Assembly: GCA_020027215.1 (NCBI GenBank)
Contig: JAHRAO010000015.1
Coordinates: 1-64,000, forward strand
Reading direction: 5' to 3'
DNA length: 64,000 bases
From: Gammaproteobacteria bacterium
Lineage (GTDB): Bacteria > Pseudomonadota > Gammaproteobacteria > JABABF01 > JAHRAO01
Of this stretch, positions 1 to 64,000 are shown piece after piece. Both the position numbers and the translations under genes were made by a program. Position 1 is the stretch's first letter. Every line of letters starts with the position of its first letter. The notes under the pieces are model-generated. The model did not search any database, was not told the origin of the DNA, and worked only from the letters and a program-made list of their open reading frames with translations.

Positions 1-1
1 A

Positions 2-463
2 CAACCATCATTTATTAAAAGCCAGCATATCGCTTATTATTGGCCAATAAATAATGAAATTGATCTAAGGTCTCTGATCACATATTCACAACACCACAAT
101 AAGAAGTGTTATTTGCCTAAAATGGGCTTTAATCGGCGACTCGTCTTTATCCGCTATAGACGCCATACTCGGATGACAGTCAATCGCTGGAATATAAGAG
201 AGCCTGCAACAGGGCGTTGCATCTCGGCGCGTAAACTAGATATTGCATTTGTGCCCTTAATTGCGTTTGCCATTGATGGCAATCGATTAGGGTACGGCGC
301 AGGTTATTACGATAAAAACTTTGCTTTTAAGGCAAGGAAAGTTTTCAAAAAACCTTCCCTCATTGGGGTGGCATATCCCTTCCAACAGGCAACAATCCCC
401 ATTGCCCACAAAAGAGATATTCGGATGGATGCAATTGTAGTGAGGAAAGATCCTTATCAATAA
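2..463 (+). CDS. fthC: 5-formyltetrahydrofolate cyclo-ligase, 5'-truncated by window edge
   Basis: The enzyme converts 5-formyl-THF to 5,10-methenyl-THF using ATP in the cytoplasm, returning a storage folate to one-carbon metabolism. The reading frame is open from base 2 with no start codon, so the N-terminal quarter or so lies outside the window. Seen: a GEID-type stretch near the beginning (NNEIDL, then CYLPKM) that fits the family's substrate region, the glycine/tyrosine signature RLGYGAGYYDK at about 285-320, and the C-terminal IGVAYPFQQ segment with DAIV close to the end. About 153 residues are visible; the family is usually about 180-200. An in-frame TTG at 113 is not taken as the start because the homology extends upstream of it. 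The gene converges on the SUMF1-like gene and overlaps it by 7 nt within a perfect palindrome. Confidence 0.9.
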   Translation, partial: QPSFIKSQHIAYYWPINNEIDLRSLITYSQHHNKKCYLPKMGFNRRLVFIRYRRHTRMTVNRWNIREPATGRCISARKLDIAFVPLIAFAIDGNRLGYGAGYYDKNFAFKARKVFKKPSLIGVAYPFQQATIPIAHKRDIRMDAIVVRKDPYQ

Positions 464-470
464 GGATCTT
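447..470. terminator. Perfect 11-bp inverted repeat at convergent gene ends
   Basis: Arms 447-457 (AAGATCCTTAT) and 460-470 (ATAAGGATCTT) are perfectly complementary and separated by 2 nt. The palindrome contains the stop codons of both convergent genes, which overlap at 457-463. It can fold in RNA from either strand. There is no long U-tract on either side, so a bidirectional terminator or transcript-end stabiliser is an inference from position and symmetry. Confidence 0.5.
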
Positions 471-1338
471 GCACCAAGCGGAACCCAATAATCGGTGAAC
501 GTTGGCGTCCACTTGCGCTCACATCTAAGACCGCATCTGCTCCATAGCTTCCCGGTCCATTAGACCAAGCACCGCCTCGGGCAACAGGGGCAATATTATT
601 ACTTGCCACGGCGCATTTATTCACATTATCAGTACAGACCCATTCCCATACATTGCCGATAATGTCGTGCACGCCAAATTGTCCCGGCGCTTTAGAACCG
701 ACTGGTGCAGCTACTCCATAACCATCTTCACAATCAGCGGTGGTCCAAGAATTATTCACTGTATTTTTAGCTGTGAGATCTCCCACATTGGCAAATGAAC
801 ATACGTTACTTATATCAACGCGTTGTGAATGCGCAACATATTCCCATTCTGCTTGCGTCGGTAATCTAAATCTTTTGCCCGTTTGCTGTGATAACCACTG
901 AGCGTAACGCAGTGCATCCTGTAAAGACACGCGCACAACAGGTTGCACATTTAAGTTCAAATTTTGCTGGCGATAGCCACCACTACTGTGGTTAGCAACA
1001 AAGTTACGATATTGCGCATTGGTTACTTCGTGAACGCCGATCAAAAAATTACTGACGCACACTTGACGCCCTTGAACATTTACGCATCCGCTCGAAACCA
1101 CAGTAAAGCCTTCATCGCCGCCATCAGCTAAAGGCCGTTGCGTTCCTACAGGGGCAGTTTGCACCCCCGGTAGCGTTGCGCGTTGATCTTCGGGGATGCG
1201 TTTGCTCGTCAAACGCTTCACAACCTCTTTATCTCCCCAAACGACGCCCTGCCCCAATGCTACACCACTACCCAAAATAGTAGCCACAACAACGGAGATG
1301 GATAATAGGTAAGCAAAATAAATTTTAAGCTTCGCCAT
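457..1338 (-). CDS. Exported SUMF1/FGE-fold protein lacking the catalytic cysteine
   Basis: A 293-residue secreted protein. A signal peptide is visible (hydrophobic residues 9-28, ending near VALGQ), followed by a linker and a formylglycine-generating-enzyme (SUMF1/PvdO/EgtB fold) domain from about 75 to the end. Family hallmarks are VHEVTNAQYRNF (102-113), RLPTQAEWEYV (158-168), GNVWEWV (228-234), RGGAW (254-258) and GFRLV (285-289). In true FGEs the segment between RGGSW and GFR carries the catalytic cysteines; here it has none, so sulfatase-activating chemistry is unlikely. Three cysteine pairs (85/94, 180/203, 235/242) suit periplasmic disulfides. A clear AGGAG lies 6-7 nt before the ATG. 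It is the last gene of a three-gene minus-strand cassette. The fold is clear; the function is unknown. Confidence 0.85.
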   Translation of the reverse strand: MAKLKIYFAYLLSISVVVATILGSGVALGQGVVWGDKEVVKRLTSKRIPEDQRATLPGVQTAPVGTQRPLADGGDEGFTVVSSGCVNVQGRQVCVSNFLIGVHEVTNAQYRNFVANHSSGGYRQQNLNLNVQPVVRVSLQDALRYAQWLSQQTGKRFRLPTQAEWEYVAHSQRVDISNVCSFANVGDLTAKNTVNNSWTTADCEDGYGVAAPVGSKAPGQFGVHDIIGNVWEWVCTDNVNKCAVASNNIAPVARGGAWSNGPGSYGADAVLDVSASGRQRSPIIGFRLVQDPY

Positions 1339-1427
1339 GAATAACTCCTACCTTTCTATTAAAAGTATACACAATACGCAATAAACTACAGAGGAATAAG
1401 ATCAATTGCACCATATTCCCCCCAATT

Positions 1428-2375
1428 CTAATTATCTTCTTTAGTCACTTGTAGAGGACCATCTATTGCCACTCGCTTATAATGTAGGTCGGGCATATTT
1501 GGACGTTGGCTCCAAGCTGCTGGGTAATTCGTATTATTGAGTCGTACGACTATGTCAGCAAGTTGCCACTGTCCTAAATCATCAGAACCAAAAAACATAA
1601 GCGGGCGCACTTGTGCTAAGTTAGCATAAAACCTTTGGGCTTCTGTTAACGGCACATAAATCTCAATTTTTCTTCTAAAATTACCAACACTCGATGCCAG
1701 ATAGCCGACAAATACCTCATCATCGGGATGGTAATTTAATTGTTCTATTTGCGGCACTCCTAATATATTCACCAACACATCATTCATAATACTCTGCCGC
1801 ATTGCAACCGCTTTTTCACGTCTCAATGCTTTTTCTTTGTATGTGCGCTTTTGATGGCGATCCTTCTCTAATTGATAAGCACGCATTGCTTCACGGTATA
1901 AGCGGTGCTGTTGATCTACATTCTGTTGATACAATTCTTCCGCCGCTTTGACGCGTCGATCAAATGCCGCAGTTGTTTCAAATTGACGCTTATATAAAAC
2001 GGGTGGTCGCTCTTGCAAGGAAGGCACTTCGGGTTTAGGATACGCAAACTCCTGCACTTGAGATGGACGATACTCCCACTCACTCACGACTTTATTACCC
2101 ATAACATTCGCTAAAGTAAAGGGGGATTGAATATTTTGGAGCTCCGTCCGTAATTCCTGATTGCGTGGATAGCGCCACAACAAATCGCTCAGATATTGAT
2201 ACGATTGTATGACATTACCCGCATCACGCTGTTCAACATATTTATCGTACAGACGTGAGTATAAAACACGCTCTTGTTCGTTACTTTGTGCAACAACGGG
2301 AGAGGCAATCAACATTGCTAATAGAAACGCACACAGTTTTGGATACATTTTCGTCACCATAAAGTTAACAATCAC
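1428..2375 (-). CDS. Exported protein, paralog of the adjacent lipoprotein (function unknown)
   Basis: Not recognised as a named family. The start is GTG at 2375, preceded by AGAGAGGG at 7 nt. A signal peptide is visible (hydrophobic 14-28, VVAQ near 27-30). Residues about 35-90 look helical and TPR-like. A charged helical segment starts with FETTAAF (132-138), and a beta-rich C-terminal domain contains VGNFRRKIEIYVPL (230-243). The ETTAxF and GNF...VPL segments recur in the same order in the neighbouring lipoprotein, so the two are tandem paralogs. It lies 18 nt downstream of that gene and 89 nt upstream of the SUMF1-like gene, suggesting one exported complex. No catalytic motif is seen. Confidence 0.75.
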   Translation of the reverse strand: MIVNFMVTKMYPKLCAFLLAMLIASPVVAQSNEQERVLYSRLYDKYVEQRDAGNVIQSYQYLSDLLWRYPRNQELRTELQNIQSPFTLANVMGNKVVSEWEYRPSQVQEFAYPKPEVPSLQERPPVLYKRQFETTAAFDRRVKAAEELYQQNVDQQHRLYREAMRAYQLEKDRHQKRTYKEKALRREKAVAMRQSIMNDVLVNILGVPQIEQLNYHPDDEVFVGYLASSVGNFRRKIEIYVPLTEAQRFYANLAQVRPLMFFGSDDLGQWQLADIVVRLNNTNYPAAWSQRPNMPDLHYKRVAIDGPLQVTKEDN

Positions 2376-2393
2376 TATTCAACCCTCTCTCAA

Positions 2394-3476
2394 TTAAAAT
2401 GGGTCTTGATAATCAATTTTATTAATTTTCAATATAGTTACATCACCAGAAAAGTCCACCGGCTTTTCTTTTATGCTCCGCTGAACCACCACTGGCAATT
2501 GCTTGCGATCGGTAAACTCCGCCACATAATCATCATCGCGATAAGAGACAATCACACGATTCACTTCTAATCCTGCATTCCCAGACAACTCAAAGTACAA
2601 CACCGGCTTGGCGTCGTTAACATTTTGGGCAAACTCACGGGCGCTTTCTAGTGGTACAGCAATATTAATATTCTGCACAAAATTACCCCGTGACGAAACC
2701 AATTCTGCCGAAAAAGATTCTCTATCGGGGTCGTATACAGGATTGACAATACTCGGCGCCCCTAACACTTGGCTCACTGCATCATTCACGTATTCCCAAA
2801 ACAATTCATTGCTCCGTTCTTTACGCACCGCTTGCTCGGTAGCAAGGGAATCATTATAGCGCTCTACCGCAGTATTATATTCTTCCACTGCTGCACGATA
2901 TTGATTGCGCAAATTATCTACTAAGTCATTGTATTCCTGCTGTGATCGCTGATAGCGCGCTTCAAACTCTGCAGTTGTTTCATATTCATTCTTAGTCAAT
3001 ATCGGAGGTTGTGGCGAAACAGGTGTTTCTGGCTGTTCTAATGTAAAAGATACATTCTCATCAGGACGACTGAGCCAGGTTTTCATGCGCTGTTCCGCTA
3101 TTTCGCGCACCAATACAAAAGGTGCATCTAACCAACGCGCCAACCTTGATGCCGGTTCGTAACTCGGATGGTTTTGATTTAAGTCCAGCAAAGTTGCACG
3201 GAATGAATCCGTATCGCCTTGTTCCAGCATGCGTAAAGCCGCGTCAAATACTTCTTGCGGTGCGGATTGGGAAGAAACAACTGGAGTTGCAACATTGCTT
3301 GTTTCTTCGCTACTTGCACCAGCATCTCCAGCACTTGCTGGGGCTGGAGCTACAGCACCAGTAGACGCACCTCCACACGCAGTGAACCACAACAAAGCAC
3401 CCACCGCAACCATCATAGAGAGGATGGAAGATGATTTGGCTTGTGCTTTACTTTGATGATATATTGAATCACCCAT
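2394..3476 (-). CDS. Putative lipoprotein, first gene of exported cassette (function unknown)
   Basis: A 360-residue protein with a likely lipoprotein signal: a hydrophobic stretch 19-31 followed by FTAC, with the lipidated cysteine at 34 and glycine at +2, so outer-membrane sorting would be expected. Next comes an Ala/Ser/Pro/Thr-rich linker (about 35-75), a helical region, YETTAEF (165-171) leading into a probable coiled coil, and a beta-rich C-terminal domain with RGNFVQNINIAVPL (263-276). The last two elements match the downstream paralog. GAGGAG lies 9 nt before the ATG. The first phenylalanine of the lipobox is not ideal, so lipidation is probable rather than certain. Function not recognised. 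Confidence 0.75.
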   Translation of the reverse strand: MGDSIYHQSKAQAKSSSILSMMVAVGALLWFTACGGASTGAVAPAPASAGDAGASSEETSNVATPVVSSQSAPQEVFDAALRMLEQGDTDSFRATLLDLNQNHPSYEPASRLARWLDAPFVLVREIAEQRMKTWLSRPDENVSFTLEQPETPVSPQPPILTKNEYETTAEFEARYQRSQQEYNDLVDNLRNQYRAAVEEYNTAVERYNDSLATEQAVRKERSNELFWEYVNDAVSQVLGAPSIVNPVYDPDRESFSAELVSSRGNFVQNINIAVPLESAREFAQNVNDAKPVLYFELSGNAGLEVNRVIVSYRDDDYVAEFTDRKQLPVVVQRSIKEKPVDFSGDVTILKINKIDYQDPF

Positions 3477-3608
3477 TATTTTTTCTCCTCGCCTAGCAGA
3501 TTAGTCTTTGAATACACTCTTTCTTTACCCACTATCACTATTCAACAGATTGTAACACAAATTGAATTATACTACAATAATCAATATTGATAGGGTATTA
3601 TAACTTAT

Positions 3609-6600
3609 TTATGATCTCGTATCATTTAATGCATCTGATAATGCCGCTTCTAATCCTAGAGAAGCATCTTCTTTATCCGCCACATGTTGTTGCCGGACGA
3701 CATACCCTGTTCCCGCTGGGATCAATTTCCCAATAGAAACATTCTCCTTTAATCCCCTCAATTTGTCTACTTTTCCGCTCACGGCAGCTTCAGTCAATAC
3801 GCGATTAGTTTCTTGGAACGATGCCGCCGATATAAAGCTTTCAGTCGCTAAAGCCGCTTTCCGAATACCCAACAAAATACGCTTGTATTGTATCTTTTCT
3901 TTACCTTCTTTTGCCAAGCGATTATTTTCAGCAAATACCTGAGAATAATCAACCTGTGCCCTGCAGAGAAAACGACTATCGCTCGAGTCGCCCGAGTCAA
4001 TGATCTCAACTTTGCGTAGCATTTGGCGGAGAATCACCTCAATATGTTTTTCATTAATAGATACACCTTCTAGCTGGTAAATGCTTTGAATTTCACCCGT
4101 AAAGTAGAGTGCTAATTCTTCGACGCCTTTAACGGATAGAACATCGTGCAAATCAACCTTGCCTTCGGCAATAATATCGCCTTTCTCAACATAATCTCCC
4201 TCCACTACTTGTAATTCCCTCTTCGCTAATAGTATTTCAGACGGAGCGTCTTCTACATCTTCTGGCGTAATAATCAGTTTCCTTTTATAAACGGTTTCCT
4301 TACCAAAACTCACCGTCCCCGAAAGAGGAGCAAACACAGCTTTCTCCTTATCCTTCACAGTGCGCGCTTCAAATAAATTGACGACTTGAAATACCCCACC
4401 GACTATATCTTGGTTCTTGCGTTCATCCGGAATAAATGCCAATATATCATTGACCCCTACCGATGCACCTTCTTCTACATTGATGAGTATGCCTTGCGCC
4501 AGATCGTAACGTGCCGGTTGATTTGTGTTCGGCTGATTCAAGATCTTCGCATTTTTGCTTTTACCCGATTTGATGCATAAGGATGGTTTCACCGATTCAA
4601 ATCCAACACGACGAATTGTATATTGAGCGGGCTTTTTCTTCAATTTTTTATTATTTTCTTCAATCTCCAAGCGATCAATAATATCTCCTTTTGTATAAGT
4701 AGTCTCTCCCGGGTCAGTAATCACGACTTTCCTACTGTATTCGACCACTTTTTCTCGGCGAATAATTTCTCCTTTTTTGAAATTGCTTTCTTTCGGATCA
4801 GTCACCCGCACTCCATAATTAGTCACACGGAGTCCATCCTTATCCGGCTCTAACGACACGCCCAACACCGCATTTTCAAAATGGACAATTCCTTTCACAT
4901 CTGCTTTAATGGATGTAGCGGATGAAGCAGCAGTGCCACCGCCATGAAATGTTTGGAGTGTTAATTGTGTTCCCGGTTCGCCGATAGATTGGGCGGCAAT
5001 AATGCCCACTGCTTCACCAATATCTATTTTGCGACCAGTTCCCAAGTCATTACCGTAACATTGGGTACAAATACCGTATTGAGTGGCACATCGTATCGGT
5101 GAACGAATACATATTTTATGCACTCGTTCTTTGACTAAAAGCTCTGCCCACTGCTCATCAATTAAGGTTCCTTTGGGAATAATGATATTTTTATCATGAT
5201 CCAAAACATCTGTTGCCACCACTCTGCCGATCACGTTGACTCGTTCGCTCATCGTTAGCGCGTCACTTTGTTTCGCCGCGAGCGGATTAATGAGTAGCCC
5301 TTTTTCTGTCCCACAATCATCCTCGGTGACTATTAAATCTTGCCCGACATCAACTAATCGCCGCGTAAAATAACCCGAATAGGCTGTTTTGAGTGCCGTA
5401 TCGGTTAAGCCTTTTCTTGCTCCGTATATAGAAATGAAGTATTCCAACACAGATAGTCCTTCACGGAAATTAGATTTGATCGGGATATCGACAATTGAAC
5501 CATCACCTTGAGCCATCAAACCACGCATACCACCCGCTTGCTGCGTTTGGCGCAAACTACCCCTTGCCCCCGAAACCACACACATATAAACCGAATTAAG
5601 TGCTGCGCTCGTTACCATTTCTCCTTCAGGCGTCTTATGAATACCGTGACTCATTTCTTCCATCATAGATTTGCCCACTGTATCATTGGCATTCATCCAC
5701 AAATCAATGACCTTGTTATGTTTTTCGCTGGCGGTAATCAGCCCAGATTCATACTGTTTTTGCAACAATTGGGTATGCTCTTCTGCATGCTGAATAATAT
5801 CTTTTTTAGAATCAGGAATCACAAAATCAGCGATCGCAATAGACAACCCCGAACGAGTTGCATACCGAAAGCCCAAAGACATGAGTCTGTCGGCTAAGAT
5901 GACTGTTTGCTTCATCCCCGCCACGCGATAGCTGTGGTCAATCAAGCGCGAAATTGCTTTTTGATCCAACACGCAATTCGCCAAATGAATATCCACGCCT
6001 TGGGGTAATATTTCAAGAATAAGTGCCCGCCCTACGGTCGTGTCAATAATCTTCATTTTCGGCGGTGCCTGCTCATTATTTTCATCAGAGGGCATTTGGA
6101 TACAGAGTTTAATTTGACTATGCAAGGATACGCGTTCCATCAGCAAGGCACGATGAATTTCATCAATATCCGTAAATAAAGTTCCCTCGCCTGCTTCTCC
6201 TTGTTGGATGTAAGTCATGTAATATAAGCCAAAAACTATGTCTTGCGTGGGCTGGATAATGGGTTTGCCGTTTGCGGGAGACAAAATATTGTTAGTGGAC
6301 ATCATTAACACCCGCGCTTCTAATTGCGCTTCCACCGTCAATGGGACATGTACCGCCATTTGATCGCCATCAAAATCAGCATTAAAGGACTTACACACCA
6401 ACGGGTGTAATTCAATTGCTTTTCCTTCGGTCAAAACCGGCTCGAAGGCTTGAATGCTTAAACGGTGCAAGGTCGGGGCACGATTTAAGAGGATTGGATA
6501 TTCACGAATAACCTCTGCCAAAATATCCCATACTTCTACTGCTTCCATTTCCACTAATTGTTTCGCCACTTTCAGAGTAGGAACGTGGGAGAGTTTTTGT

Positions 6601-7754
6601 AAGCCACTCATAATAAATGGCTTGAATAATTCCTTGGCCATTTTTTTCGGCAACCCGCATTGATGCAATTTGAGTGTTGGACCGACCACAATCACCGAGC
6701 GCCCCGAATAATCAACTCGTTTACCGAGCAGGTTTTGGCGAAAGCGACCTTGCTTGCCGCGCAACATATCGGCTAAAGATTTGGGTTGCTGTTTTTGTTT
6801 ATTGACAACAGTGTTGTTGTAGCGGCTACTATCTAATAGTTTATCAACCGATTCTTGTAACATCCGTTGTTCATTGCGCATAATAATGTCGGGGGCATTA
6901 ATTTCCTGCAAGCGCTTTAAGCGGTTATTACGATTGATTACCCGGCGATAAAGATCATTGAGATCTGAAGTCGCAAAACGTCCGCCTTCCAATGGAACGA
7001 GGGGGCGTAAATCAGGGGGTAAAACAGGCAGTACCGTCATCACCATCCATTCTGGGCGCGCGCCAGAATCTAAAAATGATTTCGCCAATTTCAGTCGTTT
7101 GTATAGTCGCTTGAGGCTTGTATCCGCATTCGTTTGACTTATCTTATCTTGCAAATCGGTAATTTCTTTTTCCAAATCAACGGATGCCAATAAACTATGG
7201 ATTGCCAGCGCACCAGTTTGTACCGTAAACTCACCGCCATACTCTTCCTGTAAATTTTGATATTCTTGTTCGCTCAGAACATGCCCTTGTTGCAACATCG
7301 TAATACCCGGATCAGACACAATATAAGCATCAAAATTCAAAATGCGGTCAATGTCATGGAGGGTTTTATCCAACATTAATCCGATGCGGGACGGGAGAGA
7401 CTTTAGAAACCAGATATGGGTCAGCGGGCATGCCAATTCAATATGCCCCATACGCTCTCGTCGGACCTTGGATAGGGTCACTTCTACACCGCATTTTTCG
7501 CAGACCACTCCGCGATACTTCATCTTTTTATACTTCCCGCACAGGCATTCGTAATCTTTAATTGGACCGAATATTTTGGAGCAAAATAATCCACCGCGTT
7601 CCGGCTTAAAGGTACGATAATTGATGGTTTCCGGCTTGCGGATTTCGCCGTGCGACCACGAACGAATACTCGCTGGGGAAGCAATATTAATGCTCAACGC
7701 ACTAAGTTGTTTCTCGTTTGCCGTATGCAAAAAATTATGAAAGCGATTGGTCAT
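3609..7754 (-). CDS. rpoC: DNA-directed RNA polymerase subunit beta'
   Basis: The largest RNA polymerase subunit; with beta it forms the active-site cleft. At 1381 residues it is close to the E. coli length. The N-terminal zinc site is intact at C70, C72, C85 and C88. The catalytic magnesium loop NADFDGDQ is present near residue 460. A second zinc cluster ([11 protein letters not shown] region) and the trigger-loop-side signature [16 protein letters not shown] are seen further on. Its ATG follows the rpoB TAA directly with no spacer, and the ribosome site GAGGCGG sits in the end of rpoB, so translation is coupled. No convincing hairpin terminator was found in the 132 nt downstream. Confidence 0.99.
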
Positions 7755-10700
7755 TTATTCCGCCTCTACTTTGATATTAACGCCTAAAGCCCTTATTTCC
7801 TTCACTAAAACATTAAATGATTCCGGCATGCCGGCATTCATTTTGACATTTCCCTCAATAATGCTTTTGTACATCTGCGATCGTCCAGCAATATCATCGG
7901 ACTTGACGGTGAGCATTTCTTGCAAAACGTGCGCGGCTCCATATGCTTCCAGTGCCCAGACTTCCATTTCACCAAAGCGTTGCCCACCAAAATGTGCTTT
8001 ACCACTCAAAGGTTGCTGAATAACTAAACTATAGGACCCCGTTGAACGCGCATGCATTTTATCATCTACTAAGTGATTTAGTTTCATAATATACATATAG
8101 CCCACCGTAACCGGACGATCAAATTTTTCGCCAGTCCGCCCATCGTATAGTGTCATTCGCCCATCCACGGGCTGGTTTGCTATTTTAAGCAGATTTTGAA
8201 CATCTTTTTCATTCACCCCAGAAAACACTGGCGACGCCATTGGGAACCCGTTATACCATTTTTGTGCGTAGTGCAAGAACTGCTCATCGCTGAGAGTTGA
8301 AAAATTAATTGCTTTTTTCTGGTATTTATTGTAAATATTGGTAGCAAAAGTCCGCGCTTTTTTTAAGTTCTTCTCCGATTGAATTAAATGTTGTATTTTT
8401 TTACCCAATCCTTTTGCCGCCAGTCCGAGATGCATTTCCAGTATTTGTCCAATATTCATTCTGGAAGATACACCAAGCGGGTTTAACACTATATCCACCG
8501 GATTACCCTCGTCATCGTATGGCATATCTTCCGTTGGAATAATCGCCGATATGACTCCTTTATTGCCGTGGCGCCCCGCCATCTTATCGCCCGCCTGAAT
8601 ATTACGCCGTTCGGCAAGCGATACCTTAACAATTTTAATGACTCCCGGTGGCAAATCATCTCCCTGTTGCACCGATTCAGTTTGCTTTTGCAAATCATCA
8701 TCTAACTTTTTCTTATAATCTTTTAGCTGCTTCTGTAGCAATTTGACCTGTTCGTTTGTCTTTTCATCGGTTACCCTCATGTTGAACCATTTTTTATGAT
8801 CAATATTGTCCAAGACCGACGCGTTCAGTTTTTCCCCTTTTTTGACGCCCTCTTTTGTGTTCGCCACGATTTTATTTTTCAACACTTCACCGACTTGCGT
8901 CATAATCAAATCGGTCATGATTTGATATGCATCATCGCGGTCTTGATGCAATCCATTAATTTTTTCCTGTTCTATTCCCACCGTGCGTTGATCCTTTTCC
9001 TGATGAGGACGGGTAAACACCTGCACATCGATTACTTTCCCCTGCACACTTGGCGGCACACGCAACGAAGTATCTTTCATGGATGATGCTTTCTCACCAA
9101 ATATGGCGTAGAGCAATTTTTCTTCTGGGGTTTGGCGCGTATCCTCACGCGGAGCAACCTTGCCCACCAGGATATCGCCTGTCTTCACTTCGGCACCTAT
9201 ATAGACGATGCCAGACTCATCTAAAATATTTCTTGAGCGATCACTAATATTAGGAATATCAGCGGTGATTTCCTCTTCGCCTCGGGTGAGTTCTCGTGCG
9301 ATACATACTAATGTTTGGATATGAATACTCGTAAAATTATCTTCTTCCGCAACACGCCGAGAGATCAAAATGGAATCTTCAAAATTGTATCCATACCATG
9401 GCATTAATGCAATCCGCATATTTCGTCCTAAAGCGAGTTCACCCAAATCAACAGCATGACCATCCGCCAATACATCGTCTTTTTTAACCCGATCATTTTT
9501 GACAACTATCGGTTTTTGATTGATACAGGTATTTTGATTGGATCGCACATATTTGGTTAAATTGTATATATCCACTATATTTTCGCCCGCAGATATATCC
9601 GCCTTATCGGCACGGACGACTATACGGCTTGAATCGATGCGCTCAACAATACCATCTTGGTTGGCAACCAAACACGCTTCTGAATCAATTGCAGCTTTGC
9701 GCTCCATTCCCGTGCCCACTAAAGGTGCTTCGGTGAACAGTGTTGGTACCGATTGACGTTGCATGTTTGCTCCCATCAAAGCACGCTTTGCATCATCGTG
9801 TTCTAAGAAAGGAATTAATGCAGCAGAGACCGACAATATCTGCTGTGGTGATATGTCCATATAATCAATTTCATTTTCCGTACGCAATTGGTATTCGTTC
9901 ATATGACGAACTGACACGAGATCATCGCCACCCCTCCCATTCCCTAATGGTGAAGAAGGGGCAATAACATATTGATCCTCATCTAATGCCGATAAATAAT
10001 GTTTCTTATTCGTTTTCTTACCATTTTTGACTAAACGATACGGCGTTTCAATAAATCCATATTCATTGATTGATGCAAATATAGCCAATGAATTAATTAA
10101 TCCAATGTTTGGACCTTCCGGCGTTTCAACCAAACAGATACGACCGTAATGACTCGGGTGAATGTTGCGTACTTCAAATCCAGCGCGGTCACGAACTAAA
10201 CCACCGGGACCTAAAGCAGATATTCGGCGTTTATGGGTAATCTCAGATAAGGGATTCACTTGATCCATAAACTGGGAGAGCGGGCTTGAACCAAAAAATT
10301 CCTTAATCGCGGCAGAAATCGGTTTGGCAATAATCACCTGCTCTAACTTCATACTATTGACATCGGTATACGATAGTTTTTCCTTTACCACTCTTTCTAT
10401 GCGCGACATCCCAATACGGAATTGATTTTCCACCATCTCGCCCACCAAACGCACGCGACGATTACCTAAATGATCTATATCATCTACTTTTTCTTTTCCG
10501 TTGCGGATATCAATGAGCATTTGGATAATTTGCAATACATCCTCGTTTTCAAGCACTCTTGATTCCAATATTCGGGCATCCTTCTTGGATTTCTTTTTTA
10601 AGTTCTGGGGGAAGCGGTGATTTATTTTCATGCGTCCTACCGGCGATAAATCATAACGACTTATGTTAAAAAACATATTATGAAATAGATCGGCAGCCGC

Positions 10701-11858
10701 TTTATTAGTGACCACGTCCCCTGGGCGCATTACACGGTAGATATCCTTCAGCGCGTCTTCTTTCTCTTTTGTCTTGTCAACGCGGAGCGTATCGGATAAA
10801 TATGGTTTGCAATCCAGTTGATTGAAATAAATCGTTTCAATGGACTTAATTTTTGCAGCGGCAATTTTCCTGAGCATAACTTCAGTCAGTTTACCGTTAC
10901 ATGGGCAAATAACTTCTTTGCTTTTGGGGTCAACGATATCTTTTACCGTTACAAAGTCAACTAAATAATTCAGCGGTAGATCGGTTAAGCTTTTTATCCC
11001 CGCACGATTCATCGCTAAAATATGAGGTTTACGGATAATCTCGCCTTGAGCAACAATCATATCTCCAGATGGGAGGCAAAAATCAATTCCGGCGACTTTA
11101 TCCAACATGCGATCGGGAATGAATTGTGACAAACCACAGTGCTCGCCATGAATATCGTATTTCTCTATCGCAAAGAAATGACGCAACATCTCTTCGTCTT
11201 GCATTCCCAATGCGCGCAAAAAAACCGTTGCAGGGAGTTTGCGCCGCCGATCAATGCGCACACACAATTGATCGGTATGATCAATTTCAAACTCTAACCA
11301 TGACCCGCGCGCAGGAATAATACGCGATTTATACAGTTTTTTCTTGGCTGAGTGCGTCTTGTCTTCGGTCAATTCAAAGACGACTCCCGGCGAACGATGT
11401 AACTGTGCAACGACAACACGCTCAGTGCCATTGACGACAAATGCGCCTTTATTCGTCATCAATGGGATATCGCCCATGTAAACTTCTTCTTCTCTTATCT
11501 CTACTAATTTCTTTTCGCCAGACGATTTATCGTTAATCAGCACTTGCAAGCGAATCCATAACCCGCTTGAATAAGTATCGCTGCGCCGTATACACTCTCC
11601 AACACTCAAGGTAGGCAGTTGCAGCTTGTAATCAAGGAACCGCAATTCCACATTCTCCGATGAACTCACAATGGGAAAAAATGATTTTAGTGTTCCCTGC
11701 AAGCCAAAATCGCCGCGTTTAGCGGGCGGAGTATCTCGTTGAGTGAACTTATTATAAGAATCTATCTGTTCTTGAAACAGATAGGGAATCTCATTTAATG
11801 ATTGTATATCGCCAAGATTAAGGCGCAAGCGCCCCCGATCTCCTTCACCGTAATGCAT
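7755..11858 (-). CDS. rpoB: DNA-directed RNA polymerase subunit beta
   Basis: RNA polymerase beta subunit, 1367 residues, within the gammaproteobacterial range. The rifampicin-pocket stretch is well preserved (SQFMDQ, ITHKRRISALGPGG, ETPEGPNIGL). Residues equivalent to E. coli Q513, D516, H526, R529, S531, L533, P564 and I572 are wild type. The C-terminal KAHFGGQRFGEMEVWALEA signature that contacts beta' is present. Two nearby substitutions (E. coli Q510 to P, P560 to L) are of unknown effect. It is transcribed with rplL upstream (83-nt gap containing a short hairpin) and rpoC immediately downstream. Confidence 0.99.
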   Translation of the reverse strand: MHYGEGDRGRLRLNLGDIQSLNEIPYLFQEQIDSYNKFTQRDTPPAKRGDFGLQGTLKSFFPIVSSSENVELRFLDYKLQLPTLSVGECIRRSDTYSSGLWIRLQVLINDKSSGEKKLVEIREEEVYMGDIPLMTNKGAFVVNGTERVVVAQLHRSPGVVFELTEDKTHSAKKKLYKSRIIPARGSWLEFEIDHTDQLCVRIDRRRKLPATVFLRALGMQDEEMLRHFFAIEKYDIHGEHCGLSQFIPDRMLDKVAGIDFCLPSGDMIVAQGEIIRKPHILAMNRAGIKSLTDLPLNYLVDFVTVKDIVDPKSKEVICPCNGKLTEVMLRKIAAAKIKSIETIYFNQLDCKPYLSDTLRVDKTKEKEDALKDIYRVMRPGDVVTNKAAADLFHNMFFNISRYDLSPVGRMKINHRFPQNLKKKSKKDARILESRVLENEDVLQIIQMLIDIRNGKEKVDDIDHLGNRRVRLVGEMVENQFRIGMSRIERVVKEKLSYTDVNSMKLEQVIIAKPISAAIKEFFGSSPLSQFMDQVNPLSEITHKRRISALGPGGLVRDRAGFEVRNIHPSHYGRICLVETPEGPNIGLINSLAIFASINEYGFIETPYRLVKNGKKTNKKHYLSALDEDQYVIAPSSPLGNGRGGDDLVSVRHMNEYQLRTENEIDYMDISPQQILSVSAALIPFLEHDDAKRALMGANMQRQSVPTLFTEAPLVGTGMERKAAIDSEACLVANQDGIVERIDSSRIVVRADKADISAGENIVDIYNLTKYVRSNQNTCINQKPIVVKNDRVKKDDVLADGHAVDLGELALGRNMRIALMPWYGYNFEDSILISRRVAEEDNFTSIHIQTLVCIARELTRGEEEITADIPNISDRSRNILDESGIVYIGAEVKTGDILVGKVAPREDTRQTPEEKLLYAIFGEKASSMKDTSLRVPPSVQGKVIDVQVFTRPHQEKDQRTVGIEQEKINGLHQDRDDAYQIMTDLIMTQVGEVLKNKIVANTKEGVKKGEKLNASVLDNIDHKKWFNMRVTDEKTNEQVKLLQKQLKDYKKKLDDDLQKQTESVQQGDDLPPGVIKIVKVSLAERRNIQAGDKMAGRHGNKGVISAIIPTEDMPYDDEGNPVDIVLNPLGVSSRMNIGQILEMHLGLAAKGLGKKIQHLIQSEKNLKKARTFATNIYNKYQKKAINFSTLSDEQFLHYAQKWYNGFPMASPVFSGVNEKDVQNLLKIANQPVDGRMTLYDGRTGEKFDRPVTVGYMYIMKLNHLVDDKMHARSTGSYSLVIQQPLSGKAHFGGQRFGEMEVWALEAYGAAHVLQEMLTVKSDDIAGRSQMYKSIIEGNVKMNAGMPESFNVLVKEIRALGVNIKVEAE

Positions 11859-11878
11859 ATTAACCTCTCAAATAAGAG

Positions 11879-11900
11879 AAAGCAATTCTCTAATCGCTTT
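11879..11900. promoter_or_regulatory. 9-bp hairpin in the rplL-rpoB spacer (possible attenuator)
   Basis: The arms AAAGCAATT (11879-11887) and AATCGCTTT (11892-11900) can form nine pairs including one G-U, around the 4-nt loop CTCT. E. coli has a partial attenuator between rplL and rpoB, which makes the position suggestive. In the transcribed (minus) direction the hairpin is followed by a mixed pyrimidine stretch rather than a clean U-run; the better T-run is on the other strand. Function is inferred. Confidence 0.3.
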
Positions 11901-11941
11901 TTTTATAAATATCAAACTAACGAACCTTGATTGAATTGATG

Positions 11942-12319
11942 TTATTTCAATTCAACGCTCGCACCGGCTTCTTCTAATCGTTTCTTGTATTTTTCTGCTT
12001 CGCCTTTAGCAATCATTTCTTTGACCACCGATGGGGCACCATCTACCATGTCTTTCGCTTCTTTAAGGCCAATTCCTGTCAGTTCACGGACAGCCTTAAT
12101 GACTTCTATTTTTTTCTCGCCAAATGAAGCCAAATGGACGGTAAATTCTGTTTGCTCTTCGGCATCATCATTATCTTTTGGTGTGACTGCCACTGCCACC
12201 GGCGTAGCTGCTGCCGCACTGACCCCGAATTTCTCTTCCATAGCACCCACTAATTCCACGATTTCCATCACAGTCATTGTGGATACTGCCTCAATGATTT
12301 CGTCTTTTGATACTGCCAT
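11942..12319 (-). CDS. rplL: Large ribosomal subunit protein bL12 (L7/L12)
   Basis: Ribosomal stalk protein that recruits translation factors; 125 residues. An N-terminal dimerisation helix region (about 1-30) is followed by an Ala/Val-rich hinge and the conserved C-terminal domain. That domain includes [20 protein letters not shown] and [22 protein letters not shown]-type helices that contact EF-Tu and EF-G. It is placed between rplJ (77 nt upstream) and rpoB, as in other proteobacteria. Confidence 0.98.
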
Positions 12320-12396
12320 TATAAACCTCGTATTGCTATTACTAAATAATTAAACTTATCTTAAAAAATATAAAACACTCAATGACTGGCGAATAT

Positions 12397-12912
12397 TTAT
12401 TTTTTCTCGCCAATTGCCTTCAACACCCGCACCATTTTAGTGGGGATGGCATTGAAAGTGCCTACCAATTTGACTATTGGCGCATTCATCGTCCGCAGGA
12501 GCATAGCGATAGCTTCTGTACGGCTCGGCAAATTGACCAGTTCATCCAATCTCTTGCCATCAAGCACCTGCCCCTCAAATGAAACGGTTGTGACCCTAAA
12601 TGTTTGATGCGTGCTGCCAAATTGCTTAAACAATTTAGCAGCAGCGTTGTACTCCGTCATTGAAAATGCGCACAAACTCATTCCCTGCATTGAATCACAT
12701 ATCCCTTTATATGTTGTATCCGCAAACGCCATTTTAGCCAACCGATTTTTCACCAAACATAATCGGATATTCGCTTGTCTCGCTTGGGAACGCAAATCAT
12801 CCATATCGGAAGCCGTGACACCGCGTGGGTCTGCGATCACTAAAGACAGCGCTTGATCGGCAGCGCTGCGCAAAGCAGTAACAGTCGCTTTTTTTTGTTC
12901 ACGTAATTGCAT
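12397..12912 (-). CDS. rplJ: Large ribosomal subunit protein uL10
   Basis: Stalk base protein that anchors the L7/L12 dimers to 23S rRNA; 171 residues, the usual length. The N-terminal RNA-binding domain and the LVKNRLAKMAF motif region (about 55-65) are recognisable, as is the C-terminal helix that carries L12. It lies 53 nt after rplA, so any L10-L12 autoregulatory leader in this organism must be short. Confidence 0.97.
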   Translation of the reverse strand: MQLREQKKATVTALRSAADQALSLVIADPRGVTASDMDDLRSQARQANIRLCLVKNRLAKMAFADTTYKGICDSMQGMSLCAFSMTEYNAAAKLFKQFGSTHQTFRVTTVSFEGQVLDGKRLDELVNLPSRTEAIAMLLRTMNAPIVKLVGTFNAIPTKMVRVLKAIGEKK

Positions 12913-12965
12913 GGTAATTTCTATTTATTCATTGATTGTGCGCTGTATATCCACAATGCACACAA

Positions 12966-13658
12966 CTAAACTTTTAGCTCGGCTAAATTGACCTGAACAC
13001 TACCGCCCATAGTCGTGGTTAAAGTCAATTTTTTGAAATAAGTTCCTTTAGCCGCCGCAGGTTTTGTTTTTTTCAGTGCAGTCAACAAAGCCAATATATT
13101 ATCCGCTAATTTGTTAGCCGCAAAACTCACTCGCCCTACAGAACCGTGAATAATACTCCCTTGATCAGCACGATAGCGCATCTGACCGGCTTTTGCCAGC
13201 CGCACTGCATTGCCGATGTCTGTAGTCACCGTGCCCGTTTTAGGGTTTGGCATCAAGCCTTTTGGTCCCAGTATTTTACCCAGCTGACCGACCAATGGCA
13301 TAGCAGATGGATGCGTGATCACGACATCATAATTGCAATGTCCTTTCTTGACGGCTGCGGCTAAATCTTCCATACCGACCGTATCAGCTCCTGCATCTTT
13401 TGCTGCCTGTGCGTCTTCGTCGCTGGCAAATACTGCAACTTTCACCGAGCGCCCTACTCCGTGTGGCAAGGAAACGACACCGCGCACCTGTTGGTCGGAT
13501 TTACGCGTATCCACTCCCAATTTCACCGCCACATCCATCGATTGATCAAATTTCACTTGTGTATGAGATGACAGCAAGTCTAATGCCTCATTCAGTGAGT
13601 ACATTTTTTCTTTATCAATATTCACACCTATATGGCGCATGCGTTTAGATGTTTTCAT
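12966..13658 (-). CDS. rplA: Large ribosomal subunit protein uL1
   Basis: L1 stalk protein; binds 23S rRNA and, in many bacteria, its own mRNA. 230 residues. The signature [16 protein letters not shown] is present near 125-145, along with a conserved N-terminal KRMRHI start. It follows rplK by 17 nt and is part of the rplKAJL-rpoBC series. Confidence 0.98.
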
Positions 13659-13675
13659 TGCGCTATTTATAAACC

Positions 13676-14107
13676 TTATACATCGACAACTTCAATACCC
13701 GAACTGCGCGCAGTACCCGCTAAAGTTTTCACCGCCGCATCTATATCCGCAGCCGAGAGATCGGGCATTTTTATTTTGGCAATTTCTTCCAATTGTTCCC
13801 GATTAATTTTACCGACTTTGTGAGAATTAGGAGTGCTACTGCCCGATTGAATGCCAATGGCTTTACGCAATAACACTGCGGCAGGCGGCGCTTTGGTAAT
13901 AAAAGTATAGCTACGATCCTTGTAGACCGTCATCACCACTGGAATAGGTAGATCATTATCTAAATGCTTAGTGCGCTCATTAAACGTTTTACAAAATTCC
14001 ATGATGTTTAAGCCATACTGGCCTAATGCCGGTCCTATCGGTTGACCGGGAGTCGCTTGCCCAGCACGAACTTGCAATCGAATATATCCTAATATTGGTT
14101 TAGCCAT
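13676..14107 (-). CDS. rplK: Large ribosomal subunit protein uL11
   Basis: Ribosomal GTPase-centre protein, 143 residues. The glycine/proline-rich N-terminal domain is conserved ([24 protein letters not shown] region, then [10 protein letters not shown]), as is the C-terminal rRNA-binding domain. It lies 8 nt downstream of nusG and is likely cotranscribed with it. Confidence 0.98.
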
Positions 14108-14115
14108 AATTGATG

Positions 14116-14658
14116 TTAAGTTTTTTCTACCTGACTAAATTCCAAATCAACTGGCGTCGTACGCCCTAAAATTTGGACTAACACTTTCATATGATTTTTT
14201 TCGTAATCTACTTCTTCGACCATACCGGTAAAATCATTAAACGGACCTTCACACACGCGCACAGTTTCGCCAATATCAAATAAAATTTTGGGTTGTGGTT
14301 TATTACTGCTATCGCGCACACGCTGAACAATTGCGTCTATTTCAGAATCCTTCATGGGCAACGGCTCCTTAGATGAACCGCCGACAAATCCCAAAATATG
14401 GGGCGTATTTTTGACTAAATGCCATGTTTCATCATCTAATTCCATCTCAATCAATATATACCCTGAAAAAAACTTGCGCTTGCTACGCCTTTGTTTCCCT
14501 TCACTCATTTCAACCACTTCTTCAGTGGGGATGAGTGTTTCACCAAATTTATCGTCCATACCCGATTGCGTAATCCGTTGTTTCAAGGATGACTGCGCTT
14601 GTTTTTCAAAGCCAGAAGCCGTATTCACTACATACCACTTATGATTACTGGACATCAT
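14116..14658 (-). CDS. nusG: Transcription termination/antitermination protein NusG
   Basis: Couples RNA polymerase to Rho and to the ribosome. 180 residues. The NGN domain begins with [14 protein letters not shown], and the C-terminal KOW domain contains [16 protein letters not shown] with a following VEEVDYEK strand. It lies 16 nt after secE, matching the standard secE-nusG pair. Confidence 0.98.
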
Positions 14659-14674
14659 CTATTGCTCTTTCAAT

Positions 14675-15043
14675 TTACACGATGGTTAGCGAAGACAACC
14701 AACCCAACAATGCATCTAATCCCCACAAAATTAGTGCCGTAATTACTACAAAGACCATCACGATCAAAGTAGTTTGTACTGTTTCTTGGTGGGTAGGCCA
14801 CACCACTTTGCGAATTTCCGTCCGCGCACCTTTAGCGATATTCCAAAACATCACTCCTTGTGATGTTTGCAGAGCCACCGCAATCGCAACGGCAGTAATT
14901 GCAATCAGCCCCAGTACCCGGTATAGCAAGGATTCATCAGTGTAGTGAAAATTACCCCACACACCGCCCGCAACTAAAGCAAAAACAATAAGCCATTTTA
15001 CACCATTAAAAGGCTGGCGAACTATTTCTTGACTTTCTGCCAT
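14675..15043 (-). CDS. secE: Preprotein translocase subunit SecE
   Basis: Essential SecYEG channel subunit. The 122-residue protein has three hydrophobic segments (about 17-33, 40-60 and 90-115). The conserved amphipathic helix with RTEIRKVVWPTHQET lies before the last one, which is the enterobacterial three-helix form. It is the first protein gene downstream of tRNA-Trp. Confidence 0.96.
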   Translation of the reverse strand: MAESQEIVRQPFNGVKWLIVFALVAGGVWGNFHYTDESLLYRVLGLIAITAVAIAVALQTSQGVMFWNIAKGARTEIRKVVWPTHQETVQTTLIVMVFVVITALILWGLDALLGWLSSLTIV

Positions 15044-15081
15044 ATTTAATTATTGCTTTAGTCCCCAACAACCGTAAATTG

Positions 15082-15154
<73 letters not shown>

Positions 15155-15184
15155 GTACCTCGCACTAAAAGAAATACCTATTTG

Positions 15185-16375
15185 TTAATCAATAACTTTG
15201 GCGACTACGCCAGCACCGACAGTGCGTCCACCTTCTCGAATAGCAAAACGTAAACCCTCTTCCATAGCGATTGGGGCTATTAATTCCACTTTCATATTGA
15301 TGTTATCACCCGGCATCACCATTTCAACATCTTTCGGCAACTCAATTGCCCCCGTTACATCGGTGGTACGAAAATAAAATTGCGGGCGATACCCTTTGAG
15401 AAAAGGCGTATGTCTGCCCCCTTCTTCTTTGGACAGTACGTATACTTCCGCTTCAAATTTTGTATGCGGTTTAATAGAACCCGGCTTAGCCAATACTTGT
15501 CCACGTTCTACTTCTTCTCGCTTCGTGCCGCGTAACAAAACGCCAACATTTTCCCCGGCACGCCCTTCATCAAGGATTTTACGAAACATTTCCACACCGG
15601 TGCAAATCGTTTGGGTCGTTTCTTTCATACCGACAATTTCTACTTCTTCATTGATCTTTACTATTCCGCGCTCAATACGTCCTGTAACAACCGTGCCTCG
15701 GCCCGAAATGGAAAATACATCTTCAATCGGCATTAAAAACGGCTTATCAATATCACGTTTGGGTTCGGCAATATAAGTATCCAATGAGCTCAACAATTGT
15801 TCAAGCGCTTGGGCACCCATTTCACCACCATCTCCCTCTAATGCTTTGAGGGCACTTCCTTTAATCACTGGAGTATCCGAACCCGGAAACTCGTAATTAT
15901 CCAGCAGTTCTCTGACTTCCATTTCGACCAGTTCTTGTAGTTCGGGGTCGTCCACCGTATCAATTTTATTCATAAAGACCACTATATACGGCACGCCAAC
16001 TTGCCGCGCTAAGAGGATATGTTCGCGGGTTTGTGGCATAGGCCCGTCTGCTGCTGACACCACCAAAATTGCCCCATCCATTTGCGCCGCTCCGGTCACC
16101 ATATTTTTAATATAATCCGCGTGTCCTGGACAATCGACATGCGCATAATGACGCGCTTCGGTGTCGTACTCGACATGGGACGTCGCTATAGTAATGCCGC
16201 GTTCTTTTTCTTCTGGAGCATTATCAATCTGATCAAAATCACGCGCCTCACCACCCCATTTCACAGAGCAATACTTGGTCAGTGCCGAAGTCAGCGTTGT
16301 TTTGCCATGATCAACATGTCCAATTGTCCCAACATTAATATGTGGTTTAGTTCGCTCAAATTTTTCTTTCGCCAT
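15185..16375 (-). CDS. tuf: Elongation factor Tu
   Basis: GTPase that delivers aminoacyl-tRNA to the ribosome. 396 residues. The P-loop GHVDHGKTT is near residues 19-27, the switch [10 protein letters not shown] near 80-87, the NKID nucleotide motif near 136-139, and the C-terminal [12 protein letters not shown] end is intact. It lies downstream of tRNA-Thr and upstream of tRNA-Trp and secE, as in the E. coli tRNA-tufB locus. Confidence 0.98.
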
Positions 16376-16521
16376 TGTTATATTTTTCCTATCTATAAAA
16401 AATAATAAACTAATTGTTATACATTTTATTATGTACCCGGACTCTTAACTTACTCTAGCAATCTTACTCTTGACCCTACTCGCAGCGCCAGAGCATAGGC
16501 TTTATTGAGCCCTTTGTAGTC

Positions 16522-16597
16522 TGGAGCTCATAACCGGATTTGAACCGGTGACCTCTTCCTTACCAAGGAAGTGCTCTGCCGACTGAGCTATATGAGC
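16522..16597 (-). tRNA. trnT: tRNA-Thr (GGT anticodon)
   Basis: Minus-strand cloverleaf: acceptor GCTCATA (from 16597) pairs with TATGAGC (16532-16526). The anticodon stem-loop CTTCC-TTGGTAA-GGAAG gives GGT. The T arm GGTTCAAATCC, discriminator T and an encoded CCA (16524-16522) are all seen. It immediately precedes tuf. Confidence 0.97.
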
Positions 16598-16637
16598 ACT
16601 ATTATAACCCGTCTTTTTTACTATCACGCAATTTACC

Positions 16638-16711
16638 TGGAGCGGGTAGCGGGAATTGAACCCGCATCGTCAGCTTGGAAGGCTGAAGTTCTACCATTGA
16701 ACCATACCCGC
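16638..16711 (-). tRNA. trnG: tRNA-Gly (TCC anticodon)
   Basis: Minus-strand cloverleaf: acceptor GCGGGTA (from 16711) pairs with TACCCGC (16648-16642). The anticodon loop CTTCCAA within TCAGC/GCTGA gives TCC. The T arm GGTTCAATTCC is present and CCA is encoded at 16640-16638. It is second in the Tyr-Gly-Thr-tuf series. Confidence 0.97.
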
Positions 16712-16934
16712 CTGCTGCACACTACTGAGTATTACAATGGAGCGAGAATTCCATCAACACATTGTATACACTTTTTACTTATTCTAACCGCTTTATTAGA
16801 AAAAATGAAACAAAATTATAAAGAAATCGTTCCCTCAGTAAGGTGCTTTAGGAGAGAATGTCCATACTGCGCCAGTGAATACGAAAAAGATGAAGTCTTT
16901 GACACAAATGGTAAAGCAGTCTCATTATATTCAA
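16712..16934. other. 223-nt spacer between tRNA-Gly and tRNA-Tyr, no gene assigned
   Basis: AT-rich spacer. A plus-strand open frame starting at 16805 runs antisense through tRNA-Tyr and lacks a ribosome site, so it is not called. On the minus strand there are loose -35/-10-like pairs before tRNA-Gly but none convincing. The spacer is probably transcribed as part of the tRNA precursor. Confidence 0.5.
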
Positions 16935-17018
16935 TGGTGGAGGGAGGTGGATTCGAACCACCGAAGCTTACGCGTCAGATTTACAGTCTGATCCCTTTGG
17001 CCACTCGGGTATCCCTCC
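16935..17018 (-). tRNA. trnY: tRNA-Tyr (GTA anticodon)
   Basis: Class II tRNA with a long variable arm. Acceptor GGAGGGA (from 17018) pairs with TCCCTCC (16945-16939), discriminator A, and CCA is encoded at 16937-16935. The anticodon stem-loop CAGA-CTGTAAA-TCTG gives GTA. The T arm GGTTCGAATCC is present. It is first in the tRNA-tuf transcription unit. Confidence 0.97.
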
Positions 17019-17034
17019 CCCGAAGTCAATGGCT

Positions 17035-17063
17035 ATTATAGTCAATGTATCCTTGCAATTCAA
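17035..17063 (-). promoter_or_regulatory. Sigma70-type promoter for tRNA-Tyr-Gly-Thr-tuf
   Basis: On the minus strand, a -35 TTGAAT (17063-17058) and -10 TATAAT (17040-17035) are separated by 17 bp. The expected start point lies about 10 nt before tRNA-Tyr. The near-consensus spacing and perfect -10 fit a strong stable-RNA promoter. Confidence 0.8.
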
Positions 17064-17130
17064 TTGAGAAACACCCGTTGTATAGCGCTACACAGCACGC
17101 CAGTTGTCATTGTAAACGACGTGCGGCGAT

Positions 17131-17174
17131 TATTGTATTCATCATGAAAACTTGTATTGTATTCATCATGAAAA
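17131..17174. repeat. Tandem 20-bp direct repeat with 24-bp period upstream of iscR
   Basis: The 20-mer TATTGTATTCATCATGAAAA occurs at 17131-17150 and again, identical, at 17155-17174, separated by CTTG. The same tetranucleotide (AACTTG context) follows the second copy and leads into the -35 box of the iscR promoter. It looks like a recent local duplication just upstream of the promoter. It may duplicate a binding site or be neutral. Confidence 0.85.
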
Positions 17175-17199
17175 AAACTTGACTAAAATACTATGTTTT
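17175..17199 (+). promoter_or_regulatory. IscR type-1-like operator overlapping the iscR -35 box
   Basis: Compared with the E. coli type-1 [2Fe-2S]-IscR consensus (ATASYYGACTRWWWYAGTCRRSTAT, recalled from the literature), 19 of 25 positions agree. The left half is almost perfect (CTTGACTAAAAT) and the right half is weaker. It overlaps the -35 element, the arrangement expected for IscR repression of its own operon. Confidence 0.65.
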
Positions 17200-17208
17200 T
17201 GTTATAAT
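17179..17208 (+). promoter_or_regulatory. iscR promoter
   Basis: -35 TTGACT at 17179-17184 and -10 TATAAT at 17203-17208, separated by 18 bp. The predicted start leaves a leader of about 35 nt before the iscR ATG at 17251. This is the only strong promoter seen in front of the 12-gene iscR-ispG run. Confidence 0.8.
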
Positions 17209-17250
17209 GACGATATATGTATATTTTTTTCAAAATTAAAGGTTAAAATT

Positions 17251-17730
17251 ATGCGCTTGACAACTCGTGGACGATATGCGGTAACAGCAATGCTTGACTT
17301 GGTTTCGCGACAAGGCAGTGCTCCAGTCAAGCTCGGCGATATTGCCTGCCGACAAAATATTCCCGTGACTTATTTGGAGCAGCTTTTTTCCTGTCTACGG
17401 CGTGAGGAACTCATCATTGCCGAACGCGGACGCAGGGGCGGGTATTTATTAGCCCCGGGAAAAGAAAACATCACCATTGCCGAAATCGTTGATGCGGTGG
17501 ATGAGAATGTTGATGCGACTCTTTGTAGCGGGCGCGCTGACTGTCACGGTGGAGAAACATGCCTAACGCATTATCTATGGCAAGATTTAGGTGATGAAAT
17601 TAAGCGTTTTTTATCCAACATCCGACTGAACGAATTATTATCACGCCATGATATTGCAAAGGTTTTACGCCGCCAACGGCAATCTCACGCACAGCACGAA
17701 CAAACCATCAGCACGGCTACAATACAATAA
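17251..17730 (+). CDS. iscR: Fe-S cluster-sensing regulator IscR (Rrf2 family)
   Basis: Represses the isc operon when loaded with a [2Fe-2S] cluster. 159 residues from ATG 17251; this start is chosen because [11 protein letters not shown] is the conserved family N-terminus and an AAAGG lies upstream. A winged helix occupies about 1-75. Cluster ligands C92, C98, C104 and H107 fall at exactly the E. coli positions ([11 protein letters not shown]). The stop TAA overlaps the iscS ATG by one base (TAATG). Confidence 0.97.
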
Positions 17731-18959
17731 TGGTCACTATAGCAATAAACAAACCGATTTATTTTGATTATGCCTCAACCACTCCAGTGGACAAGCGCGT
17801 CGTTGAAAAAATGACCACTTGCTTATCATTAGAAGGCAATTTTGGCAATCCAGCATCCCGCTCACATATTTTTGGATGGCACGCCGAAGAAGCCATTGAA
17901 ACAGCGCGTAACGCAGTTGCTCAACTGATCAATGCCGATCCCCGCGAAATTGTTTGGACATCGGGTGCCACCGAATCCGATAACTTAGCGATCAAAGGTA
18001 TCGCCCAATTTAATCGCAAAAAAGGTCAACACATTATCACTTCCAGCATCGAACATAAAGCGGTGTTAGATTCCTGTCGCCAATTAGAGCGGGAAGGATT
18101 TGAAGTGACTTACCTCAATCCAAATAGTAAAGGAATCATTACTCCCGACTCCGTTGCTGCAGCATTACGCGAAGACACTATATTAGTATCCATTATGCAT
18201 GCCAATAATGAAATCGGCACCATCAACGACATTGCCGCTATCGGTGCCCTACTTGCCGAACGGAACATTATTTTCCATTCCGATGCTGCACAAAGCGGGG
18301 GCAAAATACCCATTGATATGCAGTCAATGCAAGTGGGACTCCTCTCGCTATCGGCACATAAAATGTATGGTCCCAAAGGAATCGGTGCTTTATATGTGCG
18401 GCGCAAACCGCGCGTGCGTTTAGAAGCGCAAATTCATGGCGGCGGACACGAACGCGGGATGCGCTCTGGCACGTTGCCTACCCACCAAATAGTGGGTTTT
18501 GGCGAAGCCTGCCGCATTGCTAAGAATGAAATGCAGACAGAACACGCCCGCCTATGTACGCTCCGTCAGCGTTTCTGGGATCAACTGAAAGACATTGAAG
18601 AAGTTTATTTGAATGGGGATGAAAAACAAAGGTTGCCCGGAAACTTGAATATCAGCATCAATTATGTGGAAGGTGAATCATTGATTATGTCGCTCAAAGA
18701 TTTGGCGGTCTCTTCTGGATCGGCATGCACATCTGCTAGTTTAGAACCCTCTTATGTATTGCGTGCCTTGGGTTTGAATGATGAATTAGCGCATAGTTCG
18801 CTACGTTTTACTATAGGGCGTTACACAACCGAAGAAGAAATAGACTATGCCACTCAACAACTGCGGCATGCAGTTAAAAAACTACGCGAATTATCGCCGT
18901 TGTGGGATATGTATAAAGATGGTGTTGATTTGAACTCAGTGCAATGGACAGCACACTAA
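17730..18959 (+). CDS. iscS: Cysteine desulfurase IscS
   Basis: PLP enzyme that takes sulfur from cysteine and passes it as a persulfide to IscU and, in many bacteria, TusA (also present in this window). 409 residues. The PLP lysine is in [11 protein letters not shown], and the sulfur-carrying cysteine lies in the flexible loop [11 protein letters not shown]. The C-terminus [13 protein letters not shown] is typical. Translation is probably coupled to iscR. Confidence 0.98.
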
Positions 18960-19009
18960 ACCCATGGTGTATGTGTATAGTATTTATATAAAAAATAAAG
19001 GTATCAATT

Positions 19010-19405
19010 ATGGCTTACAGTAAAAAAGTACTTGATCATTACGAAAATCCTCGCAATATAGGAAGATTTGATGAAAATGACCCGCAAGTCGGCACCGGTA
19101 TGGTCGGAGCACCGGCCTGTGGTGATGTAATGCGTCTACAAATCAAAGTCGGCGACAATGGAGTGATTGAAGACGCGCGTTTCAAAACTTATGGGTGCGG
19201 ATCGGCGATTGCATCCAGTTCATTATTAACCGAGTGGGTAAAAGGTAAGGATCTCACGCAAGCCAGCGCTATTAAAAATACGGATATCGCAGAAGAATTA
19301 GCGCTACCGCCGGTGAAAATACACTGTTCCGTATTAGCTGAGGATGCCATACAAGCTGCGATAAAAAATTGGCACAGTAAAAAAACAACGCAAAAAGTAC
19401 AATAA
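19010..19405 (+). CDS. iscU: Fe-S cluster scaffold protein IscU
   Basis: Scaffold for [2Fe-2S] assembly. 131 residues. C37, D39, C63, H105 and C106 are all in place, and the HscA recognition motif LPPVK is at 99-103. AAAGG precedes the ATG. The 50-nt gap after iscS is the longest between genes in this run. Confidence 0.98.
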   Translation: MAYSKKVLDHYENPRNIGRFDENDPQVGTGMVGAPACGDVMRLQIKVGDNGVIEDARFKTYGCGSAIASSSLLTEWVKGKDLTQASAIKNTDIAEELALPPVKIHCSVLAEDAIQAAIKNWHSKKTTQKVQ

Positions 19406-19412
19406 CGAGCGT

Positions 19413-19739
19413 ATGTCTATCCAAGTCACTGCCAGTGCCAGACAACAAATTATTGACCAACTAAAGAAGCGCGGCGCAGGCGAAGGAATACGCATCGCCA
19501 TTAAAACCGCAGGATGCTCTGGCTTAGCTTATAAAATGGAATTTGTGGATGCGCCCAAAAATGAAGATCACATCTTTGAACAAGAAGGGGTCAAAGTTTT
19601 TATTGACCCAAAAAGTTTGATTTACATTTCCGGTACAGAGGTAGATTTTATTCAGGAAGGATTAAACGAAGGGTTTGTCTTTCGCAACCCGAACACCACT
19701 GCAGAATGTGGATGTGGCGAAAGCTTCTTTGTCAATTGA
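19413..19739 (+). CDS. iscA: Fe-S cluster carrier IscA
   Basis: A-type carrier that delivers clusters to apoproteins. 108 residues. The conserved cysteines are in AGCSGLAYKMEF (about residue 35) and at the C-terminal AECGCGESF. It starts 7 nt after the iscU stop. Confidence 0.96.
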   Translation: MSIQVTASARQQIIDQLKKRGAGEGIRIAIKTAGCSGLAYKMEFVDAPKNEDHIFEQEGVKVFIDPKSLIYISGTEVDFIQEGLNEGFVFRNPNTTAECGCGESFFVN

Positions 19740-19746
19740 CACATTG

Positions 19747-20259
19747 ATGCATGAACCTTCGACAAGCAATTATTTTGTCCTATTTGAGGTTCCACTGCGC
19801 TTTGAGATTGATATGGATATACTTAAACAACGCTATCACCACGCCCAAAAAATTGCGCACCCCGATCGTTTTGTTAACGATAGTCCACAACAACGACAAT
19901 GGGCAACACGGTATGCTTCGCTCATTAATGACGCATACCGCATATTGAAATCACCTGTTTTGCGTGCCCATCACCTCCTATCCATCAGCGGCAATCCCCC
20001 CGATGATGAACAAACAATTGATGATAGTGAGCTCCTCATGCAACAACTGCAATGGCAAGAAAAAATGGCACGCCTCAAAAAAACAAATGATGGCGACCAA
20101 TCACTACACAATGAAATTCGCCAAGCGCAACAAAAGGCTGAACAAAAATTTTCCCAAGCGTGGCAAGAAACAGATACCGCTACCGCACAACAGCAATACC
20201 ATAAATTACGATTTATTGATAAAATTGCCCAGCAATTACATCAAATCAATGGGGTTTAA
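19747..20259 (+). CDS. hscB: Co-chaperone HscB (J-domain protein)
   Basis: Stimulates HscA and brings IscU to it. 170 residues from ATG 19747, which is 7 nt after iscA and gives the usual length; longer versions of the frame would run into iscA. The J domain has the HPDRF motif (HPDRFVNDS region) followed by SLINDAYRILKSPVLRA. The C-terminal helical domain binds IscU. Confidence 0.94.
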   Translation: MHEPSTSNYFVLFEVPLRFEIDMDILKQRYHHAQKIAHPDRFVNDSPQQRQWATRYASLINDAYRILKSPVLRAHHLLSISGNPPDDEQTIDDSELLMQQLQWQEKMARLKKTNDGDQSLHNEIRQAQQKAEQKFSQAWQETDTATAQQQYHKLRFIDKIAQQLHQINGV

Positions 20260-20261
20260 CT

Positions 20262-22082
20262 GTGGCACTCATACAAATTACCGAACCCCATCAATGGCAG
20301 CGAGTTGTCGGTATAGATTTAGGCACCACTCATTCCTTAGTTGCCACAGTCGGCAAAGACGGCAAACCCCATCTATTACGCGATGAGACTGGGCAAGCAT
20401 TGCTCCCTTCTGCTGTTTATTACGGCAACGAAGTTGCCGTAGGTTACGACGCCTTGGCGCACGCCAACAAATATCCAACACATATCATTACCTCTGCCAA
20501 GCGCTTAATGGGGCGAAGCATGGAGGATCTCAAACCCCATGCCGATCTATTTCCTTATAATTTAATTGCCGATCACGGAATGGTTAAAATTGAAACCGCA
20601 GTAAAAAATGTGAGTCCAATACAAGTTTCTGCTGATATTTTACGCACCTTAGTCAATCGTGCTCAAAAAGAACTCGGCGGAGACATAGAGGGAGCCGTAA
20701 TTACTGTTCCGGCTTATTTTGATGAAACGCAGCGCCAATCTACCCGTCAAGCAGCTGAGATGGCGCATATACGCGTAATGCGCCTGCTCAACGAGCCCAC
20801 AGCGGCAGCCCTCGCCTATCACTTAGAGCAGAGCGAAGATGGATTAGTTGCCATTTACGATATGGGAGGCGGCACTTTTGATATATCTATATTGCGCTTA
20901 TCGCAAGGAGTATTTGAAGTCGTCGCCACGGGCGGCGATACCACTATGGGAGGCGATGATATGGATCGTGCCATTGCGCGCTGGGTATTGGAGCACAGCA
21001 ATCAATCAACGGATATCTCTTTGGTCGCACGCCAACAACTGCTCACCGAAATCCGCACGGCAAAAGAAAACTTAAGTCGCGATAAAAAAGCAACCATAAA
21101 AATTGCTCACGATACTTGGGTATTGGATCAAGAAACTTACCATCACCTCATTGAGCATATTGCCGAACGGAGCATCAATATTATTGCACAGGTATTACAC
21201 GATGCCAAAATTCAAGCACAAGATTTAGATCAAATGGTGATGGTCGGTGGTGCGAGTCGCACACCGTATTTACAGCATGTTGTCACAGAATGGTTAGGAC
21301 GCCCACCGCTGACTAATATTGATCCCGAATGTGCTGTCGCATTAGGTGCAGCACTGCAAGCACACCAACTAGGCGGTAATGAGAAAGAAGGGCATTTACT
21401 TTTAGATGTTACGCCGCTATCGCTCGGGGTGGAATTGATGGGGGAATTAGTTGAAGTCATCATTCCGCGCAATACCCCGATTCCTGTGTCCATGAAAAAA
21501 AGATTCACTACGTTTCGCGATGGACAACAGGCATTGAAGATTCATATTGTGCAGGGTGAGCGCGATAAAGTCAGCGACTGCCGTTCATTAGCGCATTTTG
21601 AACTGCGCAATATTCCGCCTATGGCGGCAGGCAAAGCACAGATTGAAATTTGTTTTACCATTGATGCCGATGGATTGTTATCGGTATCCGCTGAGGAGAC
21701 CCTCAGTGGACAACAAGCGAATATTAGCGTGCAAGTGACCCACGGACTTAGTGATAACGCAGTGATGGACATGATTAATGACTCGGTGCTATGCGCCGGC
21801 GAGGATTTAATCAAGCGACAAATTGCCGAGGCGCAAACCGAAGCAAAGCAACTCATACACAGCCTGCACAGTGCTCTCGTTGAAGATGGGGATACCTTTT
21901 TAGAAGCGCATGAGAAAGATGAATTGACTGTGGCAATACATACTTTAGAGAAAGTCATTCAGAGTAGCGATGCACAAGAAATTAAGGCACACATTGCGCG
22001 CGTCAATGATCTCAGCACACCCTTTGCACACAGGCGAATGGATCAAGCAGTGCGCAACGCACTCGTGGGCAATAACGTATAA
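20262..22082 (+). CDS. hscA: Fe-S cluster assembly chaperone HscA (Hsp70)
   Basis: Specialised Hsp70 ATPase that releases clusters from IscU. 606 residues from GTG 20262, two bases after hscB. The nucleotide-binding motifs VGIDLGTTHSL, IYDMGGGTFDIS and MVGGASRTP are visible. The substrate domain DVTPLSLGVELMG is followed by a shortened C-terminal lid. Its position between hscB and fdx settles HscA rather than DnaK. Confidence 0.97.
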   Translation: MALIQITEPHQWQRVVGIDLGTTHSLVATVGKDGKPHLLRDETGQALLPSAVYYGNEVAVGYDALAHANKYPTHIITSAKRLMGRSMEDLKPHADLFPYNLIADHGMVKIETAVKNVSPIQVSADILRTLVNRAQKELGGDIEGAVITVPAYFDETQRQSTRQAAEMAHIRVMRLLNEPTAAALAYHLEQSEDGLVAIYDMGGGTFDISILRLSQGVFEVVATGGDTTMGGDDMDRAIARWVLEHSNQSTDISLVARQQLLTEIRTAKENLSRDKKATIKIAHDTWVLDQETYHHLIEHIAERSINIIAQVLHDAKIQAQDLDQMVMVGGASRTPYLQHVVTEWLGRPPLTNIDPECAVALGAALQAHQLGGNEKEGHLLLDVTPLSLGVELMGELVEVIIPRNTPIPVSMKKRFTTFRDGQQALKIHIVQGERDKVSDCRSLAHFELRNIPPMAAGKAQIEICFTIDADGLLSVSAEETLSGQQANISVQVTHGLSDNAVMDMINDSVLCAGEDLIKRQIAEAQTEAKQLIHSLHSALVEDGDTFLEAHEKDELTVAIHTLEKVIQSSDAQEIKAHIARVNDLSTPFAHRRMDQAVRNALVGNNV

Positions 22083-22104
22083 TCAGTCATCAGCCTATTG
22101 TAAA

Positions 22105-22443
22105 ATGCCCAAAATAATTATCTTACCGCATAGCGAGATATGTCCCGAGGGGGGTATTGTTGATGCTCAACCCGGCCAAAGTATTTGCAAACAACTTTTG
22201 GATGCGGGATACGAAATTGAGCATGCGTGCGAGATGTCTTGTGCGTGCACAACGTGCCATGTCATTGTGCGTGAAGGTCACGATTCACTGGAACCGCCGG
22301 ATGAGTTAGAAGATGATTATTTAGACAAAGCATGGGGATTAGAAGCGGAATCTCGGCTGAGTTGTCAAGCAATTCTCGCCGAAGAAAATGTGGTCATTGA
22401 AATACCGCGCTACACCATTAATATGGTCTCGGAAAGGCATTAA
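22105..22443 (+). CDS. fdx: [2Fe-2S] ferredoxin, Isc system
   Basis: Electron donor for cluster assembly. 112 residues from ATG 22105; the family N-terminus MPKIIILPH fixes the start. Ligands C42, C48, C51 and C87 match E. coli Fdx, and the end EIPRYTIN is conserved. Confidence 0.97.
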   Translation: MPKIIILPHSEICPEGGIVDAQPGQSICKQLLDAGYEIEHACEMSCACTTCHVIVREGHDSLEPPDELEDDYLDKAWGLEAESRLSCQAILAEENVVIEIPRYTINMVSERH

Positions 22444-22462
22444 ACATTGCGATAAAATAGAT

Positions 22463-22657
22463 ATGAAGTGGTTAGATGTTACAGACATAGTACTTGAACT
22501 CATAGAAAAGCACCCCGAGGTTGATCCGCGCAACATCCGTTTCACCGATTTACACCGCTGGGTATGTGAATTAGATGATTTTGATGACGTGCCAGATCGC
22601 TGTAATGAACGCATATTAGAAGCCATTCAAACTCAATGGCTCGAAGAAAAAGAGTAA
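22463..22657 (+). CDS. iscX: IscX (small Isc accessory protein)
   Basis: Acidic 64-residue protein that binds iron and IscS and slows cluster assembly in E. coli. The family pattern is seen: [21 protein letters not shown], then RFTDLHRWV and a DDFDD acidic patch. The start is at 22463, 19 nt after fdx. Confidence 0.95.
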
Positions 22658-22679
22658 TTCAATATATAAGGAGACGAGA

Positions 22680-23099
22680 ATGGAGCGCACATTTTCCATG
22701 ATAAAGCCAGACGCAGTCCAAGCCGGCAACATTGGCAAAATATTGCAACGTTTTGAAGAACACAATTTACAAATCATTGCCATGAAGGAAATACGCATCT
22801 CTGCTGAGCACGCGCGGCAATTTTATGCCGAACATGAGGGCAAACCATTTTTTGATGATTTGTTGACGTACATCACCTCTGGACCAATTGTTGTACAAGT
22901 TTTAGAAGGGGAAAATGCGGTTGCGCTCAATCGCTTATTGATGGGAGACACCGATCCCAAAAAAGCCGCCAAAGGGACCATTCGTGCCGATTTTGCCCAC
23001 AGTATTGAAGCCAATGCAGTGCACGGTTCGGATTCGGCTGTAGCCGCCCAGCGGGAGATCAATTTTTTTTTCACGGATAGTGAAATTCATGCACTCTAA
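22680..23099 (+). CDS. ndk: Nucleoside diphosphate kinase
   Basis: Transfers phosphate between NTPs and NDPs through a phosphohistidine. 139 residues with [13 protein letters not shown], and the active-site histidine in NAVHGSDS near residue 115. It has one of the best ribosome sites in the window (AAGGAGACGAGA before ATG). Its last 20 nt overlap rlmN. Confidence 0.97.
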
Positions 23100-24159
23100 A
23101 ATAGATCTCTTTTCACTCACCTCAAACCAATTAGAAGGTTACCTGCAAATGCGTGACGCCAGTCCACGGCATGCCAATACTATCATGGATTGGATTTATC
23201 GCCGTGGGCACCACGATTATCAAGGCTTAACGACTCTCAGCCCTCAATTGCGTAACGAATTGACCAATAGTGTATCCATCACCTCCCTTCCCGTGTATGC
23301 TAGCGAAAGAGACAATGACGGCGTGGTTAAATGGCAATTTACAGTACAGGGAGGCGTTATCGAAACAGTATTTATTCCGAGTCGTGGACGAGGGACCTTG
23401 TGTATATCTTCTCAAGTCGGTTGCGCATTAAATTGTGCTTTTTGCGCCACCGCGACTTTAGGATGGCGACATAATCTCAGTGCCGCTGAAATCATTGGTC
23501 AAGTATGGACTGCGCGACAATTATTAAAAGAGGCAGGCAATCCCACCCCAATAACCAATGTCGTCTTTATGGGCATGGGTGAGCCATTGCTCAACTTTGG
23601 CGCTGTTGCCACAGCAATCCGCATTTTAATCCACCCCTTTGCCTTCGCTATTCCTCGGCGGCGGGTCACGGTGAGTACTGCTGGGGTCGTGCCAGGTATC
23701 CATCTTTTGCGCCCGCCTTTAGATGTTTCTTTAATGTTATCGCTACACTCTGCACGTGATGCAGTACGCAATACTTTAGTCCCTCTCAACAAAAAGTATC
23801 CCATTGCTACCTTATTAGACGCCTGTCAGCGCTACTTAAAAGAAAATAGCACGCGCTGGATCACTATTGCTTATACCCTCATCGAAGGGATTAATGATTC
23901 CATAGAGGAAGCGCGACAATTACTCACTTTACTCAATACAACTACTTTCAAGATTAACCTTATTCCATTGAATACCTTCTCCGGCTCACCATTCCGCACC
24001 CCTTCAACACTGCGTATTGATCGGTTTCGCACCGAACTCTGTCGTGCGGGCTATCGGGTGACGGTGCGTACCCCGAGAGGAAATAGTATTGATGCGGCGT
24101 GCGGACAACTCATCGGCACAAATACTCAGCGCAATAAACATATCATCGCCTGCACATGA
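23080..24159 (+). CDS. rlmN: Dual-specificity rRNA/tRNA adenine-C2 methyltransferase RlmN
   Basis: Radical SAM enzyme that methylates A2503 of 23S rRNA and A37 of some tRNAs. The reading from GTG 23080 gives 359 residues; ATG 23089 is an equally good start. [4Fe-4S] ligands C115, C119 and C122 (CALNCAFC) are present. The two methyl-transfer cysteines correspond to C108 and C341 (E. coli C118 and C355). It is an Fe-S client located inside the Isc transcription unit. Confidence 0.96.
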
Positions 24160-24638
24160 ACTTGCAACGACACGAAACTTCTGGCGACATTCTCCGTAAG
24201 GCACGCGAAGCTGCCAAAATGAATCATCGTGACATCAGTAAACATCTACACCTATCAGAATCGACTATCAAGGCGATAGAGCAGAATCGTTTTGATATGT
24301 TTACCGATGAAATTTATACTCGTGGTCATTTAAGGCGCTACGCCAAAATATTGCATATTTCAGAAACAGAAGTGATTAGTGCCTACGAAAGCTGGCACGA
24401 AGAGCAAAATAAAAAAAATGTACAAAAATCACCCAAGCTGCCAGAAATCGAGACAAACACCCAAACCGCAAAAAGAAGTCGCTTGATTGACTGGTTCAGT
24501 CGGCGCTATCTGTCGATATTAGCGGGAATGATATTGCTGTTATTAGTGAGTGGTTTAATCCTCCTCGCACAAAAAACAAATGCCCAAACGCCCATCCATG
24601 CAGTCACAATAGATTGCTATGCGCTTATCATTCAATAA
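24156..24638 (+). CDS. rodZ: RodZ-like protein: HTH domain and one membrane helix only
   Basis: RodZ links the MreB cytoskeleton to the wall machinery. Residues 9-75 are the RodZ-type HTH (LRKAREAAKM, ISKHLHLSESTIKAIEQNRF, then YTRGHLRRYAKIL), with a linker at 80-112 and a membrane helix at about 119-137. Only some 22 residues follow, so the periplasmic DUF4115 domain is missing (E. coli RodZ is 337 residues, this is 160). Only 13 nt separate it from ispG, leaving no remnant of the lost domain. The ATG overlaps the rlmN stop (ATGA). The gene order rlmN-rodZ-ispG supports the assignment. Confidence 0.88.
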   Translation: MNLQRHETSGDILRKAREAAKMNHRDISKHLHLSESTIKAIEQNRFDMFTDEIYTRGHLRRYAKILHISETEVISAYESWHEEQNKKNVQKSPKLPEIETNTQTAKRSRLIDWFSRRYLSILAGMILLLLVSGLILLAQKTNAQTPIHAVTIDCYALIIQ

Positions 24639-24651
24639 ATGATGAATTGAC

Positions 24652-25773
24652 ATGCATACGCCTTCCCCCATTCGCCGCCGACAGTCGCGCCAAGTGATGG
24701 TCGGAAATGTGCCCGTAGGAGGGCAAGCTCCTATATCGGTGCAAAGCATGACCAATACCGACACCTGCGATATTGACGCAACGGTTGAACAGGTAGAGGC
24801 TTTGGAAAAGGCAGGTGCCGATATAGTGCGGATTTCTGTTCCCACTATGGAAACCGCCACCGCCCTCGCACATATTCGCCAACAAGTCAAGATTCCACTA
24901 GTGGCAGACATACATTTTGATTACAAAATTGCGCTCCGTGTTTTAGAAAATGGTATTGATTGCTTGCGCATCAACCCAGGAAATATCGGTAAAGAAAATC
25001 GGGTGCGCATGGTCGTTGAGTCGGCACGCGAAAAAAAAGCGCCCTTGCGCATCGGTGTCAATGCAGGATCATTAGAAAAAAACCTCCAGCGCAAATACGG
25101 CGAACCCACAGCGGAAGCACTGATTGAATCAGCATTGCGCCACATTGATATTCTTGAACGGTTAGATTTTCCCCATTTCAAGGTTAGTGTCAAAGCCTCT
25201 GAGGTATTTATGACCGTAGCGGCGTATCGCGGTCTCGCACAGCGCATTGACCAACCATTACACCTCGGCATCACCGAAGCGGGAGGATTGCGCGCAGGGA
25301 CAGTCAAATCCGCAGTGGGGATGGGAATGCTTTTAATGGAAGGGATCGGCGATACCATTCGCGTCTCTTTAGCCGCAGATCCTGTAGAAGAAGTAAAGGT
25401 GGGCTACGATATCCTCAAAAGCCTGCGCTTACGCACACGAGGCATCAATTTTATCGCGTGCCCAAGTTGTTCGCGCCAAAATTTTGATGTCATTAGCACA
25501 GTCAATCAATTGGAACAACGCTTAGCCGATATTGATCAGGCAGTAGATGTCGCCATTATTGGATGTTATGTCAATGGTCCCGGTGAATCTCGAGAAGCTG
25601 ATATTGGGGTGACAGGTAGTCATCCATACAACATGATTTTTGTCAATGGTAACACATGGCAAAAAGTGAGTAATGCGGGATTAGTGGATGAAATGGAAAA
25701 ACTCATCCGCGACAAGATAAGCACGATAAAAGAACACAAAAGCCCACAAGCCATCAATGTCCTATGCAAATAG
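24652..25773 (+). CDS. ispG: (E)-4-hydroxy-3-methylbut-2-enyl-diphosphate synthase IspG
   Basis: [4Fe-4S] enzyme of the non-mevalonate isoprenoid pathway. 373 residues: TIM barrel from about 1-250, then the reductase-like domain with ligands in [12 protein letters not shown] and [16 protein letters not shown] (three Cys plus the Glu). It is last in the iscR-to-ispG series and converges on the M16 peptidase gene with a 17-nt gap. Confidence 0.97.
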
Positions 25774-25790
25774 CGTAAGGCTATGGCACA

Positions 25791-28658
25791 TTATGGGAAA
25801 GTGTAATATTGCGTGGGGGCAGTGGTGTGAGTGCTGTCTTTTATTTTTTCGCCCGAATATAAAATCAGTTGCCGCCGATTGTGCACAGCAAAATGTTCTA
25901 TAACAAACTCTTTCCATTTAGGCAAATCAATTTCTGCCAGCGCAGCAATTAATTGATCTCTATTATCAAATTGCGTATTGCGCAACAATAAATTGTCCCA
26001 ATAGCGTGAAGACAATGCGCCAATATTTTGTGCGGGTTCATTCAAAATATCCAGCAATGATTTTTTATGTTGCTCAAATTTTTCACTGTCGTCATCGCCA
26101 TCCACCAAGCGCCGCAAAAATTGATCTGTTTCATCCCACAAACGCTGAGTAGAAAATTGAGCCGATTCGACCAGAAAAGCCAATCCAGGTAAAGCGGCTA
26201 AAGGCAAAGGCACAGCGGCAACGACATAACCGAGCTGGCGTTCAGTACGCAACTCATTGAAAAATGCCGATTTGACGATTTGATGCGTCAGCGCCATAGC
26301 CGCACGAGTGGCGGGACGATCATCTTTACCTTGCACATAAAGAAGGAGAACACTATCATCATGATCAATGTCCATACGCCGCCATAATGGTTCTTGTTGG
26401 ATGAGGCGAGTAAACCGCAATTGTGGCAATGCCGTAGTGGCAGGTTTGTCGCTCCACTTACTGAGTAGTCTTTTAATACGCCGTGCGTCGGTGCGGGTGT
26501 AATTACCGCTGATAAGCACTTCTAACATCGGTTGCGACCAGTGCACAGACAACTGACGAACATCTTCCCATTGTAATTCTTCGGCGGCATCGGCCAGTTG
26601 TTGATAGCGCCATGTTCGCTCGGTGAGTATGCTACGGGCGCGATCTATCACTTGTTGGTACGGGGGACTTTGTGCGGTATTACGCCAATCGCGGATCATT
26701 TTTTTCTTCACCGCTTCAAATCGGTCGTGCGTTAATTGTGGATTTGCAAGGGTTTGTGTAATACCATACAAAAGGAGCGGTTGGCGATCGCTAAAGCCAG
26801 TTATACGCACCACATATCCTTCGCTCGCTACGCGCATATCATAATGCAATCCTGCCAACAAGGCTGGGTACTTGAATTCATTGAGTTGTTCATCAACCGC
26901 AGCAATATAAAGTGAAGCCAAAGCATACTGTTTCGGTGATTGTGCAGCGTCTAAAAATCGCGCATATACATATAGCACACCTTTCGGTTGATCGTATTGA
27001 TGATCCGAATAATGCCAGTATCGATGCTCGTCACCGACAGATAACGAATCTGGCGTGCTTTGTGCCTCTTCGTTTTGTGTTTTGACCGCTAAATTACGCG
27101 CAATAAAAGGATTCGGTGACGGGAGCCGAATTGCGGCATCCACTTGTGGGCGCATCCAACGTGCCAACAATTCATCGCCAACATCCTGCACCATGTAGGG
27201 AACATGATACCAAGTGCTCGTGCTATCGGTGAGTGCATCTTTATTGACAACCAAGATAAGAGCGTTATCGGGAGTTAATCGGTTTACAAAATCTGTGATC
27301 AGGTCAGCACGGTATTGCTGGGCAATATAAGCACCGCGCAATATTTCAGCGGGTGGATAATAAAACATTTGTTCAGCAAGTGAGTACACATACTGCAAAG
27401 GTGATGTTTTTTCTAAAAAGCGAAATTGCATCCTATGTAATGCTTGTTGTTCATCAAAAAACCAACGCACTATTCCCCGTTCGCGCAACATGTTTAAGGC
27501 ATAAAAAATAGATTCACTGACTTCGGTTTGATGTGCCATACCTTCATCGGTCATCTCCACACTGATGTTGAATACACTCCCGCCACGATAATTTAAGCCG
27601 ACTCCTGCCGACAATCCAGTAGCCCAATTGCGCTCTTTCAGGTAAGATAAAACACTCCCTTGTCCTTCATGCCCCATAACTTCACCAATATAACTCAATG
27701 GCTTGCTCTTTGTATAAGCGAGAATATCCGGTAACGGGAACACCAACCGCAACTCGCGCCGATCTTGTAAGGGATGCATGGTAATGCGGAGGGGGAGGGA
27801 GTTCGGGGTAAATAAAGTTGGCGCAATGTGCGGCTCTGCTTTATCATAATTTTTGACGGTAGAAAATTTTTCCTCTACCAATGCAGTGAGTGCCGAGAGG
27901 GACTCTCGCCCTAATACGACCAAAGTCATTTGATTCGCCGAATAATGTTGCCGATAAAACGCCAATAAGTCGTTGCGCAACTCTTCGGCATCACCATCTA
28001 AAGTCGTTAAACTGCCGACATGAAATTGGCTAATGGGATGGTCAGGGTTGGCAATATGGCGAAAAACATCATTAACGCGCCGCTGCGGATGCTTCAGTCC
28101 AAGGTGATATTCCGCATCAACAGCATTGCGTTCACGGTCAACATATTCTCGGTTAAATAGGGGCGCAATAAAAAATTGGGCGAAACGATCGATTGCGGGG
28201 TCTAAATACTCGGGAGTCACCGAAAAGAAATAATTGGTATGTTCAAATGAAGTATAAGCATTCATACTGCCGCCATGCGCAGTGATGTAATCTTGATATT
28301 CACCCGGTTGAGGGTATTTTTCGGTACCGAGAAACAGCATATGTTCTAAGAAATGCGCCAACCCCAGTCGGTCTGACGGATTATCCGCACTGCCGACCAA
28401 CACATTCAAAGCAACGGCTGATTTTTCGGTCGCCGAATCAGAAATCAATAAAACACGCATTTTGTTGGGGAGCACTATATAGCGATATGCTCGGTCATCC
28501 GATGCGCTTTTTATCACCTGCATCGCATTGACCGCAGTATCGGCGGTGAGTGGCTTCTCCCCCTCACTGACTTGCGGTGCCGATGCCGAACAAGCGCCCA
28601 ATAAGGCAGAAATAACAATAATTAATATATAGGGTAACAAGTGTAGATCGCTCCTCAT
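25791..28658 (-). CDS. M16 (pitrilysin/insulinase) zinc peptidase, lipoprotein
   Basis: A 955-residue metallopeptidase of the pitrilysin type. The inverted zinc motif is H102-F-L-E105-H106, with the third ligand E183 in NAVDAEYHLGL. The 81-residue spacing equals that of E. coli pitrilysin. The second, non-catalytic half follows and carries the substrate-side R/Y residues. The N-terminus is a clear lipoprotein signal (LLGAC, Cys23), so it should be membrane-anchored in the periplasm. The annotated ATG has no ribosome site upstream; an in-frame TTG at 28640 preceded by AGGAG would give a shorter, equally good lipoprotein signal. Confidence 0.93.
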   Translation of the reverse strand: MRSDLHLLPYILIIVISALLGACSASAPQVSEGEKPLTADTAVNAMQVIKSASDDRAYRYIVLPNKMRVLLISDSATEKSAVALNVLVGSADNPSDRLGLAHFLEHMLFLGTEKYPQPGEYQDYITAHGGSMNAYTSFEHTNYFFSVTPEYLDPAIDRFAQFFIAPLFNREYVDRERNAVDAEYHLGLKHPQRRVNDVFRHIANPDHPISQFHVGSLTTLDGDAEELRNDLLAFYRQHYSANQMTLVVLGRESLSALTALVEEKFSTVKNYDKAEPHIAPTLFTPNSLPLRITMHPLQDRRELRLVFPLPDILAYTKSKPLSYIGEVMGHEGQGSVLSYLKERNWATGLSAGVGLNYRGGSVFNISVEMTDEGMAHQTEVSESIFYALNMLRERGIVRWFFDEQQALHRMQFRFLEKTSPLQYVYSLAEQMFYYPPAEILRGAYIAQQYRADLITDFVNRLTPDNALILVVNKDALTDSTSTWYHVPYMVQDVGDELLARWMRPQVDAAIRLPSPNPFIARNLAVKTQNEEAQSTPDSLSVGDEHRYWHYSDHQYDQPKGVLYVYARFLDAAQSPKQYALASLYIAAVDEQLNEFKYPALLAGLHYDMRVASEGYVVRITGFSDRQPLLLYGITQTLANPQLTHDRFEAVKKKMIRDWRNTAQSPPYQQVIDRARSILTERTWRYQQLADAAEELQWEDVRQLSVHWSQPMLEVLISGNYTRTDARRIKRLLSKWSDKPATTALPQLRFTRLIQQEPLWRRMDIDHDDSVLLLYVQGKDDRPATRAAMALTHQIVKSAFFNELRTERQLGYVVAAVPLPLAALPGLAFLVESAQFSTQRLWDETDQFLRRLVDGDDDSEKFEQHKKSLLDILNEPAQNIGALSSRYWDNLLLRNTQFDNRDQLIAALAEIDLPKWKEFVIEHFAVHNRRQLILYSGEKIKDSTHTTAPTQYYTFP

Positions 28659-28752
28659 GAAAAAATGTTGTTTTGATTCATTATACAGTTGGCATCAGCA
28701 AAAGATGTGAATACCATCCAGTGTCCCACCAATATATTATCACGGATGCACG

Positions 28753-29829
28753 TTATGAGGGGTCGGCGACATCCTTTCGCTTTTGTGGCCAAGTATTCAA
28801 TAAAACCTTAATAAATGTCACCAAAGGGATGGCAAAAAATACCCCCCAAAATCCCCATAACCCACCAAAAATTAAGATGGAAATCAGTATAGTTAAAGGC
28901 GAAATATTGACCGTTTCAGCGAAGAGTAGCGGTACCAACAAATAGCCATCCAACAATTGCAGCACTATATAACTCACACAGAGCCACAAGAAAATGGGCT
29001 CCATCCCCCATTGTAAAAAAGCAATAATTACGATGGGAATGGTGATCACTATCGCTCCAATAAGCGGGACAAACACGGACAAACCACTCCCCAACGCCAG
29101 CAATGCCGCATAATTCAAACCAAATAAAACAAAGCAAATATAGCTGGTAATACCGACAACAAGCATTTCTATCACTTTGCCACGCAAATAACCCGTAATA
29201 TTGATATCCATATCCCGCCAAATTTGCACCAAAAAAGTTCGTTTACGGGGTAGATATTGTTCTACGGTCTTAATAATTTTATCTTTATCTTTTAACAAGA
29301 AGAATATCAAAATAGGTATAAGAATTATATATATAGTAAAGCGAATGATATGTTGCAGGCTAGCAATCCATGCCTGTAGGAGGTGCTGAACGATGGATGC
29401 CACTTCCGAAGTCAGGCTCTCGCTCCATTCTCGGATAGATCCTGTGTTGATGAATGTGGGGTATTGTTTTTGCAAAGCAAGTAATATGTCTTGTAGTTGG
29501 GAAAAAATAAAGGGCAGTTCTCTACTCAACGCAACACATTGCCGCCAGACGACCGGCAAGACAATCAATATCAACCCCGTACATAATCCGATAAATGCAA
29601 AGAAAGTGATTAAAAATGCCACATAAAAAGGCATCCCCCAATTCTGCAAGCGGTTGATCATTCCTTGCAAGATATAAGCGAATATGACCGCAGCAATAAT
29701 CGGAAAAAAAATTGACCCCCACAACCATAAAACTATGCTGCTCACCGCGAGCATTAAAATCAAAACAATTGCCTCTTCTTGAGAGAGGTATTGTTGTTGC
29801 CATTTGCGTAGGATAGGAATCATCCTCAA
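28753..29829 (-). CDS. perM: PerM/AI-2E-family membrane transporter
   Basis: 358-residue inner-membrane protein of the AI-2E/PerM family (UPF0118). An N-terminal helix pair, a long amphipathic periplasmic segment and the C-terminal bundle are visible, with family motifs PILIFFLLKDKD and GSGLSVFVPLIGAIV and the end IFGGLWGFWGVFFAIPLVTF. The substrate is uncertain for the whole family. It overlaps the tusA stop by 4 nt. A Fur-box-like palindrome lies about 29 nt upstream of its ATG. Confidence 0.9.
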   Translation of the reverse strand: MRMIPILRKWQQQYLSQEEAIVLILMLAVSSIVLWLWGSIFFPIIAAVIFAYILQGMINRLQNWGMPFYVAFLITFFAFIGLCTGLILIVLPVVWRQCVALSRELPFIFSQLQDILLALQKQYPTFINTGSIREWSESLTSEVASIVQHLLQAWIASLQHIIRFTIYIILIPILIFFLLKDKDKIIKTVEQYLPRKRTFLVQIWRDMDINITGYLRGKVIEMLVVGITSYICFVLFGLNYAALLALGSGLSVFVPLIGAIVITIPIVIIAFLQWGMEPIFLWLCVSYIVLQLLDGYLLVPLLFAETVNISPLTILISILIFGGLWGFWGVFFAIPLVTFIKVLLNTWPQKRKDVADPS

Positions 29830-30074
29830 CTATTTTTGTTATAATTTTTTATAATGAGATAATGATACTCATTATTGTAGCGTTGCATGGAGAGTAATTT
29901 TTGTTCCGGCTGTTGCCCCCACGAACGAAAGTCACGTACAGATACGGGATCGGTTGCTATAATATGAAGTATATCACCGGGTTGGAGATGGTAGAGTGCC
30001 TGTTGAGCACGTAGTAATGGCAATGGGCAGGTCAGACCAACGGTACTGAGGATTTGAGTGGCTCCATGTTTCAT
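29826..30074 (-). CDS. tusA: Sulfur carrier protein TusA
   Basis: Small sulfurtransferase that receives persulfide sulfur from IscS for tRNA 2-thiouridine synthesis or other sulfur relay. 82 residues from ATG 30074; a GTG at 30086 would add four. The active-site motif CPLP follows TVGLT as in the family, and the core DPVSVRDFRSWGQQ is clear. The start is head-to-head with bepA, so the promoter must lie inside bepA sequence. Confidence 0.94.
   Translation of the reverse strand: MKHGATQILSTVGLTCPLPLLRAQQALYHLQPGDILHIIATDPVSVRDFRSWGQQPEQKLLSMQRYNNEYHYLIIKNYNKNS
29851..29876. promoter_or_regulatory. Fur-box-like palindrome inside the 3' end of tusA
   Basis: Bases 29858-29876 match the 19-bp E. 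coli Fur consensus (GATAATGATAATCATTATC) at 17 of 19 positions. It sits in a longer inverted repeat, ATAATGAG (29851-29858) and CTCATTAT (29868-29875) around ATAATGATA. It lies about 29 nt upstream of perM on the minus strand and about 190 nt upstream of bepA on the plus strand. A fur gene is present at 34116. The site lies in coding DNA, so chance through codon choice cannot be excluded. Confidence 0.5.
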
Positions 30075-31565
30075 AGATATATGCACATAATAGCAAAAAT
30101 AATAATAACCGTCTGTTCTTTTTTATGCGTTTATGTTTACACCCATGCACAGCCCTCCCCCATTACCCGAGAATTGCCCGAATTTTCTGAAGGGGGCGAG
30201 ACATTATTTTCCACTAAATATAAGAAAAGATTAGGGCAGACATGGTTAAAAAACTTCCTCGCACAAGCCAAGACGACCGATGATCCACTTCTCTATGATT
30301 ATTTAGACTTCTTAATACACCAACTCGCCAAACACAGCCCGTTAACCGATAAAGAATTATCCATTGTCGTGGTAGATAATCCCACTATTAATGCTTTTGC
30401 AGTGCCCGGTGGGGTAATAGGAGTGCACACTGGATTATTAGTCTATGCCAAAAATGAAGACCAATTATCCGCAGTATTGGCGCACGAACTTGCCCATTTG
30501 AGTCAAGACCATTTTGCGCGCTTAGTTGCCCAACAAAAACGCGATACTTTGCCGAATATATTGGGGCTATTAACAGGTATTGCCTTACTCGGTGCGGGTT
30601 CCGATAGTCAGGCGGGTATCGCAACTATTGCTGCCACCCAAGCCGGTCTCTTACAAAGGCGTTTGCGATATAGCCGCAACTATGAAAAAGAAGCAGACCG
30701 CATTGCCATTGCCATTTTAGCGAATGCTGGCAGAGATCCGAATCAAGTTGCGGCAATGTTTGAGCAAATGCAGCAAGCGTACCGCTATCAAGCGCGCCCA
30801 CCCGAATTTCTATTGACCCACCCCATCACCCAACGCCGAATTGCCGACTCACAAAATAGAGCGGGACGTTATACGGTCAAACAAGAAAACCGCAACGATT
30901 ATCGGCAAAGTGAAAAATATTATCAATTAATGCGAGTGCAGGCGAAAATATCTCTGAGTCAAGACATAGCAAAATTAAAGGATTCATTTAAGGCGCAAGT
31001 TCACGATAACGGTATCGATTATTTTCAGCGCGCTTATCGATACGGTTTAGCGGTCGCAATGAATGAGTTGAATGAAACCACAAATGCACGGCATATTATG
31101 GCAAAAGAGTTAGCGCAGGATCCAAGCAGTATCCCGCATGTCATCGCCATGGCGACAATAGAAAACAGTAATCGCAATCCGCAAGCAGCGCTCTCGCTAC
31201 TCAAGAAGCATATATCCCTCAATCCCGACAACCATCCTCTGGTCATTGCCTACGCTAAAGCGAGTATGAGCATGGGGAATGCAGGTGATGCAATCAAAGT
31301 ATTGGTACGTCATGTACGCAAATACGGGCATCAACCGAATGTGTGGCGGCTATTAGCCGACGCTTATAGCATGGTGGGTAATGTATTAGGCAGTCATCAA
31401 ACACAAGCCGAGTATTACATGCTCTACGGTCAATTTGGTGTGGCGCGCAAACAGTTGCGCTACGCACTGCAATATGCTCGCGATAATCGTCTTGCCCGTT
31501 TGCAGATTGAAAGTCAACTGAAATATATTGAACATTTAGAAGAGGAGTATCAGCTTCTACAATGA
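30066..31565 (+). CDS. bepA: Periplasmic M48 metalloprotease BepA (YfgC) with TPR domain
   Basis: Protease and chaperone that helps assemble or degrade outer-membrane proteins such as LptD. About 499 residues from ATG 30066; a TTG at 30054 and an ATG at 30081 are alternatives. A signal peptide is visible (IIAKIIITVCSFLCV). The zinc motif HELAH is near 140-144 with the third ligand in NYEKEADRIA. The C-terminal half (about 300-495) is TPR-like. The stop overlaps pepP by 4 nt. BamB, its functional neighbour in outer-membrane biogenesis, is also in the window. Confidence 0.93.
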   Translation: MFHRYMHIIAKIIITVCSFLCVYVYTHAQPSPITRELPEFSEGGETLFSTKYKKRLGQTWLKNFLAQAKTTDDPLLYDYLDFLIHQLAKHSPLTDKELSIVVVDNPTINAFAVPGGVIGVHTGLLVYAKNEDQLSAVLAHELAHLSQDHFARLVAQQKRDTLPNILGLLTGIALLGAGSDSQAGIATIAATQAGLLQRRLRYSRNYEKEADRIAIAILANAGRDPNQVAAMFEQMQQAYRYQARPPEFLLTHPITQRRIADSQNRAGRYTVKQENRNDYRQSEKYYQLMRVQAKISLSQDIAKLKDSFKAQVHDNGIDYFQRAYRYGLAVAMNELNETTNARHIMAKELAQDPSSIPHVIAMATIENSNRNPQAALSLLKKHISLNPDNHPLVIAYAKASMSMGNAGDAIKVLVRHVRKYGHQPNVWRLLADAYSMVGNVLGSHQTQAEYYMLYGQFGVARKQLRYALQYARDNRLARLQIESQLKYIEHLEEEYQLLQ

Positions 31566-32884
31566 CCATCCCTGAAATCACCACTGAAGAATATCAACAG
31601 CGCCGCAGTCAATTTGCTATGCGCATTGGGGCACACAGCATTGCCATTATTCCCGCAGCTGTAGAACTCTACCGCAACGCCGATGTGACACATTCCTTCC
31701 GCCAAAATAGCGATTTTTATTACCTGAGCGGTTTCAATGAGCCCGATGCGGTTTTAATCATTATCGGTGGCGATGCAGGAGAAGACATTTTATTTTGTCA
31801 TCCCTACGATCCACATTACGAAATATGGAATGGACGGCGGGCAGGCGTAGAAGGGGCAATAGACACCTATCGTTTTGCCCGCGCTTACCCCATTGCCGAA
31901 TTGAATAAACGTCTCCTTGAGTTATGTCGAGGAAAAGAGCGCATTTACTATCCGTTAGGTCGCCACACACATAGTGATCAATGGATGTTACACACCATCA
32001 AAGAAATGTATCAGAACCATCGGGCGGGCTTCCATTACCCCGAGCAAATTTACCTCCCCAATCACATCTTACACGACATGCGTCTGCACAAAAGTCATGC
32101 CGAAATTGCTGTTATGCGCTATGCGGCAGCAGTATCCATCGACGCCCATCTGTGTGCGATGCGCAATTGTCATCCCGGCGGAAGCGAGCACGATCTCTCT
32201 ACCGATCTCATCCACCAATTTCATTTAGGCGGAGCCACTCACCCAGCATATGGTAGCATTGTCGCCGCAGGAAGCAATGCGTGCATTCTCCATTACAATG
32301 ATAACTGTGCCACCATTGCGGATGGAGATCTCGTGCTCATTGATGCTGGATGCGAAATTGATTGCTATGCCGCCGATATTACGCGTACTTTCCCCGCAAA
32401 TGGCCGTTTCACGCCTCGACAACGCGATATATATTCATTAGTGCTTCAAGCGCAAAAAGATGCCTTAGCAGTCATTCGGCCTGGGAAATCTTGGAATGAC
32501 TTCCATGATAGTGCAGTATCGTCTTTATCCCAAGGTTTGTTAGATTTAGGGCTGCTACAGGGTAGTATAGAAGAAGTGATCGACAAAAAATTATATCAGC
32601 AATTTTATATGCATCGGACTGGGCATTGGTTAGGTTTAGATGTTCACGATGTCGGGAGTTACGAGCACAACGGACAATGGCGACATTTAGAACCCGGGAT
32701 GGTGATGACGGTTGAACCGGGATTATACATTACTGAAAATTGCAGTGCGGTAGACGCACAGTGGCGCGGCATCGGCGTGCGCATTGAAGACAATGTTTTA
32801 GTCACCCCCGAAGGCAATGAGGTATTAACTCAAGCACTCCCCAAAGAAATAGACGAAGTAGAAGCAGCATGCGCCGCACTTTAA
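31562..32884 (+). CDS. pepP: Xaa-Pro aminopeptidase
   Basis: Removes N-terminal residues preceding proline. 440 residues. An N-terminal creatinase-like domain is followed by the pita-bread domain. Metal ligands are recognised in LIDAGCEIDCYAADITRTF (two Asp), HRTGHWLGLDVHD (His), MTVEPGLYI (Glu) and GVRIEDNVLV (Glu). It overlaps bepA by 4 nt and ubiH-like by 16 nt. Confidence 0.96.
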   Translation: MTIPEITTEEYQQRRSQFAMRIGAHSIAIIPAAVELYRNADVTHSFRQNSDFYYLSGFNEPDAVLIIIGGDAGEDILFCHPYDPHYEIWNGRRAGVEGAIDTYRFARAYPIAELNKRLLELCRGKERIYYPLGRHTHSDQWMLHTIKEMYQNHRAGFHYPEQIYLPNHILHDMRLHKSHAEIAVMRYAAAVSIDAHLCAMRNCHPGGSEHDLSTDLIHQFHLGGATHPAYGSIVAAGSNACILHYNDNCATIADGDLVLIDAGCEIDCYAADITRTFPANGRFTPRQRDIYSLVLQAQKDALAVIRPGKSWNDFHDSAVSSLSQGLLDLGLLQGSIEEVIDKKLYQQFYMHRTGHWLGLDVHDVGSYEHNGQWRHLEPGMVMTVEPGLYITENCSAVDAQWRGIGVRIEDNVLVTPEGNEVLTQALPKEIDEVEAACAAL

Positions 32885-34050
32885 TTGTTGGAGGCGGCAT
32901 TACGGGCTCGGCACTCGCCCTCGCTCTTGCCGAACGCAATTGTCAAGTCACTCTCATTGAACGCCAACCGGCGGAGGACGAATTTCCTTCGCTTGACGAA
33001 ACAGTTACTGGATTTGGCGAACGGGTGAGCACACTCAATTGGCAATCACACAATTTTTTGCAACAACTCGGTATCTGGCAAGATGTTGCCGCCCAACGCT
33101 TTTTAGCATTTATCCGTATGACAGTATGGGACGGTGATGGTAGCGGATATATTCACTTCACAGCTGCAGAGAATGATCTCAGTGCGCTCGGCTTTATCGT
33201 AGAAAACAAATTGATACAAGTGTCGCTGAATCGCCGACTCAAGCAACACCCACATATTCAACGCATTGAAGGAGAAGTAACCCATATCACGCAGAGCGCC
33301 AGTGATTGCACTGCCATAATGGATAACGGTGATACCCTACAGGGAGAATGGATTATTGGCGCAGATGGCGCCCAATCCCATATCGGCAAAATCGGCGGGT
33401 TTCGCACCCATCATTGGGATTATCACCAACACGCTATTATCGCCACCATACAATGTGAAAAATCACACCAACATACTGCGTGGCAGCGTTTTATGACGAC
33501 TGGTCCACTCGCCTTCTTACCGCTCGGTGGAAAAAATACACATTTTTATTCCATTGTCTGGTCATGTGACAGATCGTTAGCGGATGATTTAATCGGCATG
33601 GACGATACAGATTTTGCCGCCGCGCTGGGCACAGCAAGTGAATTTTGTTGCGGGGATATTCAAAATGTCAGCTCCCGTAAAAGCTTCCCACTTCATCATA
33701 CATGGGTAATGCGCAACCCCGCGCACCGCATTGTCTTGATTGGGGACGCCGCACAACGTATTCATCCTCTTGCTGGACAAGGACTTAATCTCGGGTTATC
33801 CGATGCCGCCAGAGTTGCCGTAACGATTGCGCAGGGTACACGATCGATCAATCAGGCACAATGGTTATCTCATTCTTTCTGCCATCACCCATATCACGTG
33901 GCAATGGGCATGGCGATAGGTGGACTGCATCATTTATTTAAATCCGATGCTTTACTATTACGCTGGGTGCGCAACAGTGGTATACAATGGGTAGAGAAAC
34001 AACAGATTATCAAACGCTGGTTTGTTGCCCAAGCGGCATTGGGTAATTAA
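32869..34050 (+). CDS. ubiH: UbiH/UbiF/VisC-family FAD monooxygenase
   Basis: FAD-dependent ring hydroxylase of ubiquinone biosynthesis. 393 residues. The dinucleotide fold is in LIVGGGITGSALALALAE, the middle GADGAQSHIG motif is seen, and the C-terminal FAD site is LIGDAAQRIHPLAGQGLNLGL. E. coli has pepP-ubiH-visC; here only one hydroxylase follows pepP, so it may cover more than one ring position. The exact regiospecificity cannot be read from sequence. Confidence 0.88.
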   Translation: MRRTLIVGGGITGSALALALAERNCQVTLIERQPAEDEFPSLDETVTGFGERVSTLNWQSHNFLQQLGIWQDVAAQRFLAFIRMTVWDGDGSGYIHFTAAENDLSALGFIVENKLIQVSLNRRLKQHPHIQRIEGEVTHITQSASDCTAIMDNGDTLQGEWIIGADGAQSHIGKIGGFRTHHWDYHQHAIIATIQCEKSHQHTAWQRFMTTGPLAFLPLGGKNTHFYSIVWSCDRSLADDLIGMDDTDFAAALGTASEFCCGDIQNVSSRKSFPLHHTWVMRNPAHRIVLIGDAAQRIHPLAGQGLNLGLSDAARVAVTIAQGTRSINQAQWLSHSFCHHPYHVAMGMAIGGLHHLFKSDALLLRWVRNSGIQWVEKQQIIKRWFVAQAALGN

Positions 34051-34115
34051 GTCGGCAGATTATTATTCCCATCATCAGCCAACAATGAAAATTATGCACA
34101 TATTTTTACGACATT

Positions 34116-34544
34116 ATGCCCGCACAAGATAATGCAGCACTGCGCCGCACTGGACTGAGGATCACTCTGCCGCGCATTAAAATATACAATATTCTTGTCG
34201 ATAAAAGCAAAAAAAAAGGTGACGAGCATCATTTAAGTGCAGAACAAATCTACTTGTATCTCCATGAAACCGGTGAAAATGTTAGTCTTCCCACAGTGTA
34301 TCGCGTACTCACCCAATTGGTTTCAGCGGGTTTGGTCATGCGCCATCGTTTTGATGGGCGGACAGTATACGAATTAGCAACCAAAGAACACCACGATCAT
34401 ATGCTTTGCATTGAAAGTGGAAAAGTCATTGAATTTCGCGATGACCTCATTGAAGAATTACAAAAAAATATAGCTCAAAAACACGGCTATCAACTCATTG
34501 ATCACGAATTAGTTTTATACGTCAAACCTGTTAAGGGAAAATAA
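34116..34544 (+). CDS. fur: Ferric uptake regulator Fur
   Basis: Iron-dependent repressor, 142 residues. A winged helix (LRRTGLRITLPRIKI, SLPTVYRVLTQLVSAGLV) is followed by the metal-binding dimerisation domain with EHHDHMLC and GKVIEF. The second cysteine of the first structural CxxC is replaced by serine (CIES) and the C-terminal cysteine pair is absent, so the structural Cys4 zinc site is not formed. Other Furs lacking this site are known. nnrE/D starts 4 nt after its stop. Confidence 0.95.
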   Translation: MPAQDNAALRRTGLRITLPRIKIYNILVDKSKKKGDEHHLSAEQIYLYLHETGENVSLPTVYRVLTQLVSAGLVMRHRFDGRTVYELATKEHHDHMLCIESGKVIEFRDDLIEELQKNIAQKHGYQLIDHELVLYVKPVKGK

Positions 34545-34548
34545 CAGC

Positions 34549-36033
34549 ATGAGCGCCTCGCAGGCAGTGTATCTCACAGCACAGGTGCGGGAATTAGATC
34601 GTATTGCCATTGAGCAATACAATATTCCCAGCATTCAATTGATGCGCCGCGCCGGTGAAGCGATGTTTTGCCAAATTGAACAAATGGCAGTGCCCAATAA
34701 AACATTAACCGTTTACTGTGGCACCGGCAATAATGGTGGCGATGGCTGGATGGTCGCCGGATTGGCTAAAAAACGCAACTATTCAGTGCAATTACTACAA
34801 GTAGGCGATGCAAAAAAAATCAGCGGCGATGCGCAACTCGCACGCCAATTTGCTTTATCGGTTGGGGTCGATGAGGTTTTATGGTCTGCCGAGTGCCAAC
34901 CACAGGGTCTAATTATTGACGCTCTACTCGGTACCGGATTGCAATGTGATCCGAGCGGGGATTACATGAGTGCCATTGAACAAATCAACAATAGTCAGTG
35001 TAAGGTGTTAGCGGCAGACATTCCTTCTGGATTATGTGCCGACAGTGGCTGGCCGGGGACACCGACCGTACATGCCGAGAAGACAGTCACTTTTGTGGGC
35101 AACAAGTGCGGTCTATACACTGGACGAGGGCGCACCTACAGCGGTAAGGTGCATTACGATACCTTAAACATACCCGAAGCCGCTTTTACTACTATACCGA
35201 GCGCACATCATTTACTATCCCTCCCTCAACTATTAGCACATTTTCCGCAACGCGCAATTGATGCACACAAAGGGCATTTTGGGCATTTGTTCATCATCGG
35301 CGGCGATCAAGGAATGGGTGGAGCCCCTATTCTAGCCGCACTTGCCGCCGCACATATAGGGACAGGGCTGGTCTCTCTATGCACGCATCCCGATCACCCA
35401 TCAATACTCCCCCACCACCCTGAAATTATGGTGCATAGAGTGGCTTCGGGACAAGAATTAATCCCACTATTGAGTGACGCTTCTGCCATAGTGATCGGCC
35501 CCGGATTAGGTCAACGCACTTGGGGACAGCAATTATTAGATACAGTGCTCCATTCCGACAAAAAACTCTTATTGGACGCAGACGCACTGAATTTAATTGC
35601 CACCCGCCAAGTACAATACAATCGACGCAACGCAGTGATCACCCCGCATCCCGGCGAAGCAGGCGCATTATTAAACAAAACGAGCGAAGATATTCAACGA
35701 CAAAGATTTAATGCCGCACAAGCCTTATACGACCGTTACGCAGAGGCGGTGGTCTTAAAAGGAAGCGGCACTTTAATTTGCACTGGTACGCATACCGATA
35801 TTTGCCCTTACGGTAACGCCGGTATGGCGAGTGGCGGAATGGGAGATCTACTCAGTGGGGTGATAGGTGGTCTTCTTGCCCAAGGATGTGCAACGCATGA
35901 TGCGGTGCGCTTAGGGACATGTTTACATGCGCGGGCGGGCGACATTACCGCAGCGCACAAAGGGCAGCACGGCATGCTCGCCAGTGATTTATTACAACCC
36001 ATGCGACAACTGCTCAATGGACAGTTATTGTGA
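34549..36033 (+). CDS. nnr: Bifunctional NAD(P)H-hydrate epimerase / ADP-dependent dehydratase
   Basis: Repairs damaged NADHX and NADPHX. 494 residues. The N-terminal YjeF epimerase domain (about 1-215) has YCGTGNNGGDGWMVAG. The C-terminal kinase-like dehydratase (about 230-490) has GGDQGMGGAPILAALAA and NAGMASGGMGDLLSGVI. The start of tsaE lies inside its last 17 nt, the same nnr-tsaE-amidase order as in E. coli. Confidence 0.96.
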   Translation: MSASQAVYLTAQVRELDRIAIEQYNIPSIQLMRRAGEAMFCQIEQMAVPNKTLTVYCGTGNNGGDGWMVAGLAKKRNYSVQLLQVGDAKKISGDAQLARQFALSVGVDEVLWSAECQPQGLIIDALLGTGLQCDPSGDYMSAIEQINNSQCKVLAADIPSGLCADSGWPGTPTVHAEKTVTFVGNKCGLYTGRGRTYSGKVHYDTLNIPEAAFTTIPSAHHLLSLPQLLAHFPQRAIDAHKGHFGHLFIIGGDQGMGGAPILAALAAAHIGTGLVSLCTHPDHPSILPHHPEIMVHRVASGQELIPLLSDASAIVIGPGLGQRTWGQQLLDTVLHSDKKLLLDADALNLIATRQVQYNRRNAVITPHPGEAGALLNKTSEDIQRQRFNAAQALYDRYAEAVVLKGSGTLICTGTHTDICPYGNAGMASGGMGDLLSGVIGGLLAQGCATHDAVRLGTCLHARAGDITAAHKGQHGMLASDLLQPMRQLLNGQLL

Positions 36034-36478
36034 TCTTAACGAAAATGATATGCTGGCGACAGCAGAGAAAATAGGCAAAACTGCTCGGGATGGGGGCATT
36101 CTATTTTTGCGGGGCATGCTCGGAGCGGGAAAAACAACATTCTGCCGTGGGGTTTTAGCAGGCATGGGATACAATGGGAGGGTCAAGAGCCCTAGTTATA
36201 CTTTGATTGAGCCCTACACCATTGACAAACAAAAAGTATTTCACATTGATTTGTATCGCATCACCCACTCTGAAGAATTAGAATTGATGGGGCTACGCGA
36301 TTGTTTTGACTATAACAACTTCTGTTTAGTGGAATGGCCCGAACACAGCTATGGATGGTTACCACAGCCAGACATGGAACTCAATATCATGATTACGCCA
36401 CCATATCGGCGACTCTACTATAAATCATATAATGCAAAAGGACAACGCTTGTGCCAATGTTTCAGCGCACACAGCTAA
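36017..36478 (+). CDS. tsaE: tRNA threonylcarbamoyladenosine synthesis ATPase TsaE
   Basis: ATPase of the TsaBDE complex that makes t6A on tRNAs reading ANN codons. 153 residues from ATG 36017. Walker A GMLGAGKTT is at 33-41, then SPSYTLIEPY and HIDLYRI, and LVEWPEH near 115. No ribosome site precedes it, so translation presumably depends on nnr. The gene overlaps the amidase by up to 28 nt. Confidence 0.95.
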   Translation: MDSYCDLNENDMLATAEKIGKTARDGGILFLRGMLGAGKTTFCRGVLAGMGYNGRVKSPSYTLIEPYTIDKQKVFHIDLYRITHSEELELMGLRDCFDYNNFCLVEWPEHSYGWLPQPDMELNIMITPPYRRLYYKSYNAKGQRLCQCFSAHS

Positions 36479-37611
36479 CTCACTACATTTTTATTGCTTT
36501 CTTTGTCGCACTGCCGACGATGGGCGTTGCCAATACCATCAAAGATATTCGCTTATGGCAATCGCCACAAAACACCCAAATAGTGATTGAGGTAACGCAA
36601 AAACCGCAATACAAATATTTCTACCTCTCTAACCCCGTGCGTTTAGTGATCGATTTTTACCACACCACATTAAAAACCGATATCAATAAAATCAACATAC
36701 AAGGCACTGTCATTCATCGTATACGTACAGGGAATAGTAAACCCAACGTGCGGCGTATCGTACTCGATTTGCGTAAAGAAGCACAATATAAGGTTTATCA
36801 TTTATCACCGAACAAGCACTACCGCCACCGCATTTTCATCAATTTAGCCTCGCACGGGCGCACCGCATCACCCATTTTTGAAAAATTAGAGCGGCATACC
36901 GTTATTGTCATAGATCCTGGACACGGCGGGGAAGATCCAGGAGCACCCCACCACGGAATCAAAGAAAAAAATGTCGCCATGTCCATTGCGCGCTATTTGG
37001 CACAATTCCTTGCACGACACGATGAGTATAAAGTATTGCTCACGCGTGATGGCGATTACAATGTCAGTTTGCATCAACGTAGAAACTTCGCCCGCTCCCA
37101 TCAAGCTGATTTACTGATCTCGGTGCATGCCGACGCCTATGCTACTAAAACAAAGAATTCTCCCAGTGGTCTTGCTGTATATATTTTGGATGCAGACAAA
37201 ACAAGCAGTGCCGAAGCGAGTTTTCTTGCCGAACGCGAAAATAAATCTGACCTCATCGCTGGGGTCGTATTAGATAATAAAGATGATATTCTTGCCGAGA
37301 TTTTAACTTCCCTGTCTATGTCGGCAACCTTAGAAACGAGTAATGCGATCGGCAAAATGGTACTGCAAGAATTATCCCAAGTCGGCAAACTGCATAAAAG
37401 AGGCGTAGGCTACGGCAATTTCACTATTTTACGTTCCCCTGATGTGCCGGCAATTCTTGTAGAAAGCGGTTTTCTGACTAATCCAACCGAAGCGCGCAAA
37501 TTAAAGCAGAAGGTCTATAGAAAAAATATTGCCCAATCAATTTATCACGGCGTGCATAAATATTTCAAACAAGTCGCTCGCCAAGAGGTGTATCGGCGCA
37601 AGAAAAGTTAA
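36451..37611 (+). CDS. amiC: N-acetylmuramoyl-L-alanine amidase (AmiB/AmiC type)
   Basis: Periplasmic zinc amidase that splits septal peptidoglycan. 386 residues from GTG 36451, or 384 from ATG 36457. A signal peptide covers roughly 7-27, an AMIN domain about 30-125 (IRLWQSPQNTQIVIEV, RLVIDFY), and an Amidase_3 domain about 150-375. The latter carries VIDPGHGGEDPGA, LISVHADAY and ILVESGFLTNP. In E. coli mutL comes next; here rpsT does. Confidence 0.94.
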   Translation: MPMFQRTQLTHYIFIAFFVALPTMGVANTIKDIRLWQSPQNTQIVIEVTQKPQYKYFYLSNPVRLVIDFYHTTLKTDINKINIQGTVIHRIRTGNSKPNVRRIVLDLRKEAQYKVYHLSPNKHYRHRIFINLASHGRTASPIFEKLERHTVIVIDPGHGGEDPGAPHHGIKEKNVAMSIARYLAQFLARHDEYKVLLTRDGDYNVSLHQRRNFARSHQADLLISVHADAYATKTKNSPSGLAVYILDADKTSSAEASFLAERENKSDLIAGVVLDNKDDILAEILTSLSMSATLETSNAIGKMVLQELSQVGKLHKRGVGYGNFTILRSPDVPAILVESGFLTNPTEARKLKQKVYRKNIAQSIYHGVHKYFKQVARQEVYRRKKS

Positions 37612-37640
37612 GCGCATATTCATTTCAATATGGGGCACAC

Positions 37641-37669
37641 TTGACAAAACGTACCACAATTGTGATAAT
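37641..37669 (+). promoter_or_regulatory. rpsT promoter
   Basis: A perfect -35 TTGACA (37641-37646) and a GATAAT -10 (37664-37669) are separated by 17 bp. The expected leader of about 30 nt contains GAGG six bases before the GTG start of rpsT. Confidence 0.8.
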
Positions 37670-37705
37670 AGGCATCTTATTCACTCTGTAGGCACGAGGT
37701 ATTTT

Positions 37706-37981
37706 GTGGCAAATTCATTACAGGTGCGCAAACGCGCGCGACAATCTGAAAAAAGGCGACAACACAACGCCAGCTTAAAATCGGCAATGAACACAAGAAT
37801 TAAAACTGTGCGTACTGCTATCCGCAAAAATGACAAAGATACCGCCCAGAAACTTTATCGCGAAACGGTATCCGCTATGGATAAGTTAGTCAATAAAAAA
37901 ATCATTAAAAAAAATAAAGCGTCACGCCATAAGTCACGCCTCAATCAACACATCAAAAATATATCTAACGCTGTTGCGTGA
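37706..37981 (+). CDS. rpsT: Small ribosomal subunit protein bS20
   Basis: 91-residue, strongly basic 16S rRNA-binding protein beginning ANSLQVRKRARQSEKRR. The start is taken at GTG 37706 because GAGG lies 6 nt upstream and the family N-terminus begins exactly there. E. coli rpsT likewise uses a rare start (UUG) that takes part in autoregulation. The 3' end overlaps the convergent ccmG by 17 nt. Confidence 0.96.
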   Translation: MANSLQVRKRARQSEKRRQHNASLKSAMNTRIKTVRTAIRKNDKDTAQKLYRETVSAMDKLVNKKIIKKNKASRHKSRLNQHIKNISNAVA

Positions 37982-38525
37982 CGCCTTGGCGGGCATGGCC
38001 TACCGAGAATAAAGGGGAAACTTTGTCTTCCCATACTGTGCGGGTCAATTCCCCAACTTGTTTGAACAACACTATTCCATCGCGAGAGATCACATAGGTC
38101 TCAGGGACTCCGTAAACACCGATATCCAAACCGAACATTCCTTGTTCATCTAATAATGAAAAGCGATACGGATCACCGTGCATCGTTAACCATTTCAGCG
38201 CATTGGTCTGTAGATCTTTATAATTGATCCCGATAATCGGCACTCCGCGCTCGGCTAACTCCATTAATAGTGGATGTTCATAAATACAGTTCACGCACCA
38301 ACTCGCCCACACATTGAGCAAAAAAGGCTGTGGCGGTAAATCAGCGCGACGCATGCGGCTTTTCGTGTGCAAGGTGGGGAGATCAAAATCGGGCAACGAT
38401 TGACCAATTAAAGGTGATGGAAGCAATTGGGGATCCAAATATAATCCTTTGAATAAAAATCCCGCTAACACGGCAAACACAATGACCGGTAAAAATAATT
38501 TCAGGTGGGTGGATTTATTCATCAC
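37965..38525 (-). CDS. ccmG: Cytochrome c maturation thioredoxin CcmG (DsbE)
   Basis: Membrane-anchored periplasmic thioredoxin that reduces apocytochrome c. 186 residues: N-terminal anchor helix about 10-27, thioredoxin fold with active site WCVNC, followed by the conserved GINYKD and GVYGVPETYVI segments that mark the CcmG group. It overlaps ccmF by 11 nt. Confidence 0.95.
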   Translation of the reverse strand: MMNKSTHLKLFLPVIVFAVLAGFLFKGLYLDPQLLPSPLIGQSLPDFDLPTLHTKSRMRRADLPPQPFLLNVWASWCVNCIYEHPLLMELAERGVPIIGINYKDLQTNALKWLTMHGDPYRFSLLDEQGMFGLDIGVYGVPETYVISRDGIVLFKQVGELTRTVWEDKVSPLFSVGHARQGVTQQR

Positions 38526-40269
38526 CTGCTTGCCTCCGCCGACGGCTCAATACACTCCACACCGCACCTATAGCGGTCACTATCGCCCCCAACCAGATCC
38601 AACGCACAAAGGGTTTCACTTGCAAACGCAGCGCCCAGCGATCCCCTTCCACCCTTTCGCCCAGCGAGACATATAAATCAGTCCACAAACCGGCTTGTAA
38701 TCCTGCCTCGGTCATGGCTTTATCCGATACGGGGTAATGTCTTTTTTGTGGATATAACATCGCCACTATTTCATCACCTTGCATCACCTTGATCTCTAAT
38801 TCATCGGCGGTGTAATTTTCCCTGCTTATTTGCCGCTCACCAGTATATAAAAAGTGATATCCCACAAGGGTATGCCCTTCACCCGGAGAGAGATGAATAT
38901 CATGCTCCCTGCTATACAGTACAGTCAGGGTTACACCCATTGCGCACAAGAAAAAACCACAATGCGCGAGCGTCATGCCCCAACGCGGTTGTTTCTTAAA
39001 TTGGTGCCATGTTTTCCAACCACCTTTCCATTTCACTGCCGGAAGGATACTCATCATCAAGAGCGCCAGCACCATCAGCGGCACAAACACAGTATTGAAA
39101 TAAGGTGCACCGACCGAATACTTGCCCACCCCCATGACTTCCATGACTAAAGGAAATAGAGTTCCCGTCAAGACAGTCAAAGCAGCAGTGATCATAATGA
39201 TATTGTTGCCCAGCAAAAAAGTCTCGCGCGACAACCGATTTCCGGTGTGAGATATTGCCATAGTTGGTGCGCGCAAGGCGTATAAAAACAGCGAACCGCA
39301 AATCACAATGACTAAGAAAATCAAAATAAATAGACCGCGCGATGGATCGCTGGCAAAGGCATGTACCGAAGTCAAAACACCCGAACGCACCAAAAATGTC
39401 CCTAAAAGGCTTAATGCAAAGGCAAAAATAGCCAATAACAAAGACCAGCGATTAAATCCACCGTGTCGTGAAGTCACAATAAGCGAATGGAGCAAGGCAG
39501 TGCCGACTAACCAGGGCATAAAAGATGCATTTTCCACTGGATCCCAAAACCACCAGCCGCCCCAGCCCAATTCATAGTATGCCCACCAGCTTCCCAAAGC
39601 GATACCTAAAGTTAAAAACACCCACGCGATCACCGTCCAACTACGGGCATAGCGTGCCCAATAATAATGAGGACGACGGTCTAACAACGCCGCCATCGCA
39701 AAGGCAAAGGCAACCGATAAACCAACGTAACCCACATACAACATCGGCGGATGGATCGCTAATCCGGGGTCTTGTAATATCGGATTGAGTTCGTTACCAT
39801 CGGTCGGGGGAGTCGGCAAAGTGCGCGCAAATGGGTTAGAAGTCAGTAGCATAAAAAGGAGAAATCCCACTGCAATCCATGCCATCACCGACAAAACCCG
39901 CGCAGTGTAATACAACGGAAGCTGGCGAGTCAATAAAGCGATCGCCACCATCCACAAGGATAAAATCCATACCCATAACATCAGCGACCCTTCATGGTTG
40001 CCCCATACCGCACTAAACTTATATAAGATCGGTAAACGACTATTGGAATGTTGTACCGCGAGCGTCAGCGAAAAATCATCATTGATAAACGATATGAATA
40101 AACAAGCAAAAGAGAGGGTGACGAAAGAACATAAAAAAAATGACCCCATCCTGCCCGCCAACATCCACGTGCGATATCCACCGTAACTGCCGATAACAGG
40201 GATACTCGCAGTGAATAAAGCAATGAATAACGCGACAATTAAGGTAATGTGACCGAGTTCTGGAATCAT
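38515..40269 (-). CDS. ccmF: Cytochrome c heme lyase subunit CcmF
   Basis: Polytopic membrane protein that attaches heme to apocytochrome c. 584 residues, shorter than the usual 640-660. The heme-handling WWD signature WGGWWFWDPVENASFMPWL is intact, as are flanking histidine motifs (GNHEGSLMLW, HPPMLYVGYVG). The shortening appears to be in the C-terminal region, whose periplasmic part is brief. It overlaps ccmE by 4 nt and ccmG by 11 nt. Confidence 0.95.
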   Translation of the reverse strand: MIPELGHITLIVALFIALFTASIPVIGSYGGYRTWMLAGRMGSFFLCSFVTLSFACLFISFINDDFSLTLAVQHSNSRLPILYKFSAVWGNHEGSLMLWVWILSLWMVAIALLTRQLPLYYTARVLSVMAWIAVGFLLFMLLTSNPFARTLPTPPTDGNELNPILQDPGLAIHPPMLYVGYVGLSVAFAFAMAALLDRRPHYYWARYARSWTVIAWVFLTLGIALGSWWAYYELGWGGWWFWDPVENASFMPWLVGTALLHSLIVTSRHGGFNRWSLLLAIFAFALSLLGTFLVRSGVLTSVHAFASDPSRGLFILIFLVIVICGSLFLYALRAPTMAISHTGNRLSRETFLLGNNIIMITAALTVLTGTLFPLVMEVMGVGKYSVGAPYFNTVFVPLMVLALLMMSILPAVKWKGGWKTWHQFKKQPRWGMTLAHCGFFLCAMGVTLTVLYSREHDIHLSPGEGHTLVGYHFLYTGERQISRENYTADELEIKVMQGDEIVAMLYPQKRHYPVSDKAMTEAGLQAGLWTDLYVSLGERVEGDRWALRLQVKPFVRWIWLGAIVTAIGAVWSVLSRRRRQAGDE

Positions 40270-40679
40270 TGTCGACTGAGTTGTTTTATTTCTGGGGGCA
40301 TATAATTCTCATCGTGTTTGGCGAGAATTGTCTGTGCAATAAATACGCCATCTTCGCGCAGCACTCCAGTCACTACGGCACCCTGCTCTTCGGCAAATAA
40401 ATCGGGAGGCACCCCGCGAAAATGTACATTAACATTGGCATTAAAATCAGTGAGGGTAAAGTGTATGTCCAGTCCTTTACGGGTAATACTACCCTTCAAC
40501 ACCATTCCCCCGATACGAATCTGTTGTCCTGTCGGCGCTTCTCCAGTCGCCACTGCAATCGGGGGATAAAATAGATTAATATTATCGCGCAACACATACA
40601 AAATGATGCCCACGCTGATTGACGAAATCACTAATACTGTAACGACAATGTATAATCGTTGTTTCCGAATGGGGTGCAT
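40266..40679 (-). CDS. ccmE: Heme chaperone CcmE
   Basis: Periplasmic heme carrier of cytochrome c maturation. 137 residues: one N-terminal membrane helix (about 8-28), an OB fold with GGMVLKGSI, and the heme-binding histidine in KHDENYMPPE, where the Tyr four residues later is also conserved. First gene of a ccmE-F-G unit. A TATAAT at 40725-40720 upstream could be its -10. ccmABCD and ccmH are not in the window. Confidence 0.95.
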   Translation of the reverse strand: MHPIRKQRLYIVVTVLVISSISVGIILYVLRDNINLFYPPIAVATGEAPTGQQIRIGGMVLKGSITRKGLDIHFTLTDFNANVNVHFRGVPPDLFAEEQGAVVTGVLREDGVFIAQTILAKHDENYMPPEIKQLSRQ

Positions 40680-40746
40680 GGTTAAGTGAGCAATGGAGTG
40701 TGCAGTGTTTCGCCTATTAATTATACATTATCCACCATAAAGTAAA

Positions 40747-40783
40747 AGAGGCAATGGATCCTACGGGTCATCCTTACGCCTCT
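40747..40783 (-). terminator. Rho-independent terminator downstream of serS
   Basis: On the minus strand, AGAGGC (40783-40778) pairs with GCCTCT (40752-40747) around an inner GGAT/ATCC helix, and the stem is followed by TTTTACTTTAT. It begins 9 nt past the serS stop and would end the argA-ftsK-lolA-serS transcript before ccmE. Confidence 0.7.
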
Positions 40784-40791
40784 CCCATCGG

Positions 40792-42093
40792 TTAATTATC
40801 CACTTTATCGATGCTGTGTAAGCGATCGCTCCCCATGGCGGTGCGTAAGACCTCAGGAATGGTGATGCTCCCATCTTTATTTTGGTAATTCTCCATCACT
40901 GCAATGAGTGTTCGCCCAACTGCTAAAGCAGAACCATTTAGGGTATGGATCCATTCAATCGGAGCATTGGCATGACTGCGCCAGCGCGCTTTCATACGCC
41001 GTGCCTGAAAGTCACCGCAATAACTGCACGAAGAAATTTCGCGATATTTTTCCTGCCCTGGCATCCATACTTCTAAGTCATAAGTTTTACGAGCCGCAAA
41101 ACCTAAATCATACGCGCATAACAGGACTTTACGATAGGGCACATCTAAAAGCTGCAAGATATTTTCTGCGTCAAGAGTCAATTTTTCCAGTGCCGATTCA
41201 CCCTGTTCTGCGGTCGTATGCCACACCAATTCTACTTTCTCAAATTGGTGTTGGCGAAGCATTCCGTGCGTATCGCGACCGTAACTGCCCGCTTCGCTGC
41301 GAAAACACGGACTATGGCACACATATTTTCTCGGCAAAGAATCCGATAAAACAATTTGCTCGCGCAATAAATTAGTCAATGGCACCTCTGCAGTGGGGAT
41401 CAAATAATTTTCGGCGGGGCTATCTAGGCGAAATAAATCGTCAGAAAACTTCGGCAATTGACCGGTACCGACCAATGCATCACTTTTGACAATGTAAGGC
41501 ACATACACTTCTTGGTAGCCGTTTTGGATATGTTCTTGTAGCATCCACTGGGTCAGTACACGTTGCAAACGGGCTAATTCACCTTGCAATACGACATAGC
41601 GTGTACCACTCAATTTGACTGCGCGAGCAAAATCCATACCCTGCATGCCCTCTCCCAATTGCACATGATCTAACAAAGGAAAATCAAAAGTGGGCGGCGT
41701 TCCATGCTCGGCAATAATGTGATGATCGTTTTCGCTATCACCATCAGGGGTACTCGCAAGTGGAGTATTGGGTAAGGTGAGCAGCCATGCGCGCAAAGTT
41801 TGTTGGCAACGATCGGCAGTGTCATTTAAGGCATTGATTTGTGAATTGATCTGTGTACTATCCTCTTGAAATTGTGCTTTTGCTATATCTACCGGCGTGC
41901 CATGCTTAATCAGATCTCCGATTTTCCGAGAAATGGCATTACGTTTAGCTTGCAATTTTTGTTTAGCGACATCGCTCTCTTTTCGTTGCGCCTCTAATTG
42001 CTCAAAGTATTCGACATCTAATGTAAAATTCCGCCGTGATAAAGCCGTTGCCACTACATCCATATTACGGCGCAATTGTTGAATATCAATCAT
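40792..42093 (-). CDS. serS: Serine--tRNA ligase
   Basis: Class II synthetase, 433 residues. An N-terminal coiled-coil tRNA arm (about 1-110) is followed by the catalytic domain with motif 2 (FRSEAGSYGRDTHGMLRQHQF region) and motif 3 (NGSALAVGRTLIAVMENYQ). The start ATG overlaps the lolA stop by 4 nt (ATGA). Confidence 0.98.
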   Translation of the reverse strand: MIDIQQLRRNMDVVATALSRRNFTLDVEYFEQLEAQRKESDVAKQKLQAKRNAISRKIGDLIKHGTPVDIAKAQFQEDSTQINSQINALNDTADRCQQTLRAWLLTLPNTPLASTPDGDSENDHHIIAEHGTPPTFDFPLLDHVQLGEGMQGMDFARAVKLSGTRYVVLQGELARLQRVLTQWMLQEHIQNGYQEVYVPYIVKSDALVGTGQLPKFSDDLFRLDSPAENYLIPTAEVPLTNLLREQIVLSDSLPRKYVCHSPCFRSEAGSYGRDTHGMLRQHQFEKVELVWHTTAEQGESALEKLTLDAENILQLLDVPYRKVLLCAYDLGFAARKTYDLEVWMPGQEKYREISSCSYCGDFQARRMKARWRSHANAPIEWIHTLNGSALAVGRTLIAVMENYQNKDGSITIPEVLRTAMGSDRLHSIDKVDN

Positions 42094-42728
42094 TCCTCAA
42101 AAATAACATCCGTATTCGGTGGCGGATCAAAACGGAAAAAATCTGGGTCTATGCGCGGATTTTTCTTGGTGCGGCGGAAAAGAACGGTCGTCAAATGGCC
42201 TAGGCTATTGTAGCTACGCAATGATACGGGTACTCCTCGCCGAAAGCGAATTTCCACTCGTTGAATAATTCCATTTTTTTCGCGGGGATGAAAGATAAAT
42301 AAGTTTTTTTGTGGGCGGTTTTTTTTCATCCCATATTCAATGGCAAAATGCCGTTTAATGTCCTGCATTTCACCGCCCAAAAGGGTGGTCGTAATTGCAT
42401 CGGAATAACGCTGCATACTCCCGACCGTTAGTTGTTCCAAATCTGCATCATAGCGCCATAATGTTTCACCATCGCTGACAATGGTTTGAGCGTATGGGTT
42501 TTCAGTTTTCCAATAGGCACGTCCTGGGCGACTGATCACTATACGCCCTTCCACTTCTTCCACAAGTTCGCCTTGTTGATTTTCAATGCGTTGGCGAAAT
42601 TTAGCCGAAAACCGTTTCAAAGGCTGCAAAATACTCGTTAATTCCGCTTCCGCAGATCGGTCAGCAAATGCCGGATGAATAAATCCGAGTGCGATGCAGC
42701 ACACAATCAAAAATGAATACTTCAGCAT
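42090..42728 (-). CDS. lolA: Outer-membrane lipoprotein carrier LolA
   Basis: Periplasmic chaperone that carries lipoproteins from LolCDE to LolB. 212 residues with a signal peptide (about 1-22). The family features are seen: L..FSAKFRQ, ...ISRPGRAYWKTENPYAQTIVSDGETLWRY, and a C-terminal DFFRFDPP. The order ftsK-lolA-serS is common in gammaproteobacteria, usually followed by rarA, which is absent here. Confidence 0.95.
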   Translation of the reverse strand: MLKYSFLIVCCIALGFIHPAFADRSAEAELTSILQPLKRFSAKFRQRIENQQGELVEEVEGRIVISRPGRAYWKTENPYAQTIVSDGETLWRYDADLEQLTVGSMQRYSDAITTTLLGGEMQDIKRHFAIEYGMKKNRPQKNLFIFHPREKNGIIQRVEIRFRRGVPVSLRSYNSLGHLTTVLFRRTKKNPRIDPDFFRFDPPPNTDVIFEE

Positions 42729-42759
42729 AACGCCATCAGTATAGCCGATTATGATGGAT

Positions 42760-45297
42760 TTAAGGTGGTTGTTTTTGCGACAACAAGACCTCGCGCATGC
42801 CTTTATGATTCATCGGACTCACTATGCCTTCTTTTTCCATTTGTTCAATAATGCGTGCGGCGCGATTATATCCAACACGCAACCTGCGTTGCAGAGACGA
42901 AATAGATGCCCGACCTGTTTCATTGACGCATTGGACTGCCTGCGCATACAAATCATCCAACTCTTCTTTTTTATCCCGAGCCGATTCTACTGCGGGAGAC
43001 GGTTGAGTAATTTCCGGCATATAATCGGGTTGTTCGCGATTGCGCCAATAGGAGATGACGGCTTCCACTTCTTGGTCGCCAATATAAGCACCATGCACCC
43101 GCACGGGGGCGCTCACACCACCGGGCAAATACAGCATATCACCGTGCCCCAATAAGTTTTCAGCACCGCTCTGATCTAAAATAGTACGCGAATCAATGCG
43201 CGATGATACTTGGAATGCAATACGCGCCGGTATATTGGCTTTAATCAAGCCGGTAATCACATTCACCGAAGGGCGTTGAGTGGCGACAATAAGGTGAATA
43301 CCCGCGGCGCGTGATTTTTGCGCAATACGGATAATCAATTCTTCTATCTTTTTTCCCATATTCAAAATCAAATCCGCCAATTCGTCAATAGCAATGACAA
43401 TCAGTGGTAGGGGTTCGTGCCCAGCAATGGGGGTTTGATGGCGTATTTTATCGTTGTATACATTAAAATGACGCACCTGCACTTGTGCCATAAGACGATA
43501 ACGGCGCTCCATTTCGGCAACACACCACCGCAAAGCATTTTCTGCTTCGGTCATATCGGTGACCACTGGGGTTAATAAATGCGGAATACCTTCGTAGATC
43601 GAGAGTTCTAATACTTTGGGATCAATTAAAATCATACGCACCTCGCTCGGAGGCGACTTAAAGAGTATGCTCATCAACATACTATTTAATGCCACCGATT
43701 TTCCCGATCCTGTGGTTCCAGCAAGCAATAAATGCGGCATTTTTTCCAAATCGACAATGACCGCATTCCCAGCAATGTTGTGACCAAGAGCCATAGCCAA
43801 GGGGCGGGAATTTGTGTGGAAATTTTTCGATTCAAGCACTTCGCGTAAAGTAACCGTATGCCGGTGGGCATTAGGAACCTCTATACCGATCACCGAACGT
43901 CCGGGAATAATATCCACCACCCGCAAGTGGCTAACCGCCAAAGCGCGCGCCAAATCTTTCTCCAATGCGTTAATTTTAGTCACTTTGATCCCTGGAGCGA
44001 GACGCAATTCAAAACGCGTAATCACTGGTCCCGTGAGGGTTGCGGTCACTTCGGCGTTTATTTTGAAATGAGCCAATTGTTTCTGTAAAAGTTGTGCCAT
44101 TTTGCGATTCATTGCCACCATACCATCATCACCATCATCTCCCTGTGCGCTAGTGGATTGCCTTTTTCCTGCCGGTGTATCCGGTGCAGGATCGGTATTT
44201 TTATTGAGCAAATCTATAGAAGGTAATTTGTGAAGCGACTCCTGTGCTGGCGGCCTCGCAACAGGCGGGGGAATGGTTTGCGGTTCGGGAGGTAACGGCG
44301 GTTCGGGGGTGTGGAGTGCGGGTATTGTATCGTGCTGACCGACATTACCAATAGTCGGCTCAATTTTATTGTGCGGATGGCGAATCATATTCCGCCAGCG
44401 AGAAATAAAAGACATTTTGGAGGGCATAATCACTTTTTGTGTATGTAGCGGACGACTGCGTGCACTATGCCTGCGCATTTTTTTACGGGCGATTTTTTTG
44501 TCGGCGGAAGAGGCGGTAAAACGTTTATAAACAGATCGCATATACCGAAATAAACGCAGGGTATTCCTACCGGCGAATTTCAAAGACCATACCACAGCAG
44601 CACCGATCACATAGAGAATATTTGTCACACGGCGCATCAGCCACCGCGCGATGCTCCACAACCTGCTCACAATAGCAATGCAGTAAGTTGATAGAGATAC
44701 ATACACTGCAAAAATCACGCGCACCGTTTTTTCAATGGTCTGCATCCACGGAATAGTGGTAAAAAACGTCAGCCCTAATAAAAATAGGGCAAACAAAGCA
44801 ATGTAGGTGCCAAAAAGCCCGAATAATTGGACTCCCTGCTGAACAATATTCAACCCCGTAAAGCCCCCCCCACCAAATAGCAATTTTCTACTCTGGGGGG
44901 CAGATTCGAAATCACCGATTGCCAATAATCCACTACTGGCGAGTATAAATAAAACAAAACCGATTACGCGAATCATGGTGATCTTAGAAGAATAGGATGT
45001 ATCGCCTGCGGAACTAAATAAGCGCCAGCTCATCAGCACAATTAAACCATAAGAAGCATAGCCCAATAAGGCGAATAACATGCTCGCAAGGTAGGCTCCT
45101 ACAGGTCCTGTCACATTTTGCACGGTTCCTGTGTGTTGATCCGCCCATCCTGGATCGCTCGGTGTATGATCCAATAATGCCACGCCAATAAATATACAAC
45201 TTGCCGCCATCAGAATATACGCGCCTTCATACAGGGTTTGTTGTAGTTTATTTTGTGGTGGAGAAATCACTTGCCTATTACGCTGTACCATTTTCAT
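42760..45297 (-). CDS. ftsK: DNA translocase FtsK
   Basis: Septal DNA pump. 845 residues: about four membrane helices within 25-190, a basic, proline-rich linker (about 230-380, short compared with E. coli's), RecA-like motor with Walker A GTTGSGKSVALNS and DELADLI, and the C-terminal winged-helix gamma domain (RRLRVGYNRAARIIEQME), which reads KOPS. It starts 7 nt downstream of argA, with which it is probably cotranscribed. Confidence 0.97.
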   Translation of the reverse strand: MKMVQRNRQVISPPQNKLQQTLYEGAYILMAASCIFIGVALLDHTPSDPGWADQHTGTVQNVTGPVGAYLASMLFALLGYASYGLIVLMSWRLFSSAGDTSYSSKITMIRVIGFVLFILASSGLLAIGDFESAPQSRKLLFGGGGFTGLNIVQQGVQLFGLFGTYIALFALFLLGLTFFTTIPWMQTIEKTVRVIFAVYVSLSTYCIAIVSRLWSIARWLMRRVTNILYVIGAAVVWSLKFAGRNTLRLFRYMRSVYKRFTASSADKKIARKKMRRHSARSRPLHTQKVIMPSKMSFISRWRNMIRHPHNKIEPTIGNVGQHDTIPALHTPEPPLPPEPQTIPPPVARPPAQESLHKLPSIDLLNKNTDPAPDTPAGKRQSTSAQGDDGDDGMVAMNRKMAQLLQKQLAHFKINAEVTATLTGPVITRFELRLAPGIKVTKINALEKDLARALAVSHLRVVDIIPGRSVIGIEVPNAHRHTVTLREVLESKNFHTNSRPLAMALGHNIAGNAVIVDLEKMPHLLLAGTTGSGKSVALNSMLMSILFKSPPSEVRMILIDPKVLELSIYEGIPHLLTPVVTDMTEAENALRWCVAEMERRYRLMAQVQVRHFNVYNDKIRHQTPIAGHEPLPLIVIAIDELADLILNMGKKIEELIIRIAQKSRAAGIHLIVATQRPSVNVITGLIKANIPARIAFQVSSRIDSRTILDQSGAENLLGHGDMLYLPGGVSAPVRVHGAYIGDQEVEAVISYWRNREQPDYMPEITQPSPAVESARDKKEELDDLYAQAVQCVNETGRASISSLQRRLRVGYNRAARIIEQMEKEGIVSPMNHKGMREVLLSQKQPP

Positions 45298-45304
45298 CTC
45301 TCCA

Positions 45305-46810
45305 TTACAATCTGTGCTCGCCGTGTTCGGCCTGTCCAGAAATATCCATAGATACAGGGACGGTACACCATTTTAATAATACCTTCGCATTACGTTGCAC
45401 ATTATAAGTTTGCCGGCGGCTTACCGGTAATTCATTAGGCGTCGCCAGGCGGAATCCGCGCTCCAAAAACCAATGTGTGGTTTGTGTACTCAGCACAAAA
45501 ATATAATGCATTTCCATTACCTGCGCCATTTCTTCTAACATTTGCAACATTTTATTCCCTCGACCGGCCATGCGATATTCACTATCGGTGACCATGCACG
45601 AAATCTCCCCACAATGCCCCTCTGCATAGGCATACAATGCTGCACAGCTAATAATCTTCCCGTCTCGTTCAATGACCACAAAATTATTGATTCCGCTTTC
45701 CAAATCTACTCGTGGTCGTTTCACTAATACACCATCTTCTTCCAATGGGCGAATTAAACGCAAAATTCCGTCTATATCCGCTCGTTGGGCGGTGCGGAAT
45801 TTTTCATACGGTTCCCGGGTGACCATAGTGCCACACCCATCGCGAGTGAAAATTTCGCGCAGCAAAGCATCCTTTTTGCGCGCATTAACTAAATGTACCC
45901 GCTGGACACCTCGTTCAATCGCCGAGTGTGCTACTCGTAAAAGTGGATGCGCAGCATATCGCTCGTGCACGTCATTCACAGTCAATTCACTTGGCAACGG
46001 AGGGTGTGTCTGCGGGGAAACCACCTGATCACCTATGAGAATGAGCTTATCCGCACCCAATAGGGTTGCCGTTTGCATAGCAATTTCAGTTGCCGAAAGC
46101 AAGAATATGTCACCCTCCATACCAAAACCCAACGGCGGTAATAATACAATATGCCCACTTTGTAATTGGCTTAATATCATCTCTTTATCAATTTTGCGCA
46201 CTCTGCCAGCATGGAGCATATCGACGCCGTCAATGACCCCCACCGGTCTCCCTATGATATAGTTGCTTTGACTGATTGGAGTGGATACTCCGTGGAGATG
46301 GCGATTTGGTAAACTCATCATGCACGCTAAGTGCGTAGCGCTTGCCGTAATGTCACTAATTGCTTGTTGCATCGCATCTGCAGCCGGTAAGATATCCTCT
46401 GGCCAATTGATCTGATCGGAGTAATCTTCCTTGCACGGCACTTGATGGGCAAATACCACTACTATGGCGATATCTAAACAATTGAGCAAGGCAATGTCCT
46501 GCGCCAATGCCTGTAAATAATCCTGACGCAAGAGGCGACTCGCCAGCCAGAGCACAAAAATACGGCGCCGATGGGTGCGTAAATACGGAACAATTTCCCT
46601 AATCGGATGCACAGCATGATGACAACCGATATACTCGTTATGTAACGATTGGATACGCTGTCCAACTGAAAAAGCCACATCGCCCTTACTGTGCCTCATT
46701 CTGTGCACTGTAGATTGCGAACACTGCGCGTGCTGCGCTATTTCTTGTTCCGACCAACCGGTGGCATATTGTATTTCGCGCAATAACTGGGCAAGGGATT
46801 GATAGTGCAT
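45305..46810 (-). CDS. argA: N-acetylglutamate synthase with N-terminal Xre-like HTH domain
   Basis: First enzyme of arginine synthesis (acetyl-CoA + glutamate). 501 residues against about 440 for E. coli ArgA; the extra length is an N-terminal segment (about 1-60) that reads as a Cro/Xre HTH: LLREIQYATGWSEQEIAQHA, then SQSTVHRMRHSKG and a closing helix. Residues about 70-290 are the amino-acid-kinase domain and about 330-480 the GNAT domain (ISCMVTDSEYRMAGRGNKML). An internal GTG at 46612 could start a conventional ArgA but has no ribosome site. The upstream ATG also lacks an obvious one. A promoter and inverted repeats lie upstream. ftsK follows by 7 nt. Confidence 0.92.
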   Translation of the reverse strand: MHYQSLAQLLREIQYATGWSEQEIAQHAQCSQSTVHRMRHSKGDVAFSVGQRIQSLHNEYIGCHHAVHPIREIVPYLRTHRRRIFVLWLASRLLRQDYLQALAQDIALLNCLDIAIVVVFAHQVPCKEDYSDQINWPEDILPAADAMQQAISDITASATHLACMMSLPNRHLHGVSTPISQSNYIIGRPVGVIDGVDMLHAGRVRKIDKEMILSQLQSGHIVLLPPLGFGMEGDIFLLSATEIAMQTATLLGADKLILIGDQVVSPQTHPPLPSELTVNDVHERYAAHPLLRVAHSAIERGVQRVHLVNARKKDALLREIFTRDGCGTMVTREPYEKFRTAQRADIDGILRLIRPLEEDGVLVKRPRVDLESGINNFVVIERDGKIISCAALYAYAEGHCGEISCMVTDSEYRMAGRGNKMLQMLEEMAQVMEMHYIFVLSTQTTHWFLERGFRLATPNELPVSRRQTYNVQRNAKVLLKWCTVPVSMDISGQAEHGEHRL

Positions 46811-46817
46811 GTAAACT

Positions 46818-46915
46818 ATATATAAATTTTTTACACCTATTTTACCAAAAAATTAATTATATCTTAATAAATTATCGATTTTATAGATATTGAGCGCAAA
46901 AAATAATTTATATAT
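46818..46915. repeat. Widely spaced inverted repeats flanking the argA promoter
   Basis: ATATATAAATT at 46818-46828 is perfectly complementary to AATTTATATAT at 46905-46915. Nested inside is ATATCT (46859-46864) with AGATAT (46885-46890), 20 nt apart, spanning the -10 and start region of the argA promoter. The region is very AT-rich, which raises the chance rate. Proposed as candidate operators for the HTH of the downstream argA product; this is inference. Confidence 0.35.
46871..46899 (-). promoter_or_regulatory. Putative argA promoter
   Basis: On the minus strand, TTGCGC (46899-46894) and GATAAT (46876-46871) are separated by 17 bp. A start near 46864 would give a leader of roughly 54 nt with no clear ribosome site before the ATG. 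No ArgR-type box was recognised here. Confidence 0.55.
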
Positions 46916-46939
46916 GGCAGAGAGGGATCAATGCCTCCT

Positions 46940-48742
46940 TTATTTGTCAGACGCTAAACGCACCGCGGGAAAATAATCGGCAATTTTTTCTCGTTGCCAC
47001 CAATCACCGCTTTGGTTATGCCAACGCGTGTAACGATACCGATAAAGATGGGCCCGCACATAAACTGGCGGGCGGGACGCAAAAGGGTTGCTGGCAAACA
47101 AAGCGTTAACAGACGGGCTCCCCTGTAATAAACGCAACATCAAATGGCTGAACCACGGAGCGTTATTTGCGCCGCGCAATGAAGCAAACCATAATTGCCA
47201 ATCCAAACGAGGCTGGTGAGGGATATTCCACGGCGGCGGGCGATGTGTAGCATCCGGCTTATAACGGAAAGAATAAGCGTGCCATTGCTGTCCATCCCAT
47301 GACCCCTCAATAATAATTTCGTTGCGCTCGGTCGTCATTATCGCAAAGAGCCCATAGCGATTGACCGCGTGTAACGGCGAAAAAAAATCAGTAGCATAAC
47401 TTAATAGTGGCACGGGGGCACGATAAAATGTCTCTGCAATGCGTACCATACCTAATAGTGTCACAGTCACGAAAAAAATGCGTAGGCACCACCCACTTGA
47501 AAAAAATTGTGCGGATGAGCGCACAGAATAAAAACGGGTTAACCATTGATCGTCCAACAAAAACAAGCACAGGAAAATGGTCAGCACATTAAAATAGTTA
47601 TAATTGCCGGTACACAAAATGGCAATCTCCAAAACCACAAACCCGATTGCAGCGATATGCCGTAACCGGCGAGGAAAAAAAATCAACCACGGCAAAACGA
47701 GCTCAACAACAAAAGTAGCGCCCACCATCCAATAGTGTAGGGTGGCGGGTAAGTGGTGAGCATACCAGGCTAATGGCGTGGGAAGCGGTTGTGTTTCGTA
47801 ATGAAATTGGAGTGCGCTCCAATCCGCCCAAGTGGCATCGCCGCTGAGCAATTTCACCACCCCAGACAAAAACATAAAGCGAAACAATAATAAGCGAAAC
47901 AACCAAATTGGCAAAGCCGAGCGGGGGGAGAGAAAAATGGCAAGTAAGCCGCATTCAAGGAGTAGTAAATCCCACTGATACGACATAAATACTTGGCCAG
48001 CATAAAATAACGACAAATAAAAGATAAACGCCACCAGCAAAACCAAGCGCCGCACAATGTTTAACTGCGCCATGCGGAGAGGAAGAACACTCAATAATAC
48101 CCCGCACAAAACCCCACCCCAACATAAGGCTGTAATGAACGCATCGCTTGCCGATAACCAAAATACATTGGGGGCATGGTAGTATGCCAATGCCCCTAAT
48201 CGCTGATACACCCCATCCAGCCATGCTTGCAATGGCACAATACCATTTTCGCCAATCAAACCCATGGCTTGCACAGCAAAAGAAGCAAAGGCACAAATAT
48301 ACACCACTCCCAGCAAACGGATAAACAAGTCACTCACCAGCTCATAACGAGCGGGGGTTATGCTATGACCCCAGCATGCAGTAGTCACCAACGCTAATAA
48401 TGAACGATGGTTTGCGCAAAAACGATACACTTTTTCAGATAAATAACGAAAGAAAGACACCGCACAATACCAACGCCACCAGTATTGTTTGCTCGGCACA
48501 GATGCCAATGTGGCAAATGCCGCCCCTGCCCCGCTCGCACGCACTGTACCATCCGATGAAATGTACTGAATTGACTGCCGACAATCCTCTGCGGTCAAAG
48601 GAGCAAACTGCGCATAATTGTCCTGATAAGGAAGATAGTGGACTCTTTCTCGCGTTAATTGGCGGTAATACTCAATCCATCGCCGACACACCGCACACTC
48701 TCCATCGTAAAGGAGAGTGCCTCCATAAATTGTCTCCGTCAT
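46940..48742 (-). CDS. DCC thiol-oxidoreductase domain fused to lipase maturation factor-like protein
   Basis: 600-residue membrane protein. Residues about 8-115 form a DCC (DUF393) domain with D13-G-E-C16-A-V-C19, a thioredoxin-like redox motif. About 135-420 is a polytopic region with lipase maturation factor (LMF1/2) family features: SYQWDLLLLECGLLAIF, RFMFLSGVVKLLSGD and GNYNYFNVLTIFLCL. The C-terminal soluble domain has WNIPHQPRLDWQLWFASL and a late FASNPF segment typical of LMF. In animals LMF1 helps fold lipases in the ER; bacterial substrates are unknown. A ribosome site GGTGAGA and a plausible promoter precede it. Confidence 0.85.
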   Translation of the reverse strand: MTETIYGGTLLYDGECAVCRRWIEYYRQLTRERVHYLPYQDNYAQFAPLTAEDCRQSIQYISSDGTVRASGAGAAFATLASVPSKQYWWRWYCAVSFFRYLSEKVYRFCANHRSLLALVTTACWGHSITPARYELVSDLFIRLLGVVYICAFASFAVQAMGLIGENGIVPLQAWLDGVYQRLGALAYYHAPNVFWLSASDAFITALCWGGVLCGVLLSVLPLRMAQLNIVRRLVLLVAFIFYLSLFYAGQVFMSYQWDLLLLECGLLAIFLSPRSALPIWLFRLLLFRFMFLSGVVKLLSGDATWADWSALQFHYETQPLPTPLAWYAHHLPATLHYWMVGATFVVELVLPWLIFFPRRLRHIAAIGFVVLEIAILCTGNYNYFNVLTIFLCLFLLDDQWLTRFYSVRSSAQFFSSGWCLRIFFVTVTLLGMVRIAETFYRAPVPLLSYATDFFSPLHAVNRYGLFAIMTTERNEIIIEGSWDGQQWHAYSFRYKPDATHRPPPWNIPHQPRLDWQLWFASLRGANNAPWFSHLMLRLLQGSPSVNALFASNPFASRPPVYVRAHLYRYRYTRWHNQSGDWWQREKIADYFPAVRLASDK

Positions 48743-48780
48743 ATTCTCACCGCTTTTAATAGTGCACTACCATTTCAGTA

Positions 48781-48810
48781 GTATATGTTACCCTGTTCGC
48801 TCGCATCAAT
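48781..48810 (-). promoter_or_regulatory. Putative promoter of the DCC-LMF gene
   Basis: Minus-strand TTGATG (48810-48805) and TATACT (48786-48781) with an 18-bp spacer, about 30 nt before the presumed transcript leader ends at the ATG (48742). The rest of the 144-nt spacer to yggS shows no gene. Confidence 0.5.
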
Positions 48811-48886
48811 TTTATTTGGCTGCTGAGGGTGGCAGAATTATCGGCTATATCAAATGCACAAAACTGGGAAATGATGTCTCATATAT

Positions 48887-49612
48887 TCACCCATCATCGG
48901 TGATTGGCGGGCGGGCGCCAAAAATAGCGCTTCCCACACGGATGGCGGTTGCGCCTTCGGCAACCGCTAACTCCCAATCAGCGGACATTCCCATAGACAA
49001 AGTATCCAGTTGGGGGTATGAAGAACGCAGATCATTCATTAAATCTGCCAGCTGAGCAAAAATTGTGCGTGGCGATAGATGATCTACGGGAGGCAACACC
49101 ATTAAACCGCGCAACCGCAAGTGCGGTTGCGCATCGGTCACTGCTACCAAATCCGCCAATTCATTGGAAGAAACGCCACAACGCTTTGTCAAGGAAGACG
49201 CAGACCACAAATCCACTTGTAAACAGCAATTCAGCGGCGGTAAATGCGCGGGGCGGGCATTGTTGAGGCGCACGGCAATTTTTTGCCGATCTATGCTATG
49301 CACCCAATCAAAATGTGTGGCAACGAGATGGGTTTTATTGCTCTGTACCGCACCAATACAGTGCCAGCTAATCGCCAAATCACCCAACGCAACAATTTTC
49401 GGCACTGCTTCACTGACATAATTTTCTCCGAATGAGCGTATTCCCAGGGCATAAGCAGTACGCAACATCAATACGGGTTGCATTTTACTAGCGGCAATAA
49501 CGGTAATGGCAGCCGGATCGCGACCACTCTTGTGTGCAACAGTGGCAAGGCGTTTATGCAGTAAAGGGATACGTTGGTGAATGTCCGATGATGCGGCAAC
49601 ACTCATGATCAT
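48887..49612 (-). CDS. yggS: YggS/PLPBP-family PLP homeostasis protein
   Basis: PLP-binding barrel protein that buffers vitamin B6. 241 residues from ATG 49612 (a second ATG two codons later is equally likely). The PLP lysine is in VIAASKMQP. GENYVSEAVPKI, HCIGAVQSNK and the C-terminal MGMSADWELAVAEGATAIRVG are diagnostic. It is the last gene of the yrbG-to-yggS series, 12 nt after the PTPS-family gene. Confidence 0.95.
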   Translation of the reverse strand: MIMSVAASSDIHQRIPLLHKRLATVAHKSGRDPAAITVIAASKMQPVLMLRTAYALGIRSFGENYVSEAVPKIVALGDLAISWHCIGAVQSNKTHLVATHFDWVHSIDRQKIAVRLNNARPAHLPPLNCCLQVDLWSASSLTKRCGVSSNELADLVAVTDAQPHLRLRGLMVLPPVDHLSPRTIFAQLADLMNDLRSSYPQLDTLSMGMSADWELAVAEGATAIRVGSAIFGARPPITDDG

Positions 49613-49624
49613 GGTCCATCTTTT

Positions 49625-50119
49625 TTATTCCCGTAAATAAGTGCTACTGCCTTCGCGACCGGGAGAAGAAGCAACGCGCACTTCCACAAAATGTATAGGA
49701 AAATCATTCCACCAGTGCGCTTCATCACGCAAACGATTTAATACATAGTGGGATAATTCTTCCACCGTGACATTGATCACCGGTAAAATCAGCGCATCAC
49801 GGGGCAGAAAAACCATCACCTCAGTAGCAAATGTCAAGCGATAACCGCACTCTTCGTGCTCAATCAACAAGTGGGGATTGTTGCGCGGGATAAGGGTGCG
49901 TTGGTTCAGTTGGTCGGCAATCACCTGCAAACTCGCTTCAATGAGACGATAATCCATGCACAACCCATTACAATCCACCGCTGACTCCACCACTGCGGCA
50001 ATGGTGTAATTATGTCCGTGCAGGTTTTCTCGCTCGGTTGCCGAAAAAATGGTAAAGTGCGCGGCAGAAAACGAAATTGCCGCATCAAACATATGCAGCT
50101 TAGCGAATCGTGTGCTCAT
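49625..50119 (-). CDS. PTPS/QueD-family pterin enzyme with ExxHGH motif, no catalytic Cys
   Basis: 164 residues of the 6-pyruvoyltetrahydropterin synthase / 6-carboxytetrahydropterin synthase family. Zinc histidines H21 (FSAAHF), H34 and H36 (HGHNY) are kept, as are CMDYRLIE and the late VNVTVEELSHYV and VASSPG segments. At the position of the QueD catalytic cysteine (CxxxHGH) there is arginine 30, and the next residue is glutamate, giving E31-N-L-H34-G-H. ExxHGH is the motif described for PTPS-III, which forms 6-hydroxymethyldihydropterin for folate instead of the queuosine precursor. The substrate assignment is inference. The start overlaps mgtE by 4 nt. Confidence 0.88.
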   Translation of the reverse strand: MSTRFAKLHMFDAAISFSAAHFTIFSATERENLHGHNYTIAAVVESAVDCNGLCMDYRLIEASLQVIADQLNQRTLIPRNNPHLLIEHEECGYRLTFATEVMVFLPRDALILPVINVTVEELSHYVLNRLRDEAHWWNDFPIHFVEVRVASSPGREGSSTYLRE

Positions 50120-51477
50120 GGAGAATAAAAAAGAGTCGCTAAACCGAGAAAAGACATAAAACCGGCCACATCGGTGACGGTAGTCAGTAATACCCCCCCT
50201 GCTAAAGCGGGGTCAATTTTGACTTTCTCTAATGCGATGGGCAGAAGCACTCCTACACAAGCAGCAATGACCAGCCCAAGCATCATTGCCGCAGCAATAA
50301 TAATTGCCAGAGTGAGATCACTGTACCACACCATCACAATGGAAGCAATGACCAGTGCCCAAAAAAAGCCATTGATGAGCCCCATCAATATTTCACGCCC
50401 GACCAGCCACGATATATTACCGTGTCCAACATTTCCTTGTGCAATACCACGAATGACAATGGTAATCGTTTGGCTTCCGGCAATGCCACCCATACTCGCC
50501 ACCACAGGCATGAGTATGGCGAGCACAACAAATCGCTCTAAAGCTGCCTCAAACAATTGTATCGCTGCCACCGCAACAAAAGCAGTGAGGAGATTGATCC
50601 CCAACCAAAACAATCTTTTCGGAGCCGCTTTGCGCACTGAGGAAAAAACATCTTCGTCACCACTCATCCCGACTAACCCTAAAAAAGGGTGTTCTGCATC
50701 TTCACGAATAACATCTACTACATCATCAATGGTAATCCGTCCCAACAAAATATTATCCTCATTGACAACGGGCGCAGATATCAAATTATTCACTTCAAAC
50801 AGCTGAGCCACTTCTTTTGCGGGGAGTGTGGCAGGAATAGATGGCGTTTGTACATCCATCAAGTTCTCCACAGTCGTAGTGAGGGGCGATGATAAAATCT
50901 TAGTTATCGGCAATACACCGATAAATTCTTGTGTACGATCCACCACAATCAAATGATCGGTATTGACGGGCAGCGTGTCGCCTAAAAGGCGTAAATATCG
51001 TTGCACAACCTCTACGGATAAGGGCTTACGCACGGTAATAATATCCGTGTTCATCAAGCCGCCTGCCGTATCTTCGCTATAATCCAACATGGCTTGCGCC
51101 CGTTGGCGTCGGGCGGTATCCATAGACTGCAATACTTCATCCGAGAGGCGATCGGGAAGTTGTTGCAAAATATCGGCAACATCGTCTGCCTCCATATCGG
51201 CAGTAATTTCCGCTACTTCACTCGCTTCTAAGTCTTCCAATAAGTCGGCTTGAACTTCATCGTTCAGCAATGACAATAAACTGCTCCGCCTGTTATTGTC
51301 AACAAATTTCCAAGTCACTTGTCGCATTTTAGGAGGCGATAAAATGAGCAACCGCGCTATATCACCATCAGAGAGACTACTTAACATTTGGTCGATAGTA
51401 GATTCATCCCCGCGTTCAGCAGCGATATTAACATTAACGAGTTGCTGTTGAATGTCGGTGGGGTGTAATTTATTCAT
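50116..51477 (-). CDS. mgtE: Magnesium transporter MgtE
   Basis: 453-residue Mg2+ channel. An N-terminal superhelical domain (about 25-130, ADMEADDVADILQQLP) is followed by tandem CBS domains (about 135-255) and five membrane helices (about 285-450), with the pore helix region AGSQTITIVIRGIAQGNV. It overlaps lptB and the PTPS gene by 4 nt each. In E. coli lptB is followed by rpoN, so this neighbour is a rearrangement. Confidence 0.96.
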   Translation of the reverse strand: MNKLHPTDIQQQLVNVNIAAERGDESTIDQMLSSLSDGDIARLLILSPPKMRQVTWKFVDNNRRSSLLSLLNDEVQADLLEDLEASEVAEITADMEADDVADILQQLPDRLSDEVLQSMDTARRQRAQAMLDYSEDTAGGLMNTDIITVRKPLSVEVVQRYLRLLGDTLPVNTDHLIVVDRTQEFIGVLPITKILSSPLTTTVENLMDVQTPSIPATLPAKEVAQLFEVNNLISAPVVNEDNILLGRITIDDVVDVIREDAEHPFLGLVGMSGDEDVFSSVRKAAPKRLFWLGINLLTAFVAVAAIQLFEAALERFVVLAILMPVVASMGGIAGSQTITIVIRGIAQGNVGHGNISWLVGREILMGLINGFFWALVIASIVMVWYSDLTLAIIIAAAMMLGLVIAACVGVLLPIALEKVKIDPALAGGVLLTTVTDVAGFMSFLGLATLFYSP

Positions 51478-52208
51478 TGAGTCGGTAGGGTAAATTGATC
51501 TCCTAAATAAGCACGCCGCACTTTTTCATTGCGCACTATAGCGGCACTATCGCCTTGGGCAATAATAACCCCTTCGTTAATAATATAAGTGTAGTCACAA
51601 ATATTGAGCGTATCCGCAACATTGTGGTCGGTGATCAAAATACCGATTCCTTTACTTTTCAAATGCGTAATAATGTGGTTGATTTCCCCAATAGATATAG
51701 GGTCTACCCCTGCAAACGGTTCGTCCAATAGCAGCACCACTGGAGACATTGCCACGGCACGGGCAATTTGCAGTTTGCGCGCTTCACCGCCGGAGAGAGT
51801 ATGCGCATTATGATAAGACAGTTGGTCAATATTGAACTCGGCAAGCAAGCGATCCCGTGTATGTAATCGTTCGGCGGTAGTGAGATCACGGCGAAATTGC
51901 AATACGGCTAACAAATTATCTCCAACCGAGAAACGCCGAAATATAGAGTTTTTTTGCGGAAGATAATTTAATCCTAATTGTGAACGGTGCGATAAAGATA
52001 ATGCAGTAATGTCGGTGTCGTTGAGCAATATACGCCCACTATAAGGGGAAATCAAGCCGGTAATAATATGAAAACTCGTCGTTTTACCCGAACCATTAGC
52101 GCCTAACAAACCGATAATGTGCGCCGCATCTACCGATAAAGATACGTTATTGACAACGGCTTTCCCATAATAATATTTAGATATTTGTTCAACTGACAGC
52201 AAGGTCAT
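51474..52208 (-). CDS. lptB: LPS export ABC ATPase LptB
   Basis: Cytoplasmic ATPase that drives LPS extraction with LptFG. 244 residues. Walker A GANGSGKTT, Q-loop NYLPQ, signature LSGGEARKLQIARAV and Walker B VLLLDEPFAGVDP are all present. It overlaps lptA and mgtE by 4 nt. lptFG are not in the window. Confidence 0.97.
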   Translation of the reverse strand: MTLLSVEQISKYYYGKAVVNNVSLSVDAAHIIGLLGANGSGKTTSFHIITGLISPYSGRILLNDTDITALSLSHRSQLGLNYLPQKNSIFRRFSVGDNLLAVLQFRRDLTTAERLHTRDRLLAEFNIDQLSYHNAHTLSGGEARKLQIARAVAMSPVVLLLDEPFAGVDPISIGEINHIITHLKSKGIGILITDHNVADTLNICDYTYIINEGVIIAQGDSAAIVRNEKVRRAYLGDQFTLPTQ

Positions 52209-52681
52209 TGGGGCAAAATCACTTTAACTCGTTGATCCACTGCCGGATTTTTGGATACAATCCGATCTTCGGCAATATAATAATCAATTTGATCGCCTTC
52301 CACTATGGCGCCTTTATGGGTAATGCGCACATTTCCAGACAAACGTATCTTGTCTTCATTGGCGAAAAATACGGCGCGCTCGGCAATTAATATAGTTTCT
52401 TTCCCCGATTTTTTCCGCAGGTGGAATTGCATGGGCGAGCCCTGCACTTCCATACGCTTAATTTCTCCATCCTGCATTTGCGCTTCAATTGTGTTGCCCG
52501 TAATAGACATATTGCCGCGCCGTGCCAACACATTGCCGATATATTGCATCCTGTGCGTTTTAGCATTATACTCCACGCGGTCTGCCTCAATTTGTATGGT
52601 CGGTTGCGCATGAAGCGCCGGTACTGCGAACATGCCGATAAGGAGTAAAAACCACCGCTTATCGTGCACAAATCTCTCCAT
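52205..52681 (-). CDS. lptA: LPS transport periplasmic protein LptA
   Basis: Beta-jellyroll protein that forms the periplasmic LPS bridge. 158 residues with a signal peptide ending near ALHAQ (about 22-26). The OstA-like repeats IEADRVEYNAKTHRMQYIGNV and ERAVFFANEDKIRLSGNV are recognised. It overlaps lptC by 23 nt upstream. Confidence 0.94.
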   Translation of the reverse strand: MERFVHDKRWFLLLIGMFAVPALHAQPTIQIEADRVEYNAKTHRMQYIGNVLARRGNMSITGNTIEAQMQDGEIKRMEVQGSPMQFHLRKKSGKETILIAERAVFFANEDKIRLSGNVRITHKGAIVEGDQIDYYIAEDRIVSKNPAVDQRVKVILPQ

Positions 52682-53129
52682 AACAACTCTTCACCCCCGA
52701 AGACAAAATGATGGTCTGTTTATCGGCATAAAGCATCATTTTTTGCGCGTGCATCTGCCATTTTCCTCCCGATACCACGACTCCATCCTCTGTATTTGCG
52801 ACACGATGAGACGGTGAAATATGTAAAGAAGGGGTCTCAATACGCACCGCATTATCCGCATCATCAATAGTGACCGCCGACAACAATAAACGATGTTCGG
52901 GTGCTGTGAAGCGCTGTATCCGAGCGCTAGTTATATGGTAACGGCGATTGCCTGCACCATCAAATAATTGCCAATGACTCTCTTGCATCTCCTGTTGCGG
53001 GGTATTCATGCGCGATATGCTGATGGGTGCTGCAGGCGGTTGCCCTGCATAATAAATAGCGATGGCAAGCCCTACGATGAGTGTACCAACAAGAATCCAT
53101 TGCACGCGCAACAATATCGCCACCATCAA
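52659..53129 (-). CDS. lptC: LPS export protein LptC
   Basis: Bitopic inner-membrane protein that passes LPS from LptBFG to LptA. 156 residues: one N-terminal helix (about 10-28) and a periplasmic jellyroll. Sequence identity in this family is low; the call rests on size, topology and position between kdsD and lptA. The start overlaps the kdsD stop by 4 nt. Confidence 0.85.
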   Translation of the reverse strand: MMVAILLRVQWILVGTLIVGLAIAIYYAGQPPAAPISISRMNTPQQEMQESHWQLFDGAGNRRYHITSARIQRFTAPEHRLLLSAVTIDDADNAVRIETPSLHISPSHRVANTEDGVVVSGGKWQMHAQKMMLYADKQTIILSSGVKSCYGEICAR

Positions 53130-54106
53130 TCTAACCCTGCTTTGATTAAATCGTGTAAATGAATGACTCCGATCAATTTCTTTTGATCGTCAACAACCAT
53201 CAATACCGTTATTTGATGGGTTTGTATCTGTCGTAATGCGTCTATCGCCAAAGTGTGTTTAGTCGTTGTGAGGCACTCACGGCTCATGATTTCCGCTATT
53301 GCCGTGCTTTGAATATCCACTTTGCGATGTATCGCACGCCTTAAGTCACCATCGGTAAATACTCCTAGTAGTTGTTGTGCGGAATCGGTAATTGCAGTAC
53401 ATCCCAATCGTTTACCGGCGAGCTCCACTAACGCTTCGGCAATGAAAACACCACCATCCACTTGAGGAATATCATCCCCCGTATGCATGAGATCTGCGAC
53501 TTGTTGGAGCAGTCGTTGACCGAGTTTGCCGCTCGGGTGTGAAAAAGCAAAATGATCTTTTGTAAATCCTCGCTGTGCGGATAAAGCCATTGCAATTGCA
53601 TCACCGAGCACTAACATAGTGGTCGTGCTGGCAGTCGGCGCAAGTTCTAAAGGACACGCTTCTCTATCTACCCCAACATCAAAAACAATGTCCGCTCCAC
53701 GCGCAATGGGTGATTGCGTATCGCCCACCAAGCCAATGATAGGGATATTCAACCGCTTAAATAAAGGCATTAAGATCACGATCTCTTTACTACTCCCCGA
53801 ATAAGATAATAAAATGACCGCATCTTCTGCCGTCACCATCCCCATATCGCCATGTCCCGCTTCAGCGGCATGGACAAAAAACGACGGGCTCCCTGTGCTC
53901 GATAAAGTGGCGGCAATCTTGCGGGCAATATGTCCCGATTTTCCAACCCCCATGGTGATAATGCGTCCGCGCCGTTCAAGCAAAAGGCGAATACCCTGCG
54001 CAAAATTGGTATCAAGATTATCGCGTAATCGGGTTATTGCGTCTTGCTCAATAGAGATAGTTTGCAAGGCAGATTCAATCAGCTGTTTATCTTGCTCAAC
54101 GGACAT
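53126..54106 (-). CDS. kdsD: Arabinose-5-phosphate isomerase KdsD
   Basis: Converts ribulose-5-P to arabinose-5-P for KDO synthesis. 326 residues. The SIS domain (about 38-170) has GVGKSGHIARKIAATLSSTG and HAAEAGHGDMGM, followed by two CBS domains (about 205-326). In E. coli kdsC lies between this gene and lptC; here they overlap directly, so kdsC must be elsewhere or replaced. Confidence 0.97.
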   Translation of the reverse strand: MSVEQDKQLIESALQTISIEQDAITRLRDNLDTNFAQGIRLLLERRGRIITMGVGKSGHIARKIAATLSSTGSPSFFVHAAEAGHGDMGMVTAEDAVILLSYSGSSKEIVILMPLFKRLNIPIIGLVGDTQSPIARGADIVFDVGVDREACPLELAPTASTTTMLVLGDAIAMALSAQRGFTKDHFAFSHPSGKLGQRLLQQVADLMHTGDDIPQVDGGVFIAEALVELAGKRLGCTAITDSAQQLLGVFTDGDLRRAIHRKVDIQSTAIAEIMSRECLTTTKHTLAIDALRQIQTHQITVLMVVDDQKKLIGVIHLHDLIKAGLD

Positions 54107-55064
54107 GATTAAAAATCACCCCATAATAAATTACATATAACAATAACAGCACTATGCCATGCACGCGTGTTATTTGGACTTGTTCTCCATCGGATCGCCA
54201 GTAGCGATAATACAATATAATAGCAAATAATCCGCTTAAAACTGCCATTGCTATATAATCTCGCTGCACAATTTGTGTCTCTAATGTGAGGGGGGCTAAT
54301 AATCCCGGAATAGCCATCACAATCAATAAATTAAAAATATTCGACCCGATTATATTGCCTATCACCATACTATATTGGCGACTACGCACACCCGATATAG
54401 AGACCGCCAACTCCGGCAAGCTCGTACCGATAGCCACAACACTCAAACCGATGAGAAAATCGCTCACATTGAGTTCGAGCGCGAGACGTGATGCCCCCCA
54501 CACTAAAACTTGGCTACTTCCATTCACTAAAATTAAAAACAGGATGAACCAAATATAAATCATTCGGGAAGAATTATGGGGCGAGGATGGTGTTGATGGC
54601 GTATCCAACAGATGCATATCGCGTAGAAAAATCCATAATGGCAGTGGCAGAACTGCCAATAACAATAAGCCGTCCCACACAGTCAAATGCAAATCCCACA
54701 ACAGTATCCCTCCCCAAATAGTCACCCCTAAAAATATCGGGAGATAGCGGCGCAGGATGACGGAAGGAACTACAAAAGCAGTCGTGGCGATTATGGTGAT
54801 GGCGAATACTAACCCAATATTAGCGAGATTAGATCCTATGGCATTGCCCACCGCCAAAATACCTGCGTCTTGGAGCGAACCGCTAATGGATACCATAATT
54901 TCTGGAAGCGATGTGCCAAAAGCCAGTACCGTAAAACCGATGAACATCGGGGAGGTTTTTAATCGATGGGAAATTTGAATGCCGACCCCAATCAAACGAT
55001 CCGCACTCCATGTTAAACCTACAATACTAGCAAGGGTGAGCGTTAAATAAAATAAAATATCCAT
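54096..55064 (-). CDS. yrbG: Calcium/sodium antiporter family protein (YrbG)
   Basis: CaCA-family exchanger of about 322 residues with roughly ten membrane helices in two inverted repeats. Each carries the signature pair FGTSLPEIMVSISG + GNAIGSNLANIGL and IGTSLPELAVSISG + GNIIGSNIFNLLI. The start at 55064 (MDILFYL) is preferred over an upstream in-frame codon because the latter adds 19 residues with no homology and would enter the promoter region. It diverges from mlaC. Confidence 0.93.
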   Translation of the reverse strand: MDILFYLTLTLASIVGLTWSADRLIGVGIQISHRLKTSPMFIGFTVLAFGTSLPEIMVSISGSLQDAGILAVGNAIGSNLANIGLVFAITIIATTAFVVPSVILRRYLPIFLGVTIWGGILLWDLHLTVWDGLLLLAVLPLPLWIFLRDMHLLDTPSTPSSPHNSSRMIYIWFILFLILVNGSSQVLVWGASRLALELNVSDFLIGLSVVAIGTSLPELAVSISGVRSRQYSMVIGNIIGSNIFNLLIVMAIPGLLAPLTLETQIVQRDYIAMAVLSGLFAIILYYRYWRSDGEQVQITRVHGIVLLLLYVIYYGVIFNHVR

Positions 55065-55086
55065 TTTGATTAGGTGGGTGTTGTAA

Positions 55087-55106
55087 AATAGTAAAAAAGT
55101 ACTATT
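55087..55106. repeat. 7-bp inverted repeat in the yrbG-mlaC divergent promoter region
   Basis: AATAGTA (55087-55093) and TACTATT (55100-55106) flank AAAAAG. They lie in the 65-nt divergent region. A plus-strand TTGTAA/TATTAT pair with a 16-bp spacer includes the repeat, and a TATAAT faces yrbG on the minus strand. It could be an operator or simple AT-rich symmetry. Confidence 0.3.
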
Positions 55107-55129
55107 ATAAAGTTTTATCAATTAGGACT

Positions 55130-55810
55130 ATGAAAAAAGCAATATTGCAAGGCTCTATTCTCGGAAAAGCCCTCTGTGTTCTCTCTATTTTTCTTATGCC
55201 ATACACTGCATTGGGAGCGGCTGAAGGAGCGACAAATAGCACACAAGATCCAGATGTATGGGCAAGGTATGTCAATGAACGCCTACTCTCCCTCATCAAA
55301 GAATCTGCCCATAAAAAAGACTTATCTGAATACTATCATAAGGTTGGAGAGATACTGGATGAAATTGTCGATTTTTCTCGGTTCACAAAAAATGTAGTTG
55401 GGCGCTACGGCAGTAAAAAAACACTGGAGGCGCTCTCTAAAAAAGAAAGGTCTGATTTTCTCAAAGGAATACAGCGATTAGAGAGTGTTATTCGTAGCCA
55501 AATTATAGAAACTTACGGAAAAGTGATGTTAACGGGTGCGGATAAAAAAATATCACTCCAGCCCATTGATCCAAAACAGAAAAAAAGGAAAAAAATGACT
55601 GTCGTGCAAAACGTTTATGATCCAGCCCAGAAAAAAACCATTAAAATTAACTATATTATTGGACGCACACCCGACAATCAATTGAAGTTGCGCAACATTC
55701 ATATTGAATCGCTCAATATTGGCAAGTTATATCGCAAACAATTCAGTGATGCTTATCGCAAGTATAAAGGCGATATGGATAAAATAATCGCTGGTTGGAA
55801 GTCCTTATAA
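55130..55810 (+). CDS. mlaC: MlaC-type periplasmic phospholipid carrier (Ttg2D family)
   Basis: Shuttles phospholipids between the outer-membrane MlaA and inner-membrane MlaFEDB. 226 residues with a signal peptide (about 13-30) and the family fold: VDFSRFTKNVVGRYG, a YGKVMLTG-like strand, and a C-terminal RKQFSDAYRKYKGDMDKIIAGW. A basic insert at about 145-155 (KQKKRKK) is unusual. Unlike in E. coli, no mlaF, mlaE, mlaD, mlaB or ibaG flank it: yrbG is 65 nt upstream and murA 42 nt downstream. Confidence 0.88.
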   Translation: MKKAILQGSILGKALCVLSIFLMPYTALGAAEGATNSTQDPDVWARYVNERLLSLIKESAHKKDLSEYYHKVGEILDEIVDFSRFTKNVVGRYGSKKTLEALSKKERSDFLKGIQRLESVIRSQIIETYGKVMLTGADKKISLQPIDPKQKKRKKMTVVQNVYDPAQKKTIKINYIIGRTPDNQLKLRNIHIESLNIGKLYRKQFSDAYRKYKGDMDKIIAGWKSL

Positions 55811-55852
55811 ACTCTACAATAGCTTATTCATCATGCCCATAGGATTGGTCTG

Positions 55853-57136
55853 ATGTCAGATCGTTTAGTTATCTACGGTGGTTGCCCGTTGTCCGGCACA
55901 GTCAAAATATCGGGAGCGAAAAATGCAGCACTGCCTATTATGATCGCCTCATTGCTCTGCTCGGAAAAAACGACCATCACTAACCTCCCCCACTTACGCG
56001 ATGTAACGACCACATTGGAACTATTAGGCATCATGGGGGTGGATATCACATTACATCAGACAATGGATGTCATCTTAGACGCCAATAATGTCACCTCATA
56101 TACTGCCCCCGAATATTTAGTGAACCAAATGCGCGCTTCTATTTTAGTGCTCGGTCCCCTGCTCGCACGTTACGGTCAAGCAAAAGTTGCTTTTCCTGGA
56201 GGATGTGCCATAGGTAAAAGACCCATTGACCAGCATATCAAAGGGTTAGAAGCACTTGGGGTTACTTTTGATATCAGTAATCAGCAGGCAAGATATATCG
56301 TCGCCAAAGCAAAAAAAGGATTGAAAGGGGCTTATTTTTCCTTCGAGAAAAAAACAGTTGGCGGCACCGAAAACATGATGATCGCTGCGGTCACCGCTAA
56401 AGGCCGCACTGTCCTTGACAATGCGGCGCGTGAACCTGAAGTGTGTGATTTGGCATATTTTCTGAATACCATGGGGGCAAAAATCTCTGGTATCGGAACC
56501 GATAAGATAGAAATTGAAGGAGTAGATGCTTTAGGGGGCGGCAAGTATAGAATTATGCCCGACCGCATTGAGACAGGCACTTACTTAGTTGCCGCCGCCG
56601 CCACGCAAGGACAGATTCGTCTCACCCGTACTGCTCCTAAAAATATGACTATTGTTCTGGACAAATTGAAAGAAGCCGGTACCAATATTCATTGGGATGA
56701 CAATACCATTGATATTGACATGCGCGATCGCGTATTGCGTCCAGTCAATATAACCACTTCCCCTTATCCAGGATTCCCGACCGATATGCAAGCACAATTT
56801 ACCGTATTGAACGCTATCGCCCATGGACGTAGCACGGTCAACGAGACCATCTTTGAAAATCGCTTGATCCAAACCCATGAAATCAAGCGCATGGGAGCCA
56901 ACATTGCGATTGATAAAAGCAGGGTGCATATTTACGGTCCAAACAAGTTGAAAGGTGCGGCGGTCACCGCAACCGATTTGCGCGCTTCGGCAAGCTTGGT
57001 CATTGCTGGTCTCATTGCCGAAGGCAAAACAGTGATCGATTCCATCCACCATATTGATCGGGGCTATGAATTCATTGAAGAAAAAATGCAATTAATCGGG
57101 GGCAACATCCGTCGCCAACCCGTTATGGCCAATTGA
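55853..57136 (+). CDS. murA: UDP-N-acetylglucosamine 1-carboxyvinyltransferase MurA
   Basis: First committed step of peptidoglycan synthesis. 427 residues. [10 protein letters not shown] is near the N-terminus, and the active-site loop [15 protein letters not shown] keeps the cysteine (E. coli C115) that reacts with fosfomycin. The late [15 protein letters not shown] segment is present. It follows mlaC, a trace of the mla-murA arrangement. Confidence 0.98.
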
Positions 57137-57193
57137 TTTATTGACCGCAATATGTGCTCCATGTATTCTGCTAATTTCAGTATCCCCTAAACC

Positions 57194-57811
57194 ATGCTCT
57201 CTATTTCAATTACCAAAGGACGCATTATGGAGCAATGTCTCCCGTTATTGCGTTACTTAGGTTTTACCGATGCGGCACTAAAAAGCCGCCAACTTGTTTT
57301 GCGTAATGTCAGCGGCGATAGACAATTATTTATATTACGGGGGCGGGATGCGCTGACATGCGTGCGCTACGGGGTAGCAGATATCGCCATAGTCGGTAAA
57401 GATATGCTCTTAGAGTATGGGAGCGAAGGCGTTTATGAATTACTCTATACGAACCTTGCGCGTTGCCGATTAGTTTTAGCGGGGATCCGCCCACCGCCGA
57501 AAGATAGTCATTTGCGCGTGGCAACTAAATACACAAAAATGACAAATCAATACTGTATTGAAAATGGATGGCAAGCGGAAATCATCCCTATATACGGCTC
57601 GGCAGAAATATCACCTTTGATAGGGATAGCAGATTATATTGTGGATATTACTGCTTCCGGTAAAACACTCCAAGCCAATAACCTCAACATTTTAGCCACT
57701 ATCGCTGACATTAGTGCCCGCGTGGTCATCAACGCCGCCGCCCTGCATACCAAGCACCAAGAAATTCAACAATTCAAAGGGCACGTGATCTCAGTCATTG
57801 GATCGGGATAA
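57194..57811 (+). CDS. hisG: ATP phosphoribosyltransferase HisG, short form
   Basis: First step of histidine synthesis. 205 residues, the short form without the C-terminal regulatory domain of E. coli HisG (299). It carries SITKGRIMEQ, VGKDMLLEYG and YIVDITASGKTL. Short HisG proteins need the HisZ subunit, which is not in this window. It is followed 5 nt later by hisD. Confidence 0.96.
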   Translation: MLSISITKGRIMEQCLPLLRYLGFTDAALKSRQLVLRNVSGDRQLFILRGRDALTCVRYGVADIAIVGKDMLLEYGSEGVYELLYTNLARCRLVLAGIRPPPKDSHLRVATKYTKMTNQYCIENGWQAEIIPIYGSAEISPLIGIADYIVDITASGKTLQANNLNILATIADISARVVINAAALHTKHQEIQQFKGHVISVIGSG

Positions 57812-57816
57812 AGACA

Positions 57817-59121
57817 ATGAGTATCTTACAGCGTTTAGATGCCGAGACAAATGATTTTTCGGATGCTTTACACGTCATACTGCACGATCACGCACCCCTA
57901 TGGGATGCCGAAACGGACAAACACGTGGAAAATATCTTGGCAGATGTGCGCCGCCGTGGTGATGCGGCATTGTTAGAAGCGATCACTCATTTTGATGGAT
58001 GGCACCCAGATTGTGTGGATCAAATCATCATTCCCCACACGACCATAGAATCGTCACTGCAAAAGATTTCTCCCGCTTTGCAAAAGGCATTCACTGCGGC
58101 GGCACACAATATTCGAACTTACCACCAACAACACACTCGCTCTCCCTCCCATACCTCCAATGCCTCGACCGGTTACCGCATTACCGCATTGCAAAAAATT
58201 GGTATCTATGTCCCCGGGGGAGGAGCCGATTACCCATCCACAGTACTGATGAATGCTATACCCGCCCAATTAGCGGGAGTAAATGACATAGTGATGTGCA
58301 CTCCTGCGCACAATGGCAGTGTATCCGATGCGGTCATGGCAACCGCCACTATGAGTGGCATTCAAAATATTTTCACCATCGGGGGAGCGCATGCCATTGC
58401 CGCCATGGCGTATGGAACCGATACGGTTCCCCGTGTCGATAAAATAGTTGGTCCGGGCAATAAATATGTTGCAACCGCTAAACGCATGCTATTCGGGCGT
58501 GTGGGGGTGGATATTATTGCTGGACCTTCAGAATTAGTGATCATTGCCGATGAATCGGCTCGCCCCAATTGGATCGCCCATGATTTGCTCGCCCAAGCCG
58601 AACACGATACAGATGCCTTGGTCATTCTTTTAGCAACGAGCGACACATTATTAAATGATGTCTATTCAACAATAGCGGAAATATTGCCTCAATTACCGCG
58701 CCGCGCCGTCGCAAGTGCATCCCTCAAAAAACGCGGCGCATTGATAAAAGTGCGCAATATCGCACACGCCATCTCGATCGCCAATCATATTGCCCCAGAA
58801 CATCTACACTTGCAATTAGTCAATGCCGATCAATACATAAACGATATTCAGCATGCAGGCGCCATCTTTATCGGTCATTACAGCGCACAAGTGTTTGGCG
58901 ATTATTGCGCCGGTCCCTCACATGTCTTACCCACTAATGGAGCGGCGCGCTTTTCTTCACCACTCAATGTAGATGATTTTCAGAAAAAATCATCATGGGT
59001 TCAATGCACCACCGCTCAAGCTGCCGAATGGGCACACACGGCAGCAACTATAGCCCGCTGTGAAGGATTAGAAGCCCATGCACGAGCGGCTGAATGTCGG
59101 TATAGCCATCAATCAACATAA
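57817..59121 (+). CDS. hisD: Histidinol dehydrogenase
   Basis: Zinc/NAD enzyme for the last two steps of histidine synthesis. 434 residues. GIYVPGGGADYPSTVLM, VDKIVGPGNKYV, DIIAGPSEL and the metal-binding LLAQAEHD are conserved, as is the late DYCAGPSHVLPT. The stop overlaps the hisS ATG (TAATG). hisC, the usual next gene, is absent. Confidence 0.97.
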   Translation: MSILQRLDAETNDFSDALHVILHDHAPLWDAETDKHVENILADVRRRGDAALLEAITHFDGWHPDCVDQIIIPHTTIESSLQKISPALQKAFTAAAHNIRTYHQQHTRSPSHTSNASTGYRITALQKIGIYVPGGGADYPSTVLMNAIPAQLAGVNDIVMCTPAHNGSVSDAVMATATMSGIQNIFTIGGAHAIAAMAYGTDTVPRVDKIVGPGNKYVATAKRMLFGRVGVDIIAGPSELVIIADESARPNWIAHDLLAQAEHDTDALVILLATSDTLLNDVYSTIAEILPQLPRRAVASASLKKRGALIKVRNIAHAISIANHIAPEHLHLQLVNADQYINDIQHAGAIFIGHYSAQVFGDYCAGPSHVLPTNGAARFSSPLNVDDFQKKSSWVQCTTAQAAEWAHTAATIARCEGLEAHARAAECRYSHQST

Positions 59122-60431
59122 TGCATATTGAGCCGTCAATCCACAATTTACGCGGTATGTCCGATATATTACCCCACGAAACACAATTGTGGCGATATAT
59201 GGACAATACCTTAAGCACATTACTCACTACCTATGGATACAGTGAAATCCGCCTGCCATTGTTGGAATCTTCCGCCTTATTTGAGCGTTCTATTGGTGCG
59301 GCAACCGAACTGGTGGAAAAAGAAATGTACTGCTTTGACGATCGCAATGGCATGTCTATCACATTGAGACCAGAAGGAACGGCAGGGTGTATGCGTGCGC
59401 GCACACAACACGGATTACACGATAATCGTTTATGGTATCACGGTCCTATGTTTCGCTACGAAAGGCCTCAACAGGGCAGAATGCGACAATTCCATCAATT
59501 AGGGGTCGAGACATTTGGCATGCCCGACGCCGATATCGATGCCGAACTCATTGCGCTCAACTACAGAATGTGGCAACAATTAGGGGTAGATGCGCAGCTC
59601 ACTTTACAACTCAATTCCATCGGTAACCAACACACCCGCGAGAATTACTGTGCGCAGTTAGTACAGTGGATACGCGATCAAGCCATTACATTACATCCTA
59701 CAGACGAGGCGCGCTTAACGGCTAATCCACTACGTATCTTAGACAGTAAAGATACTGCAATGCAAAAGTTACTACACGATGCACCTCAGATCACCGATTT
59801 TTTAGACGACGATTCGCGCTCCCATTTCGATCAATTGCGCCATATTTTAGACAATGCATCTATCCGCTACCGCATTAACCCGTATTTAGTGCGCGGATTA
59901 GATTACTACAATCGCACTGTATTTGAATGGACCACTACACATCTCGGGGCACAAGGTGCTGTATCGGCAGGTGGTCGCTATGATGGGCTCGCAGCACAAT
60001 TAGGCGGCGGCGACGTCTGTGCGTGTGGTTTTGCGATAGGGCTTGATCGTTTATATTTGCTACTCAAACAACACATAGAACTGCATAATGTGCCGCATAT
60101 TTACACGGTGGTGTTCGGGGATGATATATTTGCTCACGCAATGGCACAAATAGAACAAATCCGCACCGCACACCCCGAATTATCTATAGTGATGCACTGT
60201 GGCGATGGCTCGCTCAAATCGCAACTCAAAAAAGCCGACAAAAGTGGTGCCATTTTAGCGCTCATCATCGGTCAAAATGAAATGACTGCGCGGGAAATGA
60301 CTGTGCGAGAATTGCGCACCGAAAAATCAACTCAACATACGGTGAGTGATGCGCATATCGCTCAGTGGTTAAACGATTACTTTATTCGCCATCCATTCGG
60401 CAATACAATACATAAAAAATTATTACAATAA
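59121..60431 (+). CDS. hisS: Histidine--tRNA ligase
   Basis: Class II synthetase, 436 residues. Motif 2 (WYHGPMFRYERPQQGRMRQFHQ region), the HisA peptides (VRGLDYYNRTVFEW and AVSAGGRYDGLA) and a C-terminal anticodon-binding domain are present. The complete catalytic and anticodon domains show it is a true synthetase rather than HisZ. Here it is joined to hisGD on one side and yfgM-bamB on the other. Confidence 0.97.
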   Translation: MHIEPSIHNLRGMSDILPHETQLWRYMDNTLSTLLTTYGYSEIRLPLLESSALFERSIGAATELVEKEMYCFDDRNGMSITLRPEGTAGCMRARTQHGLHDNRLWYHGPMFRYERPQQGRMRQFHQLGVETFGMPDADIDAELIALNYRMWQQLGVDAQLTLQLNSIGNQHTRENYCAQLVQWIRDQAITLHPTDEARLTANPLRILDSKDTAMQKLLHDAPQITDFLDDDSRSHFDQLRHILDNASIRYRINPYLVRGLDYYNRTVFEWTTTHLGAQGAVSAGGRYDGLAAQLGGGDVCACGFAIGLDRLYLLLKQHIELHNVPHIYTVVFGDDIFAHAMAQIEQIRTAHPELSIVMHCGDGSLKSQLKKADKSGAILALIIGQNEMTAREMTVRELRTEKSTQHTVSDAHIAQWLNDYFIRHPFGNTIHKKLLQ

Positions 60432-60467
60432 AGCGTAAGTATTCATCCACATTATCAAGATTAAATC

Positions 60468-61181
60468 GTGAAAGTTTATCATACAGAAGAAGAACAAATT
60501 AACGCCCTCCGTATGTGGTGGGAAAATAATCATGTGACCATCATCATCGTAGTGGTGTTCGGCATAGGAATTGGCATGGGTGTCTGGGGGTGGCGAAGTT
60601 ACCAAGCCAGTTATACAGAGGAGACTGCGACAGCATATCATCACTTATTGCAACATGTGGGCACAATTGATGATACATTCATTACCACCGAACAGCGTGA
60701 AGAGTTAGATAGAATGGCGCAACAATTACAGGATGATTATCCCAAATCCACCTATGCACACTTTGCCGCTATGATTCGAGCAAAATACGCCTTATTAGAT
60801 GATGATATTGAAGCCACCGAAGAATATTTGCGCTGGACGATAGATAATTGCACCCACCAACAAATTAAACCCATGGCTCAGTTGCGCCTTGCTCGCTTAC
60901 TCTCCGATCAACAACGCTATGATGAAGCATTGCAGCTGATAAATGGTGCACAAGACAATCCCTATCAGTCGCTTTTTACTGAAGTGCGCGGCGATATTTA
61001 TTGGCAACAAGAAGAACCTGCCGAAGCACTACAAGCATACCAATCAGCATTAGCCCTCCTCAAGAAGGATACAGATGAAGATCAGCGCCCACTCCTGCGC
61101 ATGAAGATAAATGACTTAAGTTCACGCATGGGGGTATCACCCGAAATAACAACTAATACTCAGCTGATCGGCAATAAATAA
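60468..61181 (+). CDS. yfgM: YfgM-type SecYEG-associated membrane protein
   Basis: Ancillary translocon subunit with periplasmic TPRs; with PpiD it helps exported proteins leave SecYEG. 237 residues from GTG 60468: a cytoplasmic EEEQINALRMWWENN stretch, one helix (about 25-42), then TPR-like repeats to about 215. The stop overlaps bamB (TAATG). The hisS-yfgM-bamB order is as in E. coli. Confidence 0.92.
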   Translation: MKVYHTEEEQINALRMWWENNHVTIIIVVVFGIGIGMGVWGWRSYQASYTEETATAYHHLLQHVGTIDDTFITTEQREELDRMAQQLQDDYPKSTYAHFAAMIRAKYALLDDDIEATEEYLRWTIDNCTHQQIKPMAQLRLARLLSDQQRYDEALQLINGAQDNPYQSLFTEVRGDIYWQQEEPAEALQAYQSALALLKKDTDEDQRPLLRMKINDLSSRMGVSPEITTNTQLIGNK

Positions 61182-62398
61182 TGGGACATATTTTAGCTGT
61201 CTTTTTTTGTGCCGCACTCATCACTTTGAGTGCGTCCTGTAGCAATACATCTGAAACACAGGACCCCGAACTCATTACTGAAGAAGAGCAAGAACAAGAA
61301 AAAGAAAAAAAGAAAAAGAAGATCACTATGACTCCGTTAGTGGAATTCGTCCCCGAAGTCAAACTCGTCCACCAATGGCAAGTGCGCATTGGCAAAGGGC
61401 AAGATAAGAACTGCCCATGTCTTTATCCCGCAATTGATAATCAATTTATTTATGTCGCCTCGTACGATGGCACAATCACCGCACTCAATAAAAAGAATGG
61501 AACCCAAGTGTGGTCAACACTCGTGCCACAAACTATTACCAGTGGGGTCGCCGCAAATAACAATTTAGTAGTGATCGGCACAATTGATGGTCAGGTACAC
61601 GCCTTTAATGCAAACAACGGTCAGCTAATTTGGCAAGTAGATACGGCAAGCGAAATGCGCGCACCTGCGCTGGTGAAAGAAAAATATGTTTACACGCAAT
61701 CTGTCGGAGGCATTCTTTCGGTACTCGATGCAGAGAACGGTAATATGCTATGGAATTATCGCAATAAGTTATCAATATTGAGCTTACTGGGCACGCCTTC
61801 GCCAATTATGGATGATGAAGAATCAATATTATATGCTGGGTTTGCTAACGGGAAAATTGTTGCCTTTCATCCAGTGAACGGTGTGATTTTATGGGAAAAA
61901 AGGATCGCCGTCCCGAGCAAAAAAACTGGTATTGGAAGTATTATTGATATTAATGCTACTCCCTTATTATTAGACAAAGTGCTCTACGTCGTTGCTCACC
62001 AAGGCAATTTAGCGGCAATTAATCACACTAATGGTTATACGCTATGGGAAACCGCTGTATCGAGCTATCATCCCCCAAGCAGTGGTTTTGGTAATATTTA
62101 TGTCGTCACCGATGTCGGAGAGCTCGTCGCATACAATCAGCAAAACGGGAGTGTGCGATGGAGGCACGAACTATTCAAACACCGGAACCCAACAGCAGTA
62201 GCAATTATCAGTAGCTATCTCGTTCTTGGCGATAAAGAAGGGTATATACATATTTTATCGCAAGATGATGGACACACAGTCGCGCGGGAAAGAATAGATA
62301 GAAAAGGATTGGGGGCGGCGACAATTATCAATGACAATTGGATATATGTCTACGCAAATAGTGGTAATTTAGTCGCCCTGCGTTTGCAGGAAATTTAA
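61181..62398 (+). CDS. bamB: Outer-membrane assembly lipoprotein BamB
   Basis: Scaffold lipoprotein of the BAM complex. 405 residues: lipoprotein signal with LSASC (Cys20), a striking EEEQEQEKEKKKKK charged linker (about 30-48), then an eight-bladed PQQ-type beta-propeller with repeated W..DTASE, ALNKKNGTQVWS and YNQQNGSVRWRHE strands. The TAA shares bases with the stop of the convergent DUF3501 gene (TTAA). der, the usual next gene, is absent. Confidence 0.95.
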   Translation: MGHILAVFFCAALITLSASCSNTSETQDPELITEEEQEQEKEKKKKKITMTPLVEFVPEVKLVHQWQVRIGKGQDKNCPCLYPAIDNQFIYVASYDGTITALNKKNGTQVWSTLVPQTITSGVAANNNLVVIGTIDGQVHAFNANNGQLIWQVDTASEMRAPALVKEKYVYTQSVGGILSVLDAENGNMLWNYRNKLSILSLLGTPSPIMDDEESILYAGFANGKIVAFHPVNGVILWEKRIAVPSKKTGIGSIIDINATPLLLDKVLYVVAHQGNLAAINHTNGYTLWETAVSSYHPPSSGFGNIYVVTDVGELVAYNQQNGSVRWRHELFKHRNPTAVAIISSYLVLGDKEGYIHILSQDDGHTVARERIDRKGLGAATIINDNWIYVYANSGNLVALRLQEI

Positions 62399-62988
62399 TC
62401 CGCTAAATCAGCGCGCAATGAAGTGCGTATTGTTTCGTCTATCACGCCGCCCTCTATATGGTAGTGGGGATGAGAACAACCAAACTGCACACGCCCTCCC
62501 GCACGCATGCTACTCATATCGTCAGCCGATAGCTGGAAACGCAAGAAATGGACTGCCGAAGTTTTATCTGCGGAGGCACGCGACATATCTTCATCGGCAA
62601 TAGCATAAAATTGCGGATTATCTCCTACCCGACACCATATCTTATTTTCAATGGCATGCAAGTTTTCCAACTGTACCTTTCGCTCAGCGGAGTCGGTGTA
62701 TTCAATCAACATAGTGGCTTTCCAATTATCACCATCGGGGATGAGCGGATTATACGCGATGAGTTCATCATCTATTCCCGCAACATTTTCTGTGCCTTCC
62801 ACATAAAGGATTTCCATAATCTGGTAATAGATGGTCTCTCTATTCTCAAAGAGTAACGAGAGGTGATCGCCGATGGGCACTCGACGCACTTTTTTTATCG
62901 CTAATATTTTCTTGCGATAATCGCTGCGCTGTTCGGCATACATCTTTAACGATAATAATTCGGATGCTTGTATGGGTGCCATCATCAA
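62395..62988 (-). CDS. DUF3501 family protein
   Basis: 197 residues recognised as DUF3501 by SDYRKKILAIKKVRRVPIGDHLSLLFENRETIYYQ-type N-terminal features (length, RRV.IG, LLFENR..I.YQ.MEI), an E-L-x-x-YN-x-L-x-P central segment and a GRVQFGCSHPHYHIEG region near the end. Function unknown. It overlaps the Fe-S oxidoreductase gene upstream by 4 nt, and the pairing is recurrent in proteobacteria, often with rubrerythrin. A role with the Fe-S protein in oxidative stress or electron transfer is inference from neighbourhood. Confidence 0.8.
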   Translation of the reverse strand: MMMAPIQASELLSLKMYAEQRSDYRKKILAIKKVRRVPIGDHLSLLFENRETIYYQIMEILYVEGTENVAGIDDELIAYNPLIPDGDNWKATMLIEYTDSAERKVQLENLHAIENKIWCRVGDNPQFYAIADEDMSRASADKTSAVHFLRFQLSADDMSSMRAGGRVQFGCSHPHYHIEGGVIDETIRTSLRADLAD

Positions 62989-64000
62989 ATCCCGTACGCT
63001 TGTCTTAGCAAGGTAATTGGTGTCGCTGGGTGGAGGTTATCACTCCCGAGATGATGGGCAATATGCGTTGCTGCCATAGGGCAATCGCTGGTATAACGGT
63101 CGGCTTTTTTCTCGCGCGTCATTCGGACGACCGGTCGCACAATTTTTGCAGCTTTTTCATAGGTTTCCCGTTTCACCGCGTAGGTGCCATCGTGCCCCGA
63201 GCAGCGTTCAATGACTTCTACCTGCGTGTCTGGAACGATTGACAATACATCACGCGTTTTTGTGCCAATATTCTGTACCCGTTGGTGGCACGCGACTTGA
63301 TAGACGATATGACCCAATGATTGCTTAAAATCCGTATTGAGCAAACCACTTTTATGACGGTGCATCAAATACTCAAAAGGATCATAGATATGCTTCCTCA
63401 CTTGCTGCACTCCGTGATGGTCGGGAAACATGAGCGGTAATTCTTGCTTAAACATCAACACACAAGAAGGGATGGGGGAAATTATATCGTAGCCCTCTTC
63501 AATCATTTCAACCATCGGTTGAATATTATGTTCCATATTCTGCGCCACCGTTTCTAAATCACCTAATTCCAATTTAGGCATCCCACAACAGCGCAAAGAA
63601 GAGAACTGTTTTATGATAATGCCATTATGTTGTAAGATTGTCGCCAAATCATCGACAATTTCTGGGCGATTATACTGTCCATAACAGGTGGCAAAAATAG
63701 CCACTTTTCCTTGTGTCGGTCCCGCATCTACCGGATCAACCAGCGATGGCTCCATAACAGTTTTTGAGCGGCGGTATGGGGGCAGCGGCGCTTTGGGGTG
63801 AACGTGCAGTATTTTATCTAATAGGATACGAAAAAAAGATTTGCGGTTCGCCGTATTGACCAACAAATTCACCACAGGCATACTGGCGAAGCGACCAACC
63901 GTGTCGGTTGCACTAAGCATTTTATCGCGAAGTGAACTTTTCTTCTTTTTGAAGGCAATTGCTTTTGCCCTTAACATTAAATGGGGAAAATCAACTTGCC
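62985..64000 (-). CDS. CCG-domain Fe-S oxidoreductase (GlpC/HdrD-like), 5' end outside window
   Basis: The frame stays open to base 64000, so the N-terminus, where a 4Fe-4S ferredoxin domain would be expected, is missing. The visible part holds two cysteine-rich CCG-type units: ATCYGQ ... LRCCGMPKLELG ... PSCVLMF, then VACHQR ... ERCSGHDGTYAVK ... DCPMAATHI. These bind a non-canonical [4Fe-4S] cluster in heterodisulfide reductase and GlpC. The ATG at 63977 is internal to conserved sequence (DFPHLMLRAKA) and is not the start. Specific substrate unknown. Confidence 0.85.
   Translation of the reverse strand, partial: QVDFPHLMLRAKAIAFKKKKSSLRDKMLSATDTVGRFASMPVVNLLVNTANRKSFFRILLDKILHVHPKAPLPPYRRSKTVMEPSLVDPVDAGPTQGKVAIFATCYGQYNRPEIVDDLATILQHNGIIIKQFSSLRCCGMPKLELGDLETVAQNMEHNIQPMVEMIEEGYDIISPIPSCVLMFKQELPLMFPDHHGVQQVRKHIYDPFEYLMHRHKSGLLNTDFKQSLGHIVYQVACHQRVQNIGTKTRDVLSIVPDTQVEVIERCSGHDGTYAVKRETYEKAAKIVRPVVRMTREKKADRYTSDCPMAATHIAHHLGSDNLHPATPITLLRQAYGI

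Follow-up and report, generated by a model that had tools for sequence, protein, structure and literature searches.

The minus strand of the window (the whole stretch of DNA that was analysed, 64,000 nucleotides) carries a single reading frame at 45305-46810, without a stop codon and with homology on either side, first to helix-turn-helix (HTH) regulators and then to N-acetylglutamate synthase (NAGS, ArgA). The gene opens a run that also includes ftsK, lolA and serS. The features referred to below are the following, all on the minus strand.

45305-46810, minus strand: HTH-ArgA fusion gene, 501 aa, ATG start, encoding an N-acetylglutamate synthase with an N-terminal helix-turn-helix
46811-46939, minus strand: intergenic region with the argA promoter, 23% GC; the ATG has no Shine-Dalgarno sequence
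46810-46835, minus strand: weak operator candidate TGTAAA-N14-TTTACA; it overlaps a TATATA and extends over the A of the ATG start
46631-46810, minus strand: phage-type Xre/Cro HTH domain, residues 1-60 (PHROG 6831, HTH_31, AlphaFold2, Foldseek)
46694-46717, minus strand: HTH recognition helix, residues 32-39 (QSTVHRMR; AlphaFold2 helix 32-39)
46676-46678, minus strand: GTG at residue 45 as another possible start, just downstream of GTAAGGG; translation from it would yield an HTH-less ArgA of usual length
45806-46615, minus strand: amino-acid-kinase-like (AAK) domain including the N-terminal helix, about residues 66-335 (profile matches); HGARPQ replaced by FAHQVP
46046-46048, minus strand: K255, aligned with the arginine-binding K201 of N. 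gonorrhoeae NAGS (2r8v alignment; PMC4490483)
45827-45856, minus strand: arginine-binding loop E-I-F-T-R-D-G-C-G-T, residues 319-328 (2r8v alignment; motif from PMC4490483)
45368-45805, minus strand: GNAT acetyltransferase domain, about residues 336-481 (profile match, 2r8v alignment)

The ArgA profile NF003641 spans residues 65-480 of the ORF (E=1.8e-123, 412.7 bits against a cut-off of 344) and TIGR01890 matches with E=3.4e-109; by both profiles the ArgA homology begins at residue 65-67. The protein has the make-up of a classical bacterial NAGS, with full-length AAK and GNAT domains and a score above the curated cut-off of NF003641. Among 29 ArgAs from relatives, the closest start codon that could be used is mostly 2-20 residues ahead of the profile match, and all 29 lack an HTH. 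Since these enzymes start close to the match and lack the domain, the first approximately 62 residues of the window ORF are, on this comparison, a real N-terminal extension of ArgA. Close relatives of the window protein itself were found neither in its order nor by a single-protein scan of genome contigs.

The extension was matched by PHROG 6831, a 68-aa phage transcriptional regulator, over residues 16-60 (E=1.6e-8), by Pfam HTH_31 (E=1.8e-5; 25.4 bits, slightly below the Pfam cut-off of 27) and by a stand-alone relative from another gammaproteobacterium (BLASTP E=1e-8; L154). An AlphaFold2 model of residues 1-80, built from a small alignment of eight homologues, gave four helices (6-17, 21-27, 32-39 and 47-60) with block-mean pLDDT of 76-93 across residues 1-60. 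In the full-length model, which had no homologues for the HTH, the pLDDT there was 50-77 and the last HTH helix continued into the N-terminal helix of ArgA (helix 43-80); such an unbroken helix between the two domains is only a suggestion of the model. The nearest PDB folds found by Foldseek were HipB, C.AhdI (C-proteins), SinR, 434 Cro and P22 c2, with a probability of 1.00; many superpose with an rmsd near 2 A across about 54 residues, and the weak E-values (0.04 and above) are to be expected of a domain of this size. The small phage regulators of PHROG 6831 and the HipB/C-protein fold resemble the window HTH along all 60 residues of the domain, both in sequence and in fold, but they are stand-alone proteins while the window HTH is fused to ArgA. 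With a family sequence match and a helical fold containing a recognition helix, residues 1-62 are a complete Xre/Cro-type HTH, beyond what chance would give, and are predicted to bind DNA; helix 32-39 would make the contact if the domain behaves as its family does. The sequence-only reading had placed about 60 extra residues with an Xre/Cro HTH before an ArgA of full length starting near residue 68, and had proposed structure prediction of the N-terminus; the profiles bear out both parts of the claim, and the model of residues 1-80 showed the complete four-helix domain. Among the conditions that would have refuted the same reading was a recognition helix without positive charge, together with no DNA binding; the recognition segment SQSTVHRMRHSKG is basic. 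No paralogue of the HTH was detected in the own genome; tblastn against phages and plasmids gave weak matches only, and viral contigs none. Among the matches listed in 369 genomes, only the PHROG 6831-type HTH of the window sits in an ArgA frame.

The residues required for catalysis and for arginine binding were located from the alignment with N. gonorrhoeae NAGS (2r8v) and from the residues given in a review of the family (PMC4490483). The general base E402 (Glu353), the general acid S441 (Ser392) and the substrate arginines R365 (Arg316) and R473 (Arg425) are kept, and the CoA motif R/Q-x-x-G-x-G/A is present as RMAGRG; Ser427, replaced by A475, is the single exception among the catalytic and substrate residues. 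The arginine site is intact, with the loop EIFTRDGCGT, K255 and E319, the equivalent of E270. The AAK domain is otherwise strongly diverged: the HGARPQ kept in nearly all ArgAs reads FAHQVP (46418-46450), and several further conserved positions are lost. Compared with the classical enzymes (N. gonorrhoeae 2R8V/3D2P and E. coli ArgA), the window protein has the same AAK and GNAT domains and the same catalytic and arginine residues, with 32% identity in the structural match, but differs in the additional N-terminal HTH, the lost HGARPQ and the Ser427 to Ala change. Judged by these residues it is an intact predicted ArgA. The arginine site of N. gonorrhoeae NAGS is next to the N-terminal helix, which moves when arginine binds, and the N-terminal helices of adjacent subunits interlace (PMC4490483). 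The HTH of the window protein sits just ahead of this helix.

Of 369 gammaproteobacterial genomes surveyed, 246 had ArgA, and the ArgAs having an open frame long enough for such a domain were read (G056 and G057 left out). This yielded a second case of HTH, AAK and GNAT in one protein, the architecture for which a search had been proposed from the sequence alone, in genome G344, and no third one among the 246 ArgA-bearing genomes read in this way. Long open frames also precede ArgA in other gammaproteobacteria; no HTH was seen in them save in Cycloclasticus, and most are high-GC frames open by chance. Across 18 genomes of the family of G344 the HTH was present in 16/16 ArgA matches, and when the Cycloclasticus HTH alignment was run against 84,980 named genomes, 14 loci were returned; in all 14 the HTH belongs to an ArgA, and nearly all bear the title Cycloclasticus. 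No Cycloclasticus ArgA without the fused HTH was found, in 16 species. The HTH is closest to P22 Cro and YdaS, with relatives in phages, and its median dN/dS of about 0.13 shows purifying selection, though many pairs are saturated in dS. Its recognition segment is nearly invariant (K-D/N-P-A-T-I/V-Y-R-W-T-Y), the linker to ArgA is variable, and the arginine site is kept. At one Cycloclasticus locus (L103:1-5542) HTH-argA is closely preceded by an argF-like OTC gene, by ilvD and by a gene for an argE-like deacetylase.

All 16 of the Cycloclasticus argA promoters contain a palindrome TTGC-N7/8-GCA(A/T) which starts 27-37 bp before the ATG, while shuffled promoters gave a chance rate of 0.00075 (about 7.5e-4) per promoter. 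Its eight core bases are 94-100% conserved, against flanks falling to 40-75%. In several species a TATAAT-like box follows the palindrome and ends 6-7 nt before the ATG (argA upstream regions L078-L107), thus the palindrome lies within the promoter and the HTH-argA mRNA may be leaderless. No other consistently shared site was found in the Cycloclasticus argA flanks or in eight genomes, and a wider regulon was rejected, since apart from the argA site the exact pattern is no commoner in the eight genomes than the control. At many loci a second TTGCAATTTTTTGCAA-like copy is seen near -110, in most cases within the last part of argE; because of this position, and because it partly follows the argE codons, the copy was given no weight. 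Read from sequence, the palindrome with its putative operator role and the HTH-ArgA together have the anatomy of an autoregulator.

The Cycloclasticus and window proteins have in common an HTH directly before ArgA, the kept arginine site and a promoter next to the ATG. They differ in the HTH itself, which in Cycloclasticus is P22-Cro/YdaS-like and not of the PHROG 6831/HTH_31 type, in the variable linker and in the conserved TTGC-N7/8-GCAA palindrome. As profiles the two HTHs cannot be aligned (hhalign probability 0.4%), and their best Pfam and PHROG families differ; therefore the Cycloclasticus case is an analogy and not orthology. The ArgA tree places the window ArgA with a single unfused one at 95/94, but a joint clade with Cycloclasticus is not rejected by the AU test (p=0.354). 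Two separate captures of an HTH are more likely than one, and a single capture followed by replacement of the HTH domain is the less likely course. Whether arginine-sensing NAGS took up phage-type HTHs at least twice, each time before the helix moved by arginine, and so became its own arginine-dependent repressor, we regard as an evenly balanced question.

No comparable site could be made out in the intergenic region before the argA of the window. The exact repeat TGTAAA-N14-TTTACA occurs only at argA in its own genome and no motif shared with other places of that genome was found for it, yet repeats of this size appear in about half of the shuffles (P about 0.5), and it was rejected as the window operator. 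The sequence-only reading had suggested that this ArgA may sense arginine or acetylglutamate through its kinase domain and regulate its own operon (argA-ftsK-lolA-serS) or other arg genes. Regulation of its own gene is partly supported by the real HTH, the intact arginine site and the Cycloclasticus parallel, and is weakened by a window promoter repeat no better than chance; for control of other arg genes no support was obtained, the exact repeat being confined to argA. The own genome (1.53 Mb, 97% complete) has no match to the ArgR DNA-binding domain. It carries ArgJ as well as ArgA (L174, G000:C11:36280-37374), and likely also ArgB, a NAGK-like AA kinase. ArgJ implies the cyclic arginine pathway, where ArgA serves to top up.

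We propose, with a probability of roughly 0.6, that the window protein is a bifunctional autoregulating enzyme (a trigger enzyme), an arginine-sensing ArgA which also controls its own gene. The protein would form the usual NAGS hexamer, in which the N-terminal helices of neighbouring subunits are interlaced, and the HTHs would therefore be held in pairs; the paired HTHs would bind the argA promoter. Arginine would bind next to the N-terminal helix, and the inhibitory movement would also reposition the HTH pair and alter its binding at the promoter. Feedback inhibition and the control of transcription, probably as repression, would then lie in one protein. A different HTH would have the same role in Cycloclasticus, acting on the TTGC-N7/8-GCAA operator in its own promoter. 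The hexamer, DNA binding, repression and arginine as the signal are what we infer. An enzyme plus repressor is the most likely reading because both the HTH and ArgA are real, the arginine site is intact, and the fusion is conserved in Cycloclasticus together with the palindrome. Counted in favour of autoregulation were the complete basic HTH, the retention of the arginine loop, K255, E319 and the catalytic residues, and the missing ArgR match; counted against it were the lack of a close relative of the window protein, for which the Cycloclasticus HTH is an analogy of another family, the promoter repeat at chance level, the loss of HGARPQ, the ATG without Shine-Dalgarno sequence and the HTH pLDDT of 50-77 in the full-length model.

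The fused protein could also be translated without being a regulator. A deletion in a shrinking genome would then have joined a phage regulator gene to argA, the HTH being tolerated baggage or serving oligomerisation or stability only. The genome size of only 1.53 Mb agrees with this, as do the single occurrence of the window fusion, which has no relative to show conservation, and the lack of both a convincing window operator and a motif shared elsewhere in the genome. However, the fold of the HTH is still canonical and complete and its recognition helix still basic, and the architecture has been maintained in Cycloclasticus alongside an operator-like palindrome. We consider this explanation unlikely.

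The main rival to a fused protein is an internal start. The real ArgA would begin at the GTG at 46678 (residue 45), or both starts would serve, one for a fused and the other for a plain enzyme; the half of the HTH ahead of the GTG would be an untranslated or minor remnant. This GTG is a live alternative by its sequence: it follows a Shine-Dalgarno-like GTAAGGG (-4.9 kcal/mol), whereas no such sequence stands before the ATG (+1.0 kcal/mol), its product would have the usual ArgA length, and the codon score of residues 23-44 is weak. For codons 1-44 as a whole, frame 1 is the best forward frame, and the score of 0.079 lies at the low edge of real genes (5th percentile of genes 0.086; 99th percentile of other frames 0.076). 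Against the internal start, the HTH homology crosses residue 45 and reaches residue 60, so that a start there would halve a domain which is complete from just past the ATG up to the ArgA helix. The GC content also changes at the ATG, from 10-17% in the 60 nt upstream to 43-53% downstream, and several other genes of the window lack a Shine-Dalgarno sequence as well. In several Cycloclasticus species the TATAAT-like box 6-7 nt before the fused ATG suggests a leaderless mRNA, and the TATATA of the window stands at a similar distance. On balance the internal start, alone or together with the ATG, is improbable. The GTG at 46612, named in the sequence-only reading as the internal start that would undo the fusion, has a weak Shine-Dalgarno sequence (-1.3 kcal/mol) and is an unlikely start.

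Rather improbable is a DNA-binding regulator which answers another signal (e.g. acetylglutamate, acetyl-CoA or the protein level alone) or has its main target elsewhere, such as the downstream ftsK-lolA-serS: an AAK domain without HGARPQ and other conserved positions and the place of argA at the head of that run would fit it, but the arginine loop, K255 and E319 are intact and the only shared site in Cycloclasticus is at argA, with argE just upstream.

PutA, BirA and NadR are catalytic proteins with a DNA-binding domain of their own, by which they control pathway genes. These are other enzymes with other folds and pathways, and the sensor of the window protein would be the enzyme's own feedback-inhibition site. 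Enzymes joined to a DNA-binding domain are thus known in general, and the HTH-ArgA fusion is a variant of which no description was found in the searchable literature (open-licence PMC papers). The review of the NAGS family gives other fused types, e.g. ArgH-NAGS, and does not mention a fusion with a DNA-binding domain or HTH (PMC4490483). Transcriptional roles have been reported for enzymes of the arginine or pyrimidine pathway, namely yeast Arg5,6 (PMC10672435) and E. coli PyrH and PepA at carAB, where PyrH was not found to bind DNA directly (PMC6245113); unlike the window protein, these have no dedicated fused HTH. ArgR exerts arginine-dependent arg control as proposed for the window protein, but it is a separate, non-enzymatic protein. 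If the autoregulating enzyme is real, the committed step of arginine synthesis would be under feedback inhibition and gene repression by one and the same protein, and the fused ArgA would replace or supplement ArgR. It would also illustrate a simple route from enzyme to transcription factor, in which a small phage regulator is placed beside an allosteric lever already present. The idea is open to direct test in Cycloclasticus, where 16 species share a single conserved domain and a single conserved site.

Two further observations concern the neighbourhood of argA and the ArgA family. PADLOC reported nothing relevant, and the gene ahead of argA (46940-48742) encodes a 600-aa membrane protein with, by eye, a DUF393-like thiol-disulfide start followed by an HTTM-like membrane domain. 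The ArgAs of genomes G113 and G368 (L067, L068) each matched the profile in two parts, separated by about 40 additional residues, which suggests an insertion in their AAK domain.
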